A stretch of DNA of 64,000 bases from contig NKXK01000029.1 in assembly GCA_004379165.1 (NCBI GenBank), positions 186,001 through 250,000 of the forward strand, written 5' to 3'. Positions within the stretch are counted from its first letter, which is position 1. Each line of letters starts with the position of its first letter. Below are positions 1 through 64,000 of this stretch, piece by piece. The translations under genes were made by a program, and so were the position numbers. The notes beneath the pieces are model-generated. The model was given only the letters and a program-made list of their open reading frames with translations, was not told the origin of the DNA and did not search any database. This stretch comes from Rhodocyclaceae bacterium (lineage in GTDB: Bacteria > Pseudomonadota > Gammaproteobacteria > Burkholderiales > Rhodocyclaceae).

Positions 1-2
1 AG

Positions 3-90
3 GGGGGTTTGGCAGAGTGGTCGATTGCACCGGTCTTGAAAACCGGCATGCCGAAAGGCATCCAGGGTTCGAATCCCTGAGCCCCCGCCA
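3..90 (+). tRNA. tRNA-Ser (anticodon UGA)
   Basis: The sequence folds as a class II (long variable arm) tRNA. A 7-bp acceptor stem pairs GGGGGTT with AGCCCCC, and the 3' CCA is encoded at 88-90. The anticodon loop CTTGAAA sits between CCGGT and ACCGG arms, giving anticodon TGA, which reads UCA serine codons. The T loop GGTTCGAATCC is canonical. The extra arm around 50-60 fits serine. The upstream promoter lies outside the window. Confidence 0.95.
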
Positions 91-112
91 CTGACTCGAC
101 GAGTCAGTCTTT
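91..112 (+). terminator. hairpin after tRNA-Ser, possible terminator
   Basis: CTGACTC and GAGTCAG form a perfect 7-bp stem around a 3-nt loop, followed by TCTTTC. It starts directly after the tRNA CCA end. The T-run is weak, so termination or 3'-processing is only likely. It overlaps the stop codon of the convergent gene that ends at 104. Confidence 0.5.
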
Positions 113-709
113 CAATGCCGCGACAAATTCCGGGCGAGCCAGCAGGGCGGTTAGTTGCGTCGATAATACGTTGGCCACTGCATCATCGCCCCAGTTCCGC
201 ACGATACGGTTCATCTCCAGTACGGCCTTGGCCAATTGCTGAGCGCGCGGGTTCCTGATCGAGATGCGAAGGCGATAAACAACCTCCGTATTCTTTTGCG
301 ACTCGGCCCACAGCTTCTCGATCGTGATCAGCAGCGAACGCTTGCTGGCACCGCGGCGGATTCGATCCAGTATATCGTGTTCACCGTAGTTGGCCTTTGT
401 TGGTATGACTGCGACTCAGAGCCATTTATTATTCATGAAGGACTTGCGCAAGCCTTCCGAAAGGGCCTCGGCAAGAGCGTGTTCTGAGTTGGTAAGTGAT
501 GGCTTTCTGGCCTGAGAGAAAATACTGCCAGCGTAGCTGCCGATCGTCGCTTCCGTCGCTTCGCCTCTCAAAACCTGGGGGCGCTGGTCATGGACGACGA
601 TGGCGAGAATGTATTTCCCTTGCAGATCGGAGTCGATCGACAACTCGTCTCCCCCGGCATGTACGCCAAAGCTCAGGAAAAGCAACAGCAGGGGGAACAG
701 ATGATGCAT
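104..709 (-). pseudogene. exported protein gene with in-frame TGA stop
   Basis: The frame starts at ATG 709, with a GAGG ribosome site just upstream and a clear signal peptide (MHHLFPLLLLFLSFGVHAG). It runs 97 codons to a TGA at 416-418. The very same frame then stays open for another 103 codons to a TGA at 104-106. The downstream part reads as ordinary protein (for example TIEKLWAESQ and VLEMNRIVRNWGDD) and has no good start of its own. I read this as one roughly 201-residue secreted or periplasmic protein broken by one nonsense codon. A short 97-residue product or readthrough are alternatives. I do not recognise the family. There is no SECIS-like reason to call selenocysteine. Confidence 0.6.
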
Positions 710-910
710 GCCGACCTCTTGATTGATGATGTATTGGATTGCCGTAAATTTGGCATATCTATCACCCCTGTTGGCGAGGTGATGCCAAAAAGGCCGGTTC
801 CGTTTGAAGAGGATTTCCAAAAGTCTGACGACGCGTGAGCGTCGGGCTACTGCTGACGGGGCTTTTTCCATTGGCCTTTGGTAACTCAAAATGGCGAATG
901 ATTAGTTCAG

Positions 911-2650
911 TCAAACGTAATTAACGGCGTTTTTTCTTAGAAACTCAATAAAGCGCGGAAAGACGTCACGGGCTGCATTCTTCCCGATAATCACATCGGC
1001 ATGGCCGTAACCCGGTATGAGTGCCAATTCATGCTGAGCTGGTTTGAGCGTCGAAAGTCGTTGATAACAGAGGACGTTCGAGTCACCAAAAAGCGCATTG
1101 TCTTGTCCAGTGACCAACAAGATTGGTGTGGTGATTTCCGCTGCATTTTGAAAATAATTATCCGGCAAGTTGCGATAACGGGATTCATCTGGCTTGAATT
1201 TGACAGCCGTGTTATCGGATTTAAGCATTTTCAGGATATGGCGGTAATAATTGACGCCACTGCCGCCAAACAGATCGCCAGTGCGGAGATGTGTAATATC
1301 GTGCAGGTTTTCGTGCTTGAACAGTACCGGGTTGCCATAACCCCACATAAAGCTTGTCATGTGACACTCAGGTACATTGCATTCTCGATGAAAGAGCGAA
1401 ACCGCCTTGGCCAATACTTTGCCGGCAGAAAGCCCTGCCTGATGGCTCCAGGCGGGATTCATGTACTCGATGCCAAGCACGGATTCGGCGAGAAATGGCC
1501 CAAGATGCAATTTCACATAGGCCGGCATATTGACCTTCGGTGTCAGTGCCACACCGTTGGCGATGACACTGGCGATGCCTTCGATTGTCTTGCCAAACAA
1601 ACTCATGGCAATCGACAGAGCACCCAGACAGTGGCTAATGATATGAATTCGGGCAGAATCCCCAACAGCCTTGCGAATGGTGGCCAGCGCGGCAGGGTTG
1701 TCGTAGAGCGCAAGATCATCGACGTTGTAACGGTGGCGTGACAGATTGTAGGGGTGCCGGTTGCTGATTCTTCCATCGAGCGTCCAGACATCCGTAAAGC
1801 CGGCATCGAGCAGTGTCTGTGTCAGGTTTTTGTGCTCGGGCATGATGAACATGTCACTGGATGCTGTCAGGCCGGGGACCAGCAAAACCACATCGGCACA
1901 TGGCGCACGCTGGAAACGCAACAGACTGATGCCTAGGCCATCACCTGTAGTCGCATAGTGAGTAGAGACTTCGGCATCGCTGACGCCTTCCAGCGTATGC
2001 AAGGGAATTTCACGCTGGTACCGGATGTTCTTGCTGCGGCGAGGCAGGCCGTGGACGTCCCATAGTTCGCCGAGGAAACAACGTCCAAATTGCTCGATAG
2101 CCGCCAGTCGAGCCGATAAGCTGGGTGCGTCCGCCCGGAATGTCTTCAGTTGATGCAGGAAATCGCTCAGGGAGATATGCAGAATGCCACTGCCCAAAGG
2201 TGTTTGGATCGCATCCTCTACTTCACGGATGTGGCCCCGATAGAGATTCGTAAAAAGCGTGGTGGTATCTTGCCAAAGATCGGGGCCGGGATTGTTCTGG
2301 ACTTGTTTGATGCCAGCTAGCGTCAACTGCTCGCCACTGCTGTTTTCAAAGAACAGCCGGTAGCGCATGGTTTTTCGATTCTGGTCGCCACTCGGTGCCA
2401 ACAGCATGAACTGCCCTTTGAGAATCGGGCAACGTCCTCCAATCAATGGGCTGTCGATGTAACCCAGTACTTTTGCCTGATGTTGTGGGTCGGTAACGAA
2501 GTTGTCGAGATTTTCCGTGCGTATGGTCAGGTGTAACAAAATGGCATGCTCGCCACGGCGATAGCCTTCTTCGAAATCGAATTGCCCGAGGCTGAAATAA
2601 CCTTTCATTTCCTCGGTAAATTGCAGCGTCACTGGTGTCTCGCTAGGCAT
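911..2650 (-). CDS. alpha/beta hydrolase with cysteine nucleophile, paired with GMC oxidoreductase
   Basis: This 579-residue protein has an N-terminal domain of about 200 residues of a type seen with cholesterol-oxidase-like proteins, then an alpha/beta-hydrolase fold. The oxyanion region is VPGLTASSDMF. The nucleophile elbow reads ISHCLGAL, so a Cys replaces the usual Ser of GxSxG, as in PHA synthases and dienelactone hydrolases. The likely acid is the Asp in VTGQDNALFG and the His is in GYGHADVIIG. The start is ATG 2650, because the stop of the upstream GMC gene overlaps it (ATGCCTAG, 8 bp), which implies translational coupling. The substrate is unknown; an ester, lactone or thioester of a lipid or sterol-like molecule is an inference from the partner gene. 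Confidence 0.8.
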   Translation of the reverse strand: MPSETPVTLQFTEEMKGYFSLGQFDFEEGYRRGEHAILLHLTIRTENLDNFVTDPQHQAKVLGYIDSPLIGGRCPILKGQFMLLAPSGDQNRKTMRYRLFFENSSGEQLTLAGIKQVQNNPGPDLWQDTTTLFTNLYRGHIREVEDAIQTPLGSGILHISLSDFLHQLKTFRADAPSLSARLAAIEQFGRCFLGELWDVHGLPRRSKNIRYQREIPLHTLEGVSDAEVSTHYATTGDGLGISLLRFQRAPCADVVLLVPGLTASSDMFIMPEHKNLTQTLLDAGFTDVWTLDGRISNRHPYNLSRHRYNVDDLALYDNPAALATIRKAVGDSARIHIISHCLGALSIAMSLFGKTIEGIASVIANGVALTPKVNMPAYVKLHLGPFLAESVLGIEYMNPAWSHQAGLSAGKVLAKAVSLFHRECNVPECHMTSFMWGYGNPVLFKHENLHDITHLRTGDLFGGSGVNYYRHILKMLKSDNTAVKFKPDESRYRNLPDNYFQNAAEITTPILLVTGQDNALFGDSNVLCYQRLSTLKPAQHELALIPGYGHADVIIGKNAARDVFPRFIEFLRKNAVNYV

Positions 2651-4388
2651 GGCGAGCGACTCCCAGGCTATCGTCAGGCTTAATTCCGGTAATGCCCTCA
2701 GCAATCCATTCTGAAAGTGCGGCGATTGTTGCACTTGGATTGGCGCCTACAGCACCCGGTAATAGCGATCCGTCAGCTACGTAAAGGCCTTGGTATCCGA
2801 AAATCTGGCCACGATCGGCTTCTTGGGAACTCACGACACCTTTGCTGGCACTCTCTGCCAGGGCGCAGCCGCCAAGCGGGTGTACCGTAATATTGTTACG
2901 AATCGGCCAGGCCCAGGTTGGTTGCGGTATGTGCGTGCCGGAATGGACGAAATCCTTGAAACGCTTACCGCAGGCGATCATCGCTTCATAGAGGGGGCGA
3001 CTCGCTGTCTGCGGCCAGTTGAGGTAAAGCTGGCCATTTCTCAGCGATAGAACACCATTGCCTTTGTCGCGCCCCATGAACAGCAAGATATTGCTATGGA
3101 ATGAAATATCGCCATGCAGGAGGCTATTGAAGTAGCCAACGATAGACCCGCTCCATTTACCATTGAGAAGGCTTTGAACAAGTCGGCGCCAGAACAGCCT
3201 GGTAAGGCGCCAGACCTTGCCAAGCAAGTGCAGAGGGTTCATGGTCGGTCGCAAGCCCTCGACATACCAAGCGGCAAATGCCGGGTAGGCGGCATCCTCG
3301 AGGATGAAGGCTGTTTCATTGTCGGGTGTGTCGTTCAGGCCATAGTCGATGTATTGGGTGATCACCGGCCCGTAATTGGGATCGGCAGCGCGCTTCCCTT
3401 CGACAACGATAGAAACAAAATCGCCATTGCCGGAAAAGCGCTGGCCAAGTCGTTGGCTAAGGCGGGGTAGGCTGCCGTACTCATCGCGACAGCGCAGAAG
3501 CAGTTCGTTGGTTCCAAGGGTTCCGGCTGACACAACGACGCGTCGGGAGAAGACTGACTGGGGTTGTGAATTGGCATCGTGATAGTCGACTCGATAACCA
3601 TGTTGACCGTTGGCGGTGCTGTCTTCCTGACCATGAATGTCGAGCGGTGTGATTTTCTCGGCGATGCAGTTGGTACGGATAATCGCTGCGTGATGGTGCT
3701 CGGCAGCGTAAAGGTAATTGAGATCGAGTGTGTTTTTGGCATGAACGTTGCAGCCGACATCACACTCCCCGCAATAGGTGCAGGATGTTTGCGTGGCACC
3801 GTAGCGGTTTTTGGATTGTTCGCCGATACCCAGTGGGGTGTGATGATCATTGCCAAAAAATACGCAGATATCTGCCAGCCGACTGTTCCGTCCATCGGCA
3901 CTGGCGAAGTCAGCAAATAGTTGCTGGCGTGTTATTTGACGTCGGGGATCATTTTCAGCAGATGGAATTGGACGGGCGCCGAGAACGGATTTGCTGACGG
4001 CATAATAAGTTTGAAGGTAATCTCGCGATAGTGGTTTGGGCCAATTGGTAGAGAAGACCCAGTCCGGCGGTTCAAGGAAGACATTGGCGTAGATGAGTGA
4101 GCCGCCCCCCAGACCGGCGCTGACTACGGCGTCCATGCGCCGGTAGTTGCGAATGTCAAAAAGCCCGTCCATTCGCTGTTTAGCGTGCTTTTCCGAATTA
4201 TTTACTGTCGACCAGAAATTACTGGCAAAACTATGCGGTGTGCGGGGGAAGCTGCCTTTCGGGTAGCGCTTGCCGCGCTCCAGTAGCATGACCTGCCCGG
4301 GCCATTTCTGTGCCAGGCGACAGCAGGCTACTGCGCCGCCAAATCCACTACCGATAATCACTGCTTCGAGAAGGATTCGATCGCTCAT
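2643..4388 (-). CDS. GMC-family FAD oxidoreductase (cholesterol-oxidase-like)
   Basis: This is a 581-residue FAD enzyme of the glucose-methanol-choline family. The dinucleotide-binding motif GSGFGG is at about residues 13-18, followed by LLERGKRY. A Cys-rich stretch CTYCGECDVGCN at about residues 205-216 is typical of the cholesterol-oxidase-like GMC subgroup. The C-terminal HPLGG and NPSATIAAL motifs supply the catalytic His and the FAD-closing segment. There is no signal peptide. GGGAG lies upstream of ATG 4388. It probably oxidises an alcohol to a ketone or aldehyde, and the coupled downstream hydrolase probably acts in the same pathway. The precise substrate cannot be told from sequence. 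Confidence 0.85.
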   Translation of the reverse strand: MSDRILLEAVIIGSGFGGAVACCRLAQKWPGQVMLLERGKRYPKGSFPRTPHSFASNFWSTVNNSEKHAKQRMDGLFDIRNYRRMDAVVSAGLGGGSLIYANVFLEPPDWVFSTNWPKPLSRDYLQTYYAVSKSVLGARPIPSAENDPRRQITRQQLFADFASADGRNSRLADICVFFGNDHHTPLGIGEQSKNRYGATQTSCTYCGECDVGCNVHAKNTLDLNYLYAAEHHHAAIIRTNCIAEKITPLDIHGQEDSTANGQHGYRVDYHDANSQPQSVFSRRVVVSAGTLGTNELLLRCRDEYGSLPRLSQRLGQRFSGNGDFVSIVVEGKRAADPNYGPVITQYIDYGLNDTPDNETAFILEDAAYPAFAAWYVEGLRPTMNPLHLLGKVWRLTRLFWRRLVQSLLNGKWSGSIVGYFNSLLHGDISFHSNILLFMGRDKGNGVLSLRNGQLYLNWPQTASRPLYEAMIACGKRFKDFVHSGTHIPQPTWAWPIRNNITVHPLGGCALAESASKGVVSSQEADRGQIFGYQGLYVADGSLLPGAVGANPSATIAALSEWIAEGITGIKPDDSLGVARHA

Positions 4389-4467
4389 GCCGGCTCCCGT
4401 TTGTACGTCTGGGTCCGCGCTATTGCTAGGCGGCTTGATTGGATTAGGATAGCGTGAACTTTGTGGG

Positions 4468-4485
4468 TGTTAGCAAAGACTAACA
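4468..4485. promoter_or_regulatory. inverted repeat between divergent genes, operator candidate
   Basis: TGTTAG and CTAACA form a perfect 6-bp inverted repeat with a 6-nt spacer, in the 145-bp gap between the divergent GMC gene and the EAL gene. Symmetry and position suggest a dimeric regulator site. No regulator gene is adjacent. Confidence 0.35.
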
Positions 4486-4533
4486 TTGAGCTGAAGTGAT
4501 TATCGAGTGCGGAGTGGGTAAATTGCTGTAACC

Positions 4534-6474
4534 ATGGCCAGCGAAAAACACCTAACCAGACTTCATTTGAAACAAACTATCCTCACGCTCCTCGGCGTTG
4601 GCGAGCAGGATATCGTTTCTGATGACGAGCGGAGAAAGAGTTCGCTGACCTTTGCTGTCATTGGCTTTGTTGTGGTGACGGCATTCAGTCTGATTTTTGT
4701 CCAGTCAGCAGATCGGCGCTTGCAGCTACAGGGCCTGATTCAGCTATGCGAGGCAATTTTTATTTTGTTGCCTGCCATATTGCTGGCCAAGCGAGGAGAT
4801 CATCCAGAGCGTACCGAAAACTTGCTGGTGTTTGCCGGCGCCGTCATTTTCCCAACAATCACCCTTTTCGGTGGCTTTGATGGCGACGGTATCTACTGGA
4901 CGTTTGCTTACCCCTACCTCGTTTTCTTTCTGAAGGGGCAACGTGTTGGGTGGCTTGTGGGGGCTGGCTATGCGCTGATAGTTCCTTTGCTGATGGCATA
5001 TAGCCCGCGGCATTGGGGGCTATGGGTCTATCACGATAGCCATAGCCTTTACTATGGCATGGCCTATCTATTTAGTGTCTTGACTGCTGCACATTTCAAT
5101 TTGCTGCGTAGCGCATTTCAGGCCCGCTTGCGTGAGCAGGTTGATTTCAATACCTGTGAGGCCAAGCGCCATCTCGCTTCGCTTGAGTTTAATGCTACCC
5201 ATGATGTACTGACAGGCCTGCCTAATCGCCAGGGCAGTATCGAAGCCATCGCTGAGGCGCTGGCTGCACCATTGGGTGGTGCTGGGGTGTTGCATGTGGT
5301 GACGATCAAGTTTGTCCGTGTCCTTGAGTTGGCTGCTATCGTCGGCATGAAAAAGTTGAATGCTGGACTGATCCGGTTGGCTGGTTGCATGCGTAGTGAA
5401 TTGCCCCAGATCGTATCGATTGGCCGGATCAGACAGGATGAACTTGTGTTGTTGATGGTGCTCGATCAAGATGACCTTTCTGCGCTGAATGCGCTGAACG
5501 GCATTGAGCATCTCCGGGGTGTCACAGATGCAGGAGAATTCTCTATTCATGACGAATTTGTTTTTGGCGTTGCCTCCCAGCGGCTGGATGGTACGGAGGT
5601 CTGGGCTGGAGATCTATTGAGAAAAGCCGAACAGGCATTGCTTTATGCGATAAAAAATCGGCAGCGCTGTCAATTCTACGATGATGCGCTAGATGGCTAT
5701 TTTCTCAAGTACAACACACGCTATCAAAAGGTAAGGAACGCAATTTTTAGTGACGGGCTTCAACTGCATTACCAGCCCCAGGTGGATTTGCGTACTCGGC
5801 AAGTAGTCGGTGCTGAGGCGCTAGTGCGCTGGTTTGATGCCGATGAGGGAATGATTCCACCCGATGAATTTATTCCAATAATTGAGTCAACCGGACTGCT
5901 CCATCGTTTCTCTGTCTGGACGATCAAGCAGGCCATGCATGACTGCGCGGAGTGGCAGAAAGACATGCCAGGTGTTTCCGTTTCGATCAATCTTTCCGCC
6001 GATGCCTTGCACGATCCGGACGTGGTGCTGGCGTTGGAAACAAGTTTGCAATCAAGCAATCTCAATCCTTCACTGGTAATTGTCGAGTTGACCGAAAGTG
6101 TCATGCTGAAATCACCGGAAATGGCTTTGGTAATGATGCAGAGCATTGTCGGAATGGGTATGCATCTTTCGATTGATGACTATGGCGCCGGCTTTTCATC
6201 GCTGACTTATGTTAAACAACTGCCTGCGCATGAACTGAAAATTGACAAATCGTTCATTTCAGACTTGATTAACAGTCAGCGGGATCGCGCTATTGTCGAA
6301 TCCTCTATCGATCTTGGCCATGATTTTGGGTTGAAAGTTTTGGCTGAGGGTATTGAAGATGAGGCAACCATGGAGTTGCTGTTGCAGGCAGGATGTGATC
6401 TTGGGCAGGGTTGGTATTTTGCCAAGGCCCTTTCATTGCCTGATTTAAAAAAATGGGCTCATTCATTCAAATAA
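4534..6474 (+). CDS. membrane GGDEF-EAL protein, likely c-di-GMP phosphodiesterase
   Basis: The 646-residue protein starts with about five or six hydrophobic segments (residues 38-195), a membrane sensor. A degenerate GGDEF domain follows (about 215-385): the signature position reads GRIRQDEL instead of GGDEF, so cyclase activity is unlikely. The C-terminal EAL domain (about 400-640) keeps the catalytic set: EALVRW, NLSAD, ELTES, DDYGAG, KIDKSF, AEGIE and QGWYF. It should therefore hydrolyse c-di-GMP at the inner membrane, with the GGDEF relic perhaps binding GTP. The signal sensed is unknown. The ribosome site before ATG 4534 is weak. Confidence 0.85.
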   Translation: MASEKHLTRLHLKQTILTLLGVGEQDIVSDDERRKSSLTFAVIGFVVVTAFSLIFVQSADRRLQLQGLIQLCEAIFILLPAILLAKRGDHPERTENLLVFAGAVIFPTITLFGGFDGDGIYWTFAYPYLVFFLKGQRVGWLVGAGYALIVPLLMAYSPRHWGLWVYHDSHSLYYGMAYLFSVLTAAHFNLLRSAFQARLREQVDFNTCEAKRHLASLEFNATHDVLTGLPNRQGSIEAIAEALAAPLGGAGVLHVVTIKFVRVLELAAIVGMKKLNAGLIRLAGCMRSELPQIVSIGRIRQDELVLLMVLDQDDLSALNALNGIEHLRGVTDAGEFSIHDEFVFGVASQRLDGTEVWAGDLLRKAEQALLYAIKNRQRCQFYDDALDGYFLKYNTRYQKVRNAIFSDGLQLHYQPQVDLRTRQVVGAEALVRWFDADEGMIPPDEFIPIIESTGLLHRFSVWTIKQAMHDCAEWQKDMPGVSVSINLSADALHDPDVVLALETSLQSSNLNPSLVIVELTESVMLKSPEMALVMMQSIVGMGMHLSIDDYGAGFSSLTYVKQLPAHELKIDKSFISDLINSQRDRAIVESSIDLGHDFGLKVLAEGIEDEATMELLLQAGCDLGQGWYFAKALSLPDLKKWAHSFK

Positions 6475-6493
6475 GGTGTCGGAGAAGGGATTC

Positions 6494-7030
6494 ATGTCTG
6501 AAAAACACCACATCGAGATGGAGCAAGCCACGGGTGTGATCTGGCCGGCGCGTTATTCACCAAACGTCGCCCCCGTTCACGTGCGTAACGAAATCATTAT
6601 TGCTGCACCTCCCGAGGTCGTCTGGGCTTGGCTGATTCGAGCTACTAATTGGCCAACTTGGTACAGCAACTCTCAGAACGTCCGTCAATCAGATGGCATT
6701 CAGTTGCAGGATTTAGCCTTGGGAAGCGTTTTTCGCTGGAAAACCTTTGGTGTGGCTATTTGCTCAACAGTCCGAGAATTTCAGCCCTTCAATCGTCTTG
6801 CCTGGGATGCTCAAGGCTTCGGTGTCGATGCTTACCATGCTTGGGTTTTAACTGCTCATAATGAGGGCTGCCATGTCTTGACCGAGGAGACCCAATACGG
6901 ATGGGGGGCTCGCCTGCTTGATTTTTTGATGCCTCAGCGCATGTGGAAAGGGCACGAACTTTGGCTCAGTTCCTTGCGCGATAAAAGCCTTCAGGGCAAA
7001 CCCTTGGAATATGCTCTTGGACAGGTGTAA
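6494..7030 (+). CDS. SRPBCC-family (START-like) protein
   Basis: The 178-residue protein has a START/Bet v 1-like fold signature: IIAAPPEVVWAWL then NWPTWYSN near the N-terminus, and a long amphipathic C-terminal helix (MWKGHELWLSSLRDKS). Such domains bind hydrophobic ligands; some act as cyclases or hydrolase activators. I chose ATG 6494 over the in-frame GTG 6476 because GGAGAAGG sits 5-9 nt before it. It lies 19 bp after the membrane EAL gene and is probably cotranscribed. Nothing in the sequence identifies the ligand. Confidence 0.75.
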   Translation: MSEKHHIEMEQATGVIWPARYSPNVAPVHVRNEIIIAAPPEVVWAWLIRATNWPTWYSNSQNVRQSDGIQLQDLALGSVFRWKTFGVAICSTVREFQPFNRLAWDAQGFGVDAYHAWVLTAHNEGCHVLTEETQYGWGARLLDFLMPQRMWKGHELWLSSLRDKSLQGKPLEYALGQV

Positions 7031-7194
7031 ATCTATGGTCAGCCCGATTTTTGCAAGGCAGGTTATTGTTCTGAACTAAAGTTGGCGCAAATCTATCCGG
7101 CTTCGAATTGGGAAGTTGATTTCCCGCGCCACGATGAGAGCCGCGCCTGGCAATCCTCAAAAAAGCATCAGCGTGAGACCCCTGATTTACGTCT

Positions 7195-7317
7195 CAGGTC
7201 TATCCGGGCGTCCAGCACGGCTTCAACAACGACACCACGCCGCGCTACGACGAGGCTGCGGCCCGCCTTGCCTGGCAGCGCACCGGCGCCTTTTTCAATG
7301 CGCGCTTGCGCGCCTGA
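7195..7317 (+). pseudogene. dienelactone hydrolase C-terminal remnant
   Basis: In one frame the DNA encodes about 40 residues matching the end of dienelactone hydrolases: [12 protein letters not shown], then [14 protein letters not shown] and AFFNARL before TGA 7315-7317. The HGFNND part holds the family's catalytic His. There is no start codon or upstream domain: an in-frame stop lies at 7183-7185. It is a deletion relic inside the roughly 450-bp gap between 7031 and 7478, in which I see no intact gene. Confidence 0.6.
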
Positions 7318-7478
7318 TTCGTCCCGCGATTAACGGGCAGGCCCACCCTCTTCAGGGGGGGCAACACTGGCTTCGGGTGAGGGGGAACATCCAGAACCAA
7401 GCGTAATGACAGATCGATGATTCGCTGTGAACAATTGTGCTAGGATTCGTGCCAAAAGTGATTCATGTAAAAAATCTC

Positions 7479-9104
7479 ATGGTGTCATCTGCCGAGCCGA
7501 AATCGAATCAAGTCGCAACCGCCGGGATGCCCACCTTGGAGCGGATGTTCGACTGCGTGCTTCGCACGGATCTGGCGGGCGAGATTGCCTACGTATCGCC
7601 GCGCGGCCGCGACTGGCTCGAAAAAATAAGCCGGACATCCATGCCCGACAATCTCTGCCAGCTATTCCAGTTGGCCGATCAGGGACGTATCGCCGCCCAG
7701 CTGCACTCCGAGGAAGAACGTTCGCTTGGCACCTTGCAGTCTGCCGACGGGGCGGACGTGCCGGTGGCCATGCGGCGCATGAAGTTGATCGATGGCAAGC
7801 AGTTCCTGTTCTGCTTGCTCGAAACGCCGGGGCCAGGGCTGGCCGGGGGGGGCAGTCATCGCGATGACCTGACCGCGCTGCCCACCCGTCCGGCGATTGT
7901 GCTGGAAATCGATCGGCGCCTGGGGCGTTCAGAGACTTTCTGGTTTGCGCTGTTCAATATCGACAAATTCCGCCTGATCAACGAGAGTTTTGGCGTGGCG
8001 GTTGCCGATGCGCTGCTGGTGGAAGCGGCAAAGCGCCTGAAGGCGATCATGCCGGCGGATACCTGGCTCGGCCGGCTGGGGGCCGACGAATTCGCGTGCC
8101 TGTGGGGCGGATCGGAAGCTGAACTGCAGCAGCATCTCGATGAGGTCCTGCTGGAATTCGCCCGTCCCTTCGTCATCGACGGCAAGCGCTTGTACATGTG
8201 CGCAACGATCGGCGTGTCGTCCAGCACCGATGGCCAATCGCCTGGTGCCGGCAGCCTCCTGGCCAATGCTGACACGGCGCTGATCGCGGCCAAGGCTAGT
8301 GGCGGAAGTTGCTGGAAACGCTATGCCGAGCGACGGGCCGGACTGGATTACTCCCTCGTTTCCGCCATCTACAACGGCATCGAAAACGGTGAGTTTTTCC
8401 TCGTCTATCAACCGCAGTTTGGCATCGATGGCCGCTTGTACGGCGCCGAGGCGCTGATGCGCTGGAGTAGCTACGACCGGGGCTTCGTGTCGCCGGGACA
8501 GTTCATTCCAGTGGCAGAGCAATTTGGAATTATCTCCTTCCTCGGGCGCTGGGCTTTGCGCGTGGCCTGCCATCATCTGAAGCAGATCCTGCCCTCGCAT
8601 CCCGGTTTCCTGATGTCGGTCAATGTTGCTGCTTCCCAGTTTGGCGCGCCTGACTTTGCCGATCAGGTCATGGCCGCAGTTCAGGAGGCGGATGTGCCGC
8701 CGAGTTCGCTGGTGCTGGAAATTACCGAGTCCACCCTGATGCACAATTCGGAGCGGACCGAGGCGGCGCTCGCGAGCCTGCGTGCAGCCGGGATTCGCTT
8801 CTCGATCGACGATTTCGGAACCGGTTTCTCCAGCCTGGCCTATCTGACCCGTTTCCCGGTCTATGCGATCAAGATCGACAAGAGCTTCATCGATCCCGTA
8901 GGAAGTGGCGAAGCCGCGCCGGATCGGCTGGTTCAGGCGATGATCAACCTCGCCCACAGCATCGATCTGAAGGTCGTGGCCGAAGGGGTGGAGACCGAGA
9001 CGCAGCGCCAATTCCTGGCGCTGTCCCATTGCGACATCCTGCAAGGCTATTTGACCGGACGACCGATAGCGTTTGACCAACTGCTCAATTTGGATGTGCG
9101 ATGA
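7479..9104 (+). CDS. soluble PAS-GGDEF-EAL protein, likely c-di-GMP phosphodiesterase
   Basis: About 541 residues from ATG 7479; the frame is open back to GTG 7437, no ribosome site decides the start, and ATG 7527 is also possible. A PAS-like region (TLERMFDCVLRTDLAGEIAYVS) is followed by a GGDEF domain whose signature is RLGADEF. The GGDEF to GADEF change makes cyclase activity doubtful. The EAL domain keeps EALMRW, EITEST, DDFGTGFSS, KIDKSFI, AEGVE and QGYLTG, so phosphodiesterase activity is likely. There is no membrane segment. The stop overlaps the start of the next gene (ATGA), so it is probably coupled to the HDOD protein. Confidence 0.8.
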   Translation: MVSSAEPKSNQVATAGMPTLERMFDCVLRTDLAGEIAYVSPRGRDWLEKISRTSMPDNLCQLFQLADQGRIAAQLHSEEERSLGTLQSADGADVPVAMRRMKLIDGKQFLFCLLETPGPGLAGGGSHRDDLTALPTRPAIVLEIDRRLGRSETFWFALFNIDKFRLINESFGVAVADALLVEAAKRLKAIMPADTWLGRLGADEFACLWGGSEAELQQHLDEVLLEFARPFVIDGKRLYMCATIGVSSSTDGQSPGAGSLLANADTALIAAKASGGSCWKRYAERRAGLDYSLVSAIYNGIENGEFFLVYQPQFGIDGRLYGAEALMRWSSYDRGFVSPGQFIPVAEQFGIISFLGRWALRVACHHLKQILPSHPGFLMSVNVAASQFGAPDFADQVMAAVQEADVPPSSLVLEITESTLMHNSERTEAALASLRAAGIRFSIDDFGTGFSSLAYLTRFPVYAIKIDKSFIDPVGSGEAAPDRLVQAMINLAHSIDLKVVAEGVETETQRQFLALSHCDILQGYLTGRPIAFDQLLNLDVR

Positions 9105-10363
9105 CCGAAACCGATGTGACTCAGTTGTTGTTCGAGCGGATGCAAAAGCAGCCGGCGCTGGCCTCGCTTGAAAGCAATGTCTCCTCAATGATCAGCCAGT
9201 TGCGCGACCCGACCAAGGGCACGCGCGAACTGGTTAACCCGCTGCTGAGCGATGTCGCCCTCAGTCAGCGCGTTTTGCGCCTTGCCAATTCGCCGATGTA
9301 TTCGGCGATGAGCCAGGGGGTGAAGTCGATGACCTCCGCCGTCTCCATCCTCGGTTCGGAGGTGCTCTTGCACCTCGTGTTGAGCGCTACCGTCATGTCG
9401 GCGGCCGATCTGGAAGATGACGACGCCCTGATGGCCAATGTCCTCGCCGGGGAAGTGGCACGCAAGGCGGCTGTCCGGAATCACGAAGATGTATGCATTG
9501 CAGTGCTGCTCTATGACCTGGGCGTGATCATGGCCAGCTCCTATTTGCCGGACCATCTGGCGGCCTGCCGCCTTGCCATCGCAGGTGGGACGCCGCCGGA
9601 AGAGGCCGAGCGCCAGACCTTTGGCATGACGTTGCGGGAACTGGGCGGTCGGGTGGCTGCGCGCTGGCGCCTGCCCAGGGAAATCGTTTCGGTCATCGAT
9701 GGCAGCGGCGATCCGGAACTCGTTGGCATGGCCCGGGCATCGCATGAGATCGCTAATGGGCTGTTGGCAGGCGAGGGCAAGCTCGAACAGTTGCTCAGCC
9801 GGCTGCCGGCTTCATGCGCGCAACGGATTCCGACCATCCTGGCTGAGCTTGAGCCACGCCTTGACGTGTTCCGCCATCGCTTCGGGCAGGCTGCGCCGGC
9901 CTCGCCCGAGGACGCGGAAGTGTCCTCCTGGGAGTCACCAGAGGCGATTCCGGAAAGTGCCTTGCGGAATTTCCTAGACAAACATGGTGCCGCCCGCATC
10001 CTCATCTTCCGCCTGCGGGAAAATCGCTTCGAGGTATGTGCCGGGGCGGGAGAGAGTTATCCGAAATTGCGCCAGAAACTCCATGTCGATCTGGCGGGCG
10101 CGCCAACGGCATTTCACCTGGCTCATCGATCGAATAGCGAAGTCTTTATCGAGGATCTTGCCAAGTCGGCGACCAATGTCCTTCCTCCGGGATTCTGGCA
10201 GCTCTTGTCCAGCACCTGTTCGCTGGTGGTGCTGCCCATCAAGAAAGGCAGCGCTGCCGGCTTGGTGTATTGCGACTGGGAGTCGAAGCATCAAAGTTCC
10301 CTTGGGCTCCTTGCGGCACTGCGCTTATTCCGGAATTCGGTCGCACAGGCTTTCAAGCACTGA
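9101..10363 (+). CDS. HDOD-domain signalling protein with C-terminal GAF-like region
   Basis: This 420-residue protein has an HDOD domain in about residues 20-220 (PLLSDVALSQRVLRLANSP, then AVSILGSEVLLHLVL). HDOD is a non-catalytic relative of HD-GYP, so it probably acts as a protein-interaction or regulatory module. The last 130 residues look GAF-like (ARILIFRLRENRFEVCAGAG and later CSLVVLPIKKGSAAGLVYCDWE). It overlaps the upstream EAL gene by 4 bp and probably works with it. No transmembrane helix is visible. Confidence 0.8.
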   Translation: MTETDVTQLLFERMQKQPALASLESNVSSMISQLRDPTKGTRELVNPLLSDVALSQRVLRLANSPMYSAMSQGVKSMTSAVSILGSEVLLHLVLSATVMSAADLEDDDALMANVLAGEVARKAAVRNHEDVCIAVLLYDLGVIMASSYLPDHLAACRLAIAGGTPPEEAERQTFGMTLRELGGRVAARWRLPREIVSVIDGSGDPELVGMARASHEIANGLLAGEGKLEQLLSRLPASCAQRIPTILAELEPRLDVFRHRFGQAAPASPEDAEVSSWESPEAIPESALRNFLDKHGAARILIFRLRENRFEVCAGAGESYPKLRQKLHVDLAGAPTAFHLAHRSNSEVFIEDLAKSATNVLPPGFWQLLSSTCSLVVLPIKKGSAAGLVYCDWESKHQSSLGLLAALRLFRNSVAQAFKH

Positions 10364-10382
10364 GGTCCGCGCCGCTCCAATA

Positions 10383-10416
10383 AAAAGGCCAGCCCCTTGT
10401 GGGAGCTGGCCTTTTG
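10383..10416. terminator. bidirectional rho-independent terminator
   Basis: AAAAGGCCAGC and GCTGGCCTTTT form a long GC-rich stem with A-tract and T-tract on the two sides. It lies between the ends of the convergent HDOD and isocitrate lyase genes and can serve both strands. Confidence 0.85.
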
Positions 10417-10457
10417 AATGCTGCCGGGTGTGGCAGCAAACCTTGAACGGTGGGCTC

Positions 10458-11768
10458 TTAGTGGAACTGTTCTTCTTCGGTCGAGCCGGTGAGGGCCTTC
10501 ACGGAGGAGGAGCCGCCCTGGATGACGGTGGTAACTTCGTCGAAGTAACCGGTACCGACTTCCTGCTGGTGCGAAACGAAGGTGTAGCCTTCTTCGCGAG
10601 CTGCGAATTCCGGCTCCTGAACCATATTGACGTAGTGCTTCATGCCTTCGCCGCCAGCGTAGGCCTTGGCGAACTTGAAGGTGTTGTACCAATTGACGTG
10701 GATACCAGCCAGCGTAATGAACTGGTACTTGTAGCCGAGTGCCGACAGTTCTTCCTGGAAGGAAGCGATCTGCGAGTCGTTCAGGTTCTTCTTCCAGTTG
10801 AAGGACGGCGAGCAGTTGTAGGACAGCAGCTTGCCAGGGCAGGCTGCCTGAACCGCTTGGGCGAATTCACGGGCGAAGCCGATATCCGGCACGCCGGTTT
10901 CGCACCAGACCAGGTCGGCGTACGGAGCATAAGCAACGCCACGGGAGATGGACTGTTCCAGACCGTTCTTGACGCGATAGAAACCTTCCTGGGTACGCTC
11001 GCCCGTCAGGAACGGCTTGTCGTTCTCATCGTAGTCGGAGGTGATCAGGTTGGCTGCTTCAGCATCGGTACGGGCCAGGATCAGGGTCGGAACGCCCATG
11101 ACATCTGCAGCAAAACGGGCGGAGATCAGCTTTTCAACCGCTTCGCGAGTCGGGACGAGCACCTTGCCACCCATGTGGCCGCACTTCTTGGCAGCAGCAA
11201 GTTGGTCTTCGAAGTGAACACCGGCTGCTCCAGCAGCGATCATGTTCTTCATCAGTTCGAAAGCGTTCAGAACGCCGCCAAAACCGGCTTCCGCGTCGGC
11301 AACGATCGGCAGGAAGTAGTCGATGAATTCCTTGTCACCTGGATTGACACCACGCGACCACTGAATTTCGTCAGCGCGCTTGAAGGTGTTGTTGATGCGG
11401 CGAACCATGGTCGGGACGGAGTCATATGCGTACAGAGACTGGTCCGGGTACATAGTTTCCGAGGTGTTGCCGTCGGCAGCAACTTGCCAGCCCGACAGAT
11501 AAACGGCCTCCAGGCCAGCCTTGGCCTGTTGCATGGCTTGACCAGCGGTGATCGCGCCGAAGGCATTTACGTAGCCCTTCTTGGCGCCGCCGTTGACCTT
11601 GTCCCAGAGGATCTTGGCGCCGCGCTGGGCCAGGGTGTATTCCGGCTGCAGGGAGCCGCGCAGACGAACGACGTCAGCGGCGGAGTAACCGCGCTTGACG
11701 AGCTTCCAACGGGGGTTTTCAGCCCAGTCTTTTTCGAGGGCGGCGATTTGCTGTTCGCGAGTGCTCAT
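10458..11768 (-). CDS. aceA: isocitrate lyase
   Basis: The enzyme cleaves isocitrate to succinate and glyoxylate, the first glyoxylate-bypass step, in the cytoplasm. The protein is 436 residues, the usual length of bacterial ICL1. The signature KKCGHMGGK with the catalytic Cys is at about residue 195, preceded by GVHFEDQ. SYNCSPSFNWKKNL near residue 320 is also diagnostic. GAGG lies upstream of ATG 11768. No malate synthase gene is in the window. The 212-bp upstream gap holds a strong palindrome that is probably its operator. Confidence 0.97.
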   Translation of the reverse strand: MSTREQQIAALEKDWAENPRWKLVKRGYSAADVVRLRGSLQPEYTLAQRGAKILWDKVNGGAKKGYVNAFGAITAGQAMQQAKAGLEAVYLSGWQVAADGNTSETMYPDQSLYAYDSVPTMVRRINNTFKRADEIQWSRGVNPGDKEFIDYFLPIVADAEAGFGGVLNAFELMKNMIAAGAAGVHFEDQLAAAKKCGHMGGKVLVPTREAVEKLISARFAADVMGVPTLILARTDAEAANLITSDYDENDKPFLTGERTQEGFYRVKNGLEQSISRGVAYAPYADLVWCETGVPDIGFAREFAQAVQAACPGKLLSYNCSPSFNWKKNLNDSQIASFQEELSALGYKYQFITLAGIHVNWYNTFKFAKAYAGGEGMKHYVNMVQEPEFAAREEGYTFVSHQQEVGTGYFDEVTTVIQGGSSSVKALTGSTEEEQFH

Positions 11769-11871
11769 GTGAATTCCTCAGGAGAAAATGGTTCGGGGTT
11801 TGACGATGCTGAGCCTTCTGGCTGTCACATCGATGGGAGAAGTATAGTGCGTTTTTTGCAGGGCAGCAACA

Positions 11872-11892
11872 GTCTTATATAAGACATAAGAC
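11872..11892. promoter_or_regulatory. palindromic operator candidate upstream of aceA
   Basis: A perfect 14-bp palindrome, GTCTTATATAAGAC (11872-11885), is followed at once by a third half-site, ATAAGAC (11886-11892). Its centre is about 110 bp upstream of the aceA start, in an AT-rich region with TTTTATTTAATTAAAA just beyond. The form resembles GntR-type sites, but the regulator is not identified here. Confidence 0.55.
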
Positions 11893-11981
11893 AATATTTT
11901 ATTTAATTAAAACAGAGCATTGAATGTTATTTTTCATAATGTGGAATGTTGCTGCGGTTTTTGAAATGTTTTTCTCTTGCG

Positions 11982-12479
11982 TCAGCACAATGCTCGGTTG
12001 CTGACCAGCACGCCATCCTCATCCGCGTAGAGGAATTCTCCCGGATTGAAGGTGACGCCGCCAAAGGTCAGTGCCAGCCCACGATCGCCAATGCCCTTCT
12101 TGACGGTCTTCTGTGGGTGGGTGTTGAGCGCGCGTACGCCGATGTCGATGCCGTTAATATCGCCGGAGTCACGGATGCAGCCATAGACGACAACGCCCTC
12201 CCAGCCATTCTTGTGCGCCAGGATCGCGAGCTGGTCGCCCACAAGAGCACAGCGAAGCGAACCGCCGCCGTCGATAACGAGTACCTTGCCTTGGCCGTTT
12301 TCGTTGAAGATCTCGCGGACCAGCGTGTTGTCCTCAAAAACCTTGAGCGTGACGATCTCGCCACAGAAGGCGGTCCGGCCACCGTAGCGCTGGAACATCG
12401 GTGCAACGACGCGGACGGCTTTGCCGAGTTCGTCTTCGAACTGGTCGCAGAGGTCGGGGGTCTTGAGGCTCATTGTCAT
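11982..12479 (-). CDS. rraA: RraA-family protein (ribonuclease E inhibitor or HMG/CHA aldolase type)
   Basis: About 165 residues, typical of RraA. The family motifs are [34 protein letters not shown] and [14 protein letters not shown], the last holding the Arg-Asp pair that, in the aldolase relatives, binds substrate and metal. Three ATG codons are in series (12485, 12479, 12473); I prefer 12479 because CGGAG ends 6 nt before it. In E. coli RraA inhibits RNase E, but many homologues are 4-hydroxy-4-methyl-2-oxoglutarate aldolases, and sequence alone does not separate the two. Confidence 0.88.
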
Positions 12480-12541
12480 TGTCATCTCCGGAATAAAAAA
12501 GCCATGCTATCTTGCACGGCTTTTGGGGGGGATGGCAACGG

Positions 12542-14799
<2,258 letters not shown>

Positions 14800-14800
<1 letters not shown>

Positions 14801-15108
14801 CAGTTTTCCTCCATGATGCAAGCAAGCGGGTGATGGTGCTGGCGCGCGTAGGCAAGCACTTGTTCTACTTTGGTCGCCGCGATGTCGCGGGGGAAAATCC
14901 CGCAGGCGCCACGACCTTCGTTATGAACTTTGAGCATGATTCGCGTCGCTTGTTCAGTGTCGAGAGAAAAAAAACGCTGCAGGACGTCGATGACAAAATC
15001 CATCGGAGTGTAATCGTCGTTCAGCAACACCACCTTGTACATCCTGGGCGGCTGAAGCTTGCTGCGCTCCGCCGCTAGGTTGCCGCCTTCCTGAATCTTC
15101 GTAGCCAT
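14800..15108 (-). CDS. clpS: ClpS adaptor, N-end rule specificity factor
   Basis: This is a 102-residue adaptor that binds ClpA's N-domain and delivers N-degron substrates. The core is [20 protein letters not shown], where the NDD-TPM stretch lines the N-degron pocket, followed by [13 protein letters not shown]. The length matches the family (about 100-110). Its stop overlaps the clpA start by one base. Its promoter must lie in the 284-bp gap up to the divergent cold-shock gene. Confidence 0.96.
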
Positions 15109-15241
15109 GTTTTCGATTCTATACAGTCCGACTCATTCTGCAACACTCAACGTGGTGACGACGACCCGGAATTTCTAGTGATCAGGCAAGGATCTTCCAG
15201 CAAAAAGCGCGCCCGAGGGTTGCTGTGCTGCAGCATCGAAA

Positions 15242-15274
15242 CTTGTTGACGACATATTTCAACAAGCGTAGAAA
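15242..15274 (+). promoter_or_regulatory. putative promoter of the cold-shock gene, within an inverted repeat
   Basis: TTGACG (15246-15251) and TAGAAA (15269-15274) are spaced by 17 bp, a fair sigma-70 fit. The -35 lies inside a perfect 8-bp inverted repeat, CTTGTTGA (15242-15249) and TCAACAAG (15259-15266). A start near 15282 would leave a leader of about 110 nt, as is common for cspA-type genes. The rest of the 15109-15392 gap shows no gene. Confidence 0.4.
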
Positions 15275-15392
15275 GCGAATTGTGTTTGGATTCAATTTGC
15301 ATCGAGGTTGCCGAGAGCACCGGGACGCTGAGCTCAAACAGGGAGTCGGGGAGACCCGTAATTTGTTCGTTTTTTGTAGGAAAGTAGCATAC

Positions 15393-15596
15393 ATGGCACT
15401 CGGTACCGTCAAATGGTTCAATGACGCAAAAGGTTTTGGCTTCATTACTCCGGACGATGGCAGCGAAGATCTCTTCGCCCATTTCTCTGCGATCAACATG
15501 AATGGCTTCAAATCCCTGAAGGAAGGCGAAAAAGTCTCCTTCGAAGTTGTGCAAGGCCCCAAGGGCAAGCAGGCCTCCAACATCCAGCGCGCGTAA
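15393..15596 (+). CDS. cold-shock domain protein (CspA family)
   Basis: This 67-residue nucleic-acid chaperone is a single OB-fold cold-shock domain. The RNP1 motif KGFGFITP is at about residues 13-20 and RNP2 is DLFAHFSAI. Family length and the start [11 protein letters not shown] are exactly standard. TAGGAAAG provides a ribosome site before ATG 15393. It is monocistronic, with a strong terminator behind it. Cold induction cannot be read from sequence, since many paralogues are constitutive. Confidence 0.96.
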
Positions 15597-15613
15597 GCCG
15601 CGGGTTGTTAATT

Positions 15614-15646
15614 AAAAAGCCCGTCTGGATCAGACGGGCTTTTTTG
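15614..15646 (+). terminator. rho-independent terminator of the cold-shock gene
   Basis: AAAAAGCCCGTCTG and CAGACGGGCTTTTTT pair around a 3-nt loop and end in a T-run. It also lies just beyond the 3' end of convergent soxZ and could serve both strands. Confidence 0.92.
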
Positions 15647-15675
15647 TGGTCGGCTTCTGCGGTGAACGCTAAAAA

Positions 15676-15987
15676 TCAGGCAATTGCGATTTCATCCTGA
15701 CGTTTTGCACCGTTGTTGTCGGTCCAGTTCACCGAAATTTTGTCGCCGGACTTGATGCCTCGGGCCTTGAAGGTGAATAGTGGGTTTTTCGAAACCGAGG
15801 TATTCAACTGCCCGTCGATCAGCAGTTTGCCGTTGTGCAACACGCTGAAAGTCTGGATGAAATGCATCGGCAAGGTCTGGCCTTTCTCATCCTTGCGTTG
15901 TCCCGTTTCCATCGGATGCTGCATAAGGATGCGCAGGTCGGTGATTTCGCCCTGAATTTGTGCGCGGATCTTGATCTGGTCGCTCAT
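15676..15987 (-). CDS. soxZ: SoxZ, thiosulfate-oxidation carrier complex subunit
   Basis: This 103-residue protein matches SoxZ: MSDQIKIRAQIQGEITDLRI at the start, the HPMETG motif, and an Ig-like fold. In the Sox pathway SoxZ pairs with SoxY, whose C-terminal Cys carries the sulfur intermediate in the periplasm. SoxZ has no signal and is normally exported with SoxY. It follows soxY by only 2 bp. No soxX, A, B or CD is in the window, so the carrier may serve another route or distant genes. Confidence 0.92.
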   Translation of the reverse strand: MSDQIKIRAQIQGEITDLRILMQHPMETGQRKDEKGQTLPMHFIQTFSVLHNGKLLIDGQLNTSVSKNPLFTFKARGIKSGDKISVNWTDNNGAKRQDEIAIA

Positions 15988-15989
15988 GC

Positions 15990-16460
15990 TCAGCCTCCAC
16001 AGCCGCCGGTCGTGACCTTGATTTCGCGATAGGCCACATGGAATTTGCCATCGCCAGCTTTGGCAATGGCGCGAATGCGCATCGTCTCGGCCAGCTTGAG
16101 TTGCACCCGCGCGTAGGGCAGGGCGCCGCCGTTGAACTCCAATGCAGCGCACAACGGCATCGGATTTTTGTCGGCAAACACTGCAATGCTGCGTGTGTTG
16201 GGAACGTTGCTGCTGACGTCGATCTCGATCTTGGCGCCGTTCTCGGCAATCTCGGGCGCGTTGATCACGATGTCGCGGGACTCGGTGGCGTTGGTCACGC
16301 CGTAGGCCTTGAGCGCGTCGGCGGCTTGCCGGGCGGTGAAGGCATTGCGGTTCCATTCGGCAGCGAGGACCTTGCCCGGCAGGAGCAGGCCAGTGCCCAG
16401 CAAGGGAGCGATCAGCGCAGCGCTGCCGCCCTTGAGCAGTTTTCTACGTAGTTCAATCAT
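15990..16460 (-). CDS. soxY: SoxY, sulfur-carrier subunit with C-terminal GGCGG
   Basis: This 156-residue protein begins with a Tat-type signal (RRKLLKGGSAALIAP) and ends in GGCGG, the swinging-arm motif whose Cys binds the sulfur substrate covalently. The central part (IEIDVSSNVPNTRSIAVF) is the SoxY fold. It forms a two-gene unit with soxZ and lies 12 bp after moaC on the same strand. Without soxXAB nearby it is an orphan carrier pair. Confidence 0.93.
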   Translation of the reverse strand: MIELRRKLLKGGSAALIAPLLGTGLLLPGKVLAAEWNRNAFTARQAADALKAYGVTNATESRDIVINAPEIAENGAKIEIDVSSNVPNTRSIAVFADKNPMPLCAALEFNGGALPYARVQLKLAETMRIRAIAKAGDGKFHVAYREIKVTTGGCGG

Positions 16461-16472
16461 GAGTTATTCCGG

Positions 16473-16955
16473 TCAGTCGGCCAGCCAGTGGCCGGATTTG
16501 CCGCCTTTTTTTTCCAGCAGGCGGACGTTTTCAATGCGCATGCCGCGATCCGCAGCTTTGCACATATCGTAAATGGTTAGGAGGCCGACCGAGGTTGCTG
16601 TCAGCGCCTCCATTTCGACGCCGGTGCGGCCAAAGCACTCAGCGGTCACGGTGCAATGAACGGCGTTTGCCGCCTCGTCGATGGCGAAGTCGGCCGTTAC
16701 GCGCGTCAATGCGATCGGGTGACAAAGCGGAATGAGGTCGCCGGTCCGTTTCGAGGCCTGAATTGCGGCAATGCGGGCGATGCCGAGGACATCGCCCTTC
16801 TTGGCGTGTCCCTGCGCAATCAGCGCCAGCGTTGCGGGTTGCATAAAGATGCTGCCACCGGCGGTCGCGCTGCGGGCAGTTTCGGGTTTGGCGCCTACAT
16901 CGACCATGTGCGCTTGTCCGGCGGCGTCAAAATGAGTGAGGTTTTCGGTGGTCAC
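16473..16955 (-). CDS. moaC: cyclic pyranopterin monophosphate synthase MoaC
   Basis: MoaC makes cyclic pyranopterin monophosphate in molybdenum cofactor synthesis. The 160 residues are standard. Diagnostic parts are [37 protein letters not shown] and [22 protein letters not shown]. Soluble and hexameric in known members. Its product is needed by the molybdenum enzyme at 50.5-53 kb. It is probably cotranscribed with soxYZ and diverges from the protease gene at 17021. Confidence 0.97.
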
Positions 16956-17020
16956 AGCTTTTTACAGAGTGTTACCCGTTGGGGCAGGTCAGGATTTTTG
17001 AGCTGCGATATCATAGCACC

Positions 17021-18469
17021 ATGCCCCGAACGTCACGCCTACTCGCCCTGCTGCTGGCTTTTGCCTTGGCAATTCAGCCTTTGCGGGCCAACGAATTGCC
17101 GGAGCTCGGCGACGCGGCCAGCAACGATCTGCCGCTCAATGTCGAGAAGAAAATCGGCCAGCGGATCATGCACGAGATTCGCTGGCGTGAGCCCTCCTAT
17201 CTTGATGACCCGGATATCGAGGCATATCTGAACCAGTTGGGCGGTCGACTGGCCGCCGCTAGCAGCGATCCTGGCTTCGGTTATGTCTTTTTCCCGATCA
17301 ACGATCCCAGCATCAACGCGTTTGCGATGCCCGGCGGCTATATCGGCGTCCATACCGGGCTGATCATTTCGGCGCAGACAGAGTCTGAACTGGCGGGTGT
17401 GCTGGCGCATGAAATTTCGCACGTCTCGCAACGCCATATCGCCCGACAGGTGTTTCAGTCGAAGCAAATCAGCATGGCGTCGATGGCGGCGATGCTCGTC
17501 GCCTTGCTGGCTGCGCGATCGAACAGCCAGGTTGCCGGCGCGGCGATGGCCGGCTCGCAGGCCGGTGCGATCTCCGCGCAACTGGCGTTTTCGCGCGACT
17601 TCGAGCGCGAGTCGGATCGTCTTGGCTTCGAAATTCTGCGCAAGTCAGGCATGGACACGCGGGGGATGGCGGATTTTTTTGAGCGCCTGCAAAAGTCGGT
17701 TCGGCTCTACGAGAACAATGCCACCGCTTATCTGCGCACCCATCCGCTGACCGGCGAACGTTTGACCGACATGCAGAATCGCCAGCAGTCGCAGCCGTAT
17801 CGGCAGGTGATGGATAGTGTCGATTTCCAGCTGGTCCGTGCACGATTGCGGGCAATGCAGGGTACGCCCGCAGAAGCGATCCGGATGTTCCGCAGTGAGC
17901 TGGAGGAACGCAAGTACGCTTCCGAGGCTGCCGTCCGTTTCGGATTGGCGTCGGCACATTTCCGCGCCCGTGACTGGACGGCGGCCGAAGCCGAGATGGC
18001 TGCGATTCGTGAGCTGAAGGTCACCGCGCCGATGCTCGAACGGATGCGCGCAGAACTGGCGCTTGCCCGGGGCGATGCGCCGGGTGCGCTGGCACTGTAT
18101 CGCGAGGGCTTGGTGCGCTATCCGCAAAATCAGGGAATGATCTACGGCAACGGCATGGCCCTGATTGCGGCCCGGCGTTTTGCCGATGCGCTGCGCTTTG
18201 CTGAACTGCAGTTGCTGAATACGCCGGAAGACGTCCGTCTGCACAAAATGCGGGCCGAGAGTTTTGCCGGGCTGGGGCAACGGGCGATGCAGCATCGTGC
18301 CCTGGCCGAGGTATTCGTGTTGCAGGGGCAGACCGCGGGTGCGGTCGAGCAGCTGACGATTGCCCAGAAGGCGGGTGACGCGAATTTCTATGAAAGCTCT
18401 GAAATTGACGCCAGGCTGCGGGAGATGAAGAAGCGCCAGTTCGAGGAACTCAAGGAAAAGCGCTTTTGA
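17021..18469 (+). CDS. M48-family metalloprotease with TPR repeats (BepA-like)
   Basis: A 482-residue periplasmic protease. A signal peptide (MPRTSRLLALLLAFALAIQP) precedes an M48 domain with zinc motif HEISH (in GVLAHEISHVSQRH) and the third ligand Glu in ESDRLGFEIL. The C-terminal half (about 270-470) is made of TPR-like helices. This is the architecture of E. coli BepA (YfgC), which handles outer-membrane protein assembly, LptD in particular. ATG 17021 is chosen because it begins the signal peptide. LptF and LptG genes elsewhere in the window fit an envelope theme but are not linked. Confidence 0.88.
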   Translation: MPRTSRLLALLLAFALAIQPLRANELPELGDAASNDLPLNVEKKIGQRIMHEIRWREPSYLDDPDIEAYLNQLGGRLAAASSDPGFGYVFFPINDPSINAFAMPGGYIGVHTGLIISAQTESELAGVLAHEISHVSQRHIARQVFQSKQISMASMAAMLVALLAARSNSQVAGAAMAGSQAGAISAQLAFSRDFERESDRLGFEILRKSGMDTRGMADFFERLQKSVRLYENNATAYLRTHPLTGERLTDMQNRQQSQPYRQVMDSVDFQLVRARLRAMQGTPAEAIRMFRSELEERKYASEAAVRFGLASAHFRARDWTAAEAEMAAIRELKVTAPMLERMRAELALARGDAPGALALYREGLVRYPQNQGMIYGNGMALIAARRFADALRFAELQLLNTPEDVRLHKMRAESFAGLGQRAMQHRALAEVFVLQGQTAGAVEQLTIAQKAGDANFYESSEIDARLREMKKRQFEELKEKRF

Positions 18470-18508
18470 GAGTAAAATTCCCGGCTCTGAAATTCCGGCT
18501 GAACCAAC

Positions 18509-18736
18509 ATGCAATTCGATCGCGATCTCGACGTTAAAGGGCTGAATTGTCCGCTTCCCATCCTCCGCACCAAGAAGACGCTGGCCGAGATGGATTCCGG
18601 GCAGGTGTTGCGCGTGCTGGCAACCGACCCGGGTTCGCTGAAGGATTTTCCAGCCTTCGCCAAGCAGACCGGTAACGAACTGGTCGAGCAGAAGGAAGAA
18701 AATCGGGTCTTCGAGTTTTACCTGAAGCGCAAATAA
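18509..18736 (+). CDS. tusA: TusA-family sulfurtransferase
   Basis: A 75-residue protein with the TusA signature, GLNCPLPILRTKKTLAEM; the Cys in CPLP is the persulfide carrier. In E. coli TusA relays sulfur to TusBCD for tRNA 2-thiolation and helps cofactor metabolism; in sulfur oxidisers relatives carry sulfane sulfur. Its stop codon overlaps the apparent start region of the pabB fusion. No tusBCD genes are nearby. Confidence 0.93.
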   Translation: MQFDRDLDVKGLNCPLPILRTKKTLAEMDSGQVLRVLATDPGSLKDFPAFAKQTGNELVEQKEENRVFEFYLKRK

Positions 18737-20484
18737 GCTCCAGTTTCGTCGCTTTTTTTGAGGACAGGCGGGCGCCGGCAGGCGAGCCCGCCGCTTGGCT
18801 TTTTACCGGCTATCGAGGCCGGGTTGAAGTACGCTGCCCCGCGAGTCTTCACGCCTGGCTGGCAGAGGCTGACGACGGCTGGCAGGTCGTGTCGCTGGAT
18901 TACGAGCTCGGTTATCTCTTCGAGCCGAAATCGGCGCCGGCGGGCTGGAGCCCGGAATCTGCGCGGCCACTGGCAACGATCTGGCGGTTTTCCGGGCGCG
19001 AGGCGATGTCGGCAGATGCCGCCGATGCCTGGCTGGCGGCGCAAGCGCCAGGGGCTGCCGGCGTTGGCGGTGTGGCACCCGCCATCGAGGCATCTGCTTA
19101 CCTGTCTGCGGTCGACCGGATAAAAGCGCTGATTTCGGCAGGCGACTGCTATCAGATCAATCTCACCTTTCCGCTGACGTTTGACTGGTTTGGCCCCCCG
19201 CTGGCGCTTTATCGCCGATTGCGGGATTGTCAGCCGGTGCGCCACGGCGGCTTTGTCGGCGATGCCCGGCAGGGAATTGTCTCGCTGTCGCCGGAACTGT
19301 TCATCGCCCGTCAGGGCGACGTGTTGCGTACCCGGCCGATGAAAGGCACCATCGCTCGCGACCTCGATCCGGAACTGCTCCGTCAGTCGGCCAAGGATCG
19401 CGCCGAAAACCTGATGATCGTTGATCTGCTGCGCAATGACCTGGGGCGTGTCGCCCGATCCGGTAGCGTCAAGGTTGATCAGCTTTTCGAAATTGAGGCG
19501 TATCCGACTGTCTGGCAGATGGTGTCGGAAGTTTCTGGCGATGTTGCGGGCCGCAGCTTCGGTGAAATTCTTGCGGCGATGTTTCCTTGCGGGTCGATTA
19601 CCGGGGCGCCCAAGGTACGGGCGATGCAGATCATTGGCGAACTCGAGACATCGCCCCGACGACAATACACTGGTGCGCTAGGATGGCGGTCGCCATCGGG
19701 CGATTTCAGCCTCAATGTCGCGATCCGCACCCTTGAGCTGGCTGCCGACAATCGTGGCCGGATGGGCGTGGGCAGCGGCATCGTCGCCGATTCGCTGCCG
19801 GCGTCGGAATGGGCCGAGTGTCTGCTGAAAGCCCGCTTTCTGGCGGCCAGCGATCCCGGTTTGCAGTTGATCGAGACCTTGCGTCTTGAAGACGCTAATT
19901 ATCCACGGCGTGCATGGCACCTGCAACGCGTGCAGCGGTCTGCGGCGTGGTTCGGCTTTGCGTTCGACCGAGCTCAGTTTGATGCTGCACTGGATCGCCA
20001 GCCACGACAGGGGATTTGGCGGGTCAGGATGACTCTGGACAAGGCCGGGCAGATTGATGTGCAGTCCTTTCCGCTGGGCGCCGAGCCTGCCGGGCCACGC
20101 TACGCGCTGCTGGCGGATGAACGCATCGATGCCAGTGATCGGCTGCGGACACATAAAACGACGGTGCGCCCGGCGTATGATCGGGCGCTGGCCGGTATCG
20201 CGGCCACGCCGGAGATTTTTGATGTCGTTTTTATAAATGCCGATGGCCAACTCGCCGAAGGCGCGCGCAGCACGATTTTTGTCGAGCGCGATGGCTACTT
20301 GCTGACGCCACCGCTGCGCTGTGGTGCCTTGCCCGGGGTCTTACGGGCGGAGCTGATCGACGCAGGGCGGGCTGTCGAACAGGTACTGATGCCCGCCGAT
20401 CTGGCACACGGCTTCTGGTTGGGAAATGCCTTGCGCGGCCTGAATTGGGTGACGCTGCGCGACGGGTCGCCGGCAGCGAGCTGA
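18733..20484 (+). CDS. pabB: fused aminodeoxychorismate synthase component I / 4-amino-4-deoxychorismate lyase (PabB-PabC)
   Basis: The chorismate-binding part shows SAGDCYQINLTFPL, RPMKGTIARD, AENLMIVDLLRND and FPCGSITGAPK. The last 240 residues are a class IV aminotransferase-like lyase, with Lys in RLRTHKTTVRP and EGARSTIFV. Together they make p-aminobenzoate for folate. The first conventional start is GTG 18889, but coding sequence that looks like the PabB N-terminus (SFVAFFEDRRAP, then AAWLFTGYRGRVEV) runs back to about 18733, where only an ATA codon overlapping the tusA stop is available. The coordinates given follow the protein-like extent. The true start is uncertain: rare codon, internal GTG, or a base difference. 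Confidence 0.82.
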   Translation: MSSSFVAFFEDRRAPAGEPAAWLFTGYRGRVEVRCPASLHAWLAEADDGWQVVSLDYELGYLFEPKSAPAGWSPESARPLATIWRFSGREAMSADAADAWLAAQAPGAAGVGGVAPAIEASAYLSAVDRIKALISAGDCYQINLTFPLTFDWFGPPLALYRRLRDCQPVRHGGFVGDARQGIVSLSPELFIARQGDVLRTRPMKGTIARDLDPELLRQSAKDRAENLMIVDLLRNDLGRVARSGSVKVDQLFEIEAYPTVWQMVSEVSGDVAGRSFGEILAAMFPCGSITGAPKVRAMQIIGELETSPRRQYTGALGWRSPSGDFSLNVAIRTLELAADNRGRMGVGSGIVADSLPASEWAECLLKARFLAASDPGLQLIETLRLEDANYPRRAWHLQRVQRSAAWFGFAFDRAQFDAALDRQPRQGIWRVRMTLDKAGQIDVQSFPLGAEPAGPRYALLADERIDASDRLRTHKTTVRPAYDRALAGIAATPEIFDVVFINADGQLAEGARSTIFVERDGYLLTPPLRCGALPGVLRAELIDAGRAVEQVLMPADLAHGFWLGNALRGLNWVTLRDGSPAAS

Positions 20485-20490
20485 TGCAGG

Positions 20491-20507
20491 ATGCCCGCAG
20501 CGGGCAT
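20491..20507 (+). terminator. hairpin after pabB, possible terminator
   Basis: ATGCCCG and CGGGCAT form a perfect 7-bp stem around CAG, a few bases after the pabB stop. The following sequence is only moderately T-rich (TCCTGATTTTC), so efficiency is uncertain. Confidence 0.5.
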
Positions 20508-20577
20508 TCCTGATTTTCGATGCTTTTTCGGGTTGACCGCAGATCGTCCGGTCGCCGAAGCGGCCGGACGGGAAGGC

Positions 20578-21060
20578 TTACTTCGTCAGTTTCCGGGCGT
20601 AAAGCAGCAGCAGGGTGACGAAAGCGCCGCCCATGGCGTACAGGAAGACCTTGCCGCCAATTTCCTGGTATTCGATCAGGACCGGGGTGTCGTTATCGAG
20701 GCGATAACGCACGGTCGTCTGAAAGTTCCAGGCCGACGCCTTGACCTCCATCTTGCCTGGCAACTGTTTCCACTGCACGGCAATCTTTTCGTGGAAGGTC
20801 TCGCCTACCGGCTCGGTCGGCTGAAGCGACTTGATCCGGCCGGCAGCGCGGGCCTCCTTCAGCTTGCCTTGCGGCACGGCGCACATGCTGTCATCGGCGC
20901 AAACCGCGACGATGGGGAAGTCGGGCAGCCATTCGCCGCCCTTGTTCCACGGCCAGAGCATGAACAGGCCCAGGCCCCAGAGCCAGACCAGCACGCAGAA
21001 GACCATGAAGGCCGAGAAAATGGCGGCAAAACGGTTGCTGAGTTGCGGTCCGTTGCTCAT
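20578..21060 (-). CDS. two-helix membrane protein of unknown function
   Basis: This 160-residue protein has a hydrophobic helix near the N-terminus (about 12-36, FSAFMVFCVLVWLWGLGLFML) and one at the C-terminus (about 136-155), with a region of about 100 residues between them that is probably periplasmic and holds two Cys (VCADDSMC). It lies 16 bp after valS on the same strand. I do not recognise a characterised family. The Cys pair could form a disulfide. Confidence 0.7.
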   Translation of the reverse strand: MSNGPQLSNRFAAIFSAFMVFCVLVWLWGLGLFMLWPWNKGGEWLPDFPIVAVCADDSMCAVPQGKLKEARAAGRIKSLQPTEPVGETFHEKIAVQWKQLPGKMEVKASAWNFQTTVRYRLDNDTPVLIEYQEIGGKVFLYAMGGAFVTLLLLYARKLTK

Positions 21061-21076
21061 CGTTGTCTCCCTGGTC

Positions 21077-23917
21077 TTAACCCAGCTTTGCCAACTGCGG
21101 CTTCAGCTTGTCGAGGATGGCAGAAAACTCGGCGACGCGCGCTTTCTCCTGCTCGACGACTGCCGCAGGCGCACGGGCAACGAAGCCTTCGTTCGACAGC
21201 TTGCCATGAGCGATTGCAATCTGTTTCTCCAGTTTCTCGATCTCCTTCTTCAGGCGCTCCTTTTCGGCGGCGACATCGATTTCGACCTTCAGCATCAGGC
21301 GGGTTTCGCCAACCACGGCCACTGGCGCCATAGCGTCAGCCGGCATGTCATCGACGATCTGGACTTCCGAGAGTTTGCCGAGTGCTTGCAGGATGGGGGC
21401 AAACTCGGCAATTTCGGCACCGCCGCCAGCGACCACCAGCGGCATGCGCTGGGCAGGCGAGAGATTCATTTCGCCGCGCAGGTTGCGGCAGGCGTAGGCC
21501 AGCGCCTTGAGGCGCTCGACTCTGGCCTCCGATGCCTCATCGACGCGCGACAGGTCGGCCGCCGGGTAGGCGGCGAGCATGATCGAGGCGTGCGTTTTGC
21601 GTCCGGCAATGGGCGCCACGGTTTGCCAGAGTTCCTCGGTAATGAAGGGAATCAGCGGATGGGCCAGGCGCAGCACGGCTTCCAGCGTCCGCACCAGCGT
21701 CCGGCGGGCGCCACGTTGCTGGGCCTCGTCGCCAGTCTGGATTTCGACCTTGGCGATTTCCAGATACCAGTCGCAGAACTCGTCCCAGATGAACTTGTAA
21801 ACAGCCTGTGCGACCAGATCGAAGCGGTAGTCGGCAAAATGCTGTTCGACTTCCTTTTCGACTTTTTGCAGCAGGCTGACGATCCAGCGGTCAGCAAAGC
21901 TGAACTTCAGTCGCGGTTCACCGGCAGGCACATTGCAGGCACCCGTGTTTGGCATCTGCTGGTGATCTAGGGCCAGATCGTGGCCTTCGACATTCATCAG
22001 CACGAAGCGGGTGGCGTTCCACAGTTTGTTGCAGAAATTGCGGTAGCCATCGCAGCGGTTCAGGTCGAACTTGATGTCGCGGCCGGGACTGGCAAGGCTG
22101 GCAAAGGTAAAGCGAAGCGCATCGGTGCCAAAAGACTGAATGCCTTCCGGAAATTCCTTCTTGGTCTTCTTGGCGATGCTCTCGGCCTGCTTCGGATTCA
22201 TCAGGCCGGTAGTGCGTTTTTCGATCAGCGCATCAAGGCCAATGCCGTCGATCAGGTCGATCGGGTCAAGCACATTACCCTTGGACTTTGACATCTTCTG
22301 GCCTTCGCCATCGCGAATCAGGCCGTGCACATAGACATGCTTGAAAGGGATCTTGCCGGTGATGTGCTTGGTCATCATGACCATGCGGGCTACCCAGAAG
22401 AAGATGATGTCAAAGCCCGTGACCAGCACGGTCGACGGCAAATATTGCTGCAAAACTTGGTTGGCGGCGTCGGTGGCTTCGTCGCCGGTCCAGTCCAGCG
22501 TTGAGAAGGGCCACAGGGCAGAGGAGTACCAGGTGTCGAGGACATCCTCATCGCGGTTGAGCTGACCGGCGTAACCCGCCTGATCGGCCAGGTGGCGGGC
22601 TTCTTCCTCATTCTGGGCGACGAACACTTCGCCATTGACGCCGTACCAGGCCGGAATCTGGTGGCCCCACCACAGTTGGCGGGAAATACACCAGTCTTGG
22701 ATGTTGTTCAGCCACTGGTTGTAGGTATTGACCCAGTTTTCCGGATAGAACTTGATTTCGCCGGAGTGGACGACCTCAAGTGCCTTCTCGGTGATCGACT
22801 TGCCATCGGTGCCCGGCTTGGACATGGCGACGAACCACTGGTCGGTGAGCATCGGCTCGATGACCACGCCGGTCCGGTCGCCGCGCGGCACCTTGAGTTT
22901 GTGCTTGTCGATCTGGACAAGCAGGCCGGCGGCTTCAAGGTCGGCGACGACGGCCTTGCGGGCATCGAAGCGATCCATGCCGAGATATTTCTCCGGCGCG
23001 TGGTCGTTGATCTTGGCATCCAGCGTCAGGATGGAGATCATCGGCAGGCTGTGGCGCTGGCCGACGGCGTAGTCATTGAAGTCGTGGGCCGGCGTGACCT
23101 TGACGCAACCGGTGCCGAATTCGAGATCGACGTAACTGTCCGCGATGACCGGGATTTCGCGGTCGGTGAGCGGCAATTTCACCATCTTGCCGATCATGTG
23201 CTTGTAGCGGTCATCTTCCGGATGGACCATCACGGCGGTGTCGCCGAGCATCGTTTCCGGACGGGTCGTGGCGACCACCAGACTGCTTGAGCCATCAGCC
23301 AGCGGGTAGCGGATCTGCCACATGAAGCCGTCTTCTTCCTCCTGGACGACTTCGAGGTCGGAAACGGCGGTGTGCAGCTTGGGATCCCAGTTGACCAGGC
23401 GCTTGCCGCGGTAGATCAGGCCTTCGTTGTAGAGGCGGACGAAGGTTTCGGTGACGACCTTGTTGAGGCCGGTATCCATCGTGAAGCGCTCGCGCGTCCA
23501 GTCCGGGCTGGTGCCCATGCGGCGCATCTGGCGGGTGATCGTGCCGCCGGAGTATTCCTTCCATTCCCAGACTTTTTCCAGGAACTTCTCACGGCCGAGA
23601 TCATGGCGGGAAATGCCCTGGGCATCAAGCTGGCGTTCGACAACGATCTGGGTCGCGATACCGGCGTGGTCGGTGCCCGGCTGCCACAGCGTGTTGTGAC
23701 CCGACATCCGGTAGTAACGGGTGAGGGCATCCATGATGGTCTGGTTGAAGCCATGACCCATGTGCAGCGTGCCGGTGACATTGGGCGGCGGCAGCAGGAT
23801 GCAGAAATTGTTGGCCTTGCTGCGGTCAACGCCGGCGGCAAAGAAATTATTGGCTTCCCATTCGGGATACCAGCGGCGTTCAATATCCGCAGGCTCAAAG
23901 GCTTTGGCGAGTTCCAT
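21077..23917 (-). CDS. valS: valyl-tRNA synthetase
   Basis: This class I synthetase charges tRNA-Val. The 946 residues match the bacterial form. The HIGH-type motif is [14 protein letters not shown] near residue 45, and KMSKSKGN near residue 555. The editing domain carries [13 protein letters not shown]. The C-terminal coiled coil ([18 protein letters not shown]) is typical. It is followed by the small membrane-protein gene and preceded by holC and a proline-rich gene on the same strand. Confidence 0.98.
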
Positions 23918-23997
23918 CTGTCTGGCAGAAAAGGGGAAAACGAAAAATTATACCGGAGCCCGGCGCCCTGGCGCTGTCCGGCAAGGCGTGATCTACT

Positions 23998-24411
23998 TCA
24001 GTCCTGCGGGGGCAGGGCGTCGATCATCGCTTTTTCGGCCAGCAGGTCGCGAAGTGTAGATTCGATCAGGCGGGGTAACTCGGCTGTCAGGCGTTCCTCG
24101 ACCCGCCGGGCCAGTTCGGTGAGGAGTTGCTCGGGCAAAGCCTCTGCCGGTGAGGGGGGCGGTATGGGGCGGGCGCCTAGTAAATCAGGCGCTGGCGGAG
24201 AAGAATCCGGCGATACAAGCGGCATTTGGTCGACCGCCAAGGGTTCGGGGGAGGGGGGCTCGTCATGTGGCGCACAGTCGGTCAGTACCGGAATATCGTC
24301 GTCCGGCGGCGCGACCGAGTCAGTCAGCACAGGAATGTCGTCGATCTCGCCCGGCGACTGGCGGCGGCGTTGCATCAGTGCGTCGGCGCGGGCAAGAATC
24401 GAGCTGGGCAC
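23998..24411 (-). CDS. proline-rich protein with repeated DDIPVLTD motif
   Basis: About 137 residues from GTG 24411, chosen because AAGGAG precedes it and it starts just after the holC stop. The protein is low in complexity and rich in Pro, Asp and Glu. It carries DDIPVLTD twice within 25 residues, then ends in a helical segment (LLTELARRVEERLTAELPRL). Short IPVLT motifs occur in a beta-proteobacterial family I recall as DUF2486; this assignment is tentative. It is adjacent to the polymerase chi subunit gene. Function unknown. Confidence 0.6.
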   Translation of the reverse strand: MPSSILARADALMQRRRQSPGEIDDIPVLTDSVAPPDDDIPVLTDCAPHDEPPSPEPLAVDQMPLVSPDSSPPAPDLLGARPIPPPSPAEALPEQLLTELARRVEERLTAELPRLIESTLRDLLAEKAMIDALPPQD

Positions 24412-24421
24412 AGGGTGCTCC

Positions 24422-24844
24422 TTATCGGTTGCTGAGGTCGAAATAGCGGACTTCGTGCCCGAGTTCCCGGTAGCGACGAACCCGCTCACGTGCCAATTCG
24501 CGGTCATCCGTGGCTTGCCCGACGACCTCGATGAGACTCTCGAAACGCTCGAATCCGGCAGGAATCGCCCGACCGAGATTCATCAGACGCTCACCGGGGG
24601 GCAGGGTTTCTAGCCGATCCGCTATCAGGATGGGTGTCTCGGCTGCCAATGGTGAGTCAGCGCGGCAATGCGGGATGAAGCTGAGTTGGCTGCTGCTCCA
24701 CAGGCTGCGATCAATCGCATCCGCAACCCCGTGGTCGGGGGCGAATACGGTCACCGGCTTGCGCTTGGCATAGGCGCCACTGAGTAGTGCCGTTGCGGCA
24801 GCGATACGGTCCGAGGCGCCGTGATAAAAAAAGACTTCGGTCAA
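24422..24844 (-). CDS. holC: DNA polymerase III chi subunit
   Basis: This 140-residue protein matches HolC: TEVFFYHGASDRIAAATAL at the start, and LPPGERLMNLG in the second half. In known systems chi pairs with psi in the clamp loader and binds SSB. Its start overlaps the pepA stop by 4 bp (ATGA), and the pepA-holC-valS order is widespread in proteobacteria. Cytoplasmic. Confidence 0.93.
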   Translation of the reverse strand: MTEVFFYHGASDRIAAATALLSGAYAKRKPVTVFAPDHGVADAIDRSLWSSSQLSFIPHCRADSPLAAETPILIADRLETLPPGERLMNLGRAIPAGFERFESLIEVVGQATDDRELARERVRRYRELGHEVRYFDLSNR

Positions 24845-26337
24845 TTCAGTTTGCCGGTGCGTTGCAGCAGATAGTGCGTGAGCAGAGGTACCGGGCGGCC
24901 GGTGGCGCCCTTGTCAGCGCCCGACTTCCAGGCCGTACCGGCGATATCGAGATGCGCCCAGTCATGCTTCTTCGTGAAACGCGACAGGAAGCAGGCGGCA
25001 GTAATCGCACCACCCCAGCGGCCGCCGATATTGCCGATGTCAGCAAACGGACTCTTTAGCAGTTCCTGGTAGTCGTCCCACAGCGGCATGTGCCAGGCGC
25101 GGTCGTGGGCTTCTTCGCCCGCATCGAGAAGATCGCGGGCCAAGCCGTCCTTGTTGGCGAAGAGGCCGGTAGCGATATTGCCCAGCGCAACCACGCAGGC
25201 ACCGGTCAGGGTGGCGACGTCGATAATGGTTTCGGGATTGAAGCGCTCGGCGTAGGTCAAGGCGTCGCAGAGGATCAGGCGACCTTCGGCATCGGTATTG
25301 AGAATCTCGATAGTCTGACCGGACATCGCAGTGACGATGTCGCCCGGCCGCGTCGCATTGCCGCCGGGCATGTTTTCGGTGGCGGGGACGATCACCGTCA
25401 GGTTGATCGGCAGCGCCATGCGGGCAACGGCCTTGATCGTGCCGAGAACGCTGGCGGCGCCGCACATGTCGTACTTCATTTCGTCCATTTCGGCAGCCGG
25501 CTTCAGCGAAATGCCGCCGGTGTCAAAAGTGACGCCCTTGCCGACCAGAATCACCGGCTTGTCGCCGGCGCGGCCGCCCTTATAATGCAGCACAATCAGC
25601 TTCGGCGGCTGATGGGCGCCGCGGGCAACTGCGAGTAGTGCATTCATTCCCAGGGCTTCCATGTCGCTTCGCTCCAGCACCTCGCAGGTCAAGCCGAACT
25701 CAGTGGCCATCGCCTGAGCCTGCTCGGCCAGATAAGTCGGGTGACAGATGTTGGGCGGCAGGTTGCCCAGCGTCTTGGTCAGGGCCATGCCATCGGCAAT
25801 GGCGATTCCCTGGCTGAGCGCTTCTTCGGCCGCGGCCAATTCATTGCGGCGTTCGACGCTCAGCGTCAACTTGCGCAGGGGGCGCCGGACATCGTCCTTC
25901 TTGCTCTTGAACTGATCGAACTTGTAAGTCGCGTCCAGCGCGATCATCGCCGTCTGGCGAATCCGCCAGCCGATGCTGCGGCGACGGACACCGAGTTCGG
26001 TAAGGAAAATCGACGCATCGAAAGCGCCGGTTTCGTTCAGCGTCTTGACTGCAGTGCGGACGGCGCTGCCAAATTCCTTTTCGCGAAAATCCTTCTCCTT
26101 GCCCAGACCAACCAGCAGAACGCGGTCAGAGAGAGTGCCGGGAACATTGTGAAGGAGGAGCGTGCTGCCTGCCTTGCCTTCCATGTCGCCACGGCGAACG
26201 ATGTCGGAGAGGTAACCACCGGCAGCCTTGTCGATCAGTTCGGCGGGGAGGGTCAGCTTTCTGGAATCAAAAACACCGACGACAACGCAGGCACTGCGCT
26301 GTTTTTCCGGGCTACCGCTTTTTATGCTAAATTCCAC
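24841..26337 (-). CDS. pepA: leucyl aminopeptidase (cytosol aminopeptidase, M17)
   Basis: This is a 498-residue M17 metallopeptidase. The C-terminal catalytic domain has VGKGVTFDTGGISLKP (active Lys and metal ligands) and the family signature NTDAEGRLIL with the Asp, Glu and Arg of the two-metal site. It removes N-terminal residues, preferring Leu; in E. coli PepA also binds DNA. It diverges from lptF across a 71-bp gap, the classic arrangement. Confidence 0.97.
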   Translation of the reverse strand: MEFSIKSGSPEKQRSACVVVGVFDSRKLTLPAELIDKAAGGYLSDIVRRGDMEGKAGSTLLLHNVPGTLSDRVLLVGLGKEKDFREKEFGSAVRTAVKTLNETGAFDASIFLTELGVRRRSIGWRIRQTAMIALDATYKFDQFKSKKDDVRRPLRKLTLSVERRNELAAAEEALSQGIAIADGMALTKTLGNLPPNICHPTYLAEQAQAMATEFGLTCEVLERSDMEALGMNALLAVARGAHQPPKLIVLHYKGGRAGDKPVILVGKGVTFDTGGISLKPAAEMDEMKYDMCGAASVLGTIKAVARMALPINLTVIVPATENMPGGNATRPGDIVTAMSGQTIEILNTDAEGRLILCDALTYAERFNPETIIDVATLTGACVVALGNIATGLFANKDGLARDLLDAGEEAHDRAWHMPLWDDYQELLKSPFADIGNIGGRWGGAITAACFLSRFTKKHDWAHLDIAGTAWKSGADKGATGRPVPLLTHYLLQRTGKLN

Positions 26338-26408
26338 AGGCTGCTCCTGAACGGGGAAAAATCAGTATTCGCGGGATTATCCCCGCATTTTTTTGGTTTC
26401 GTCAAAGC

Positions 26409-27491
26409 ATGATATTCGAGCGCGCCGCCCGCCGCGAGTTTGCTCAGGCAGCAGCCGGCATCAGTGTCGCCTTGCTGGCTATCCTGACCTCAACCCAATT
26501 GATCCGCCTGCTTAAGGATGCTGCGGGCGGCCGCATTGCGCCGGAGGCGGTAGCGTCGCTGCTCGGCTTTGCCGCACTCAATTTCATGCCGGTGTTATTG
26601 TCGCTGACACTGTTCGTCGCCATCCTGCTCAGCCTGTCGCGGGCCTATCGCGATTCCGAGATGGTGGTCTGGTTTTCCTGTGGGCTGCCATTGACCGCTT
26701 TTTTGCGGCCGGTACTGAGGTTTTCCCTGCCGATCATCGTGGCCATCGCCGTCCTGGCCGGTTTTCTCTCGCCCTGGGCGAATTACAGCACGGCGGAATA
26801 CCGGCAGAAGCTGTCGGCGCGCAGTGAGTTGTCGCAAGTGTCGCCGGGTGCGTTTCGTGAGGTCAAGAAGGGCCAGAGGGTGTTTTTTGTCGAGGGGCTG
26901 GCCGATGATGCGAGTTCAGTCGCTAACGTCTTCGTCGCGTCGGTGCAGGAAGGCAAACTGGGCGTCGTCATGTCGGATGCGGGGCGCCAGGAGTTGGCAG
27001 CGAACGGCGACCGCTTTGTCGTGCTTGAGCACGGCCGGCGTTATGAGGTCGAGCCTGGAACGCCGGCATTCCGCATCACGGAATTCGAGCGATACAAGAT
27101 CAAGATGGAAGATGGCGAGGCGCGTCCGGCGGAACGTTCGCCGAACCGTCTGCCGATTCACGAACTGGTGCTTGATACCAGTGATCAGGCGCGCGGCGAA
27201 TTGTTGTGGCGGATCGGCGTGCCGGTGTCGGCGCTGGTGCTGGCCTGTCTGGCGATTCCTTTGTCCTTCGTCAATCCCCGTGCCGGACGTTCGGCCAATA
27301 TGCTGGTGGCGATCCTGATCTACGCCATTTACAGTAATCTGATGTCGGTCAGTCAGGCTTGGGTGGCGCAGGGGAAACTCTCATTTTGGATCGGTGTCTG
27401 GGCCGTGCATGGCTTTATGTTGTTGCCGCTAGCCTGGCTGTTCTACCGGCGGATGGCTGTTCGCTTCCCGTGGCAGCGGAGGGCTGGTTGA
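26409..27491 (+). CDS. lptF: LPS export permease LptF
   Basis: This 360-residue inner-membrane protein has six helices, three on each side of a periplasmic beta-jellyroll domain (about 115-260). MIFERAARREFAQAAAG at the start is typical. With LptG and the LptB ATPase it extracts LPS and passes it to LptC and LptA. Its stop overlaps the lptG start by one base (TGATG). Confidence 0.95.
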   Translation: MIFERAARREFAQAAAGISVALLAILTSTQLIRLLKDAAGGRIAPEAVASLLGFAALNFMPVLLSLTLFVAILLSLSRAYRDSEMVVWFSCGLPLTAFLRPVLRFSLPIIVAIAVLAGFLSPWANYSTAEYRQKLSARSELSQVSPGAFREVKKGQRVFFVEGLADDASSVANVFVASVQEGKLGVVMSDAGRQELAANGDRFVVLEHGRRYEVEPGTPAFRITEFERYKIKMEDGEARPAERSPNRLPIHELVLDTSDQARGELLWRIGVPVSALVLACLAIPLSFVNPRAGRSANMLVAILIYAIYSNLMSVSQAWVAQGKLSFWIGVWAVHGFMLLPLAWLFYRRMAVRFPWQRRAG

Positions 27492-28576
27492 TGTTTGCCA
27501 TCAAGCTTTACGAACGCTACCTGATGCGCGAAGTTTTCGCGGCAGTGTTTCTGGTGCTTGCGGCCTTTCTCGCGCTTTTCAGCTTTTTCGACCTGATCAA
27601 CGAATTGCGTAATGTCGGCAAGGTGGGTTACCAGTTGGGCCATGCGCTGCTTTTCGTGACACTGAGTGTGCCTGGGCTTGTTTACGAACTGACCCCGATT
27701 GCTACGCTGATTGGTTCCCTGTATGCGCTGTCGACGCTGGCGCGACATTCCGAAATCACGGTGCTGCGGGCTTCCGGTCTGGCTACCGGGGATCTGTTGA
27801 TGACGCTGTTCCGGGTGGCCGGGTTGTTGGCGATCCTGACCTTTTTCGTTGGAGAGGGGCTGGTACCGTTCTCGGAGCGCCTCGCACAGGAAATCCGCGC
27901 CAAGGCGCTCAGCCGGGTGATTGCCCAGCAGGGCTTCGATAGTGGCTTGTGGGTCAAGGACGGGCGAAGCTTTGTCAATATCCGCCGGGCAACCCCGGAT
28001 GCCCGACTGGAGGGCATCCGCATCTACCGTTTCAACGACAAGAATGCACTGGAATCCGTTACCGATGCTGATGAGGCAAGCTTTCAGCCGCCGGAGCATT
28101 GGCACTTGAAGAACGTGGTTCAGACGGTGCTGGAAGGGGATAGAGCGAGCGTCGAGCGTAGCGAAACCGGTACCTGGCAATCTGCGGTAAACCCGGATTT
28201 ATTGGCCGTTTTAATGGTCACCCCGGAGCGCATGTCGTTGCTTGGCCTGGTGAATTACACGCAACATCTGGCGGAGAATCGCCAAAAGACAGAGCGCTAT
28301 GAAATAGCGCTCTGGAAGAAGCTGGTGTATCCGCTGGCAACGTTGGTTATGGTCGCGCTGGCGCTACCGTTCGGTTACTCGCACAATCGCGTCGGAGGCG
28401 CCAGCTTCAAGATATTTGCCGGCGTGATGATGGGGATTCTTTTTTACGCGCTGAACGGACTGTTCTCGAATCTTGGGGTAATCAACGCCTGGCCGCCATT
28501 TGCCAGCGCCATGGCACCGTCGGGGATGTTCCTGCTCGCCGCGGTGGCGATGATCTGGTGGGTTGAGCGGCGCTGA
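27491..28576 (+). CDS. lptG: LPS export permease LptG
   Basis: A 361-residue partner of LptF with the same six-helix, jellyroll layout. It starts KLYERYLMREVFAAVFLVLAA and ends in a four-helix-like hydrophobic stretch. ATG 27491 overlaps the lptF stop, the usual coupling. The C-terminus lies next to the convergent RDD gene at 28577. Confidence 0.95.
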   Translation: MFAIKLYERYLMREVFAAVFLVLAAFLALFSFFDLINELRNVGKVGYQLGHALLFVTLSVPGLVYELTPIATLIGSLYALSTLARHSEITVLRASGLATGDLLMTLFRVAGLLAILTFFVGEGLVPFSERLAQEIRAKALSRVIAQQGFDSGLWVKDGRSFVNIRRATPDARLEGIRIYRFNDKNALESVTDADEASFQPPEHWHLKNVVQTVLEGDRASVERSETGTWQSAVNPDLLAVLMVTPERMSLLGLVNYTQHLAENRQKTERYEIALWKKLVYPLATLVMVALALPFGYSHNRVGGASFKIFAGVMMGILFYALNGLFSNLGVINAWPPFASAMAPSGMFLLAAVAMIWWVERR

Positions 28577-28990
28577 TCAGCCGGCGCTGACGATGCGGGT
28601 GCCGGCAATTCGATCATGCAGAAACTGGCGGTCGCGATCGATCAGTGCCCAGAAGATGCCGATGCCGAAAAGCAGCATGCTCGGCCACGCCAGACAATAG
28701 CGAAACACAGCCTGGAGGGGGCGTAGTGGACGACCGTCCGAATTGATGACGCGAAGTTTCCAGGTCTTCATTGGCAAAGTTTGGCCGCCATTCAGCCAGC
28801 ACCAGACAAAATAGGCCATCAACAGCAGGATGACGTGGATCCACATTGCCTTGCCGGAAAGCGTCATGCCAAACCCGGAAAGCACGATTTCCGGCATCAG
28901 GAAGCCGATCAGCAGAATCGAAAAGACCACCAGGCTCTCGTAAAGCAGGCAGACGAGTCGCCGGCGAAAACTGGGGGCAGCCACGGTCAT
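28577..28990 (-). CDS. RDD-family membrane protein
   Basis: This 137-residue protein has about three hydrophobic segments and the RDD signature: SFRRRLVCLLYESLVVF at the start and the final Asp-containing stretch DRDRQFLHDRIAGTRIV. I chose ATG 28990, which overlaps the stop of the DUF3106 gene by 4 bp. RDD proteins have no single known role; some are ion antiporters. It is last in the sigma-factor unit. Confidence 0.85.
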   Translation of the reverse strand: MTVAAPSFRRRLVCLLYESLVVFSILLIGFLMPEIVLSGFGMTLSGKAMWIHVILLLMAYFVWCWLNGGQTLPMKTWKLRVINSDGRPLRPLQAVFRYCLAWPSMLLFGIGIFWALIDRDRQFLHDRIAGTRIVSAG

Positions 28991-29508
28991 TGCTGCGGCT
29001 GGGCAGCGTCCGGGTTCGCTGACGGGGGAGTGTTCTCGGTAGGGGCTGCAGGTGGCGGTGACAGCAGGCGTGACGACTTGCCTGTTTCCCGCGCGCGTTG
29101 CTTCTCTTCCTCGCTCAGGCTGGAATAGGCTTCCCACTTCTGCTTCACAGTCTGCTTTTGGTCCGGTGGGAGCTGGCTGAAATCCTTGTAGGTATCACGA
29201 ACCCTCGCCCGTTGCTCAGGGGTCAGGCGCGCCCATTCCCGCATCCGTTCCTGCATGCGGGCCTGCTCTTCCGGTTTCATCGCCGGAAAGCGTTCGGCAA
29301 TGCCCAACCACTTTTTGCGGCGGACATTTTCCATGTCGTCCCAATCCTTGATCAGGGGCGCCAGCGTTGTTTTCTGTTGAGGCGTCAGCTGCGACCACGT
29401 CGGCTGTGGTGGCGTACCAATCACCACGGAAGTCGGCGGTGCGGCGAATGCCGGGGAGGCGAGCGCCAGGCAGAGAATTATTCGTCGGGCGAGTCGTCTG
29501 TTAGCCAT
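28987..29508 (-). CDS. DUF3106-family exported protein
   Basis: This 173-residue protein has a signal peptide (RRIILCLALASPAFAAP). The body is a series of short charged helices around LTPQQK, KPEEQARMQERMREW, LTPEQRARVRDTYKDF and LSEEEKQRARE, the DUF3106 pattern. The tail is Pro and Ala rich. The helices resemble those of CpxP/Spy-type periplasmic sensors, so envelope stress sensing is a reasonable guess. It overlaps DUF3619 by 31 bp. Confidence 0.85.
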   Translation of the reverse strand: MANRRLARRIILCLALASPAFAAPPTSVVIGTPPQPTWSQLTPQQKTTLAPLIKDWDDMENVRRKKWLGIAERFPAMKPEEQARMQERMREWARLTPEQRARVRDTYKDFSQLPPDQKQTVKQKWEAYSSLSEEEKQRARETGKSSRLLSPPPAAPTENTPPSANPDAAQPQQ

Positions 29509-29867
29509 GAAATGAAGTCATTGTCTAGGAATGCGTCGGGGGGCAGGTCGTCAGCCAGCAGCGCGCTATCGACCTCTTCCAGTTCGGTTACATACTGCAC
29601 GCTGTGCCAGTAGAAGGAAAGCCACATACCCAGCAACAGCGCAACCACTGCCAGAATCTGGCGGAGGTAGGGCGATTGCTGGTCGAGGTTGCCCATACGA
29701 TTACCAGCGCCGATGGTAGCTGGAGCGAGCACGGTTGCCGCTTGTTTCTGGCGCGAGAGGGCGAGGTGGCGCGCAGCCGCAAGGCGCCGGGAAGCGGTGG
29801 GCGGCACATCCTTCAGTCCATGGTTCAGCACTTGCCGAACGCGATATCCAATACGATCTTCGTTCAT
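29478..29867 (-). CDS. DUF3619-family single-pass membrane protein, possible anti-sigma partner
   Basis: A 129-residue protein: a soluble N-terminal half (MNEDRIGYRVRQVLNHGLKDVPP), one transmembrane helix (about 72-88, QILAVVALLLGMWLSFYW) and a short acidic C-terminus (ending DDSPDE) that would be periplasmic. I chose ATG 29867, which overlaps the sigma-factor stop by 4 bp. Its topology and position next to a sigma factor resemble anti-sigma factors; that is inference. Confidence 0.8.
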   Translation of the reverse strand: MNEDRIGYRVRQVLNHGLKDVPPTASRRLAAARHLALSRQKQAATVLAPATIGAGNRMGNLDQQSPYLRQILAVVALLLGMWLSFYWHSVQYVTELEEVDSALLADDLPPDAFLDNDFISWLTDDSPDE

Positions 29868-30427
29868 AACTTGATTCCTTTTGCCGACAGGGCGGCTGCC
29901 AACGCGTGTGTTGCGCGAGAGCAATGGGTTTTTACGCTGCCTTCTGAGCAGCCCATCGCCGCTGCGGTCTCAGCGACGTCCATGTCTTCCCAGTAACGCA
30001 TGAGAAAGGCTTCCCGTTGACGCGTCGGCAGTTTTTTTATTTCATCCTCGATGGCCGCCAGCGTCTGGGTCTGCAGAAGCGCACTTTCGGGGGTGCGCGG
30101 TCCGCTGTCGTCCTCGTCCGCAGCTAGCGTTTCCAGCGGGTCGTGGTCGTCGTCATCATCCGAAGAGAATGCGGATAGCAGCGTAGTCCACATCGAGCGG
30201 ACCTTGCTTCGGCGATAGTAATCACGGATGGTGTTTTGCAGGATGCGCTGGAAGAGCATGGGAAACTCTTCGTCGGGGCGGTCGCCGTATTTTTCGGCGA
30301 GTTTCATCATCGCGTCCTGAACGATGTCGAGCGCCGCTTCTTCCTCGAGCACAGCGAACATGGCCTGCTTGAAGGCGCGTCGCTCAATGGACTCGAGAAA
30401 GTTGGAAAGTTGAAACGGTGTGGCCAG
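29864..30427 (-). CDS. ECF-like RNA polymerase sigma factor
   Basis: Region 2 is LDIVQDAMMKLAEKYGD and FQRILQNTIRDYYRRSKVRS. Region 4 is LPTRQREAFLMRYWEDMDVAETAAAMGCSEGSVKTH, a helix-turn-helix for -35 recognition. Between them is an acidic linker (SSDDDDDHDP). The first ATG in frame is 30361, but this cuts region 2: 22 more in-frame codons (ending LSNFLESIERRAFKQA) fit the family. They start at a CTG (30427), with GGAAGAG 6 nt upstream; ATT 30430 is adjacent. I list the CTG start, 187 residues. It heads a unit with DUF3619, DUF3106 and RDD genes. Confidence 0.82.
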   Translation of the reverse strand: MATPFQLSNFLESIERRAFKQAMFAVLEEEAALDIVQDAMMKLAEKYGDRPDEEFPMLFQRILQNTIRDYYRRSKVRSMWTTLLSAFSSDDDDDHDPLETLAADEDDSGPRTPESALLQTQTLAAIEDEIKKLPTRQREAFLMRYWEDMDVAETAAAMGCSEGSVKTHCSRATHALAAALSAKGIKL

Positions 30428-30542
30428 AATTGTCTCTTCCGAATGGCCTTGAATGGCCTGGGTTTGCCAGCAAACCTTGACCGATAAGGGGCGGTCGATT
30501 AAGGTTACACCCTTTTAGGCAACAGCTTTTTTGGGCTCAAGA

Positions 30543-32243
30543 ATGATGATCAGCGGTGCAGAAATTGTAATCAGGTGCCTGCAAGAAGAAAAGGTCGATT
30601 GTGTGTTCGGTTACCCCGGTGGTTCCGTTCTGCACATTTATGACGCACTTTTCAAGCAGGATCAGGTCAAGCACATTCTGGTTCGCCACGAGCAGGCCGC
30701 CGTTCATGCTGCAGACGCCTACTCGCGTTCCTCGCAGCGCGTGGGGGTTGCTCTGGTGACCTCCGGTCCTGGCGTCACCAATACCGTGACTGGCATTGCG
30801 ACCGCCTACATGGACTCGATCCCGATGGTCGTGATCACCGGTCAGGTGCCAACCCAGTACATCGGTCAGGACGCTTTCCAAGAGTGCGATACCGTAGGTA
30901 TCACCCGACCATGCGTCAAGCACAACTTCCTGGTCAAGGATGTCAAGGATCTGGCGCTGACCATCAAGAAGGCTTTCCACATTGCCGCCACCGGTCGTCC
31001 AGGTCCGGTCGTCGTCGATATCCCTAAGGACATCACGGCGCAGATGTGTGAGTTCGACTACCCGAAAACGATCCAGATGCGTTCATACAACCCGGTGGTC
31101 AAGGGGCATCTCGGTCAGATCAAGAAGGCCGTTCAGATTCTGCAGGAAGCCAAGCGACCGATCATCTACACCGGTGGCGGCGTGATTCTATCTGACGCGG
31201 CTGGAAAACTGACGCAGCTGGCACGCAAGCTGAATTTCCCGGTGACCAATACCCTGATGGGGCTGGGTGGCTATCCCGCCACCGACCGCCAGTTCGTTGG
31301 CATGCTCGGCATGCACGGTACTTTCGAAGCCAACAACGCAATGCACTACGCCGACGTGATCCTGGCGGTTGGTGCTCGTTTTGATGATCGCGTCATCGGA
31401 AATCCGGAGCATTTCAGTGGTGAGAAGCGTCGTGTCATTCACATCGACATCGATCCGTCTTCGATTTCCAAGCGCGTCAAGGTCGATGTGCCGATCGTCG
31501 GTAACGTCGGCGATGTCGTCGATGAGATGCTCAAGTTGCTAGACAGCGGCTTCAAGACGGATCCGGAAGTGGCGGACTGGTGGAAGCAGATCGAAGAGTG
31601 GCGTGGTCGCGAATCCCTGCGCTACAAGCAGGAAAACCACATCATGCCGCAGTACGTGGTTGAAAAGCTCTATGAAGTAACCAAGGGCGAGGCTTTTGTG
31701 ACTTCAGACGTCGGTCAGCACCAGATGTTTGCTGCCCAGTACTACAAGTTCGACAAGCCGCGTCGCTGGATCAATTCCGGCGGTCTGGGCACCATGGGTG
31801 TCGGCCTGCCTTATGGCATGGGCGTGCTGATGGCGAATCCGGATGCGCAGGTTGCCTGTATAACTGGCGAAGCTTCGATCCAGATGTGTATTCAGGAGAT
31901 GTCCACCTGCAAGCAGTATGGCCTGCCGGTGAAGATCATCAACCTGAACAACGGGATGCTGGGCATGGTGCGTCAGTGGCAGGAGATGTTCTATTCCAAG
32001 CGTTACTCGCAGTCCTACGTCACGTCGCTGCCGGATTTCGTCAAGCTGGCCGAATCCTATGGCCATGTCGGCATAAAGATCGAAAAGCCGGAAGACGTCG
32101 AACCGGCACTGCGGAAGGCATTCACCGAGCACAAGGATGATCTGGTCTTCATGGACTTCATCATCGATCCGGCCGCCAACGTTTTCCCGATGGTCGCTGC
32201 CGGAAAAGGCCTGACCGAAATGATCCTCGCTGAAGATCTATAA
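30543..32243 (+). CDS. ilvB: acetolactate synthase large subunit, biosynthetic
   Basis: A 566-residue thiamine-diphosphate enzyme that condenses pyruvate to acetolactate (or with 2-ketobutyrate), the first common step to valine, isoleucine and leucine. It has CVFGYPGGSVL, HEQAAVHAADAYSR (catalytic Glu) and the ThDP motif around GEASIQMCIQEMST and INLNNGMLGMV. The start is ATG 30543 or 30546; a TTG at 30531 is also in frame. It begins the ilvB-ilvH-ilvC run. No attenuator-like leader peptide is evident in the roughly 110 bp upstream. Confidence 0.96.
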   Translation: MMISGAEIVIRCLQEEKVDCVFGYPGGSVLHIYDALFKQDQVKHILVRHEQAAVHAADAYSRSSQRVGVALVTSGPGVTNTVTGIATAYMDSIPMVVITGQVPTQYIGQDAFQECDTVGITRPCVKHNFLVKDVKDLALTIKKAFHIAATGRPGPVVVDIPKDITAQMCEFDYPKTIQMRSYNPVVKGHLGQIKKAVQILQEAKRPIIYTGGGVILSDAAGKLTQLARKLNFPVTNTLMGLGGYPATDRQFVGMLGMHGTFEANNAMHYADVILAVGARFDDRVIGNPEHFSGEKRRVIHIDIDPSSISKRVKVDVPIVGNVGDVVDEMLKLLDSGFKTDPEVADWWKQIEEWRGRESLRYKQENHIMPQYVVEKLYEVTKGEAFVTSDVGQHQMFAAQYYKFDKPRRWINSGGLGTMGVGLPYGMGVLMANPDAQVACITGEASIQMCIQEMSTCKQYGLPVKIINLNNGMLGMVRQWQEMFYSKRYSQSYVTSLPDFVKLAESYGHVGIKIEKPEDVEPALRKAFTEHKDDLVFMDFIIDPAANVFPMVAAGKGLTEMILAEDL

Positions 32244-32260
32244 GCGGGGGAGGAATAAAA

Positions 32261-32752
32261 ATGCGTCATATCATTTCCATCCTGATCGAAAACGAATCGG
32301 GTGCGCTTTCCCGTGTTGCCGGCCTTTTCTCGGCACGTGGCTACAATATTGAATCCCTGACCGTGGCACCGACGGAAGATCCCTCGCTGTCGCGGATGAC
32401 CATCCTGACCTCCGGCTCCGACGAGGTGCTCGAGCAAATCACCAAGCAGCTCAACAAGCTGGTTGATGTGGTCAAGGTGGTTGATCTCTCCGAAGCGGCT
32501 CATGTCGAGCGCGAACTGATGTTGATCAAGGTTCGTGCGACCGGCAAGGATCGCGAGGAGATGAAGCGGATGGCCGATATTTTCCGTGGTCGCATCATCG
32601 ATGTTACGGAGTCGACCTTCGTGATCGAGTTGACCGGCGCCAGCGCCAAGCTCGACTCCTTCATTGCCGCGCTCGATGCCGGCCTGATTCTCGAAACCGT
32701 CCGTACCGGTGTCTGTGGCATTGGTCGCGGTGATCGTATTCTTAAAGTTTAA
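32261..32752 (+). CDS. ilvH: acetolactate synthase small (regulatory) subunit
   Basis: 163 residues. The N-terminal ACT domain, ISILIENESGALSRVAGLFSARGYNIESL, gives valine feedback sensitivity to the large subunit. A second ACT-like C-terminal half ends TVRTGVCGIGRGDRIL. GGGGGAGGA lies before ATG 32261. It is 17 bp after ilvB and 24 bp before ilvC. Confidence 0.97.
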   Translation: MRHIISILIENESGALSRVAGLFSARGYNIESLTVAPTEDPSLSRMTILTSGSDEVLEQITKQLNKLVDVVKVVDLSEAAHVERELMLIKVRATGKDREEMKRMADIFRGRIIDVTESTFVIELTGASAKLDSFIAALDAGLILETVRTGVCGIGRGDRILKV

Positions 32753-33793
<1,041 letters not shown>

Positions 33794-33886
33794 TTGGGAA
33801 CTCGCAGGCTCGGTAGCGCGCTGTTGTACCCACTTGCCGTATTAACTTATTGGCAGTGCTGTTGCGCCTAGCGCTACTTTAGCTTC

Positions 33887-33920
33887 GGGCGGTGTAGGTA
33901 ACTGCACCGCCCTTATTGTT
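33887..33920 (+). terminator. rho-independent terminator after ilvC
   Basis: GGGCGGTG and CACCGCCC form an 8-bp stem with a 10-nt loop, followed by TTATTGTTT. It separates the ilv genes from pssA. The rest of the 171-bp gap (33794-33964) shows no gene. Confidence 0.8.
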
Positions 33921-33964
33921 TGTGTCGGTGTATCCTTTGCTGGTTGTTTCATCAGGTTTTTCCC

Positions 33965-34714
33965 ATGACCGAACTCAAGCCCCGTAAGACCTTGTTCAAT
34001 CCTGAACTCAAGCGGCGTGGTATTTACGTGCTGCCCAACCTGTTCACGACGGCGGCGCTGTTCGCCGGTTTTTTTGCCATTGTTCAGGCCATGCAGGGGG
34101 ATTTCGAGCGGGCGGCGATGGCGATTTTCATCGCTATGGTGCTCGATGGCCTTGATGGTCGCGTCGCACGCATGACCAATACCCAGTCGGCCTTCGGTGC
34201 CGAGTACGACTCCCTGTCCGATATGGTCAGCTTCGGCGCGGCGCCGGCGCTGGTGATGTATGAGTGGGCGCTGCGTGACCTGGGGCGTTTAGGCTGGATT
34301 GCGGCCTTTATCTATTGCGCCGGCGCAGCTTTGCGGCTGGCGCGCTTCAATACGACGCTGGAAGTGGTCGACAAGCGTTACTTCCAGGGACTGCCATCTC
34401 CGGCAGCGGCTGCGCTGGTCGCCGGTCTGGTATGGGTGATGATCGTTTCCGGGATTCCCGGCAGCGATGTTCGCGCATTTGCCTGTGGCCTGACCATTTT
34501 TGCTGGCATCACCATGGTGTCCAATATCCGCTTCTATAGCTTCAAGGACGTCAATCTGAAGAAGAGCGTCCCGTTTTTCGTGATAGCAGCGATCGCCCTC
34601 GGTTTTGCGCTCGTTGCCTACAGTCCGGAAATCGCACTGTTCGGCTTCTTCGTTGTCTACGGTCTATCGGGTTATGTGATGGCAGCCGTCGGCCTGCTCA
34701 AGCGCAAGCCCTGA
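33965..34714 (+). CDS. pssA: CDP-diacylglycerol-serine O-phosphatidyltransferase
   Basis: A 249-residue type II (membrane) enzyme that makes phosphatidylserine. The CDP-alcohol phosphotransferase motif DGLDGRVAR...GAEYDSLSD is complete (three metal-binding Asp plus the catalytic Asp). Six to eight hydrophobic segments span the protein. I chose ATG 33965, since the preceding frame is unlike the family. psd, which often lies next to pssA, is absent. leuA follows 19 bp downstream. Confidence 0.95.
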
Positions 34715-34733
34715 GTATTTTCCGGAGTTCCGC

Positions 34734-36275
34734 ATGAAAGACCATCTCGTCATTTTCGACACCACCTTGCGCGACGGTGAGCAAAGCCCGGGCGCATCGA
34801 TGACCAAGGAAGAAAAAATCCGTGTCGCGCGGCAGCTTGAAAAGATGCGCGTCGATGTCATCGAGGCCGGTTTCGCTGCCGCATCCCCCGGTGATTTCGA
34901 TGCTATCCAGGCGATCGCCCAGACGATCAAGGATTCGACGGTTTGCTCGCTGGCCCGCGCCAATGAGAACGACATCCGGCGTGCAGGTGAAGCGATCTGC
35001 CCGGCAAACTCCGGCCGCATTCACACCTTCATCGCCACGTCGCCGATTCACATGGAAAAGAAGCTGCGCATGTCGCCCGATGAGGTGGTGGCGCAAGCGA
35101 TCAAGGCGATTGGCTGGGCGCGCGAATACACGGACGACATCGAGTTTTCTGCCGAAGATGCCGGCCGCTCGGACATTGATTTCCTGTGCCGTGTTTTCGA
35201 GGCGGTGATCAAGGCAGGCGCTCGGACGATCAATGTCCCGGACACCGTCGGCTATGCCATTCCCTATCAGTATGCCGAGACCATGCGTCAGTTGATCGAA
35301 CGGGTGCCGAATTCGGACAAGGTCGTGTGGTCAGTGCATTGTCACAACGACCTTGGCTTGGCCGTTTCCAATTCGCTGGCGGCGGTGCTGGCTGGCGCCC
35401 GCCAGGTCGAGTGCACCATCAATGGTCTGGGTGAGCGGGCCGGCAATGCGGCGCTTGAAGAAATCGTCATGGCTGTCCGGACGCGCCCGGATATCTTCCA
35501 GCTCGAAACACGCATCGACACCACGCAGATCGTTCCGGCGTCAAAGCTGATTTCGCAGATTACCGGTTATCCGGTGCAGCCGAACAAGGCGGTGGTCGGT
35601 GCCAATGCTTTTGCTCACGAGTCCGGCATCCATCAGGATGGGGTGCTAAAGCATCGCGAGACCTACGAAATTATGCGCGCCCAGGATGTCGGCTGGACGC
35701 AGAACAAGCTGGTCCTCGGCAAGCATTCCGGCCGCAATGCCTTCAAGACCCGGCTTCAGGAGCTCGGCATCGAGCTCGGCAGCGACGAGGCGCTGAATGC
35801 GGCTTTCTCGCGCTTCAAGGAACTGGCGGATCGCAAGCACGAGATTTTCGACGAGGACTTGCACGCGCTGGTGTCCGACGAGGTGGTTACCCCGGAGCAG
35901 GAGCATTACAAGCTGGTCTATTCGCGGGTGACCTCGGAGACCGGTGAAATGCCCTGTGCTTCGGTGATACTCAATGTTGGCGGCAGCGAGCGCAAGGCTG
36001 AAGCTGGCGGTGGCGGACCAGTCGATGCGACCTTCAAGGCCATTGAGCAGATCGCCGGCAGCGGTGCCGAACTGCTGCTGTATTCGGTCAATGCAATCAC
36101 CACCGGTACCGACGCCCAGGGTGAAGTCACGACCCGTTTGTCGAAGGGCGGACGCATCGTCAATGGCAACGGCGCCGATACCGACATCGTAATCGCCTCG
36201 GCGCGTTCTTACCTCAATGCGCTGAACAAACTCCACTCCAGCGCTGACAAGGTGCGGGCGCAGGGCGACGTTTGA
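34734..36275 (+). CDS. leuA: 2-isopropylmalate synthase
   Basis: A 513-residue enzyme that condenses 2-ketoisovalerate and acetyl-CoA, the committed step to leucine. The N-terminal TIM barrel starts [16 protein letters not shown]; the metal site is [15 protein letters not shown] with HEC-type motif [16 protein letters not shown]. The C-terminal regulatory domain (about 385-505) binds leucine in known members. AGTTCCGC lies before ATG 34734, with GGAG a few bases further up. It completes a branched-chain set with the ilv genes upstream. Confidence 0.97.
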
Positions 36276-36290
36276 GCCTTCAGTCTCCAT

Positions 36291-36307
36291 GCGACGCTTG
36301 GCGTCGC
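36291..36307. terminator. hairpin between leuA and the convergent DUF2069 gene
   Basis: GCGACGC and GCGTCGC pair perfectly around TTG. No T-run follows on either strand, so it could be a weak or rho-assisted end signal. Confidence 0.4.
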
Positions 36308-36320
36308 CGGGGCTGGGTTG

Positions 36321-37288
<968 letters not shown>

Positions 37289-37303
37289 CTATTATACGGG
37301 GCT

Positions 37304-38137
37304 ATGCCGACGCCTTTACGCAATCGATCTGCGCCGGGGCGGTCCGGGCGATGGTTCGGCATCGTCCGCCGCTTCCGAACCGAAAACATGTTCCAGACCA
37401 GCGCTGCGCTGGCGTTTACGACGCTGATGGCGCTGGTGCCGCTGGTGACCGTCGTGCTAGCGCTGGCAGAATCCTTGCCATTTCTCGATGTACTGCTGAG
37501 CCGGCTGGATTTTCTCTTCCGCGAGGCGCTGTTGCCGACGGGGGCGTCGAATACCATCCTTGGCGGCATTGACCGTTTCAGCAAACGGGCACAGAACCTC
37601 ACCGCGGTGGGCATGGCGTTCCTCGGGGTGACAGCCTTCCTGTTGATAAATACCATCGAGCGGACATTCAACCATCTCTGGCAGGTCAAACCCCGCCCCT
37701 GGCTGGCGCGTTTGCGCCTGTATGCCTTCGTGATGCTGGTCTGGCCCTTTGTGCTAGGGGCGGTAGTGGGCGTCATGTCCTATGCAGTGACGACCTCGCT
37801 CGGGTGGTTTGACGAGCCGCTATGGTTTCGTCGGGCAACGCTGAAGGCTCTGGCCTTGCTCCTGCTGGGGGTATTTTTTTCATTTCTGTATTTCGCTGTA
37901 CCCAATGCCACGGTCAGCCGACGGGCAGCAGCCCTGGGTGGCATCTTTGCCATGCTCGGTTTTGCCGTGATGCAGAAAGTCTTCGAGAGCTTTTTGGTCA
38001 GTTCATCGACCTTGAAAAGTATCTACGGCGCCTTCGCTGCCTTCCCGGTATTTCTCGTCTGGCTCCACTTTTCGTGGGCATTAGTGCTGTTGGGCGGCCT
38101 GGTCGCGGCTACGGCGAATCGTCCGGCAAAACCCTGA
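37304..38137 (+). CDS. YihY/BrkB-family membrane protein
   Basis: A 277-residue protein with about six transmembrane segments and the family motif ENMFQTSAALAFTTLMALVPL near residue 30, then LINTIERTFNHLW. It was once thought to be RNase BN; that role is withdrawn and its function is unclear. Many beta-proteobacterial homologues are longer (over 400 residues), with a C-terminal cytoplasmic domain lacking here. Its 3' end overlaps the convergent gene by 29 bp. Confidence 0.88.
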   Translation: MPTPLRNRSAPGRSGRWFGIVRRFRTENMFQTSAALAFTTLMALVPLVTVVLALAESLPFLDVLLSRLDFLFREALLPTGASNTILGGIDRFSKRAQNLTAVGMAFLGVTAFLLINTIERTFNHLWQVKPRPWLARLRLYAFVMLVWPFVLGAVVGVMSYAVTTSLGWFDEPLWFRRATLKALALLLLGVFFSFLYFAVPNATVSRRAAALGGIFAMLGFAVMQKVFESFLVSSSTLKSIYGAFAAFPVFLVWLHFSWALVLLGGLVAATANRPAKP

Positions 38138-39626
38138 AAACCTCGATCAAGCTCGTCTGTTCGTCGAGGTGCGTCGCCTGAACCTGGCGAATTTCCAGGT
38201 TGTCGCGTTCGACGAGGACAACGATGCGCCTGGTGTTTTCGCGCAGCAGTCCGGTGGGTAAGACCAGCGCCTGGTGCGGGCGGAGTGGCGGTGTTTCTGG
38301 CAGGATCAGGGCATTCACGCTGCCGCCGTCGAGTTCGTAGGGATGTGCAATTTCCGCAGCGATGGCGCGGGCTGCGAGCAGTTGCAGGCCCAGTTCGATG
38401 TGTTCCGGATTTTCGGAAATGGCCCAACGGATGATGCAGACGTGCCAGGCGTGCCCGGCCTCGGCGCAATCGCCCAGCGCCTGAAGTGCGACAATGTCGC
38501 CGACGCGCAACTCCTCGGTTTCGCCGGACATGTGCATCAGCGAATAGCCGTCAGGGCTTTCGTTGGTGACCATCCATTCGCTGCTGACGGGCGGCTGTTC
38601 CGGCGTCTTGGCCAGTTGCCAAAGGTGGGCGATCCCGACGCAAAGCAGTGCCCGATAACTCTGGCGACGTCGGGGGAATTTTCGCTTGGCCGGCTTCCCC
38701 CATAGGTTGGCCAGCCGGTTAAGGACGCCAAGCCCGGCGTGGGTGGCAGCGAAGGCCGGAACACCAGGTTGATCGGCGGTGCCACCGCTGATCAGTGCGT
38801 CTCGATGCTGGCGCGCAGTTGCCGCAATTTCACTGCAAGAAAAGTACAGCACGCCTTTTTCGGCGGCGGGCGCACGGCGCACTAGCGCATGTGCCGGAAA
38901 GTCTTTGTCGGGGTCAATCCAGAACAGGGCATCGCTATCACCCGGCGGTTCGTCGGTTATGGTGAGCGGCGGCAGGCATTCGGCGATGTAGTCGGCGATG
39001 AACTGCTGTTCTGTGGATGAAAACGAGGCTGGCTGGGCAATCGTAGCAAGCAGGGTGGCCGTGTAGATGTCCTGGATCGATTTGGCCGAGGCACCGCTGG
39101 TTTGGGTGTACACGTCCAGGCGGCGGGCGGTACGGAAGGCGGCGTGAAGCTGTTGCCATAGACCGGGGCCGGTAGGAGCGGCGATAAGGTGATATAAACG
39201 GATCTGCCAAGCGATTGCATCCATCGCCCGGCGCAGGGAGAGATGCGCCAGCATGGGTGAGCTGCTGCCCTGCGGGTCGAACAGCTCGGCCAGCGTGTTG
39301 AAGTAATCCTGTGCGATCGCTTCCAGCAGGTCAAGGAGTGTGCGCACCCGCAGCCGTTGCCGGCGGGTGATCGGCAGGGCGATATCCTTGAGCCGGGGCA
39401 ATTCGCTACGCACAATCTGCTCGCAGTGCCCGTAAAGCAGATCGAGGAGCTTGATCCGTTGCGGTCCGGGTGCTGGCGAGTCGCGCAACAGCATCAGTTG
39501 CCGCAACAGCGGGTCTGCATCATCGGCTCCCTGCGTTCGGCAGTGGGTCATCGCCAGCCATTCAAGGATGCCTTTGATTCGGCTATCGACCTCGGCGTTG
39601 AGGGTTGGATCGGTTCGGGTCGCCAT
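38109..39626 (-). CDS. large protein with degenerate PilZ-like C-terminal domain
   Basis: The first 330 residues are helical and unlike any domain I recognise. Near residue 335 a basic patch (KRKFPRRRQSYR) has the RxxxR spacing, and about 45 residues on, TNESPDGYSLMHM matches the [D/N]xSxxG of PilZ c-di-GMP-binding domains. So a c-di-GMP effector role is plausible but unproven. It ends 29 bp inside the YihY gene on the other strand. It is soluble, with no signal peptide. 505 residues. Confidence 0.6.
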   Translation of the reverse strand: MATRTDPTLNAEVDSRIKGILEWLAMTHCRTQGADDADPLLRQLMLLRDSPAPGPQRIKLLDLLYGHCEQIVRSELPRLKDIALPITRRQRLRVRTLLDLLEAIAQDYFNTLAELFDPQGSSSPMLAHLSLRRAMDAIAWQIRLYHLIAAPTGPGLWQQLHAAFRTARRLDVYTQTSGASAKSIQDIYTATLLATIAQPASFSSTEQQFIADYIAECLPPLTITDEPPGDSDALFWIDPDKDFPAHALVRRAPAAEKGVLYFSCSEIAATARQHRDALISGGTADQPGVPAFAATHAGLGVLNRLANLWGKPAKRKFPRRRQSYRALLCVGIAHLWQLAKTPEQPPVSSEWMVTNESPDGYSLMHMSGETEELRVGDIVALQALGDCAEAGHAWHVCIIRWAISENPEHIELGLQLLAARAIAAEIAHPYELDGGSVNALILPETPPLRPHQALVLPTGLLRENTRRIVVLVERDNLEIRQVQATHLDEQTSLIEVFRVLPDDSP

Positions 39627-39724
39627 GGTGCGTTCAGGATAGCAAACTTTCGGCGATTGCTGCCGTGCCGGGCGGCAACGGTATGCCGCCGCAGGTGGGA
39701 ATTCCTTGAGTCCTTCTAAGTGGC

Positions 39725-39752
39725 TTGTTTTTCCTTGATAAAGCGATATAAT
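39725..39752 (+). promoter_or_regulatory. sigma-70 promoter of the rpsP operon
   Basis: TTGTTT (39725-39730) and a perfect TATAAT (39747-39752) lie 16 bp apart, 35 bp upstream of rpsP. A leader of about 28 nt would follow. Confidence 0.7.
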
Positions 39753-39787
39753 CTTGCGTCTTTTTCCCAGCTAACGAAAGTATTCCA

Positions 39788-40042
39788 ATGGTTGTTATCC
39801 GTCTTGCCCGTGGTGGCGCCAAGAAGCGTCCGTTCTACAACATGGTTGTGACCGATTCCCGTAACCGTCGTGACGGCCGTTTTGTCGAGCGTATCGGCTT
39901 CTACAACCCGGTCGCCTCCGGCAACGCCGAAGCACTGCGCATCTCTACCGATCGTCTGGCCTACTGGCTGGAAAACGGCGCCCAGCTGTCCCCGACCGCT
40001 GCTCGCCTGGTCAAGCAAAACGCCGCCAAGCAGGCTGCCTGA
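39788..40042 (+). CDS. rpsP: 30S ribosomal protein S16
   Basis: 84 residues, standard for S16. [21 protein letters not shown] and the [15 protein letters not shown] segment are diagnostic. Part of the 30S body, assembling early. First gene of the rpsP-rimM-trmD-rplS operon, whose order is conserved across proteobacteria. Confidence 0.98.
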
Positions 40043-40058
40043 GTAAAGCAAGCGCATC

Positions 40059-40571
40059 TTGACCGGTAGCGAGATCGTCGTTCTGGGTCGCCTAGCCGAC
40101 CCCTTCGGCATCCGCGGCTGGTTGAGGTTGCATCCTTTCGGGGATGATCCGCTGGCGTGGGCAGAGATGCCGGTCTGGTGGATTGCCCGCGAAGGGGAAC
40201 CGTGGCAGGCCCGCCAGCTCAAGGGCTTGCGCAATCACGGCGATGGTGTGGTGGTGTCGCTGGAAGGCATTGCCGACCGCACCGCAGCAGAAGCTATGAA
40301 AGGTGTGCTGGTGGGCGCCCCGCGTGAGGCGCTGCCGGCCACCGATGATGACGAGTTTTACTGGGGTGACCTGGTCGGGCTGCAGGTCGTCAATACGGTC
40401 GATGAGCCACTCGGCAAGGTTGTCGGGTTGATCGAGACCGGTGCCAACGATGTCTTGCGCGTGCAGGACGATGAGGGCGCCGAGCGTTTGTTGCCTTTCG
40501 TGTCAGCCGTTGTCCTGTCGGTCGACAAGGCGGGCGGGTTGATTCGTGTGGAATGGGGTAGCGACTGGTGA
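40059..40571 (+). CDS. rimM: ribosome maturation factor RimM
   Basis: 170 residues. The N-terminal beta-barrel starts [21 protein letters not shown]; the PRC-barrel half has [15 protein letters not shown] and the ending RVEWGSDW. RimM binds S19 and aids 16S 3'-domain maturation. The start is TTG 40059, the only one that gives the full N-terminus. It lies between rpsP and trmD. Confidence 0.95.
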
Positions 40572-40590
40572 GTCGCGACGGTGGCAGTCA

Positions 40591-41355
40591 GTGATCCGCT
40601 TTGACTGCATTACCCTGTTTCCGGAGATGTTCGCTGCGGTGACCGAGAGCGGTATTACGCGGCGGGCGCTGGAGGAAGGGCATTGGGGATGGCAGGCGTG
40701 GAATCCGCGGGATTTCGCCGAAAATGCCTGGCGGCGCGTCGATGATCGTCCTTTCGGGGGCGGGCCGGGCATGGTGATGCAGCCGGGGCCGCTGGAAAAG
40801 GCAATTCTTGCCGCCAAGGCGCAGCAGCGCGAGTCAGGGCAGGCGACGAGCCGGGTCATCTACCTCTCGCCGCAGGGCGCACGCCTCACCCATGAACGGG
40901 TGATGCAACTGGCGACGGGCGATGAAGGCTTGATTCTTCTTTGCGGTCGCTATGAAGGGGTTGACGAGCGTTTGATCGGGCGCTGTGTTGATGAAGAACT
41001 GTCGATCGGAGATTTTGTGCTGTCCGGTGGCGAATTGCCGGCAATGGTGTTGATTGACGCTGTTGTCCGCCAGTTGCCGGGTGTGCTCGGAGATGCCGCT
41101 TCGGCGGTGGAAGATTCGTTTGTCGGTGGTTTGCTGGATTGCCCGCACTACACCCGCCCGGAAGTCTACGAGGGTGAGTCGGTGCCGGAAGTATTGATGT
41201 CCGGCGACCACAAAAGAATTCGTCGCTGGCGGCTCAAGCAGTCGCTAGCGCGGACCCGGAAGCGCCGGCCGGATTTGCTGGCGCACCGCAGTCTGACTGC
41301 GGAGGAAGCGCAACTACTCACGGAAATATCCGGAGAGGAGCAATGCGGTGAGTAA
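40591..41355 (+). CDS. trmD: tRNA (guanine37-N1)-methyltransferase TrmD
   Basis: 254 residues, of the SPOUT knotted class. The start is GTG 40591, giving [14 protein letters not shown]; the longer in-frame extension overlaps rimM and is unlike the family. [38 protein letters not shown] and [15 protein letters not shown] form the S-adenosylmethionine knot. It methylates G37 of tRNAs to prevent +1 frameshifts. 20 bp after rimM. Confidence 0.97.
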
Positions 41356-41381
41356 GTGTTTTTGATATTTAAGGATCTCAC

Positions 41382-41753
41382 ATGAACCTGATTCAACAGC
41401 TGGAACAAGAAGAAATCGCCCGCCTGAGCAAGACCATTCCCGAATTCGCTCCCGGCGACACCGTCGTCGTGCAAGTGAAGGTCAAGGAAGGTAACCGCGA
41501 GCGTCTGCAGGCTTACGAAGGCGTCGTCATTGCCAAGCGTAACCGTGGTCTGAACTCCGGCTTCACCGTTCGGAAGATTTCGTCTGGCGAAGGCGTCGAG
41601 CGTACTTTCCAGACCTATTCCCCGCTGGTTGCTTCCATCGAAGTGAAGCGCCGTGGTGATGTTCGTCGCGCCAAGCTGTACTACCTCCGCGATCGTTCCG
41701 GCAAGTCCGCACGTATCAAGGAAAAGCTGCCGGCGAAGAAGACCGCTGCCTGA
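41382..41753 (+). CDS. rplS: 50S ribosomal protein L19
   Basis: 123 residues. [30 protein letters not shown] and [17 protein letters not shown] are typical of L19, which sits at the 30S-50S interface. It is the last gene of the operon and is followed by a terminator. AAGGA lies before ATG 41382. Confidence 0.98.
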
Positions 41754-41778
41754 TCGGCATCGTTCTGCTGGTATTCGA

Positions 41779-41799
41779 GGGCGCTTCGGCGCCCTTTTT
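41779..41799 (+). terminator. rho-independent terminator of the rpsP-rplS operon
   Basis: GGGCGC and GCGCCC pair around the stable tetraloop TTCG, followed by TTTTT. Confidence 0.9.
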
Positions 41800-41827
41800 C
41801 ATTGCCATTGTCCCGGATGAGGGCGTG

Positions 41828-41850
41828 AAAAAGGGGCTTTCAAGCCCCTT
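41828..41850 (-). terminator. rho-independent terminator of the xseB-folE2 genes
   Basis: Read on the minus strand, AAGGGGCTT and AAGCCCCTT pair and are followed by a T-run (TTTTTC). It lies 28 bp after the folE2 stop. Confidence 0.85.
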
Positions 41851-41877
41851 GGTGTCTGCTGTGGTCAACCCGGAAAA

Positions 41878-42687
41878 TCAGCCGATTTTCTTGTCGCGCT
41901 CGATAAGTGCGTAGGCCGAGTGGTTGTGGATGGATTCGAAGTTTTCCGACTCCACGACATAGGCTTCGATGCGCGCCTCGGCATTGAGACGGGCGGCGAC
42001 GTCGCGGACCATGTCCTCGACGAATTTTGGATTGTCGTAGGCGCGTTCGGTGACATATTTTTCATCCGGGCGCTTGAGCAAGCCAAACAGTTCGCAGGAG
42101 GCTTCGGACTCGACGAGTTCCACGATTTCCTCGATCCAGACGCGCTCGGTCGTGCGGGCGGTAATGGTGACGTGCGAGCGCTGGTTGTGGGCACCGCGCT
42201 CGGAAATTTTCTTGGAGCAGGGACACAGGCTGGTCACCGGCACGACCACCTTCAGCGAAAAGCTGATCTCATCACCGCTGATATCACCGATGAAGGTGAC
42301 GTCGTAGTCCATCAGGCTCTGTACGCCGGACACTGGTGCAGCTTTGTTGATGAAGTACGGGAAATTCATCTCGATGTGACCGGTTTCGGCCTCCAGCTTT
42401 TGCAGCATTTCGCGCAGCATGGTCGGGAAATTCTCGACCGAAATCTCGCGCTCGTGACCGTTGAGGATCTCGACGAAGCGCGACATGTGCGTGCCCTTGA
42501 AATTATGCGGCAGGCCGACGTACATGTTGAAAACGGCGATGGTGTGCTGGATGCCGCCGGTTTTGTCCTGCACCTTGATCGGGTGGCGGATGGCCTTGAT
42601 GCCCACCTTGTTGATGGCGAGCTGGCGGGTGTCGGCGGAGTTCTGGACGTCCGGGATCTGCGTAACGGAATTGCTGGGGGAGGTCAT
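41878..42687 (-). CDS. folE2: GTP cyclohydrolase FolE2 (type IB)
   Basis: 269 residues. FolE2 converts GTP to dihydroneopterin triphosphate, the first step to folate (and queuosine), as a metal-flexible alternative to FolE. The family marks are [19 protein letters not shown] near residue 45 and the Cys of [22 protein letters not shown]. It is last in the xseB-ispA-dxs-folE2 order, 15 bp after dxs. Zinc control is sometimes seen for folE2, but no Zur-like box was found here. Confidence 0.96.
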
Positions 42688-42702
42688 GAGCTGTTCTATC
42701 GG

Positions 42703-44568
42703 TTATTTTCTGTTGAGGCGGGCGGTGACGGCCTGCACGATGCCGTCCTTGTCGAGGCCCAGTTCGGCGAGCAATTGTCCCTGTTCGCCATGGTCGATGA
42801 AGCGGTCGGGAAGACCGAGGCGCAGTATCGGCAGGTTGATGCCTTGTTCAGCAAGCACGCGCTCGACTTCCGAGCCGGCGCCGCCGATGACTGCGTTTTC
42901 TTCGATACTCACCAGCAGCGAATGGTTCCCGGCCAGTTCAAGAATCATCGCCGCGTCGATCGGTTTGACGTAGCGCATGTTGACGACGGTGGCATCCAGC
43001 GTCTCGCCGGCAGCCAAAGCGGCGCCCAGCAGCGGACCGAAGGCGAGCAGGGCGACATCCTTGCCCTGGCGACGGATTTCCGCCTTGCCCAGCGGCAGCG
43101 TGTGGAGTTCCGTTGACGGGATGGCGCCGCAGCCACTGCCGCGCGGGTAGCGGACCAGACTCGGGCCGTCATGGGCGAATGCCGTCGACAGCATCTGCCG
43201 GCATTCAGCTTCGTCCGACGGGGTCATCACCACCATGTTCGGAATGCAGGTTACGTAGGAGATATCGAAGGTGCCGTGGTGCGTCGGGCCGTCGGCGCCA
43301 ACTAGCCCGCCACGGTCAACGGCGAAAACCACCGGCAGGTTCTGCAGGGCAACGTCGTGCACCAGTTGGTCGTAAGCGCGCTGCAGGAAGGTCGAGTAAA
43401 TGGCGACCACCGGCTTCAAGCCCTCGCAGGCGAGGCCTGCAGCGAAGGTCACCGCGTGTTGCTCGGCAATCCCGACATCGTAGTAGCGATCAGCATGTTC
43501 ATTGGCGAAGCGGACCATGCCCGAGCCTTCGCGCATCGCCGGGGTGATGCCGACCAGCCGGGAATCTGCCTTGGCCATGTCGCACAGCCAGTCGCCAAAG
43601 ACTTGGGTAAAGGTCAGCTTGCCGCCACCCTTGCCGGACTGGATGCCTTCGCCGGCAGCGAATTTGCCGACGCCATGGTAAAGGATGGGGTCGGCCTCAG
43701 CCAGCTTGTAGCCCTGGCCCTTCTTGGTGATGACGTGCAGGAACTTGGGGCCCTTGATCGACTTGAGGTTTTCCAGTGTCGGAATCAGGGCGTCAAGATC
43801 GTGGCCGTCGATCGGGCCGTAGTAATGGAAGCCAAACTCTTCGAACAGCGTTCCCGGGGCGATCATGCCCTTGACGTGCTCCTCGGCGCGACGCGCCAGT
43901 TCAAGCAGCGGTGGAGCGAAGCCGAGCATGTGCCGGCCGGCTTCGCGGGCAGCGTTGAAGGTCTTGCTCGACGTCAGGCGGGTCAGGATGTTGTTCAGCG
44001 CGCCGACCGGCGGCGAGATCGACATCTCGTTGTCGTTGAGGATGACCAGCATGTCGGCATCGGCGACGCCGGCGTTGTTCAGTGCCTCGAAGGCCATGCC
44101 AGCGGACATTGCGCCGTCGCCGATGATGGCCACGGCCTTGCGGTCCTCGCCCTTTTGTTTGGCTGCCAGCGCCATCCCCAGCGCTGCCGAAATCGAGGTC
44201 GATGAATGACCGACGCCAAAGGTGTCGTAGGGGCTTTCGCAACGCTTCGGAAAGCCGGCGACGCCGTGGCGCATGCGCAGCTTGTTCATTCCCTGGCGGC
44301 GACCGGTGAGGACCTTGTGCGGATAGCACTGGTGGCCGACGTCCCAGACCAGGCGATCTTCCGGAGTGTTGAAGACAGCATGCAGGGCGATGGTCAGCTC
44401 GACGGTGCCGAGGTTGGACGACAGATGGCCGCCCGTCTGCGAGACCGACTCGATCAGGAAAGCACGCAGCTCGCTGGCGAGTTGCGGCAGTTGCTTGCGA
44501 TCCAGTCGGCGCAGGTCAGCCGGGCTGGTGATCGTATCAAGCAGGGGAGTGTGCTGGCTTTGGCCCAT
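42703..44568 (-). CDS. dxs: 1-deoxy-D-xylulose-5-phosphate synthase
   Basis: A 621-residue thiamine-diphosphate enzyme that joins pyruvate and glyceraldehyde 3-phosphate, the first step of the MEP isoprenoid route. [18 protein letters not shown], the ThDP motif [15 protein letters not shown]...NDNEMSIS and [15 protein letters not shown] are diagnostic. It is 2 bp after ispA, so the precursor and prenyl-chain enzymes are coexpressed. Confidence 0.98.
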
Positions 44569-44570
44569 GA

Positions 44571-45464
44571 TCAGAATTGCCGGTGGCAGATGAAGTCGGC
44601 CAGCTGGATCAGCCGGCTGGCGCGTTCGCCGAACATGGACAGCGCCGACAGGGCTTCGGTTCGCAGTTCTTCGGCATAAATCCGGGCGACATCGAGGCCG
44701 AGCAGGGCGACGTAGGTGGGCTTGTCGGCGGCTTCGTCCTTGCCGGCGGTTTTGCCGAGCGTGGCGGTGCTGGCGGTGCAGTCGAGAATGTCGTCGACCA
44801 CCTGGAAAAGCAGGCCGGCGCGTTTGGCAAAACGGTCAAGTGCATTGCGTTCGTCAGCGCTGAGCGGGCGGCCGCACAGCGCGCCGAGCATGACGGCAGC
44901 GCGGATCAGGGCGCCGGTTTTCAGCGCGTGCATCAGTTCCAGTTCCGGCTGGCTGAGTGCGGTGCCGACCGAGGCGAGGTCGATGGCCTGGCCGCCGGCC
45001 ATGCCTCGCGAGCCACTGGCGTGAGCGAGCAGGGCGATCATTTCAAGTTGCTGGCGGGCGTCGCCGAGAGGCTGGGCGGCCAGCAGCTCGAAGGCCTGCG
45101 TCTGCAGGCTGTCACCGACCAGCAGGGCAGTTGGCTCGTCGTATTCGACATGACAGGTCGGGCGACCACGGCGCAGCACGTCGTCATCCATACACGGCAG
45201 ATCGTCATGGACCAGCGAATACGCATGGATCATCTCGACGGCGCAGGCGACCACGTCGAGGTGATCCGGCGCCGCATCGGTGAGTTCGCCAGCGGCGAAG
45301 GCCAGCAGCGGACGTACCCGCTTGCCGCCGCCGAGCGTGGCGTAGCGCATGGCATCGTGCAGACGATGGGGCAGGCTGTCTGCGGGGGGCAGGAAACGGG
45401 CGAGGGCAGCCTCGGTGCGGGCCTGGGTGCCGGCCATCCAGTCGGTGAAGGCGGTGGCGCTCAT
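44571..45464 (-). CDS. ispA: farnesyl diphosphate synthase (geranyltranstransferase)
   Basis: A 297-residue class I prenyltransferase. FARM is DDLPCMDDD with a following [12 protein letters not shown] is DDILD. The residues just before FARM (MIHAYSLVH) include no bulky Phe-Phe pair, which fits the bacterial short-chain C15 type. Its start overlaps the xseB stop (ATGA). Confidence 0.95.
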
Positions 45465-45703
45465 GCGTCGCCTGCCTTGCCAGCCGGCTCGAATTCGCGC
45501 AATTCGCCATTTTCAAGCACACGAATCTCGGATTCGGCGGCGTTCAACTGCCCCTGGCAATGCTGCATCAAAGCCATGCCGCGCTGATAGGCGGCAATCG
45601 AGGCGTCCAACTCGAGCTTGCCTTCCTCCATGCGGGAGACGATGTCCTCGAGTTCGGCCAGGGCCGTCTCGAATTTCATGTCGGCGATGGGGGATAGGTC
45701 CAT
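45461..45703 (-). CDS. xseB: exodeoxyribonuclease VII small subunit
   Basis: 80 residues. KFETALAELEDIVSRMEEGKL and LDASIAAYQRGMALMQHCQ are the XseB hallmarks, a helical hairpin that binds XseA. ATG 45703 gives a standard length, while the longer frame runs into the divergent promoter region. xseB-ispA-dxs is a common proteobacterial order. Confidence 0.95.
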   Translation of the reverse strand: MDLSPIADMKFETALAELEDIVSRMEEGKLELDASIAAYQRGMALMQHCQGQLNAAESEIRVLENGELREFEPAGKAGDA

Positions 45704-45807
45704 TGTGTGCAAGTTCCGGAAAACACGCGAAAATACTCCATCAAGGGGCTTCTGGTCAAATGCGGGGCGGGGTAAAATCGCCCTTTTGCAACCCGCTGGA
45801 GCGTGGA

Positions 45808-46944
45808 ATGTCTGACGTGGCAACACTGTCCCGTTTGGCCCCCGCAGTTTCGCAACTGCCGGTGGACTGGTACTTCGATGACAGGATTCATGAGCTGGAG
45901 ATAAAGCTCATCTTCGATGCCGGTCCCGGCTATGTCGGTCATCAGCTGATGGTGCCCGAGGCGAGTGACTGGCGCTCCCTGGAGTGGAAGGACCACGGCC
46001 AGATGCTGCTCAATGGCGGCAGCGAAGGTCCGAATGCCGGCTTCTGGCAGATGTCCAATGTCTGCCGTCATCGCCAGGCGATCATGTTACAAGGCTCGGG
46101 TAAACTCAATGTCCCCATCGTCTGCCCGATTCACCGCTGGACCTACAACCAGGGCGGCGAACTGATCGGGGCGCCGCATTTTCCGCAGAATCCCTGCCTG
46201 AATCTGAACAAGGCACAGCTGGAAAACTGGAACGGCCTGCTCTTCAAGGGCCCGCGCTCGGCGAATGCCGATCTCGGCGGCATGAAGGTTGCACGTGATC
46301 TCGATTTCACGGGCTACAAGCTCGACCACGTCGAGATGCACACCTGCAACTACAACTGGAAGACCTTCATCGAGGTTTATCTCGAGGACTACCACGTCGT
46401 TCCGTACCACCCGGGTCTGGGCAATTTCGTCACCTGTGACGATCTGACCTGGCAGTTCGGCGACTGGTATTCGGTGCAAAAAGTTGGCATTACCTCGCTG
46501 ATGAAGGATTCTTCGTCCGGTGTCTACAACCGCTGGCAGAAGGTCGTTCGCGAGTATTACGGCGACCGGGGTGAGACGCCGCCGCAGGGCGCGATCTGGC
46601 TGACCTACTACCCGAATATCATGGTCGAGTGGTATCCGCACGTGCTGGTGGTTTCGACGCTGCTGCCGCAGGGGCCGGACAAGACGATGAACGTCGTCGA
46701 GTTTTACTACCCGGAGGAAATTGTCGATTTCGAGCGCGAATTCATCGAGGCCGAGCGTGCGGCCTACATGGAAACCGCGATTGAGGATGACGATATCGGC
46801 GAGCGCATGGACCGCGGCCGCAAGGCGCTGCTGGCGCAAGGGCGCAGCGAGGTCGGGCCGTACCAGAGCCCGATGGAGGACGGCATGCAGCACTTCCACG
46901 AGTTCTATCGTCGTGTCATGCAGGATGCCATCGCCGCGCGCTGA
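45808..46944 (+). CDS. Rieske non-heme iron oxygenase, alpha subunit type
   Basis: 378 residues. The Rieske [2Fe-2S] motif is CRHRQ...CPIHRW (CxH, then CxxH) at about residues 91-115. The mononuclear iron motif is EDYHVVPYHPG, with two His and the bridging Asp before it. There is no reductase or ferredoxin gene next to it, so electron partners are elsewhere. A hydroxylase or demethylase acting on an aromatic, quaternary amine or lipid is possible; the substrate cannot be read. It diverges from xseB. Confidence 0.88.
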   Translation: MSDVATLSRLAPAVSQLPVDWYFDDRIHELEIKLIFDAGPGYVGHQLMVPEASDWRSLEWKDHGQMLLNGGSEGPNAGFWQMSNVCRHRQAIMLQGSGKLNVPIVCPIHRWTYNQGGELIGAPHFPQNPCLNLNKAQLENWNGLLFKGPRSANADLGGMKVARDLDFTGYKLDHVEMHTCNYNWKTFIEVYLEDYHVVPYHPGLGNFVTCDDLTWQFGDWYSVQKVGITSLMKDSSSGVYNRWQKVVREYYGDRGETPPQGAIWLTYYPNIMVEWYPHVLVVSTLLPQGPDKTMNVVEFYYPEEIVDFEREFIEAERAAYMETAIEDDDIGERMDRGRKALLAQGRSEVGPYQSPMEDGMQHFHEFYRRVMQDAIAAR

Positions 46945-46997
46945 GCGCGAATTTCCGCCTGCCGATTTTGGCCTGTTTTTCAGGTTCACCGCAGCAG

Positions 46998-47032
46998 AGG
47001 CGCCGGCAGTCAAACCGGCGCCTTGTTTTTTC
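46998..47032 (+). terminator. rho-independent terminator after the Rieske gene
   Basis: AGGCGCCGG and CCGGCGCCT form a 9-bp stem with an 8-nt loop, followed by TGTTTTTT. Confidence 0.88.
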
Positions 47033-47064
47033 CGGGGCCTATTTTTCGGAGCACTTTCCCCAGC

Positions 47065-47916
47065 ATGCAATCCCTGTGGATGATCGCCGCCAGCTTCCTG
47101 TTTGCCTGCATGGGCGTCTGCGTCAAGTTCGCCGCGGCCACCCACTCGGCGGTCGAAATCACCTTCTACCGTAGCTTCATCTCGCTGCTGATGATGTATG
47201 CGCTGGTCCGCCTGCGCGGCGTGCCGCTGGCGACACCGCACTGGCGCTGGCAGGTAACGCGCGGCATCGTCGGTTTCTCGGCGCTGTTTTCCTATTTCTA
47301 CGCCATCACGCTGCTGCCGCTGGCGACGGCGGTGACGTTGAACTACACCTCGGCAATTTTTCTCGCCCTCTATCTGGCGCTAGCCGGCTGGCAGATGCGC
47401 AAGGGCATGCTCGGTGCACTCGCCGTTGGCCTGTTCGGCGTGGTGCTGCTGCTGCGCCCGACCTTCCATGCCGATCAACTGGTCGGCGGCCTGATCGGTC
47501 TGGGGTCCGGTGTGCTTGCCGGGATGGCGTATTTCAGTGTCCGCGAACTCGGGGCGCGGGGGGAGCCGGAAACTCGGACGGTCTTTTATTTCTCGCTGGT
47601 TTCCTCGGTCGGCGCGGCACTCTGGCTCGCCTTTAGCGAAATCCATCCCGTTGATTTCGACAGCGGCCTGTTGCTGCTCGGTGTCGCCACTTTTGCCACG
47701 CTGGCCCAACTGGCGATGACGAGAGCCTACTCTCGAGGCAAGACCCTGATGTCAGCTTCATTGGCCTACAGCACGGTGATCTTCTCCAGCCTCTTCGGCA
47801 TGCTCTTCTGGGGCGAGGTGTTGCCGGCCTCGGCCTGGGCGGCGATTGCCCTGATCATCCTCTCCGGCATCGCCGCGACCCACTTTTCACGTGCCAGTCC
47901 GGTCGAGCAGGATTAA
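47065..47916 (+). CDS. EamA-family (DMT superfamily) transporter
   Basis: 283 residues with ten predicted hydrophobic helices in two EamA repeats; the first starts ASFLFACMGVCVKFAA and the second after about residue 150. Motifs such as YTSAIFLALYLAL and STVIFSSLFGMLFWGE are typical. Members export metabolites such as amino acids or riboflavin. The substrate is unknown. GGAG lies about 13 nt before ATG 47065, rather far. Confidence 0.88.
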   Translation: MQSLWMIAASFLFACMGVCVKFAAATHSAVEITFYRSFISLLMMYALVRLRGVPLATPHWRWQVTRGIVGFSALFSYFYAITLLPLATAVTLNYTSAIFLALYLALAGWQMRKGMLGALAVGLFGVVLLLRPTFHADQLVGGLIGLGSGVLAGMAYFSVRELGARGEPETRTVFYFSLVSSVGAALWLAFSEIHPVDFDSGLLLLGVATFATLAQLAMTRAYSRGKTLMSASLAYSTVIFSSLFGMLFWGEVLPASAWAAIALIILSGIAATHFSRASPVEQD

Positions 47917-47991
47917 GATAGCTTTACAGGCTGCTGTAAGTGCCGCGGTTGCGGGCTGGCAGCGCGTTACAACCAGAACAAGGAGCCAGAG

Positions 47992-48357
47992 ATGATCGTT
48001 ATTGACCACCAACCCAGCCGGGTTAGCGTTTCCGTATTCGGTGAGTTCACGCTCCCCGATTACAAGGAATTCGAGGAGGTCGTCAATTACAAGGTCAAGT
48101 TTGAAGGGCCGGTCGATCTCTTTTTCGATCTCAGCCAGATGGCGGACTTCACGCTCGACGTTGCCTTTGAGGAAATCAAGTTCTCGCGGGCGCACGCCGA
48201 CGACTTCCGTCGTGTCGCAGTGGTGACCGACAGCCAATGGGTGACCTGGAGCGCGTGGCTGTCGCAGACCTTCGTCAATGCCGATGTCGAGGTTTTCGAC
48301 AATGCCGGCAAGGCACGTCAGTGGCTGGATGAAGCTGACGGGGATACTGCAGAGTGA
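47992..48357 (+). CDS. SpoIIAA-like (STAS/SEC14-type) protein
   Basis: 121 residues, one compact alpha/beta domain: VSVSVFGEFTLPDYKEFEEVV, then DLFFDLSQMADFTLD and RRVAVVTDSQWVTW. It resembles the SpoIIAA-like family of small proteins, some of which bind lipids or regulate partners. Its stop overlaps the rhodanese start (GTGA), so the two are coupled. AAGGAGCC gives a good ribosome site. Confidence 0.75.
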   Translation: MIVIDHQPSRVSVSVFGEFTLPDYKEFEEVVNYKVKFEGPVDLFFDLSQMADFTLDVAFEEIKFSRAHADDFRRVAVVTDSQWVTWSAWLSQTFVNADVEVFDNAGKARQWLDEADGDTAE

Positions 48358-49196
48358 GTTTCTCGACGCTGATCGGTGTCGCGACGCTGCAGGCAAACCT
48401 TGAAAATCCCGACTGGCGGATCGTCGATGTCCGCCACCAGCTGACCGATAATGGCTACGGCGAGCGGGCTTATGCCGAGGCGCATATTCCCGGTGCCGTC
48501 TTCATGCATTGCGACCGCGACCTCTCCGGGTCGATGACGGGTATCAATGGCCGTCATCCTCTGCCGGATCGGGACCGGCTGATCGCCCGGCTGGGCGGGA
48601 TCGGCATTGGCCCGCAGACGCAGGTCGTGGTCTATGACGATGCCCAGGGCATGATTGCCGGCCGCTTGTGGTGGCTGTTGCGCTGGCTCGGGCACGAGGC
48701 GGTTGCCGTTCTCGATGGTGGCCTGCAGGCCTGGCTGGCTGCGGGCGGGGTGATGAGCGCAGACGTTCTGCCGCCGCGGCCGGCTGTTTTTGTTGCCGCC
48801 GACCCGCTGACCGGGTTGGTTACGGCCGGCGAGGTGATGGATGCCCTCGGTCAGCCGACGATGCAAGTGGTCGATGCCCGTGCGCCTGACCGCTTCCGTG
48901 GCGAAAACGAGACCCTCGATCCGGTAGGTGGGCATATTCCGGGGGCAATCAACCGATTCTTTCGCGACAACCTCGAAGCCGACGGCCGCTTCAAGGCGCC
49001 GGCGCAGTTGCGTGCCGAGTGGCTGGCGCGCCTGGCCGGCATTCCGCCGGAACGGGTGGTGCATCAGTGTGGCTCCGGTGTCTCCGCCTGTCACAACCAG
49101 CTGGCAATGGCGGTTGCCGGCTTGAGCGGTTCCCGGCTCTATGCCGGCTCGTGGAGCGAGTGGTGCGCTGACTCTGGTCGGCCGGTCGCTCGCTGA
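48354..49196 (+). CDS. two-domain sulfurtransferase (rhodanese / 3-mercaptopyruvate type)
   Basis: 280 residues. An inactive N-terminal rhodanese domain (no Cys at the loop: VVYDDAQGMIAGRLWW) is followed by an active one with VVHQCGSGVSACHNQ. CGSGV is the loop form seen in 3-mercaptopyruvate sulfurtransferases (SseA) rather than thiosulfate rhodaneses. Signature strings include VDARAPDRFRGENE. There is no signal peptide, so it is cytoplasmic. It starts with a GTG. It precedes the molybdenum-enzyme genes by 112 bp. Confidence 0.88.
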   Translation: MSFSTLIGVATLQANLENPDWRIVDVRHQLTDNGYGERAYAEAHIPGAVFMHCDRDLSGSMTGINGRHPLPDRDRLIARLGGIGIGPQTQVVVYDDAQGMIAGRLWWLLRWLGHEAVAVLDGGLQAWLAAGGVMSADVLPPRPAVFVAADPLTGLVTAGEVMDALGQPTMQVVDARAPDRFRGENETLDPVGGHIPGAINRFFRDNLEADGRFKAPAQLRAEWLARLAGIPPERVVHQCGSGVSACHNQLAMAVAGLSGSRLYAGSWSEWCADSGRPVAR

Positions 49197-49308
49197 GCGC
49201 GACAGAACGCGAGCGTCTTGCGGTCGGCACGGGATTACGGCCGGTGCTAATTGTCGCCGGTGATGCACCCTTGTTGTTCGGATTGTTTTTTGTGCGGAGT
49301 TTTGCACC

Positions 49309-49611
49309 ATGAATATCCTTGAAAAATTGCTGCCTCTCGTTTTTGGCCAGTTTTTGCTGTTCACCGCAGCAGTAGCCCAGACGGCTGAAGTCGCCGGTTT
49401 GCGTCCTGATCAGCGCCCTGCCGGGGCGCCGGTGATCGAGCGTTTCGAGCCGGATGCCGCGTGGCAGGCGCTCAAGGGCATTGCCGAGCCACAGACCGGG
49501 GTGGGTTTTCTGAAGGATCAGGGGGCGTGGTACACGCCGTTCAACCGCCCGAACATGCCCGGCCGTTACGATATCCGGCATCTCCACGAACAAAACAAGC
49601 CGAAAGAATGA
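49309..49611 (+). CDS. small exported protein of unknown family, first gene of the molybdenum-enzyme operon
   Basis: 100 residues. A signal peptide covers about residues 1-23 (FGQFLLFTAAVAQT). The mature 75-residue part has no Cys, no heme motif and no clear repeat; it ends with an aromatic, Pro-rich stretch (GAWYTPFNRPNMPGRYDIRHLH). I know no family for it. Its stop overlaps the start of the pentaheme gene (ATGA), so it is probably a dedicated periplasmic subunit or assembly factor. The 112-bp gap upstream (49197-49308) must hold the promoter; I saw no clean FNR or sigma-54 box. Confidence 0.8.
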   Translation: MNILEKLLPLVFGQFLLFTAAVAQTAEVAGLRPDQRPAGAPVIERFEPDAAWQALKGIAEPQTGVGFLKDQGAWYTPFNRPNMPGRYDIRHLHEQNKPKE

Positions 49612-50471
49612 CCATGGAAAGCCCGAAAACCGGCATTCTGATTCTCGCCGTGGTGGCCGTTGCAGCGGCGGCCGGCGGCCTTCTTGGCTGGCAGATCCGC
49701 CAGCAGCCGCAGACAGTGCCTGCCGCCGTTGGCTACGGCAAACCTGCGGGGCAGGACCACCTGCGTGCGACCTACGACCCCATCCACTTCAAGCCTGCGA
49801 TCGATACAGCGACCGATGCCCAGTGTCTCGCCTGCCACCGCGAAGTGCTCGACGACAAGGTTCGTGAGCGCTCGCCGGCGGGGATCAGTGCCGCCGCCAG
49901 CAAGGCTTGGTATCAGGAGGTGAGTACCTACGCCGGCGAACAGGATACTTTCCACCGCCGTCATCTGGTGACGCCGATGGCCAAGGAGCTGATGAACCTG
50001 CGCTGTACGACCTGCCACCAGGGCAACGATCCGCGCGAGGAAGCGCCGGGCTCGTCGGCGACGGCGATGCCGCAATCGACCGATGCCTTCACGCTGCGCA
50101 AGCAGGTCAATCCCGAAACCACCTGCCTTAAGTGCCACGGCCAGATGAATATCGAGGTAATGGGCCTGCCGTCTCCCTGGCGCGAGAGCAAGGATATGTT
50201 TGGTAACAGCTGCCTGACTTGTCATGCAGCGATCCGTACCCAGCGCCATCAGGTCAATTACCTCAAGACGGAAGCGATTGAGGCTGCCGGTGCCAAGAAC
50301 GCCGACACCTGCTACGGCTGTCATGGCGGCCGCTCGTGGTACCGCATCGTCTACCCCTATCCGCGTCACGCCTGGGATGGCATGGCACCTGAAGTTCCCG
50401 ACTGGGCCAAGGATCGCCCGACCGAGAGCGAAGCACGGTTTCGCATGACAGCTACGGTCAACCCGAAATAA
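49608..50471 (+). CDS. membrane-anchored pentaheme cytochrome c
   Basis: 287 residues. One N-terminal hydrophobic anchor (about 9-27) is followed by a periplasmic domain with five CxxCH sites: CLACH (73), CTTCH (133), CLKCH (173), CLTCH (202) and CYGCH (235). Several other His residues could be distal ligands. Spacing is unlike NapC/NirT or TorC, whose first hemes lie just after the anchor, so this is a different class. It probably carries electrons between the quinone pool or other cytochromes and the molybdenum enzyme. It overlaps the upstream gene and is 11 bp before the next. Confidence 0.88.
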   Translation: MTMESPKTGILILAVVAVAAAAGGLLGWQIRQQPQTVPAAVGYGKPAGQDHLRATYDPIHFKPAIDTATDAQCLACHREVLDDKVRERSPAGISAAASKAWYQEVSTYAGEQDTFHRRHLVTPMAKELMNLRCTTCHQGNDPREEAPGSSATAMPQSTDAFTLRKQVNPETTCLKCHGQMNIEVMGLPSPWRESKDMFGNSCLTCHAAIRTQRHQVNYLKTEAIEAAGAKNADTCYGCHGGRSWYRIVYPYPRHAWDGMAPEVPDWAKDRPTESEARFRMTATVNPK

Positions 50472-50482
50472 AGGCAAAAATC

Positions 50483-53056
50483 ATGGACCGGAAACGTAAC
50501 TGGCTGGACCTCCTCAATCCCAATCGGCGCAGCTTTTTGAAGACCGTTGGCGCCGGAACGGCCGTCGTCACCACCAGCGGCCTTATCGAACTCGGCAGCG
50601 GCGAGCAGGAGGCCAAGGCTTTCGCCTATGAACCCTATCCGCGTGATGATCAGCTGACGACGGTCGTCACTTCCTGCGACCATAACTGCGGTTCACGCCA
50701 CATGTTGGTGGCGCACAAGAAGGGCGACGTCATCGTCCGTCTGTCGACCGACGACGGGCGGTATCAAGAGGGCGGCAAGTTCGGCTTCGAGACCGAACAG
50801 GTACCCCAACTGCGCGCCTGCCTCCGGGGGCGTTCCTACCGTAGCCGCCTCTACTCACCCGAACGTCTGCTCTACCCGATGATGCGCGTTGGTGAGCGCG
50901 GCGAGGGCAAGTTCAAGCGCGTGTCGTGGGATGAAGCGCTCGACCATGTCGCCAGGAAAATGGTCGAGCTGAAACACAAGTACGGGCCGACGGCGATCCT
51001 CGATCAAGCCTACGCCGGGACTTCCTACGGCGTGCTGCACAAGTCCGATCAGATCGAAGGCCTGCTCGCCCGCTTCCTCGGCATGTTCGGCTGCCGCACC
51101 AATTCGTGGTCTGTCCCCAGTTATCAGGGCACGACCTTCAGCTCGCGGACGACCTTCGGCACCATCACTGATGGCAACGAGGATGATGCCTTTGCGCATT
51201 CCAAGCTGATCATCATGTGGGGCTGGAATCCGGCCTACACCTTCCACGGCGGCAATACCTTCTACTACATGCGGCTGGCCAAGCAGCGCGGCTGCAAATT
51301 CGTGGTGGTCGATCCGCAATACACCGACTCGGCGGCCAGTTACGACGCCTGGTGGATTCCGATCAAGCCCAATACCGATGCCGCGATGCTCGCCGGCATG
51401 GCCCACCACATTTTCGTCAATAACTGGCAGGACCAGAAATTCATCGACAAGTTCTGCCAGGGCATGGATGCTGGCACGACGCCCAAGGAGTTCGCCGACA
51501 AGGAGAACTTCAAGGATTACATTCTGGGGAAATACGACAACACGCCGAAGACCCCGGAATGGGCGGAGAAAATCTGCGGCGTGCCGGCAGCCGACATCAA
51601 GAAGCTGGCCGAAATGTATGCCACCACCAAGCCGGCCGCCCTGAAAGCCAGCTGGGCGCCTGGGCGGGCCAGCTATGGCGAGCAGTACAACCGGATGGCT
51701 GCTGCCGTGCAGGCGATGACCGGCAACATCGGCATCCTTGGCGGTTGCGCCGAAGGGGTCGGCAAGGGCTGGCATGCCGAATCGGTGGCCTATCCCTATG
51801 ACGAATATGCCAACGTCTGGTGGGCCTCGCTGAAGTCCGACCGCTGGGCGCATTGCGTGCTCAACTACCCGAACGTCAAGCGTGAGGAAATCGGCTGCTG
51901 GCCACGCAATGACGAGCTGGATGGCAGTATTCCGAACATCAAGGCGATCTTCTGGCACGGCTCGGACTGGTTCAACCAGCTGACCAACATCAACAAGGAA
52001 ATTGCCGCGATCAAGAAGCTGGAGCTGGTCGTCTGCATGGATTCGACGATCACGCCTTCGGGCCTGTGGGCCGATGTGCTGTTCCCGATCGCCACGCACT
52101 TCGAGCGCCATGATGTTGCCTTGCCTTGGTATAAGGGGCATTACTACATCCACCGCCCGAAGGTCATCGAGCCGCTCGGCGAATCGAAGACCGACCTGCA
52201 GGTGTTCACTGAGCTGGCCTATCGCATCGAAAAGATCGATCCGAGCGTCAAGGACTTCGGCAAGCGCTACAACCCGAAGGCGCAGCGTGATTACTTCCAG
52301 AACAACGAAGTCACCGACGAAGCCTATCTCACCGACTGGTGGCAGAACAAGGTGCAGGCCCACCAGGGCGTCAAGATGTCGTGGGAGGACTTCAAGAAAC
52401 ACGGCGTCTACAAGTTCGTCTTCGACAAGCCGCATGTCGCTTTCGAGGAGCAGATCAGCAAGGGCGTGCCTTTCCCCACACCATCGGGCAAGATCGAAAT
52501 CCTGTCGACGACGCTGGCCAACATCAAGGACTGGACCAGGACGCAGTACGGCTACGAGATTCCCTATCTGCCGAAGTGGATCGAGCCTTTCGAATCGCTG
52601 AACCATCCGAAGGCGAAGAAATTCCCCTTCCACATGGTCACGCCGCACCCGCGCTGGCGGACGCACTCGATCTTCCACAACATCCCGTGGTTGCGTGAGA
52701 CCTACCAGCAGGAAATGACCATCAGCGCCCGTGACGCCAAGGCGCGTGGGTTGGTCACCGGCGACATCGTCGAAGTCTGGAACGACCGTGGCAAGTGCGT
52801 CGTGCCCGTCTATGTCACCGAGCGCTGCATGCCCGGTGTCGTCGTGTTGTACGAAGGTGCCTGGATGGATCTGGCCAAGGATGGCAGCGACCGTTCTGGT
52901 AACCCGGACTTCCTGACGCTCGATGAGCCCAGCCCGGCGGGGGCCTTTGCCTACAACACCATCCTTGTCGACTTCAAGAAAACCGCCCTCGATCACCATC
53001 CGGGCTGGGATACCCAGGCGACCTCGCGCTCCGTCGTCTTCCGGAGGGACAAGTAA
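50483..53056 (+). CDS. DmsA-type molybdopterin oxidoreductase catalytic subunit, Tat-exported
   Basis: 857 residues. Twin-arginine signal NRRSFLKTVGAG (15-16 RR). The cluster-binding motif is Cys65-x3-Cys69-x3-His73, then Cys113 in RACLRGRS; E. coli DmsA has Cys at the third site. A Ser in the VPSYQGTTFSS region is in place of DmsA's molybdenum-ligand Ser by my alignment. RVSWDEALDHVA, WGWNPAYTFHGG and TPSGKIEI are general family marks, and the C-terminal domain is complete. So it is a periplasmic two-electron reductase or dehydrogenase. Neighbours suggest a sulfur or other oxyanion or S/N-oxide substrate, but none is shown. It overlaps the next gene by one base (TAATG). Confidence 0.9.
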   Translation: MDRKRNWLDLLNPNRRSFLKTVGAGTAVVTTSGLIELGSGEQEAKAFAYEPYPRDDQLTTVVTSCDHNCGSRHMLVAHKKGDVIVRLSTDDGRYQEGGKFGFETEQVPQLRACLRGRSYRSRLYSPERLLYPMMRVGERGEGKFKRVSWDEALDHVARKMVELKHKYGPTAILDQAYAGTSYGVLHKSDQIEGLLARFLGMFGCRTNSWSVPSYQGTTFSSRTTFGTITDGNEDDAFAHSKLIIMWGWNPAYTFHGGNTFYYMRLAKQRGCKFVVVDPQYTDSAASYDAWWIPIKPNTDAAMLAGMAHHIFVNNWQDQKFIDKFCQGMDAGTTPKEFADKENFKDYILGKYDNTPKTPEWAEKICGVPAADIKKLAEMYATTKPAALKASWAPGRASYGEQYNRMAAAVQAMTGNIGILGGCAEGVGKGWHAESVAYPYDEYANVWWASLKSDRWAHCVLNYPNVKREEIGCWPRNDELDGSIPNIKAIFWHGSDWFNQLTNINKEIAAIKKLELVVCMDSTITPSGLWADVLFPIATHFERHDVALPWYKGHYYIHRPKVIEPLGESKTDLQVFTELAYRIEKIDPSVKDFGKRYNPKAQRDYFQNNEVTDEAYLTDWWQNKVQAHQGVKMSWEDFKKHGVYKFVFDKPHVAFEEQISKGVPFPTPSGKIEILSTTLANIKDWTRTQYGYEIPYLPKWIEPFESLNHPKAKKFPFHMVTPHPRWRTHSIFHNIPWLRETYQQEMTISARDAKARGLVTGDIVEVWNDRGKCVVPVYVTERCMPGVVVLYEGAWMDLAKDGSDRSGNPDFLTLDEPSPAGAFAYNTILVDFKKTALDHHPGWDTQATSRSVVFRRDK

Positions 53057-53727
53057 TGGTCAGGAAAATCGACAAGCAGGAACTCAAATCGGCCATCGAG
53101 CGTAAGGTCGCGCAGACCTATGAGCCGGTCAAAACCGCCAAACAGTTGGGCTTCATCCATCACAACGTCGATTGCATCGGTTGCCGGGCCTGCGAAATTG
53201 CTTGCAAGGACAAGAACGGCCTGCCCCCCGGGCCGCGTTTCCGCCGTGTCATGTATGTCGAGGGCGGAACCTTTCCGGATGTCCATGCCTACAAGGTCAA
53301 CATGGCCTGCAATCATTGCGCCGAACCGGCCTGTCTGCCGACCTGCCCGACCGGCGCGATCTGGAAGCGTGCCGACAACGGCGTGGTCGATATCGACTCG
53401 ACGCTGTGCATCGGCTGTCGAAAATGCGAGGCAGCCTGCCCCTACGGCGCGCCGCAGTGGGATCCGCAGGAGCTGGTGATCAAGAAGTGCAACATGTGCA
53501 TCGACGAACTGGAGGCGGGTCGCAAGCCCTACTGCGTTCAGGCCTGCATGATGCGCGTGCTGGATATCGGCCCGATCGAGGAAATCTGGAAGGGAACGCT
53601 CAAGACCACCGCCATCGGCCCCAACGATGTGCCGGTCAAACAAGTGAAAAACATGGCCAATCCGGAGTTGACGAAGCCCTCGATAGCTTTCATTCCGCAC
53701 AGCAAGGGCCGCGTCGATGGCAAATAA
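53056..53727 (+). CDS. DmsB-type iron-sulfur electron-transfer subunit
   Basis: 223 residues. Four ferredoxin-like Cys groups are complete: CIGCRACEIAC, CNHCAEPACLPTC, CIGCRKCEAAC and the split CNMC...CVQAC, giving four [4Fe-4S] clusters as in DmsB, NarH or TtrB. There is no signal peptide, so it would be co-exported with the Tat-bearing catalytic subunit. The C-terminal tail is short. The pair A-B would then need a membrane partner, which here looks like the pentaheme rather than a DmsC. Confidence 0.93.
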   Translation: MVRKIDKQELKSAIERKVAQTYEPVKTAKQLGFIHHNVDCIGCRACEIACKDKNGLPPGPRFRRVMYVEGGTFPDVHAYKVNMACNHCAEPACLPTCPTGAIWKRADNGVVDIDSTLCIGCRKCEAACPYGAPQWDPQELVIKKCNMCIDELEAGRKPYCVQACMMRVLDIGPIEEIWKGTLKTTAIGPNDVPVKQVKNMANPELTKPSIAFIPHSKGRVDGK

Positions 53728-54436
53728 GCTTTTCGCGGCGCTGGCCGACGACCTGGCCCAGTTGATCCGTCTGCATGACCGCGAGATCGACGCCGATGTG
53801 CTGGTCGCCTTGCGCCAGGTCGATTTTCCGCATCAACTGGCGCTGCCGGCCAATGGCCCGGTGGCGCAGCAGGCCTGGGCCAATATGGCGGCGGCGTTGG
53901 CCGGGCCGCTGTCGCTTGACGATCTGGCGGCTGATTACGCTGCGATTTACCTGAACAACCAATACGCGTCGTCGCCCTATGAGTCGGTCTGGCTGACCGA
54001 CGACCACCTCGCCTGCGGGGCGCCGATGTTCGAATTGCGTGAAATCTACGCCGCTGCCGGCTGGCAGGCCGCTGACCGGCGGCAGCGTTTTGACGATCAT
54101 CTGGTCTTGCAGATGCAGTACCTGCAACGCCAGATGAGCTCGTCTGCGGTCGCCCCGGAAAACCTCGAAAATTTCCTCGATGACCATCTGGGCTGTTGGT
54201 TCCCGGACTTTGCCCGCCAGGTCTCGATGCGTGCCCGGACAGCCTTCTACGCGGCGCTCGTCGAACTTACTCATGTCTGGCTGGTACAGTACCGCCAGTT
54301 GCTGGCCGATGTCACCGGTCGTGCCATCCCGGATCGCGAAGAGATCGCTGCCCGCATCAACCGCAAACTGGCGCTCGACAAGGCGGAAGTGGCGCCGATC
54401 CGTTTCATGCCCGGACAGCATGGCCCGAGTTGGTAA
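53717..54436 (+). CDS. TorD-family chaperone for the molybdenum enzyme
   Basis: 239 residues, all-helical. The family marks are LAADYAAIYLNN, SPYESVWL and the EIYAAAGWQ loop with later DHLGCWFPDFARQV. TorD/DmsD-type chaperones bind the Tat signal and help insert the cofactor before export. It overlaps the ferredoxin gene by 11 bp and is the last of the operon, matching its dedicated role. Confidence 0.9.
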   Translation: MANKLFAALADDLAQLIRLHDREIDADVLVALRQVDFPHQLALPANGPVAQQAWANMAAALAGPLSLDDLAADYAAIYLNNQYASSPYESVWLTDDHLACGAPMFELREIYAAAGWQAADRRQRFDDHLVLQMQYLQRQMSSSAVAPENLENFLDDHLGCWFPDFARQVSMRARTAFYAALVELTHVWLVQYRQLLADVTGRAIPDREEIAARINRKLALDKAEVAPIRFMPGQHGPSW

Positions 54437-54442
54437 GGCTGC

Positions 54443-54589
54443 TCAGGCTGCTGGCGGCTTGCGAAAAAACAGCCAGTAGGCGCCACTAATCGCCCCCAGC
54501 GGCAGCAGTTCGAAGAGGAAGGGGAAGCTACCGATCAGCCCTGCGAGCGCAGTCAGCAAGACCAGGTAGGCGACGATGCGCAGGAGCAT
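54443..54589 (-). CDS. 48-residue membrane protein, coupled to queG
   Basis: The ORF begins at ATG 54589, directly after the queG stop (TGAATG), and ends at 54443. Two hydrophobic segments (IVAYLVLLTALAGLIG, then FLFELLPLGAISGAYWLFF) make a helical hairpin, and the end is basic (RKPPAA). Family unknown to me. It ends 7 bp from the convergent TorD gene. Zero spacing to queG and a consistent membrane profile argue for a real gene. Confidence 0.6.
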   Translation of the reverse strand: MLLRIVAYLVLLTALAGLIGSFPFLFELLPLGAISGAYWLFFRKPPAA

Positions 54590-55618
54590 TCAGGCCTGCG
54601 CCAGCCGGGCCTGCGCCCAGGCGACGTGTTCGCGGACGACCGGTGACGGGTGGTCGGCTTGCGATTTCAGCGCTTTTTTCGCGTCGACCGTAGCAGGCCC
54701 GTTGCCGATCGCGACGGCGATGTTGCGCAGCCAGCGCTCATGTCCGATGCGGCGGATCGGGTTGCCGGCCAGCCGGTCGTTGAACTGCGTTTCCGTCCAA
54801 GCAAAGAGTTCGATCAGCGTCGCGCTGTCCAAGCCCTGGCGGGGCGTGAATTCCGGGTCGCCCAATCGGGCGAAACGATTCCAAGGGCAGCAAAGCTGGC
54901 AGTCGTCGCAGCCGTAGATGCGATTGCCGAGCAGCGGGCGGAATGCTTCAGGAATGGCACCATCGAGTTCGATAGTCAGGTAGCTGACGCAGCGGCGGGC
55001 ATCGACGCGGTAGGGGGCGACGATGGCGCCGGTCGGGCAGGCATCGATGCAGGCCGTGCAGGTACCGCAATGTTCGGCGACTGGGGTATCCGGCGGCAGG
55101 AGCAGATCAGTGTAGATTTCGCCGAGAAAGCGCCAGGAACCTTGCTGTGAGAGTAACAGCGTGTGTTTGCCGCGCCAGCCGAGGCCGGCTTGCCGGGCAA
55201 ACTCGACTTCCATGACCGGTGCCGAGTCAGAAAATACCCGGTAACCGAAAGGTCCGATAAGGGCAGCAATGGCGTCCGCAAGCTTTTGCAACCGGCTGCG
55301 GATCACCTTGTGGTAGTCGCGGCCCTGCGCGTAACGGGAAACCGCCGCACGGGCGGGGTCGTCTACCGTGGCCGTATGCGGCAGATAATCGAGTGCCGCT
55401 GAAATCACAGTCAGTGTTCCTGGCTGAAGTTCTGTCGGGTGTGCGCGCAGTTCGGCGTGACGGGCCATATAATCCATCGTTCCGTGCATGCCTTCGGCAA
55501 GCCAGGCGCGCAGATACCCGACCGCCGGCCCCGGGTCGGCACGGGCGACGCCGATGGCCGAAAAGCCGAGCCTTTGGCCGGTATCGCGAATGGCGGCCTT
55601 GAGCGCCACGTAATCCAC
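54590..55618 (-). CDS. queG: epoxyqueuosine reductase QueG
   Basis: About 342 residues. QueG reduces epoxyqueuosine to queuosine in tRNA, using cobalamin and two [4Fe-4S] clusters. The clusters are CGTCTACIDACPTGAI and CDDCQLCCPWN. Family marks include APVMEVEFARQAGLGWRGKHTLL. I prefer GTG 55618 as start, since AGGA lies 7 nt upstream; ATG 55639 is also in frame but lacks a spaced site. It diverges from tsaE with almost no gap. Confidence 0.93.
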   Translation of the reverse strand: MDYVALKAAIRDTGQRLGFSAIGVARADPGPAVGYLRAWLAEGMHGTMDYMARHAELRAHPTELQPGTLTVISAALDYLPHTATVDDPARAAVSRYAQGRDYHKVIRSRLQKLADAIAALIGPFGYRVFSDSAPVMEVEFARQAGLGWRGKHTLLLSQQGSWRFLGEIYTDLLLPPDTPVAEHCGTCTACIDACPTGAIVAPYRVDARRCVSYLTIELDGAIPEAFRPLLGNRIYGCDDCQLCCPWNRFARLGDPEFTPRQGLDSATLIELFAWTETQFNDRLAGNPIRRIGHERWLRNIAVAIGNGPATVDAKKALKSQADHPSPVVREHVAWAQARLAQA

Positions 55619-55620
55619 AG

Positions 55621-55629
55621 AGGAGTCCT
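55621..55629. promoter_or_regulatory. palindromic Shine-Dalgarno shared by queG and tsaE
   Basis: AGGAGTCCT reads AGGAG on the plus strand, 8 nt before GTG 55634 of tsaE, and AGGA on the minus strand, 7 nt before GTG 55618 of queG. One nine-base site can thus serve two divergent messages. Any promoter must lie inside the coding regions. Confidence 0.5.
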
Positions 55630-55633
55630 GATC

Positions 55634-56149
55634 GTGCATACCCCGAATGTTACCGCCGTTTTCGAATTGCCCGACGAAGCGGCGACCCAGGCTGCTGGCG
55701 CGTCTCTGGCCGCCTGCCTGCAGCCGGGAACGGTGGTTTTTCTCGAAGGAGACCTCGGCGCCGGCAAGACGACACTGGCGCGGGCATTGATTCGTGCCCT
55801 GGGCCATACCGGGCCGGTGAAAAGCCCGACGTATTCACTGGTTGAAGTTTACGTAATTTCGAGCTTATACTTATATCACTTTGATTTTTATCGTTTCGAG
55901 TCACCCGAGGAGTTTCTCGATGCGGGCCTTGGCGAATACTTTAATGACACTTCAGTCTGTCTGGTCGAATGGCCGGAACGTGCTCAAGGCTGCGTTCCGC
56001 CGGCAGACCTGCGGCTGCGTCTTCATCATGCAGGTGTCGGGCGTGTCCTCGAAGCCGTGGCAGATTCACCGCAGGGGCAGGCATGTCTAAGCGCGCTCAC
56101 CCCAGCCCCGGGCGCCGTAATCTCCTCCGCTACGCCGGAGCCTCGCTGA
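55634..56149 (+). CDS. tsaE: TsaE, ATPase of the threonylcarbamoyladenosine tRNA system
   Basis: About 171 residues from GTG 55634. The Walker A is GDLGAGKTTLARALIRAL; SPTYSLVEVY and LYHFDFYRFESPEEF follow, then WPERAQ. TsaE works with TsaB, TsaC and TsaD to make t6A37. A short AT-rich patch at about 55850-55910 uses unusual TTA and TAT codons, though the reading frame and motifs stay intact. The 3' end overlaps amiC by 67 bp. Confidence 0.93.
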   Translation: MHTPNVTAVFELPDEAATQAAGASLAACLQPGTVVFLEGDLGAGKTTLARALIRALGHTGPVKSPTYSLVEVYVISSLYLYHFDFYRFESPEEFLDAGLGEYFNDTSVCLVEWPERAQGCVPPADLRLRLHHAGVGRVLEAVADSPQGQACLSALTPAPGAVISSATPEPR

Positions 56150-57426
56150 TCCTCTCGGTGACGCCGCTGGCTGGTGCCGCGGCGAAGTTGCCGTCGGTGC
56201 TGGCGGTTCGCATCTGGCCGGCGAGTGACTACACCCGCGTCACCCTCGAACACGACGCGCCGCTCAAATTCACGCATTTCACTGTTGAAAATCCCGATCG
56301 CCTGGTGGTCGACATCGAAGGCGTCGAGTTCAACTCGGTGCTCGATAGTCTGGCCCGCAAGGTGGCGACCGATGACCCCTACATCAAGCTGCTGCGCGCC
56401 GGTCGCTTCAAGCCGGGCGTTGTTCGCCTGGTCATGGAGCTCAAGGCCAAGGTCAATCCGCAAGTCTTCAATCTTGCGCCTGTGGGCGAGTACGGCCACC
56501 GTCTGGTGCTCGACGTCTATCCAGTCAATGCGCCGGACCCGCTGATGGCTTTGGTCGAAGGGCGGAAGGATGCCGTCGAGCCACTGAAGCCGGAAGCCGA
56601 CGCCCCACTGGCCGAGAAGCGCGACCCGGAGCCGCCGCGCAAGGCGGAGAAGCCGCTTGAAGCGCCGGAAATCCAGACCACTCGCAAGTCGGGCAAACCG
56701 ATTGTCGACCGATTGGTGACGATCACCCTCGACCCCGGCCATGGCGGCGAAGACCCTGGTGCCATCGGCAAGGGCGGCTCGCAGGAGAAGAATGTCACGC
56801 TGCAGGTTGCCAAACGGCTGAAGGCAAAACTCGATGCCGAGCCCAACATGCGGGCGGTGCTGACCCGCGAATCCGATTTCTTCGTGCCGCTGCAGATGCG
56901 CGTGCAAAAGGCCCGCCGCGTACAGTCCGACCTCTTCCTGTCGATTCACGCCGACGCCTGGATCAAGCCGGATGCCCGCGGCTCGTCGGTCTTCGTGCTC
57001 TCGGAAAAAGGCGCGACAAGCACCCAGGCCCGCCTGCTGGCGCAGCGCGAGAATGAGGCCGACCTGATCGGTGGTGTCAATCTCGGTGCCAAGGATCTCT
57101 TCCTTGCCCGCACGCTGCTCGACTTGTCGCAGACGGCGACGATCAATGACAGCCTCAAGCTCGGCAAATACCTGCTCGGTGAGCTTGGCAACATCAATAC
57201 CCTGCACAAGAACCACGTCGAGCAGGCCGGATTTGCCGTGCTAAAGGCACCGGACATCCCGTCGGCGCTGATCGAAACCGCTTTCATTTCCAATCCGGAA
57301 GAGGAGCGCCGGCTGACCGACGACGCATATCAGGACAAACTGGCCGACGCGATGGTCAAGGGCATCCGCACCTACTTCCAGCGTCACCCGCCGGGGCCGA
57401 AGTCGAAGCTGGCCTTGCTGGGCTAA
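56083..57426 (+). CDS. amiC: N-acetylmuramoyl-L-alanine amidase with AMIN domain (AmiC type)
   Basis: 447 residues. A Tat-like start (GRRNLLRYAGASLIL), an AMIN domain (about 35-140), a Pro/Glu-rich linker (about 165-215), then Amidase_3 (about 220-430). The zinc and catalytic residues are the His in DPGHGGED, Glu in GSQEKN, His in SIHAD and Glu in ALIETAFISN. It cleaves septal peptidoglycan between MurNAc and L-Ala to separate daughter cells, in the periplasm. The ATG lies inside tsaE; tsaE-amiC is a common order. Confidence 0.95.
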   Translation: MSKRAHPSPGRRNLLRYAGASLILSVTPLAGAAAKLPSVLAVRIWPASDYTRVTLEHDAPLKFTHFTVENPDRLVVDIEGVEFNSVLDSLARKVATDDPYIKLLRAGRFKPGVVRLVMELKAKVNPQVFNLAPVGEYGHRLVLDVYPVNAPDPLMALVEGRKDAVEPLKPEADAPLAEKRDPEPPRKAEKPLEAPEIQTTRKSGKPIVDRLVTITLDPGHGGEDPGAIGKGGSQEKNVTLQVAKRLKAKLDAEPNMRAVLTRESDFFVPLQMRVQKARRVQSDLFLSIHADAWIKPDARGSSVFVLSEKGATSTQARLLAQRENEADLIGGVNLGAKDLFLARTLLDLSQTATINDSLKLGKYLLGELGNINTLHKNHVEQAGFAVLKAPDIPSALIETAFISNPEEERRLTDDAYQDKLADAMVKGIRTYFQRHPPGPKSKLALLG

Positions 57427-57493
57427 ACCACCTAGCCTCAAGGCTTTGGCCGTAGTGTATCCTCGCCTCTCCTGAGTTTTCGAGAATCTCGCG

Positions 57494-58162
57494 ATGGAAG
57501 CAATCGTCGTTGAAACCGGCCCGAATCCCGCTTGGGCAGTGATCTGGTTGCATGGTCTGGGGGCTGACGGAACGGATTTTGAACCGGTTGTGCCCGAACT
57601 GTGCTTGCCGGATACCCCCGCCGTCCGCTTTATCTTCCCGCATGCCTCATACCAGCCGGTGACGTGCAATGGCGGTTACGTCATGCGGGCGTGGTACGAC
57701 ATCATCAGCCTCGCCCGCGACAGCCGGGAAATCGACGAGGCGGGATTGATTGCGTCACGGCAGCGCGTCCGGTCGCTGATCGCTGCTGAAGAAGCGCGGG
57801 GCATTCCGGCGCGGCGAATCATCCTCGCCGGCTTTTCGCAGGGCGGGGCAGTCGCCTACCTGACCGGGCTGACGCATCCGGAGCGCCTGGGTGGCATAGT
57901 GGCCCTCTCGACTTACATTCCGTCGCCACGCCTGCTTCGGGCCGAACTGGTCGCCGAGCAACTCGAGGTGCCGGTCTTTGCCGCACACGGTGACGAAGAT
58001 GACGTGGTGGCACCGGAACTGGGTGAAGCCGCGCGCGACCTGTTGCGCGAATTGGGGGCGGCGCCGGAGTGGCGAAGCTATCCGATGCCGCATTCTGTCT
58101 GCTTCGAAGAAATTCGCGATCTCGGCCAGTGGCTGAGTCAGCGCCTCACAAATGCCGCTTGA
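57494..58162 (+). CDS. carboxylesterase / phospholipase (alpha/beta hydrolase)
   Basis: 222 residues. WLHGLGADGTDFEP near the start, the nucleophile elbow GFSQGGA, acid in HGDEDDVV and His in MPHSVCFEE form a complete Ser-Asp-His triad of the LYPLAL/Est family. It probably hydrolyses short-chain esters. Cytoplasmic. It is 18 bp before the yceH gene and likely cotranscribed. Confidence 0.92.
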   Translation: MEAIVVETGPNPAWAVIWLHGLGADGTDFEPVVPELCLPDTPAVRFIFPHASYQPVTCNGGYVMRAWYDIISLARDSREIDEAGLIASRQRVRSLIAAEEARGIPARRIILAGFSQGGAVAYLTGLTHPERLGGIVALSTYIPSPRLLRAELVAEQLEVPVFAAHGDEDDVVAPELGEAARDLLRELGAAPEWRSYPMPHSVCFEEIRDLGQWLSQRLTNAA

Positions 58163-58180
58163 AGCGGTCCGGAATTCGCC

Positions 58181-58816
58181 ATGTCGATCACTGAACTGAA
58201 TCTCTCCATTCCTGCACAACGCGTCCTTGGGACGCTGGCCGAAAAGCAGCGCACGGTGCCCGATACCTATCCTTTGTCGCTGAATGCATTGCTGGCGGGC
58301 TGCAACCAGAAAACCTGCCGCAATCCGGTACTCGAACTCGACGAGGCGGCAATCAGCGCCGCGCTGGATGAATTGAAGGATCTGGGGCTGGTGTCCGAAG
58401 TCAGTGGCAGCCGCGTCGTGCGGTTTGCACATCACCTTGAACAAGCGCTGGCCGTGCCGACGCAAGCCGGCGCCTTGCTGACGGTGTTTTTGCTGCGGGG
58501 TCCGCAGACTGCTGGTGAACTGCGCCTCAACTGCGAGCGCCTGCATGCTTTTGCCGATATTTCCTCGGTTGAGGCCTTTCTCGTGGAACTGGCCGGACGC
58601 CCGGCGGGGGCGCTGGTCGTCCAATTGCCGCGGGCCCCGGGTTCCCGGGAAAGCCGCTGGATGCATCTGCTTGGTGGGGTGGTCAGCGAGGCGGTGGCCG
58701 CCGGGGGCGAGCAACTGCGGTCATCCGGCAATTTTGCCGAATTATCGGATCGGGTGGCGGCGCTGGAGGCGGAGGTGGCTGAAGTGCGGGCCTTGCTGGC
58801 ACGCTTGACCGGATAA
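58181..58816 (+). CDS. YceH-family (DUF480) protein
   Basis: 211 residues. LSIPAQRVLGTLAEKQRTVPDTYPLSLNALLAGCNQKTCRNPV and VVRFAHHLEQAL are the YceH marks; the fold is two winged-helix domains. The C-terminus ends in a short coiled coil (RVAALEAEVAEVRALLA). Regulatory or protein-binding role is assumed; no function is established to my knowledge. Convergent with the next gene. Confidence 0.88.
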   Translation: MSITELNLSIPAQRVLGTLAEKQRTVPDTYPLSLNALLAGCNQKTCRNPVLELDEAAISAALDELKDLGLVSEVSGSRVVRFAHHLEQALAVPTQAGALLTVFLLRGPQTAGELRLNCERLHAFADISSVEAFLVELAGRPAGALVVQLPRAPGSRESRWMHLLGGVVSEAVAAGGEQLRSSGNFAELSDRVAALEAEVAEVRALLARLTG

Positions 58817-58836
58817 TTCGCCGGCCGTGCTGCGGG

Positions 58837-59888
58837 TCAGAAGAGCTCGACTTCGCCCTTGACGATTTCCTTGGCCTTGAGGCCACCGGACTCGATCAGC
58901 GATTCGTAGCAGTCAACACGATTCCGGCCATTGTGCTTCGCGTAATACAGCGCCTCGTCGGCGCGGTCGATGACATCGGTCGGCGTGTCATTGGGCAGCA
59001 GACGGCTGAAGCTGACGCCGACGCAGACGGTGACATGGCCGACGCGGCTGAAGACGGTTTCTTCGATATCGCGGCGGAAGCGGTCGAGTGTCGCCTGCGC
59101 GGATGCCGGGTCGGTCGGCTGCAGCAACGCGATGAATTCTTCGCCGCCAAATCGGAACAACTGGTCGTCAAAGCGAAAGCTCTTGTGCATGACCTGGGCG
59201 ATCATGATCAGGACTTCATCGCCGATCAGGTGCCCGAAGGTGTCGTTGACCTGCTTGAAATGATCGATGTCGCAGACCGCCAGCCAATGGCTGCTGTTGT
59301 CATTGAGTTTGCGACGCGCCGGGTTTTCGGCATGGCCGCCGGTCCTTTCGTCGCTGGCCGCCTGGTCGAGCAACTCGAATAGGTGCTTTTCAAAGGTCTT
59401 CCGGCTGGCCAGTCCGGCCACCGTGTCGGCCTCGCCGTAATCGAGCAGCGCGATGTGGTTGCCGAAATATTCGATCAGCCCCATCGGAGTCACGCGATGA
59501 TCCGCTGAAAACTGGTCTGTCAGCTCGACATCGACCATGTACTGCGGTTCTTCCAGACGGATCACCGGGAAGACGATGCGATGGGTGCCGTCGGGCAGGA
59601 CGTCGAGAACCGCCGACAACTCCTTCTGGCAGCGCTTGAGTAACGGGTCGTGGTCAATCGGCTGGCAGTCGCGGTGTTCCGGCAGGAAGGCGTTGCGCAG
59701 GTACTGGCCGTCGGGCCCGAAGCCGGCACAGGCGAAGACCACGGTCTTTTTCTTGCCGACGTAGCAGCGGTCGACGGTCAGGCGCTGCGGGCTGAAAAGA
59801 TCAAGCAGGGTATCGACGAGCGCGGAATTGATTCCGTCCGGTCCCGGCGGGCCAAAATCTTGGCGACATGACTGATCAATTCGGGCAT
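58837..59888 (-). CDS. GGEEF diguanylate cyclase with apparent N-terminal frameshift
   Basis: The GGDEF domain (last 170 residues) reads RFGGEEFIALL, an active form, after VCDIDHFKQVNDTFGHLIGD. It should make c-di-GMP. The N-terminal half is a cytoplasmic sensor-like domain. ATG 59888 begins MPELISHVAKILARRDR, which looks like the family's N-terminus, but it is one frame off from the main body, which begins about INSALVDTLLDLF. One extra A near 59833 would join them. The main frame alone is open back to ATG 59949 with an unconvincing N-terminus. I give the span from the family-like start. Confidence 0.7.
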
Positions 59889-60014
59889 TTGTGCGCTGCA
59901 GCGAGCTTTTGGCCGGATAAAGTTGCGAAGATTTTAGCCAGATCGCCAAATTTTCAGTGGGTGCAACGTGCTTCCGTTGAAAAAATCACTTCTCCGGGTG
60001 TTGGCTGGGGTCGT

Positions 60015-60020
60015 TATAAT
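60015..60020 (+). promoter_or_regulatory. putative -10 box of ribF
   Basis: A perfect TATAAT lies 27 bp before ATG 60048. I see no good -35 at 16-18 bp spacing, so it may be an extended or activator-dependent promoter. Confidence 0.4.
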
Positions 60021-60047
60021 TCAATGTTTTTCTTCATCACCCTGTCA

Positions 60048-60971
60048 ATGCGCATTTTCCGCGGTCATACGCGCCCCGTTCCGGCGCATGTCGTTGTCGC
60101 CATCGGTAACTTCGATGGCGTGCACCTCGGTCATGCCGCGCTCATCGCGCGCCTGACCGATGCTGCTGCGCGTCTCGGTTGCTCTCCGGCCGTCCTGACC
60201 TTCGAGCCGCACCCGCGCGAATTTTTTGCGCCGGATTCGGCGCCGGCGCGCTTATCCACGCTCCGCGAGAAGCTTGAATTGCTGGCCGACTTCGGTGTCG
60301 AGCAGGCGATGGTCTGCCCATTCAACGCCCGGTTTGCCGGTCTGACGGCGGATGCTTTCATCGAGCAGGTGCTGGTGCGTGGACTGCAGGTACGTCACCT
60401 GATCGTTGGCGACGATTTCCGCTTCGGCAAGGGGCGTGCTGGTGACTTTGCCCAGCTTGAAGCTGCCGGGCGCCGTTTTGGTTTTACCGTCGAGGCGATG
60501 GGTAGCGTGACCGTCGATGGCGAGCGCGTTTCCAGTTCCGGTGTCCGCCGCGCCCTGGCGGCCGGTGACATGGCGCACGCGGCGCGGCTGCTCGGCCGTC
60601 CCTACATCATGGATGGCCAGGTGCTGCATGGCCAGAAGCTGGGTCGGCAACTCGGCTTCGCGACGGCCAACCTGCGCATCAAGCACAATCCCCTGCCGAT
60701 GTCCGGCGTGTTTGCTGTTGAAGTCAGTGGTCTTGGCGAGCAGCCCTTGCCGGGCGTTGCCAACCTGGGCGTTCGTCCGACCGTCGGTGGCACGACCCGG
60801 CCGCTGCTGGAAGTTCATCTCTTCGATTTCGATCGCGACATCTACGGCGCCCATATTTCGGTGCGTTTCGAACACAAGCTGCGCGACGAGCAACGTTTCC
60901 CTAATTTCGACGCCCTCAAGGCGCAGATCGCGGCTGACGCTGCGGCGGCGCGGGCTTTCTTCGAGCTGTGA
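60048..60971 (+). CDS. ribF: bifunctional riboflavin kinase / FAD synthetase
   Basis: 307 residues. The adenylyltransferase half has AIGNFDGVHLGHAALI and later VGDDFRFGKGRAGD; the kinase half has GRPYIMDGQVLHGQKLGRQLGFATANL and GVANLGVRPTV. It turns riboflavin into FMN and then FAD. I chose ATG 60048 for the standard N-terminus. It precedes ileS by 9 bp; ribF-ileS-lspA is the usual order. Confidence 0.96.
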   Translation: MRIFRGHTRPVPAHVVVAIGNFDGVHLGHAALIARLTDAAARLGCSPAVLTFEPHPREFFAPDSAPARLSTLREKLELLADFGVEQAMVCPFNARFAGLTADAFIEQVLVRGLQVRHLIVGDDFRFGKGRAGDFAQLEAAGRRFGFTVEAMGSVTVDGERVSSSGVRRALAAGDMAHAARLLGRPYIMDGQVLHGQKLGRQLGFATANLRIKHNPLPMSGVFAVEVSGLGEQPLPGVANLGVRPTVGGTTRPLLEVHLFDFDRDIYGAHISVRFEHKLRDEQRFPNFDALKAQIAADAAAARAFFEL

Positions 60972-60980
60972 GCACGCAAA

Positions 60981-63779
60981 ATGGCTGACTACAAAGACAC
61001 GCTGAATCTCCCCGATACCCCGTTCCCGATGCGCGGCGACCTGCCCAAACGCGAGCCGCAATGGGTTGCCCAGTGGCAGCAAAAGAAGCTTTACCAGCGC
61101 ATCCGCGAGATCAGTGCCGGCCGCCCTCGCTTCGTGCTGCACGATGGCCCACCCTACGCCAACGGCGACATCCACATCGGCCACGCGGTCAACAAAGTGC
61201 TCAAGGACATCATCGTCCGCTCGAAGACGTTGAGCGGATTCGATGCCCCCTACGTGCCGGGCTGGGACTGCCATGGCCTGCCGATCGAACACCAGATCGA
61301 GAAGCTGCATGGCAAGAATATTCCCGCCGACAAGGTCCGCGAACTGTGTCGTGCCTATGCCGACGAACAGGTGGAGCGCCAGAAGAAAGACTTCATCCGC
61401 CTTGGTGTGCTGGGTGATTGGGATAATCCCTACCTGACCATGGCCTTCAAGGCCGAGGCCGAGGAAATCCGCGCCCTGGGCAAGATTCTCGAGCAGGGCT
61501 ACCTGTATCAGGGCCTGAAGCCGGTGAACTGGTGTCTGGATTGCGGTTCGGCGCTGGCCGAGGCCGAGGTCGAGTATGAAGACAAGAACTCGCCGGCCAT
61601 CGACGTCGCCTTCGAGGTGCACGAGAACCACGCCGCCAAGCTGGCGGCCGCCTTCGGCCTGACGCACCTGCGCGGCCCGGCCTTCGCGGTGATCTGGACG
61701 ACCACGCCTTGGACCCTGCCGGCCAACGAAGCAGTCAGCGTCCATCCGGAACTGACCTATGATCTGATCGAGACCGAGAAGGGGGCCCTGATCCTGGTCC
61801 GTGAACTGGCTGAGGCGGCGCTCAAGCGTTTCGGGCTGGAAGGCGCCGTGGCCGGCTCCTGCACCGGGGACAAGCTGGATCAGGTGCTGTTGAAGCATCC
61901 GTTCCAGAACCGCGACGTGGCGATCATCTGCGGCAAACACGTGACCACCGACGCCGGTACCGGGCTGGTGCATACCGCGCCGGCTCACGGTGTGGACGAT
62001 TACAACATCGGCAAGCAGTACGGTCTGCCGGTGAATAACCCGGTCGGCAACGACGGCAAGTTCATTTCCACCGTGCCGGCGCTGTCTGTCGGCGAACTGG
62101 CCGGCAAGACCGTTTGGGAAGCGAATCCACTGGTGCTGGCCGAACTTGAGGCCAAGGGCCGCCTGCTCAAGCAGGAACGGATCCAGCATAGCTACCCGCA
62201 TTGCTGGCGCCACAAGACGCCGATCATCTTCCGCGCCACGACGCAGTGGTTCATCGGCATGGAAAACCGCAAGGATGAAAGCGAGCCGACGCTGCGTTGG
62301 ATCGCTGAGCGTGCCGTCGATGAAACCCAGTTCTTCCCGGCCTGGGGCCGCGCCCGCCTGGAGGCGATGATGAAGACCCGCCCGGATTGGTGCGTGTCGC
62401 GTCAGCGCAACTGGGGCGTTCCCATCCCGTTCTTCCTGCACAAGGAAACCGGCCAGCCACATCCGCGCACGCCGGAACTGATCGAGCAGGTCGCCCAACG
62501 TGTCGAGCAGGCCGGCATCGAAGCTTGGTTCAGTCTGGATGCCGCCGCGTTGCTGGGCGGCGAGGCCGAGCATTACGTCAAGATGAAGGACACGCTGGAT
62601 GTCTGGTTCGACTCCGGTACGACCCACTGGCACGTGCTGCGCGGTTCCCACGCCGATGTCTCGACGCATCCGGCGGATCTCTACCTCGAAGGCTCAGACC
62701 AGCACCGTGGCTGGTTCCAGTCCTCGCTGCTTTCCGGTTGCGCCATCGATGGTCGCGCACCCTACAAGGCGCTGCTGACGCACGGCTTCGTCGTCGATGG
62801 CAAGGGCCACAAGATGTCCAAATCCAAGGGCAACGTCATCGCGCCGCAGCAGGTCTCCGACAAGATGGGCGCAGACATCCTGCGCCTGTGGACGGCGTCG
62901 ACCGACTACTCCGGTGAACTCAGTATTTCTGACGAAATCCTCAAGCGCGTCGTCGAAGGTTATCGCCGCATACGCAACACGCTACGCTTCCTGCTCGCTA
63001 ATGTTTCCGATTTCGATGCCGCAGCCGACATGCTGCCGGTTGAGCAGTGGCTGGAACTCGACCGCTACGCGCTGGCCCTGACCCGTGAATTGCAGGACGG
63101 CTGCCGTGCCGATTACGACAAGTACGAGTTCCACCGTGTTGTCCAGGCGCTGCAGACTTTCTGCTCCGAAGATCTTGGTGGTTTCTATCTCGACATCCTA
63201 AAGGATCGCCTCTACACCACTGCGCCCAAGTCGGTCGCCCGCCGCTCGGCGCAGTCGGCCCTGTGGCATATCACCCAGGCCTTCGTTCGTCTGCTGGCGC
63301 CGATCACGTCCTTCACCGCCGAAGAGGTCTGGGCCGTGCTGTCGGGCAAGGCTGATGATTCGATCATGTTCCAGGTCTGGCACGAGTTGCCGAAACCGGA
63401 AGGCGAGGGCGATCTGCTGGCCAAGTGGGCCATCATTCGTGAAGTGCGCAATGACGTGACCAAGGCGCTGGAAGCCCAGCGCGAGGCCGGCAAAATCGGT
63501 TCGGCGCTGCAGGCCGCGGTGGAAGTCCGTTGTGATGGCGATAAATTCGCTGCACTGACCGCGCTGGGCGACGACCTGAAGTTCGTCTTCATCGTTTCCG
63601 CCGCTCAAGTCGTTCAGGGTGCTGCCGAGCAAGTGCTGGCTACGCCTTTGCCTCACGACAAGTGCGAGCGCTGCTGGCATGTTCGCGACGACGTCGGTGC
63701 CGATGCTGCCCATCCGGGCATTTGCGGTCGCTGCGTCAGCAACCTGTTTGGCGACGGCGAGGCGCGCCGCTGTGCCTAA
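60981..63779 (+). CDS. ileS: isoleucyl-tRNA synthetase
   Basis: 932 residues, class [20 protein letters not shown] holds the HIGH motif and KMSKSKGN the KMSKS loop. The editing domain contains [14 protein letters not shown]. The C-terminal zinc site is [10 protein letters not shown]...[10 protein letters not shown]. It charges tRNA-Ile. Its stop lies inside the start of lspA (8-bp overlap). Confidence 0.98.
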
Positions 63780-64000
63780 GACGGCAGGCGGCTGGTTTGC
63801 GCTGGCCGGGGTCGTCATCGTCCTCGACCAGCTCAGCAAATGGATGGTGTTGAATACGCTGTCGCTGGGTGATACCCGCTATGTCGCGCCGTTTTGGAAC
63901 TGGGTGCTGACCTTCAATCCGGGCGCGGCGTTCAGCTTTCTGGCGGATCAGCCAGGCTGGCAGCGCTGGTTCTTCACTGTCCTGGCCATGGTGGTTTCGG
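63772..64000 (+). CDS. lspA: prolipoprotein signal peptidase (3' end beyond window)
   Basis: The first 76 residues run off the window. GTG 63772 overlaps the ileS stop. [10 protein letters not shown], with the conserved Asp, and [12 protein letters not shown], with the family motif NPGAAF, are diagnostic. Two of the four expected transmembrane segments are visible. It cleaves lipoprotein signal peptides in the inner membrane. Confidence 0.95.

Follow-up and report, generated by a model that had tools for sequence, protein, structure and literature searches.

A DMSO reductase-family operon with a pentaheme cytochrome in Rhodocyclaceae, linked in related bacteria to a methionine-rich repeat protein and possibly serving methionine sulfoxide repair

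The locus described here raises the question of what a DmsA-like molybdenum enzyme reduces, and from where it receives electrons, when its operon encodes a pentaheme cytochrome c in place of a DmsC-type subunit. It lies in the window, that is, the whole stretch of 64,000 nucleotides analysed from contig NKXK01000029.1 of a Rhodocyclaceae bacterium (GCA_004379165.1), and a sequence-only reading had taken it for a possible undescribed periplasmic respiratory complex. In most of the relatives that we examined, the operon stands beside the gene of a methionine-rich (Met-rich) protein, and it therefore probably repairs that protein with respiratory electrons. The relevant features are the following:

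49197..49308, no strand: site of a lost cassette, which loci L030 and L036 carry here
49309..54436, + strand: five-gene operon, all open reading frames present and intact
49309..49611, + strand: exported orphan gene, 100 aa, signal-peptide-like start
49614..50471, + strand: pentaheme cytochrome c gene, 285 aa, five CxxCH motifs
50483..53056, + strand: Tat-exported DmsA-like molybdopterin catalytic subunit, 857 aa
50675..50701, + strand: FS0 motif CDHNCGSRH of the catalytic subunit, His replacing the third Cys
51023..51025, + strand: Ser181 of the catalytic subunit, candidate molybdenum ligand, Ser in 82 of 82 clade sequences
53056..53727, + strand: DmsB-like ferredoxin subunit, 16 Cys, four [4Fe-4S] clusters
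53717..54436, + strand: TorD/DmsD-type maturation chaperone, Nitrate_red_del/TorD match

The tight spacing noticed earlier was borne out: in gene order, the first two junctions are gaps of 2 and 11 bp, and the last two are overlaps of 1 and 11 bp. The Pfam and NCBIfam matches (Molybdopterin, TIGR02166, Fer4_11, Nitrate_red_del/TorD) are consistent with the gene assignments. The operon is under purifying selection relative to its close relative L030 (Dechloromonas sp. CZR5): dN/dS was 0.055 for the catalytic subunit, 0.049 for the ferredoxin, 0.155 for the cytochrome, 0.162 for the orphan and 0.201 for the chaperone, values that are rough because dS was 0.67–1.5. Open reading frames in the relatives' loci were called by codon-usage scoring.

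The catalytic subunit matches Molybdopterin (PF00384) with 164.5 bits and the DmsA-like model TIGR02166 with 605.9 bits, under the cut-off of 777.7; against the type II model TIGR03479 it reaches 228.8 bits (cut-off 984.75). It belongs to a compact clade of its own outside DmsA/YnfE, with 74–94% identity across beta-, gamma- and alphaproteobacteria, 33–37% identity to DmsA/YnfE and a split from them supported at 100/100. The tree comprised DmsA, YnfE, YnfF, TorA, one alphaproteobacterial DmsA and 15 further hits, and its final version was built without L221 (a mis-called reading frame with a branch length of 10) and without L096. TtrA, PsrA/PhsA, SerA and ArrA were compared by family-model scores only. 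The subunit was not placed inside a characterised clade with the same gene layout, and in the accessible text of the openly licensed literature we found no description of the clade or of the Met-rich repeat protein. Members of the clade occur in environmental and symbiotic proteobacteria.

All 82 clade sequences read CxxxCGSRH...C at FS0, with His73 for the third Cys and the fourth ligand position at C113 (50819–50821). E. coli DmsA, YnfE and YnfF keep the third Cys, as do 23 of 25 distant hits; as a test of DmsA/YnfE membership, the pattern CxxxCxxxC...C is not absolute, because Rhodovastum DmsA and L206 read CGGKCDIRA. Ser181 is a candidate molybdenum ligand, by analogy with the Ser of DmsA. 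R15 and R16 are invariant in 34 aligned clade sequences, and the Pfam TAT_signal match scored 19.1 bits, under its cut-off of 22.7. The predicted structure of the subunit was too poor to use (mean pLDDT 55.6) and was set aside.

The heme motifs of the cytochrome are spaced 60/40/29/33, unlike those of NapC of the same genome (30/60/32) or E. coli TorC (29/61/32/159), as had been claimed from the sequence, though a partial PF03264 match exists (29.8 bits, cut-off 24.1; 255.1 for the true NapC that this genome encodes). Apart from the CxxCH motifs, H58, H114, H117, H212, M127 and M183 are invariant in 51 aligned sequences. The N-terminal hydrophobic anchor forms a helix over residues 4–29 in the predicted model (pLDDT 83–95 over residues 1–30); outside it the model was set aside (mean pLDDT 66.3). 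A fold search with this model gave no match, and profile searching of the cytochrome against solved structures returned only UndA (E 0.00086). We propose that the cytochrome is the electron donor to the ferredoxin subunit. In the alphaproteobacterial-type loci L028 and L236, the pentaheme carries a fused class I cytochrome c, which suggests a high-potential cytochrome c pool as the donor, and a monoheme cytochrome c gene adjoins the operon in 11 loci (cluster 9). Judged by the potentials, such a pool is an unusual donor for a sulfoxide reductase.

The earlier view that no DmsC partner exists agrees with our search: of nine operon genomes searched for PF04976, eight gave no match, among them the window's genome (95% complete). 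A single NrfD was recognised in that genome (G000:C41:76104-76979), about 1 kb away from a further molybdopterin-family reading frame, one of weak match (G000:C41:77942). The ferredoxin subunit matches Fer4_11 and scores 190.0 bits against TIGR02951 (DmsB; cut-off 214.1), its 16 Cys being kept in 79–80 of 80 sequences, and the chaperone scores 69.3 bits against PF02613 and 71.7 bits against PRK04976 (TorD), under the cut-off of 132. The orphan, without a Pfam or NCBIfam match, is a putative small accessory protein with the conserved motif GIxEPxxxxxFLxxQGAWYTPFxxP; homologues lie directly 5' of the cytochrome in eight related loci (cluster 12), and a GAWYxPF-type motif was found upstream in 18 of the 60 loci with at least 2 kb of upstream sequence.

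The gene that links these loci encodes an extremely methionine-rich exported protein with GMSGM repeats and up to 96 Met, whose products start with signal-peptide-like sequences (judged by eye) and lack Cys in 31 of 44 complete copies. It lies just upstream of the cytochrome in 42 of 60 relatives' loci, counted as a same-strand reading frame with at least four GMxGM motifs within 3 kb in loci with at least 2 kb of upstream sequence. Control scans found no such frame in 292 cases in total (opposite strand 0/60; downstream 0/66 per strand; further upstream 0/50 per strand). In a phylum sample of 397 other genomes, all four clade members had the gene upstream of a cytochrome with at least five hemes, one copy being interrupted by a run of N and one cut by a contig end. 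Among 60 genomes of the genus, a local Met-rich gene accompanied the enzyme in 16 of 20, against 1 of 40 genomes lacking the enzyme, uncorrected for relatedness; this lone match is a stray single copy (G087), and the strict pattern missed G085, whose repeat differs. Two of the 18 loci without a local gene (L070, L080) hold a degenerate copy; the lack of the gene in these 18, as in the window, speaks against the repair reading given below. The genetic linkage of the Met-rich gene to the reductase operon is shown for the clade.

The Met-rich gene is usually found together with genes for a sigma-54 regulator and for a sensor kinase bearing a c-type heme motif. Kinase and Met-rich gene vary together (26/5/1/10); with control for the tree, five pairs remained, of which about four changed the same way and none the opposite way (p 0.125). 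Sigma-54 sites scoring at least 13 lie upstream of 14 of 44 Met-rich genes, compared with 1.1% of shuffles, and are absent or weak at the other 30, including the Thiodiazotropha-type loci. Before the window's own operon, the best candidate (score 12.0) falls inside a sulfurtransferase gene and is unconvincing.

The window itself has no Met-rich gene because its lineage lost the kinase/regulator/Met-rich cassette. In the near relatives L030 and L036, the cassette (sensor kinase, sigma-54 regulator, Met-rich protein; roughly 3.9 kb) occupies this site. Measured between matching aligned flanks, the interval is 188 bp in the window and 4,043 bp in L030, and, in the comparison with L036, 242 bp and 4,049 bp. 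No close relative of the kinase was found elsewhere in the window's genome (best about 30% identity). All that remains in this genome is an unlinked lipoprotein of moderate Met content (11 Met in 91 aa), encoded 52 kb away. At E<1e-12, a limit chosen after seeing the scores (next best 2e-10), this unlinked family is present in 14 of the 60 genomes of the genus, and 13 of these 14 have the enzyme; with the limit of the search itself (0.01), 55 of 60 match, many through short N-terminal or low-complexity stretches. Six copies carry GMxGM motifs and 8–12 Met in 91–101 aa. Among loci that likewise lack a local gene, the genomes of L038, L044 and L048 encode the lipoprotein with 13–15 Met, while L042 and L086 have a Met-rich tail on an apparent binding protein and no lipoprotein in the stretches examined. 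The lipoprotein is a weak stand-in for the Met-rich protein, because it has far fewer Met and the copy of L040/G011, which also lack the local gene, has 5 Met and no GMxGM.

On balance, we lean towards reading the operon as a periplasmic methionine sulfoxide (MetO) reductase that re-reduces a sacrificial Met-rich scavenger, a substrate suggested by gene neighbourhood and enzyme family. We infer the electron route, the direction of the reaction and the role of the kinase as follows. Envelope oxidants would oxidise the methionines of the secreted repeat protein, and the molybdenum subunit would re-reduce the resulting sulfoxides. Electrons would leave the respiratory chain by way of the anchored pentaheme cytochrome, move on to the four-cluster ferredoxin and from there reach the molybdenum subunit, so that a DmsC/NrfD anchor would be unneeded. 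The heme-motif kinase and the sigma-54 regulator may activate the scavenger gene, and the operon too where it is linked, and in the window's genome the lipoprotein would be the candidate remaining substrate. Since the Met-rich exported protein is the most telling component of the system, repair of protein-bound MetO, with or without energy conservation, is a better reading than generic respiration of small oxidants; the earlier proposal is partly supported, by the failure to find DmsC, by the heme spacing and by the separate clade, and its generic respiratory role appears less apt.

Several known systems share parts of this arrangement. YedY is a molybdenum enzyme. MrpX/YedYZ (MsrPQ) of Azospira suillum, a periplasmic methionine-cycling defence against hypochlorite, likewise combines a Met-rich periplasmic peptide with a reductase that draws its electrons from the respiratory chain (PMC4623255, PMC5748585). 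Such a tie of a Met-rich exported protein to a reductase is found in our clade, and in the window's genome only as the unlinked lipoprotein; here, however, the enzyme is of the DMSO reductase family (PF00384), pentaheme and ferredoxin replace YedZ, relatives have a linked kinase and sigma-54 regulator where that system has sigF/nrsF, and the repeats reach 96 Met. DmsABC/YnfEFGH of E. coli share a catalytic subunit of 33–36% identity, a DmsB-like ferredoxin and a TorD/DmsD-type chaperone, whereas in our case DmsC was not found, a pentaheme is encoded instead, the third FS0 Cys is His and scores fall under the family cut-offs. DmsABC also acts on MetSO: in one report, extracts of dmsA mutants keep only a minor part of the MetSO activity and HOCl induces dmsA, but DmsABC may prefer N-oxides, which counts against the repair reading (PMC12096835). 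In TorCAD, too, a cytochrome feeds a periplasmic S-/N-oxide reductase that has a TorD chaperone, but TorA lacks the FS0 motif, torCAD lacks a ferredoxin gene and the heme spacing of TorC is NapC-like, whereas our operon has an FS0-like motif, a ferredoxin and a cytochrome of other spacing. MtsZ, a MetO reductase, is cytochrome-fed and has a TorD chaperone like TorCAD. Perchlorate reductase PcrABCD of Rhodocyclaceae has the same set of alpha, beta, multiheme c and chaperone as the operon, but belongs to the type II clade, whose model our subunit matches poorly. DorA of Rhodobacter sphaeroides is monomeric and cluster-free. The available text on DorA reports that protein-bound MetO is a substrate and that, between two peptides tested, the one in which Gly precedes Met is favoured, and mentions no Met-rich partner (PMC7402097).

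The enzyme might instead respire a small S- or N-oxide or an oxyanion (DMSO, TMAO, chlorate, selenate and others), the Met-rich protein being an accessory shield repaired by another Msr, as YedY repairs MrpX in (per)chlorate reducers. We regard this as unlikely, yet deserving serious attention: its cytochrome feeding resembles that of Pcr, and DmsA/YnfE are annotated as S-/N-oxide or selenate reductases. Perchlorate islands house an oxyanion reductase and MrpX/YedYZ in one locus (PMC4623255). Against it, no other reductase was recognised as conserved next to the Met-rich gene among 82 loci with partly annotated neighbours, and 228.8 bits is far from the type II cut-off. A role of the Met-rich protein in binding a soft metal (Cu(I), Ag(I)) or capping a mineral, with the operon reducing a metalloid oxyanion, seems to us improbable. 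MxxM-type motifs do resemble those of known periplasmic copper-binding proteins and YnfE/YnfF are annotated as putative selenate reductases, but no copper gene was recognised by eye among the conserved neighbour clusters listed; the lack of Cys in most copies neither helps nor excludes Cu(I)-Met binding.

We give slightly less credence still to the enzyme running oxidatively, with a thioether or some other compound as donor and the cytochrome c pool as acceptor. The fused class I cytochrome of L028 and L236 and the adjoining monoheme genes in 11 loci would fit this direction, but a reductase, too, can be fed by a monoheme domain (TorC is an example), and the closest family members with known function are reductases. 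Equally doubtful is that the Met-rich protein serves as a rechargeable extracytoplasmic electron store or terminal acceptor, its bound MetO being respired or the reaction being two-way; a dedicated enzyme connected with the cytochrome c pool would then cycle up to about 96 Met per chain.

If the preferred reading, repair of the Met-rich scavenger, is true, this would be, as far as the accessible part of the searched literature shows, the first respiratory enzyme of the DMSO reductase family with a protein as its genetically dedicated substrate. The clade, for which the closest family model is that of the DMSO/selenate reductases, gains a role that can be tested, and the invariant Cys-to-His change at FS0 offers a ready question for spectroscopy. 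The Met-rich repeat genes may then serve as a marker for oxidant defence in Rhodocyclales and in sulphur-oxidising symbionts.

All five open reading frames claimed by the sequence-only reading were found at the positions it gave, with concordant family models:

49309-49611, orphan ORF
49614-50471, cytochrome ORF with five CxxCH motifs
50483-53056, molybdoenzyme ORF (catalytic subunit)
53056-53727, ferredoxin ORF
53717-54436, TorD-type chaperone ORF

In this order, the first two junctions are gaps (2 and 11 bp) and the last two are overlaps (1 and 11 bp). The remark that the heme spacing is not NapC-like holds, since the CxxCH motifs are spaced 60/40/29/33, as against 30/60/32 in the NapC of the same genome and 29/61/32/159 in E. 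coli TorC. The cytochrome matches PF03264 (NapC/NirT) at 29.8 bits, and the true NapC scores 255.1 bits. This NapC, the only one found in the genome, lies ~65 kb from the operon, next to what we take, by appearance, to be a nap-like cluster of NapA-like, ferredoxin-type, integral ferredoxin and diheme ORFs. The operon had also been read as lacking a DmsC-type membrane subunit, and DmsC was indeed not found in 8 of the 9 operon-bearing genomes searched, the window's genome being among these eight; the one NrfD found in that genome is encoded ~1 kb from a different, weak molybdopterin-family ORF. Elsewhere in this genome, a PF00384 match with one in-frame TGA (G000:C2:93757-95205, L005) is perhaps a selenocysteine formate dehydrogenase. 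Compared with the locus of Dechloromonas sp. CZR5 (L030), the catalytic subunit has a dN/dS of 0.055 and the ferredoxin one of 0.049, values that are rough because dS is high.

Relatives of the catalytic subunit were confirmed by tblastn in 293 of 297 candidate stretches of genome contigs; the best 80 of the 293, which were retained, share 76-94% identity with it, and an additional relative (74%) is encoded on a conjugative plasmid of Rhodobacter xanthinilyticus. Among the 398 genomes of a phylum sample, the enzyme occurred in four besides the window's own (75-79% identity), while the next best full-length matches reached 37% and a partial match of 371 residues (genome G248) 43%. Seventeen clade members were placed in a tree with 19 DmsA/YnfE-like proteins and TorA, where a branch with 100/100 support separates the clade from all the others. 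The enzyme thus lies outside DmsA/YnfE by phylogeny; TtrA, PsrA/PhsA, SerA and ArrA were compared by model scores only (DmsA/YnfE 605.9 bits, type II 228.8, PhsA 205.8, ArrA 80.6, TtrA 59.9). The iron-sulfur motif FS0 reads CxxxCGSRH in 82/82 clade sequences; its third position is Cys in E. coli DmsA, YnfE and YnfF and in 23 of 25 distant matches examined. The two exceptions are L206, whose CGGKCDIRA is shared with Rhodovastum DmsA, and the mis-called ORF L221, which has no such motif. One clade member, on a metagenomic contig labelled Clostridia (L096), groups with Sedimenticola/Thiodiazotropha sequences, and the contig is probably mis-binned.

Codon-usage-based ORF calling in 82 loci (the window and L028-L108) revealed a recurrent order: a Met-rich exported protein, the orphan (in part), cytochrome, molybdoenzyme, ferredoxin and chaperone, with a sensor kinase and a sigma-54 regulator at one end or the other. 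Defined as an ORF with at least four GMxGM motifs no more than 3 kb upstream of the cytochrome, the Met-rich gene was present in 42/60 loci with at least 2 kb of upstream sequence (59/81 of all loci). Control scans on the opposite strand (0/60), downstream (0/66 per strand) and 3-6 kb upstream (0/50 per strand) found no such ORF (0/292 pooled). The 44 copies with a plausible start are 67-393 aa long (median 181.5) and have 13-96 Met residues (median 40), with a mature Met content of 10.9-30.1% (median 24.1); Cys is absent from 31. Eighteen loci lack the gene (L037-L040, L042, L044, L048-L050, L052, L056, L057, L063, L068, L070, L080, L086 and L087), L070 and L080 having a degenerate version with two motifs. 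In the phylum sample, it lies upstream of a five- or six-heme cytochrome in 4/4 clade members, one copy being broken by a run of N and one truncated at a contig end. In some Met-rich proteins (L234, L236, L028), short W(V/A)CTQW-like Cys motifs separate the repeat blocks. The R. xanthinilyticus plasmid pEJ01 (L028, NZ_CP017782.1, 264 kb) carries the whole cluster and two-component system near IS elements, with a Met-rich protein of 68 Met in 244 aa; this location on a conjugative plasmid suggests horizontal spread to Alphaproteobacteria.

Within the genus, the enzyme was found in 20/60 genomes and the strict repeat pattern in 16/60. Fifteen of these 16 genomes encode the enzyme, and the other, G087, shows just one stray match. 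Counting a variant repeat of G085 outside the strict pattern, the Met-rich gene occurs in 16/20 genomes with the enzyme versus 1/40 without (Fisher p 5e-10, relatedness ignored). Four enzyme-bearing genomes are exceptions: that of the window, G011, G015, and G009, whose contig stops at this place. For the window, two loci sharing its upstream flank (a STAS-like ORF and a sulfurtransferase, named by appearance) show what happened: between sulfurtransferase and orphan, L030 has 4,043 bp and L036 4,049 bp, holding kinase, regulator and Met-rich gene, whereas the window has 188 bp (versus L030) and 242 bp (versus L036) between the aligned ends. The cassette has been lost there. The kinase has orthologues at 75-81% identity in G083 and G091; none was found in the genomes of the window and of L037 or in G011 and G015, whose listed matches are kinases with ~27-34% identity. 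Across 42 long-flank loci, Met-rich gene and kinase occurred together in 26, were both missing from 10 and were discordant in 6; on the enzyme tree, five independent pairs (about four in the same direction, none opposite, p 0.125) are only suggestive of joint variation.

All four exceptions have relatives, at E<1e-12, of a lipoprotein that the window's genome encodes on the operon's contig, at a distance of 52 kb, and that has GMAGM/GMSGM repeats and 11 Met in a length of 91 aa. Such relatives occur in 14/60 genus genomes, 13 with the enzyme (p 1.8e-7, relatedness ignored); the fourteenth, G023, is enzyme-negative and 74% complete. Seven enzyme-bearing genomes have no match at this threshold (G004, G014, G033, G035, G079, G085, G093). 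As evidence, the lipoprotein weighs much less than the repeat protein, because its Met counts are modest (8-12 in 91-101 aa in six copies) and the L040 copy contains just 5 Met, with GMxGM absent. Terminal tails were also seen on other proteins: Met-rich GMGGM/GMSGM C-terminal tails on apparent ABC-type binding proteins (L170, 2565-3926, minus strand; L173, 2195-2785, minus strand) from the genomes of L042 and L086, both without a local Met-rich gene, and, in the window's genome, a terminal GMSGMAGMDGMAGM tail on the ORF immediately before a 1023-aa pump-like ORF (L131, G000:C41:86954-88201).

CxxCH was found in 38/42 members of the kinase cluster, which may include a few unrelated kinases; domain scans of a kinase copy and of a regulator showed HAMP and PAS domains in the former and classed the latter as a sigma-54 activator. 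Consensus -24/-12 sites scoring at least 13 precede 14/44 Met-rich genes, mostly with Rhodocyclales labels, versus 1.1% of shuffled sequences; the other 30, including Thiodiazotropha-type loci, have weaker sites or none.

The system is DmsA-like, yet its catalytic subunit scores below the DmsA cut-off and lacks the usual FS0 ligand pattern, and no DmsC was found in the window's genome. MrpX with YedYZ forms a methionine-cycling hypochlorite defence (PMC4623255, PMC5748585); the present system would resemble it in the way of working but is not a member, because its enzyme family, proposed electron path and linked control genes differ. Methionine sulfoxide reductase systems are also reported in chlorite dismutase neighbourhoods (PMC9751292). 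Searches of openly licensed literature returned no account of either the clade or the repeat protein.

Building on the established gene set, clade, linkage, co-occurrence and cassette loss, we propose that oxidants would oxidize the Met-rich protein and that the molybdoenzyme would reduce its sulfoxides, with electrons passing, putatively, from cytochrome to ferredoxin, FS0 and Mo. In two alphaproteobacterial-type loci (L028, 10487-11959; L236, ~7928-10084, the latter by appearance), the pentaheme carries a fused class I cytochrome c domain at its N terminus, suggesting the cytochrome c pool as donor; this would be unusual for a sulfoxide reductase and is the main physico-chemical doubt on the proposal. 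DorA is reported to reduce protein-bound MetO, with a kcat on beta-casein of ~1.6 per s, and to favour, between two peptides compared, that with Gly preceding MetO (PMC7402097). A report on E. coli describes induction of dmsA by HOCl and MetSO activity lowered by 96% and 68% in extracts of two dmsA mutants, and allows that the principal substrates may be N-oxides (PMC12096835). Together with MrpX/YedYZ, these reports make the proposed sulfoxide-reducing mechanism credible.
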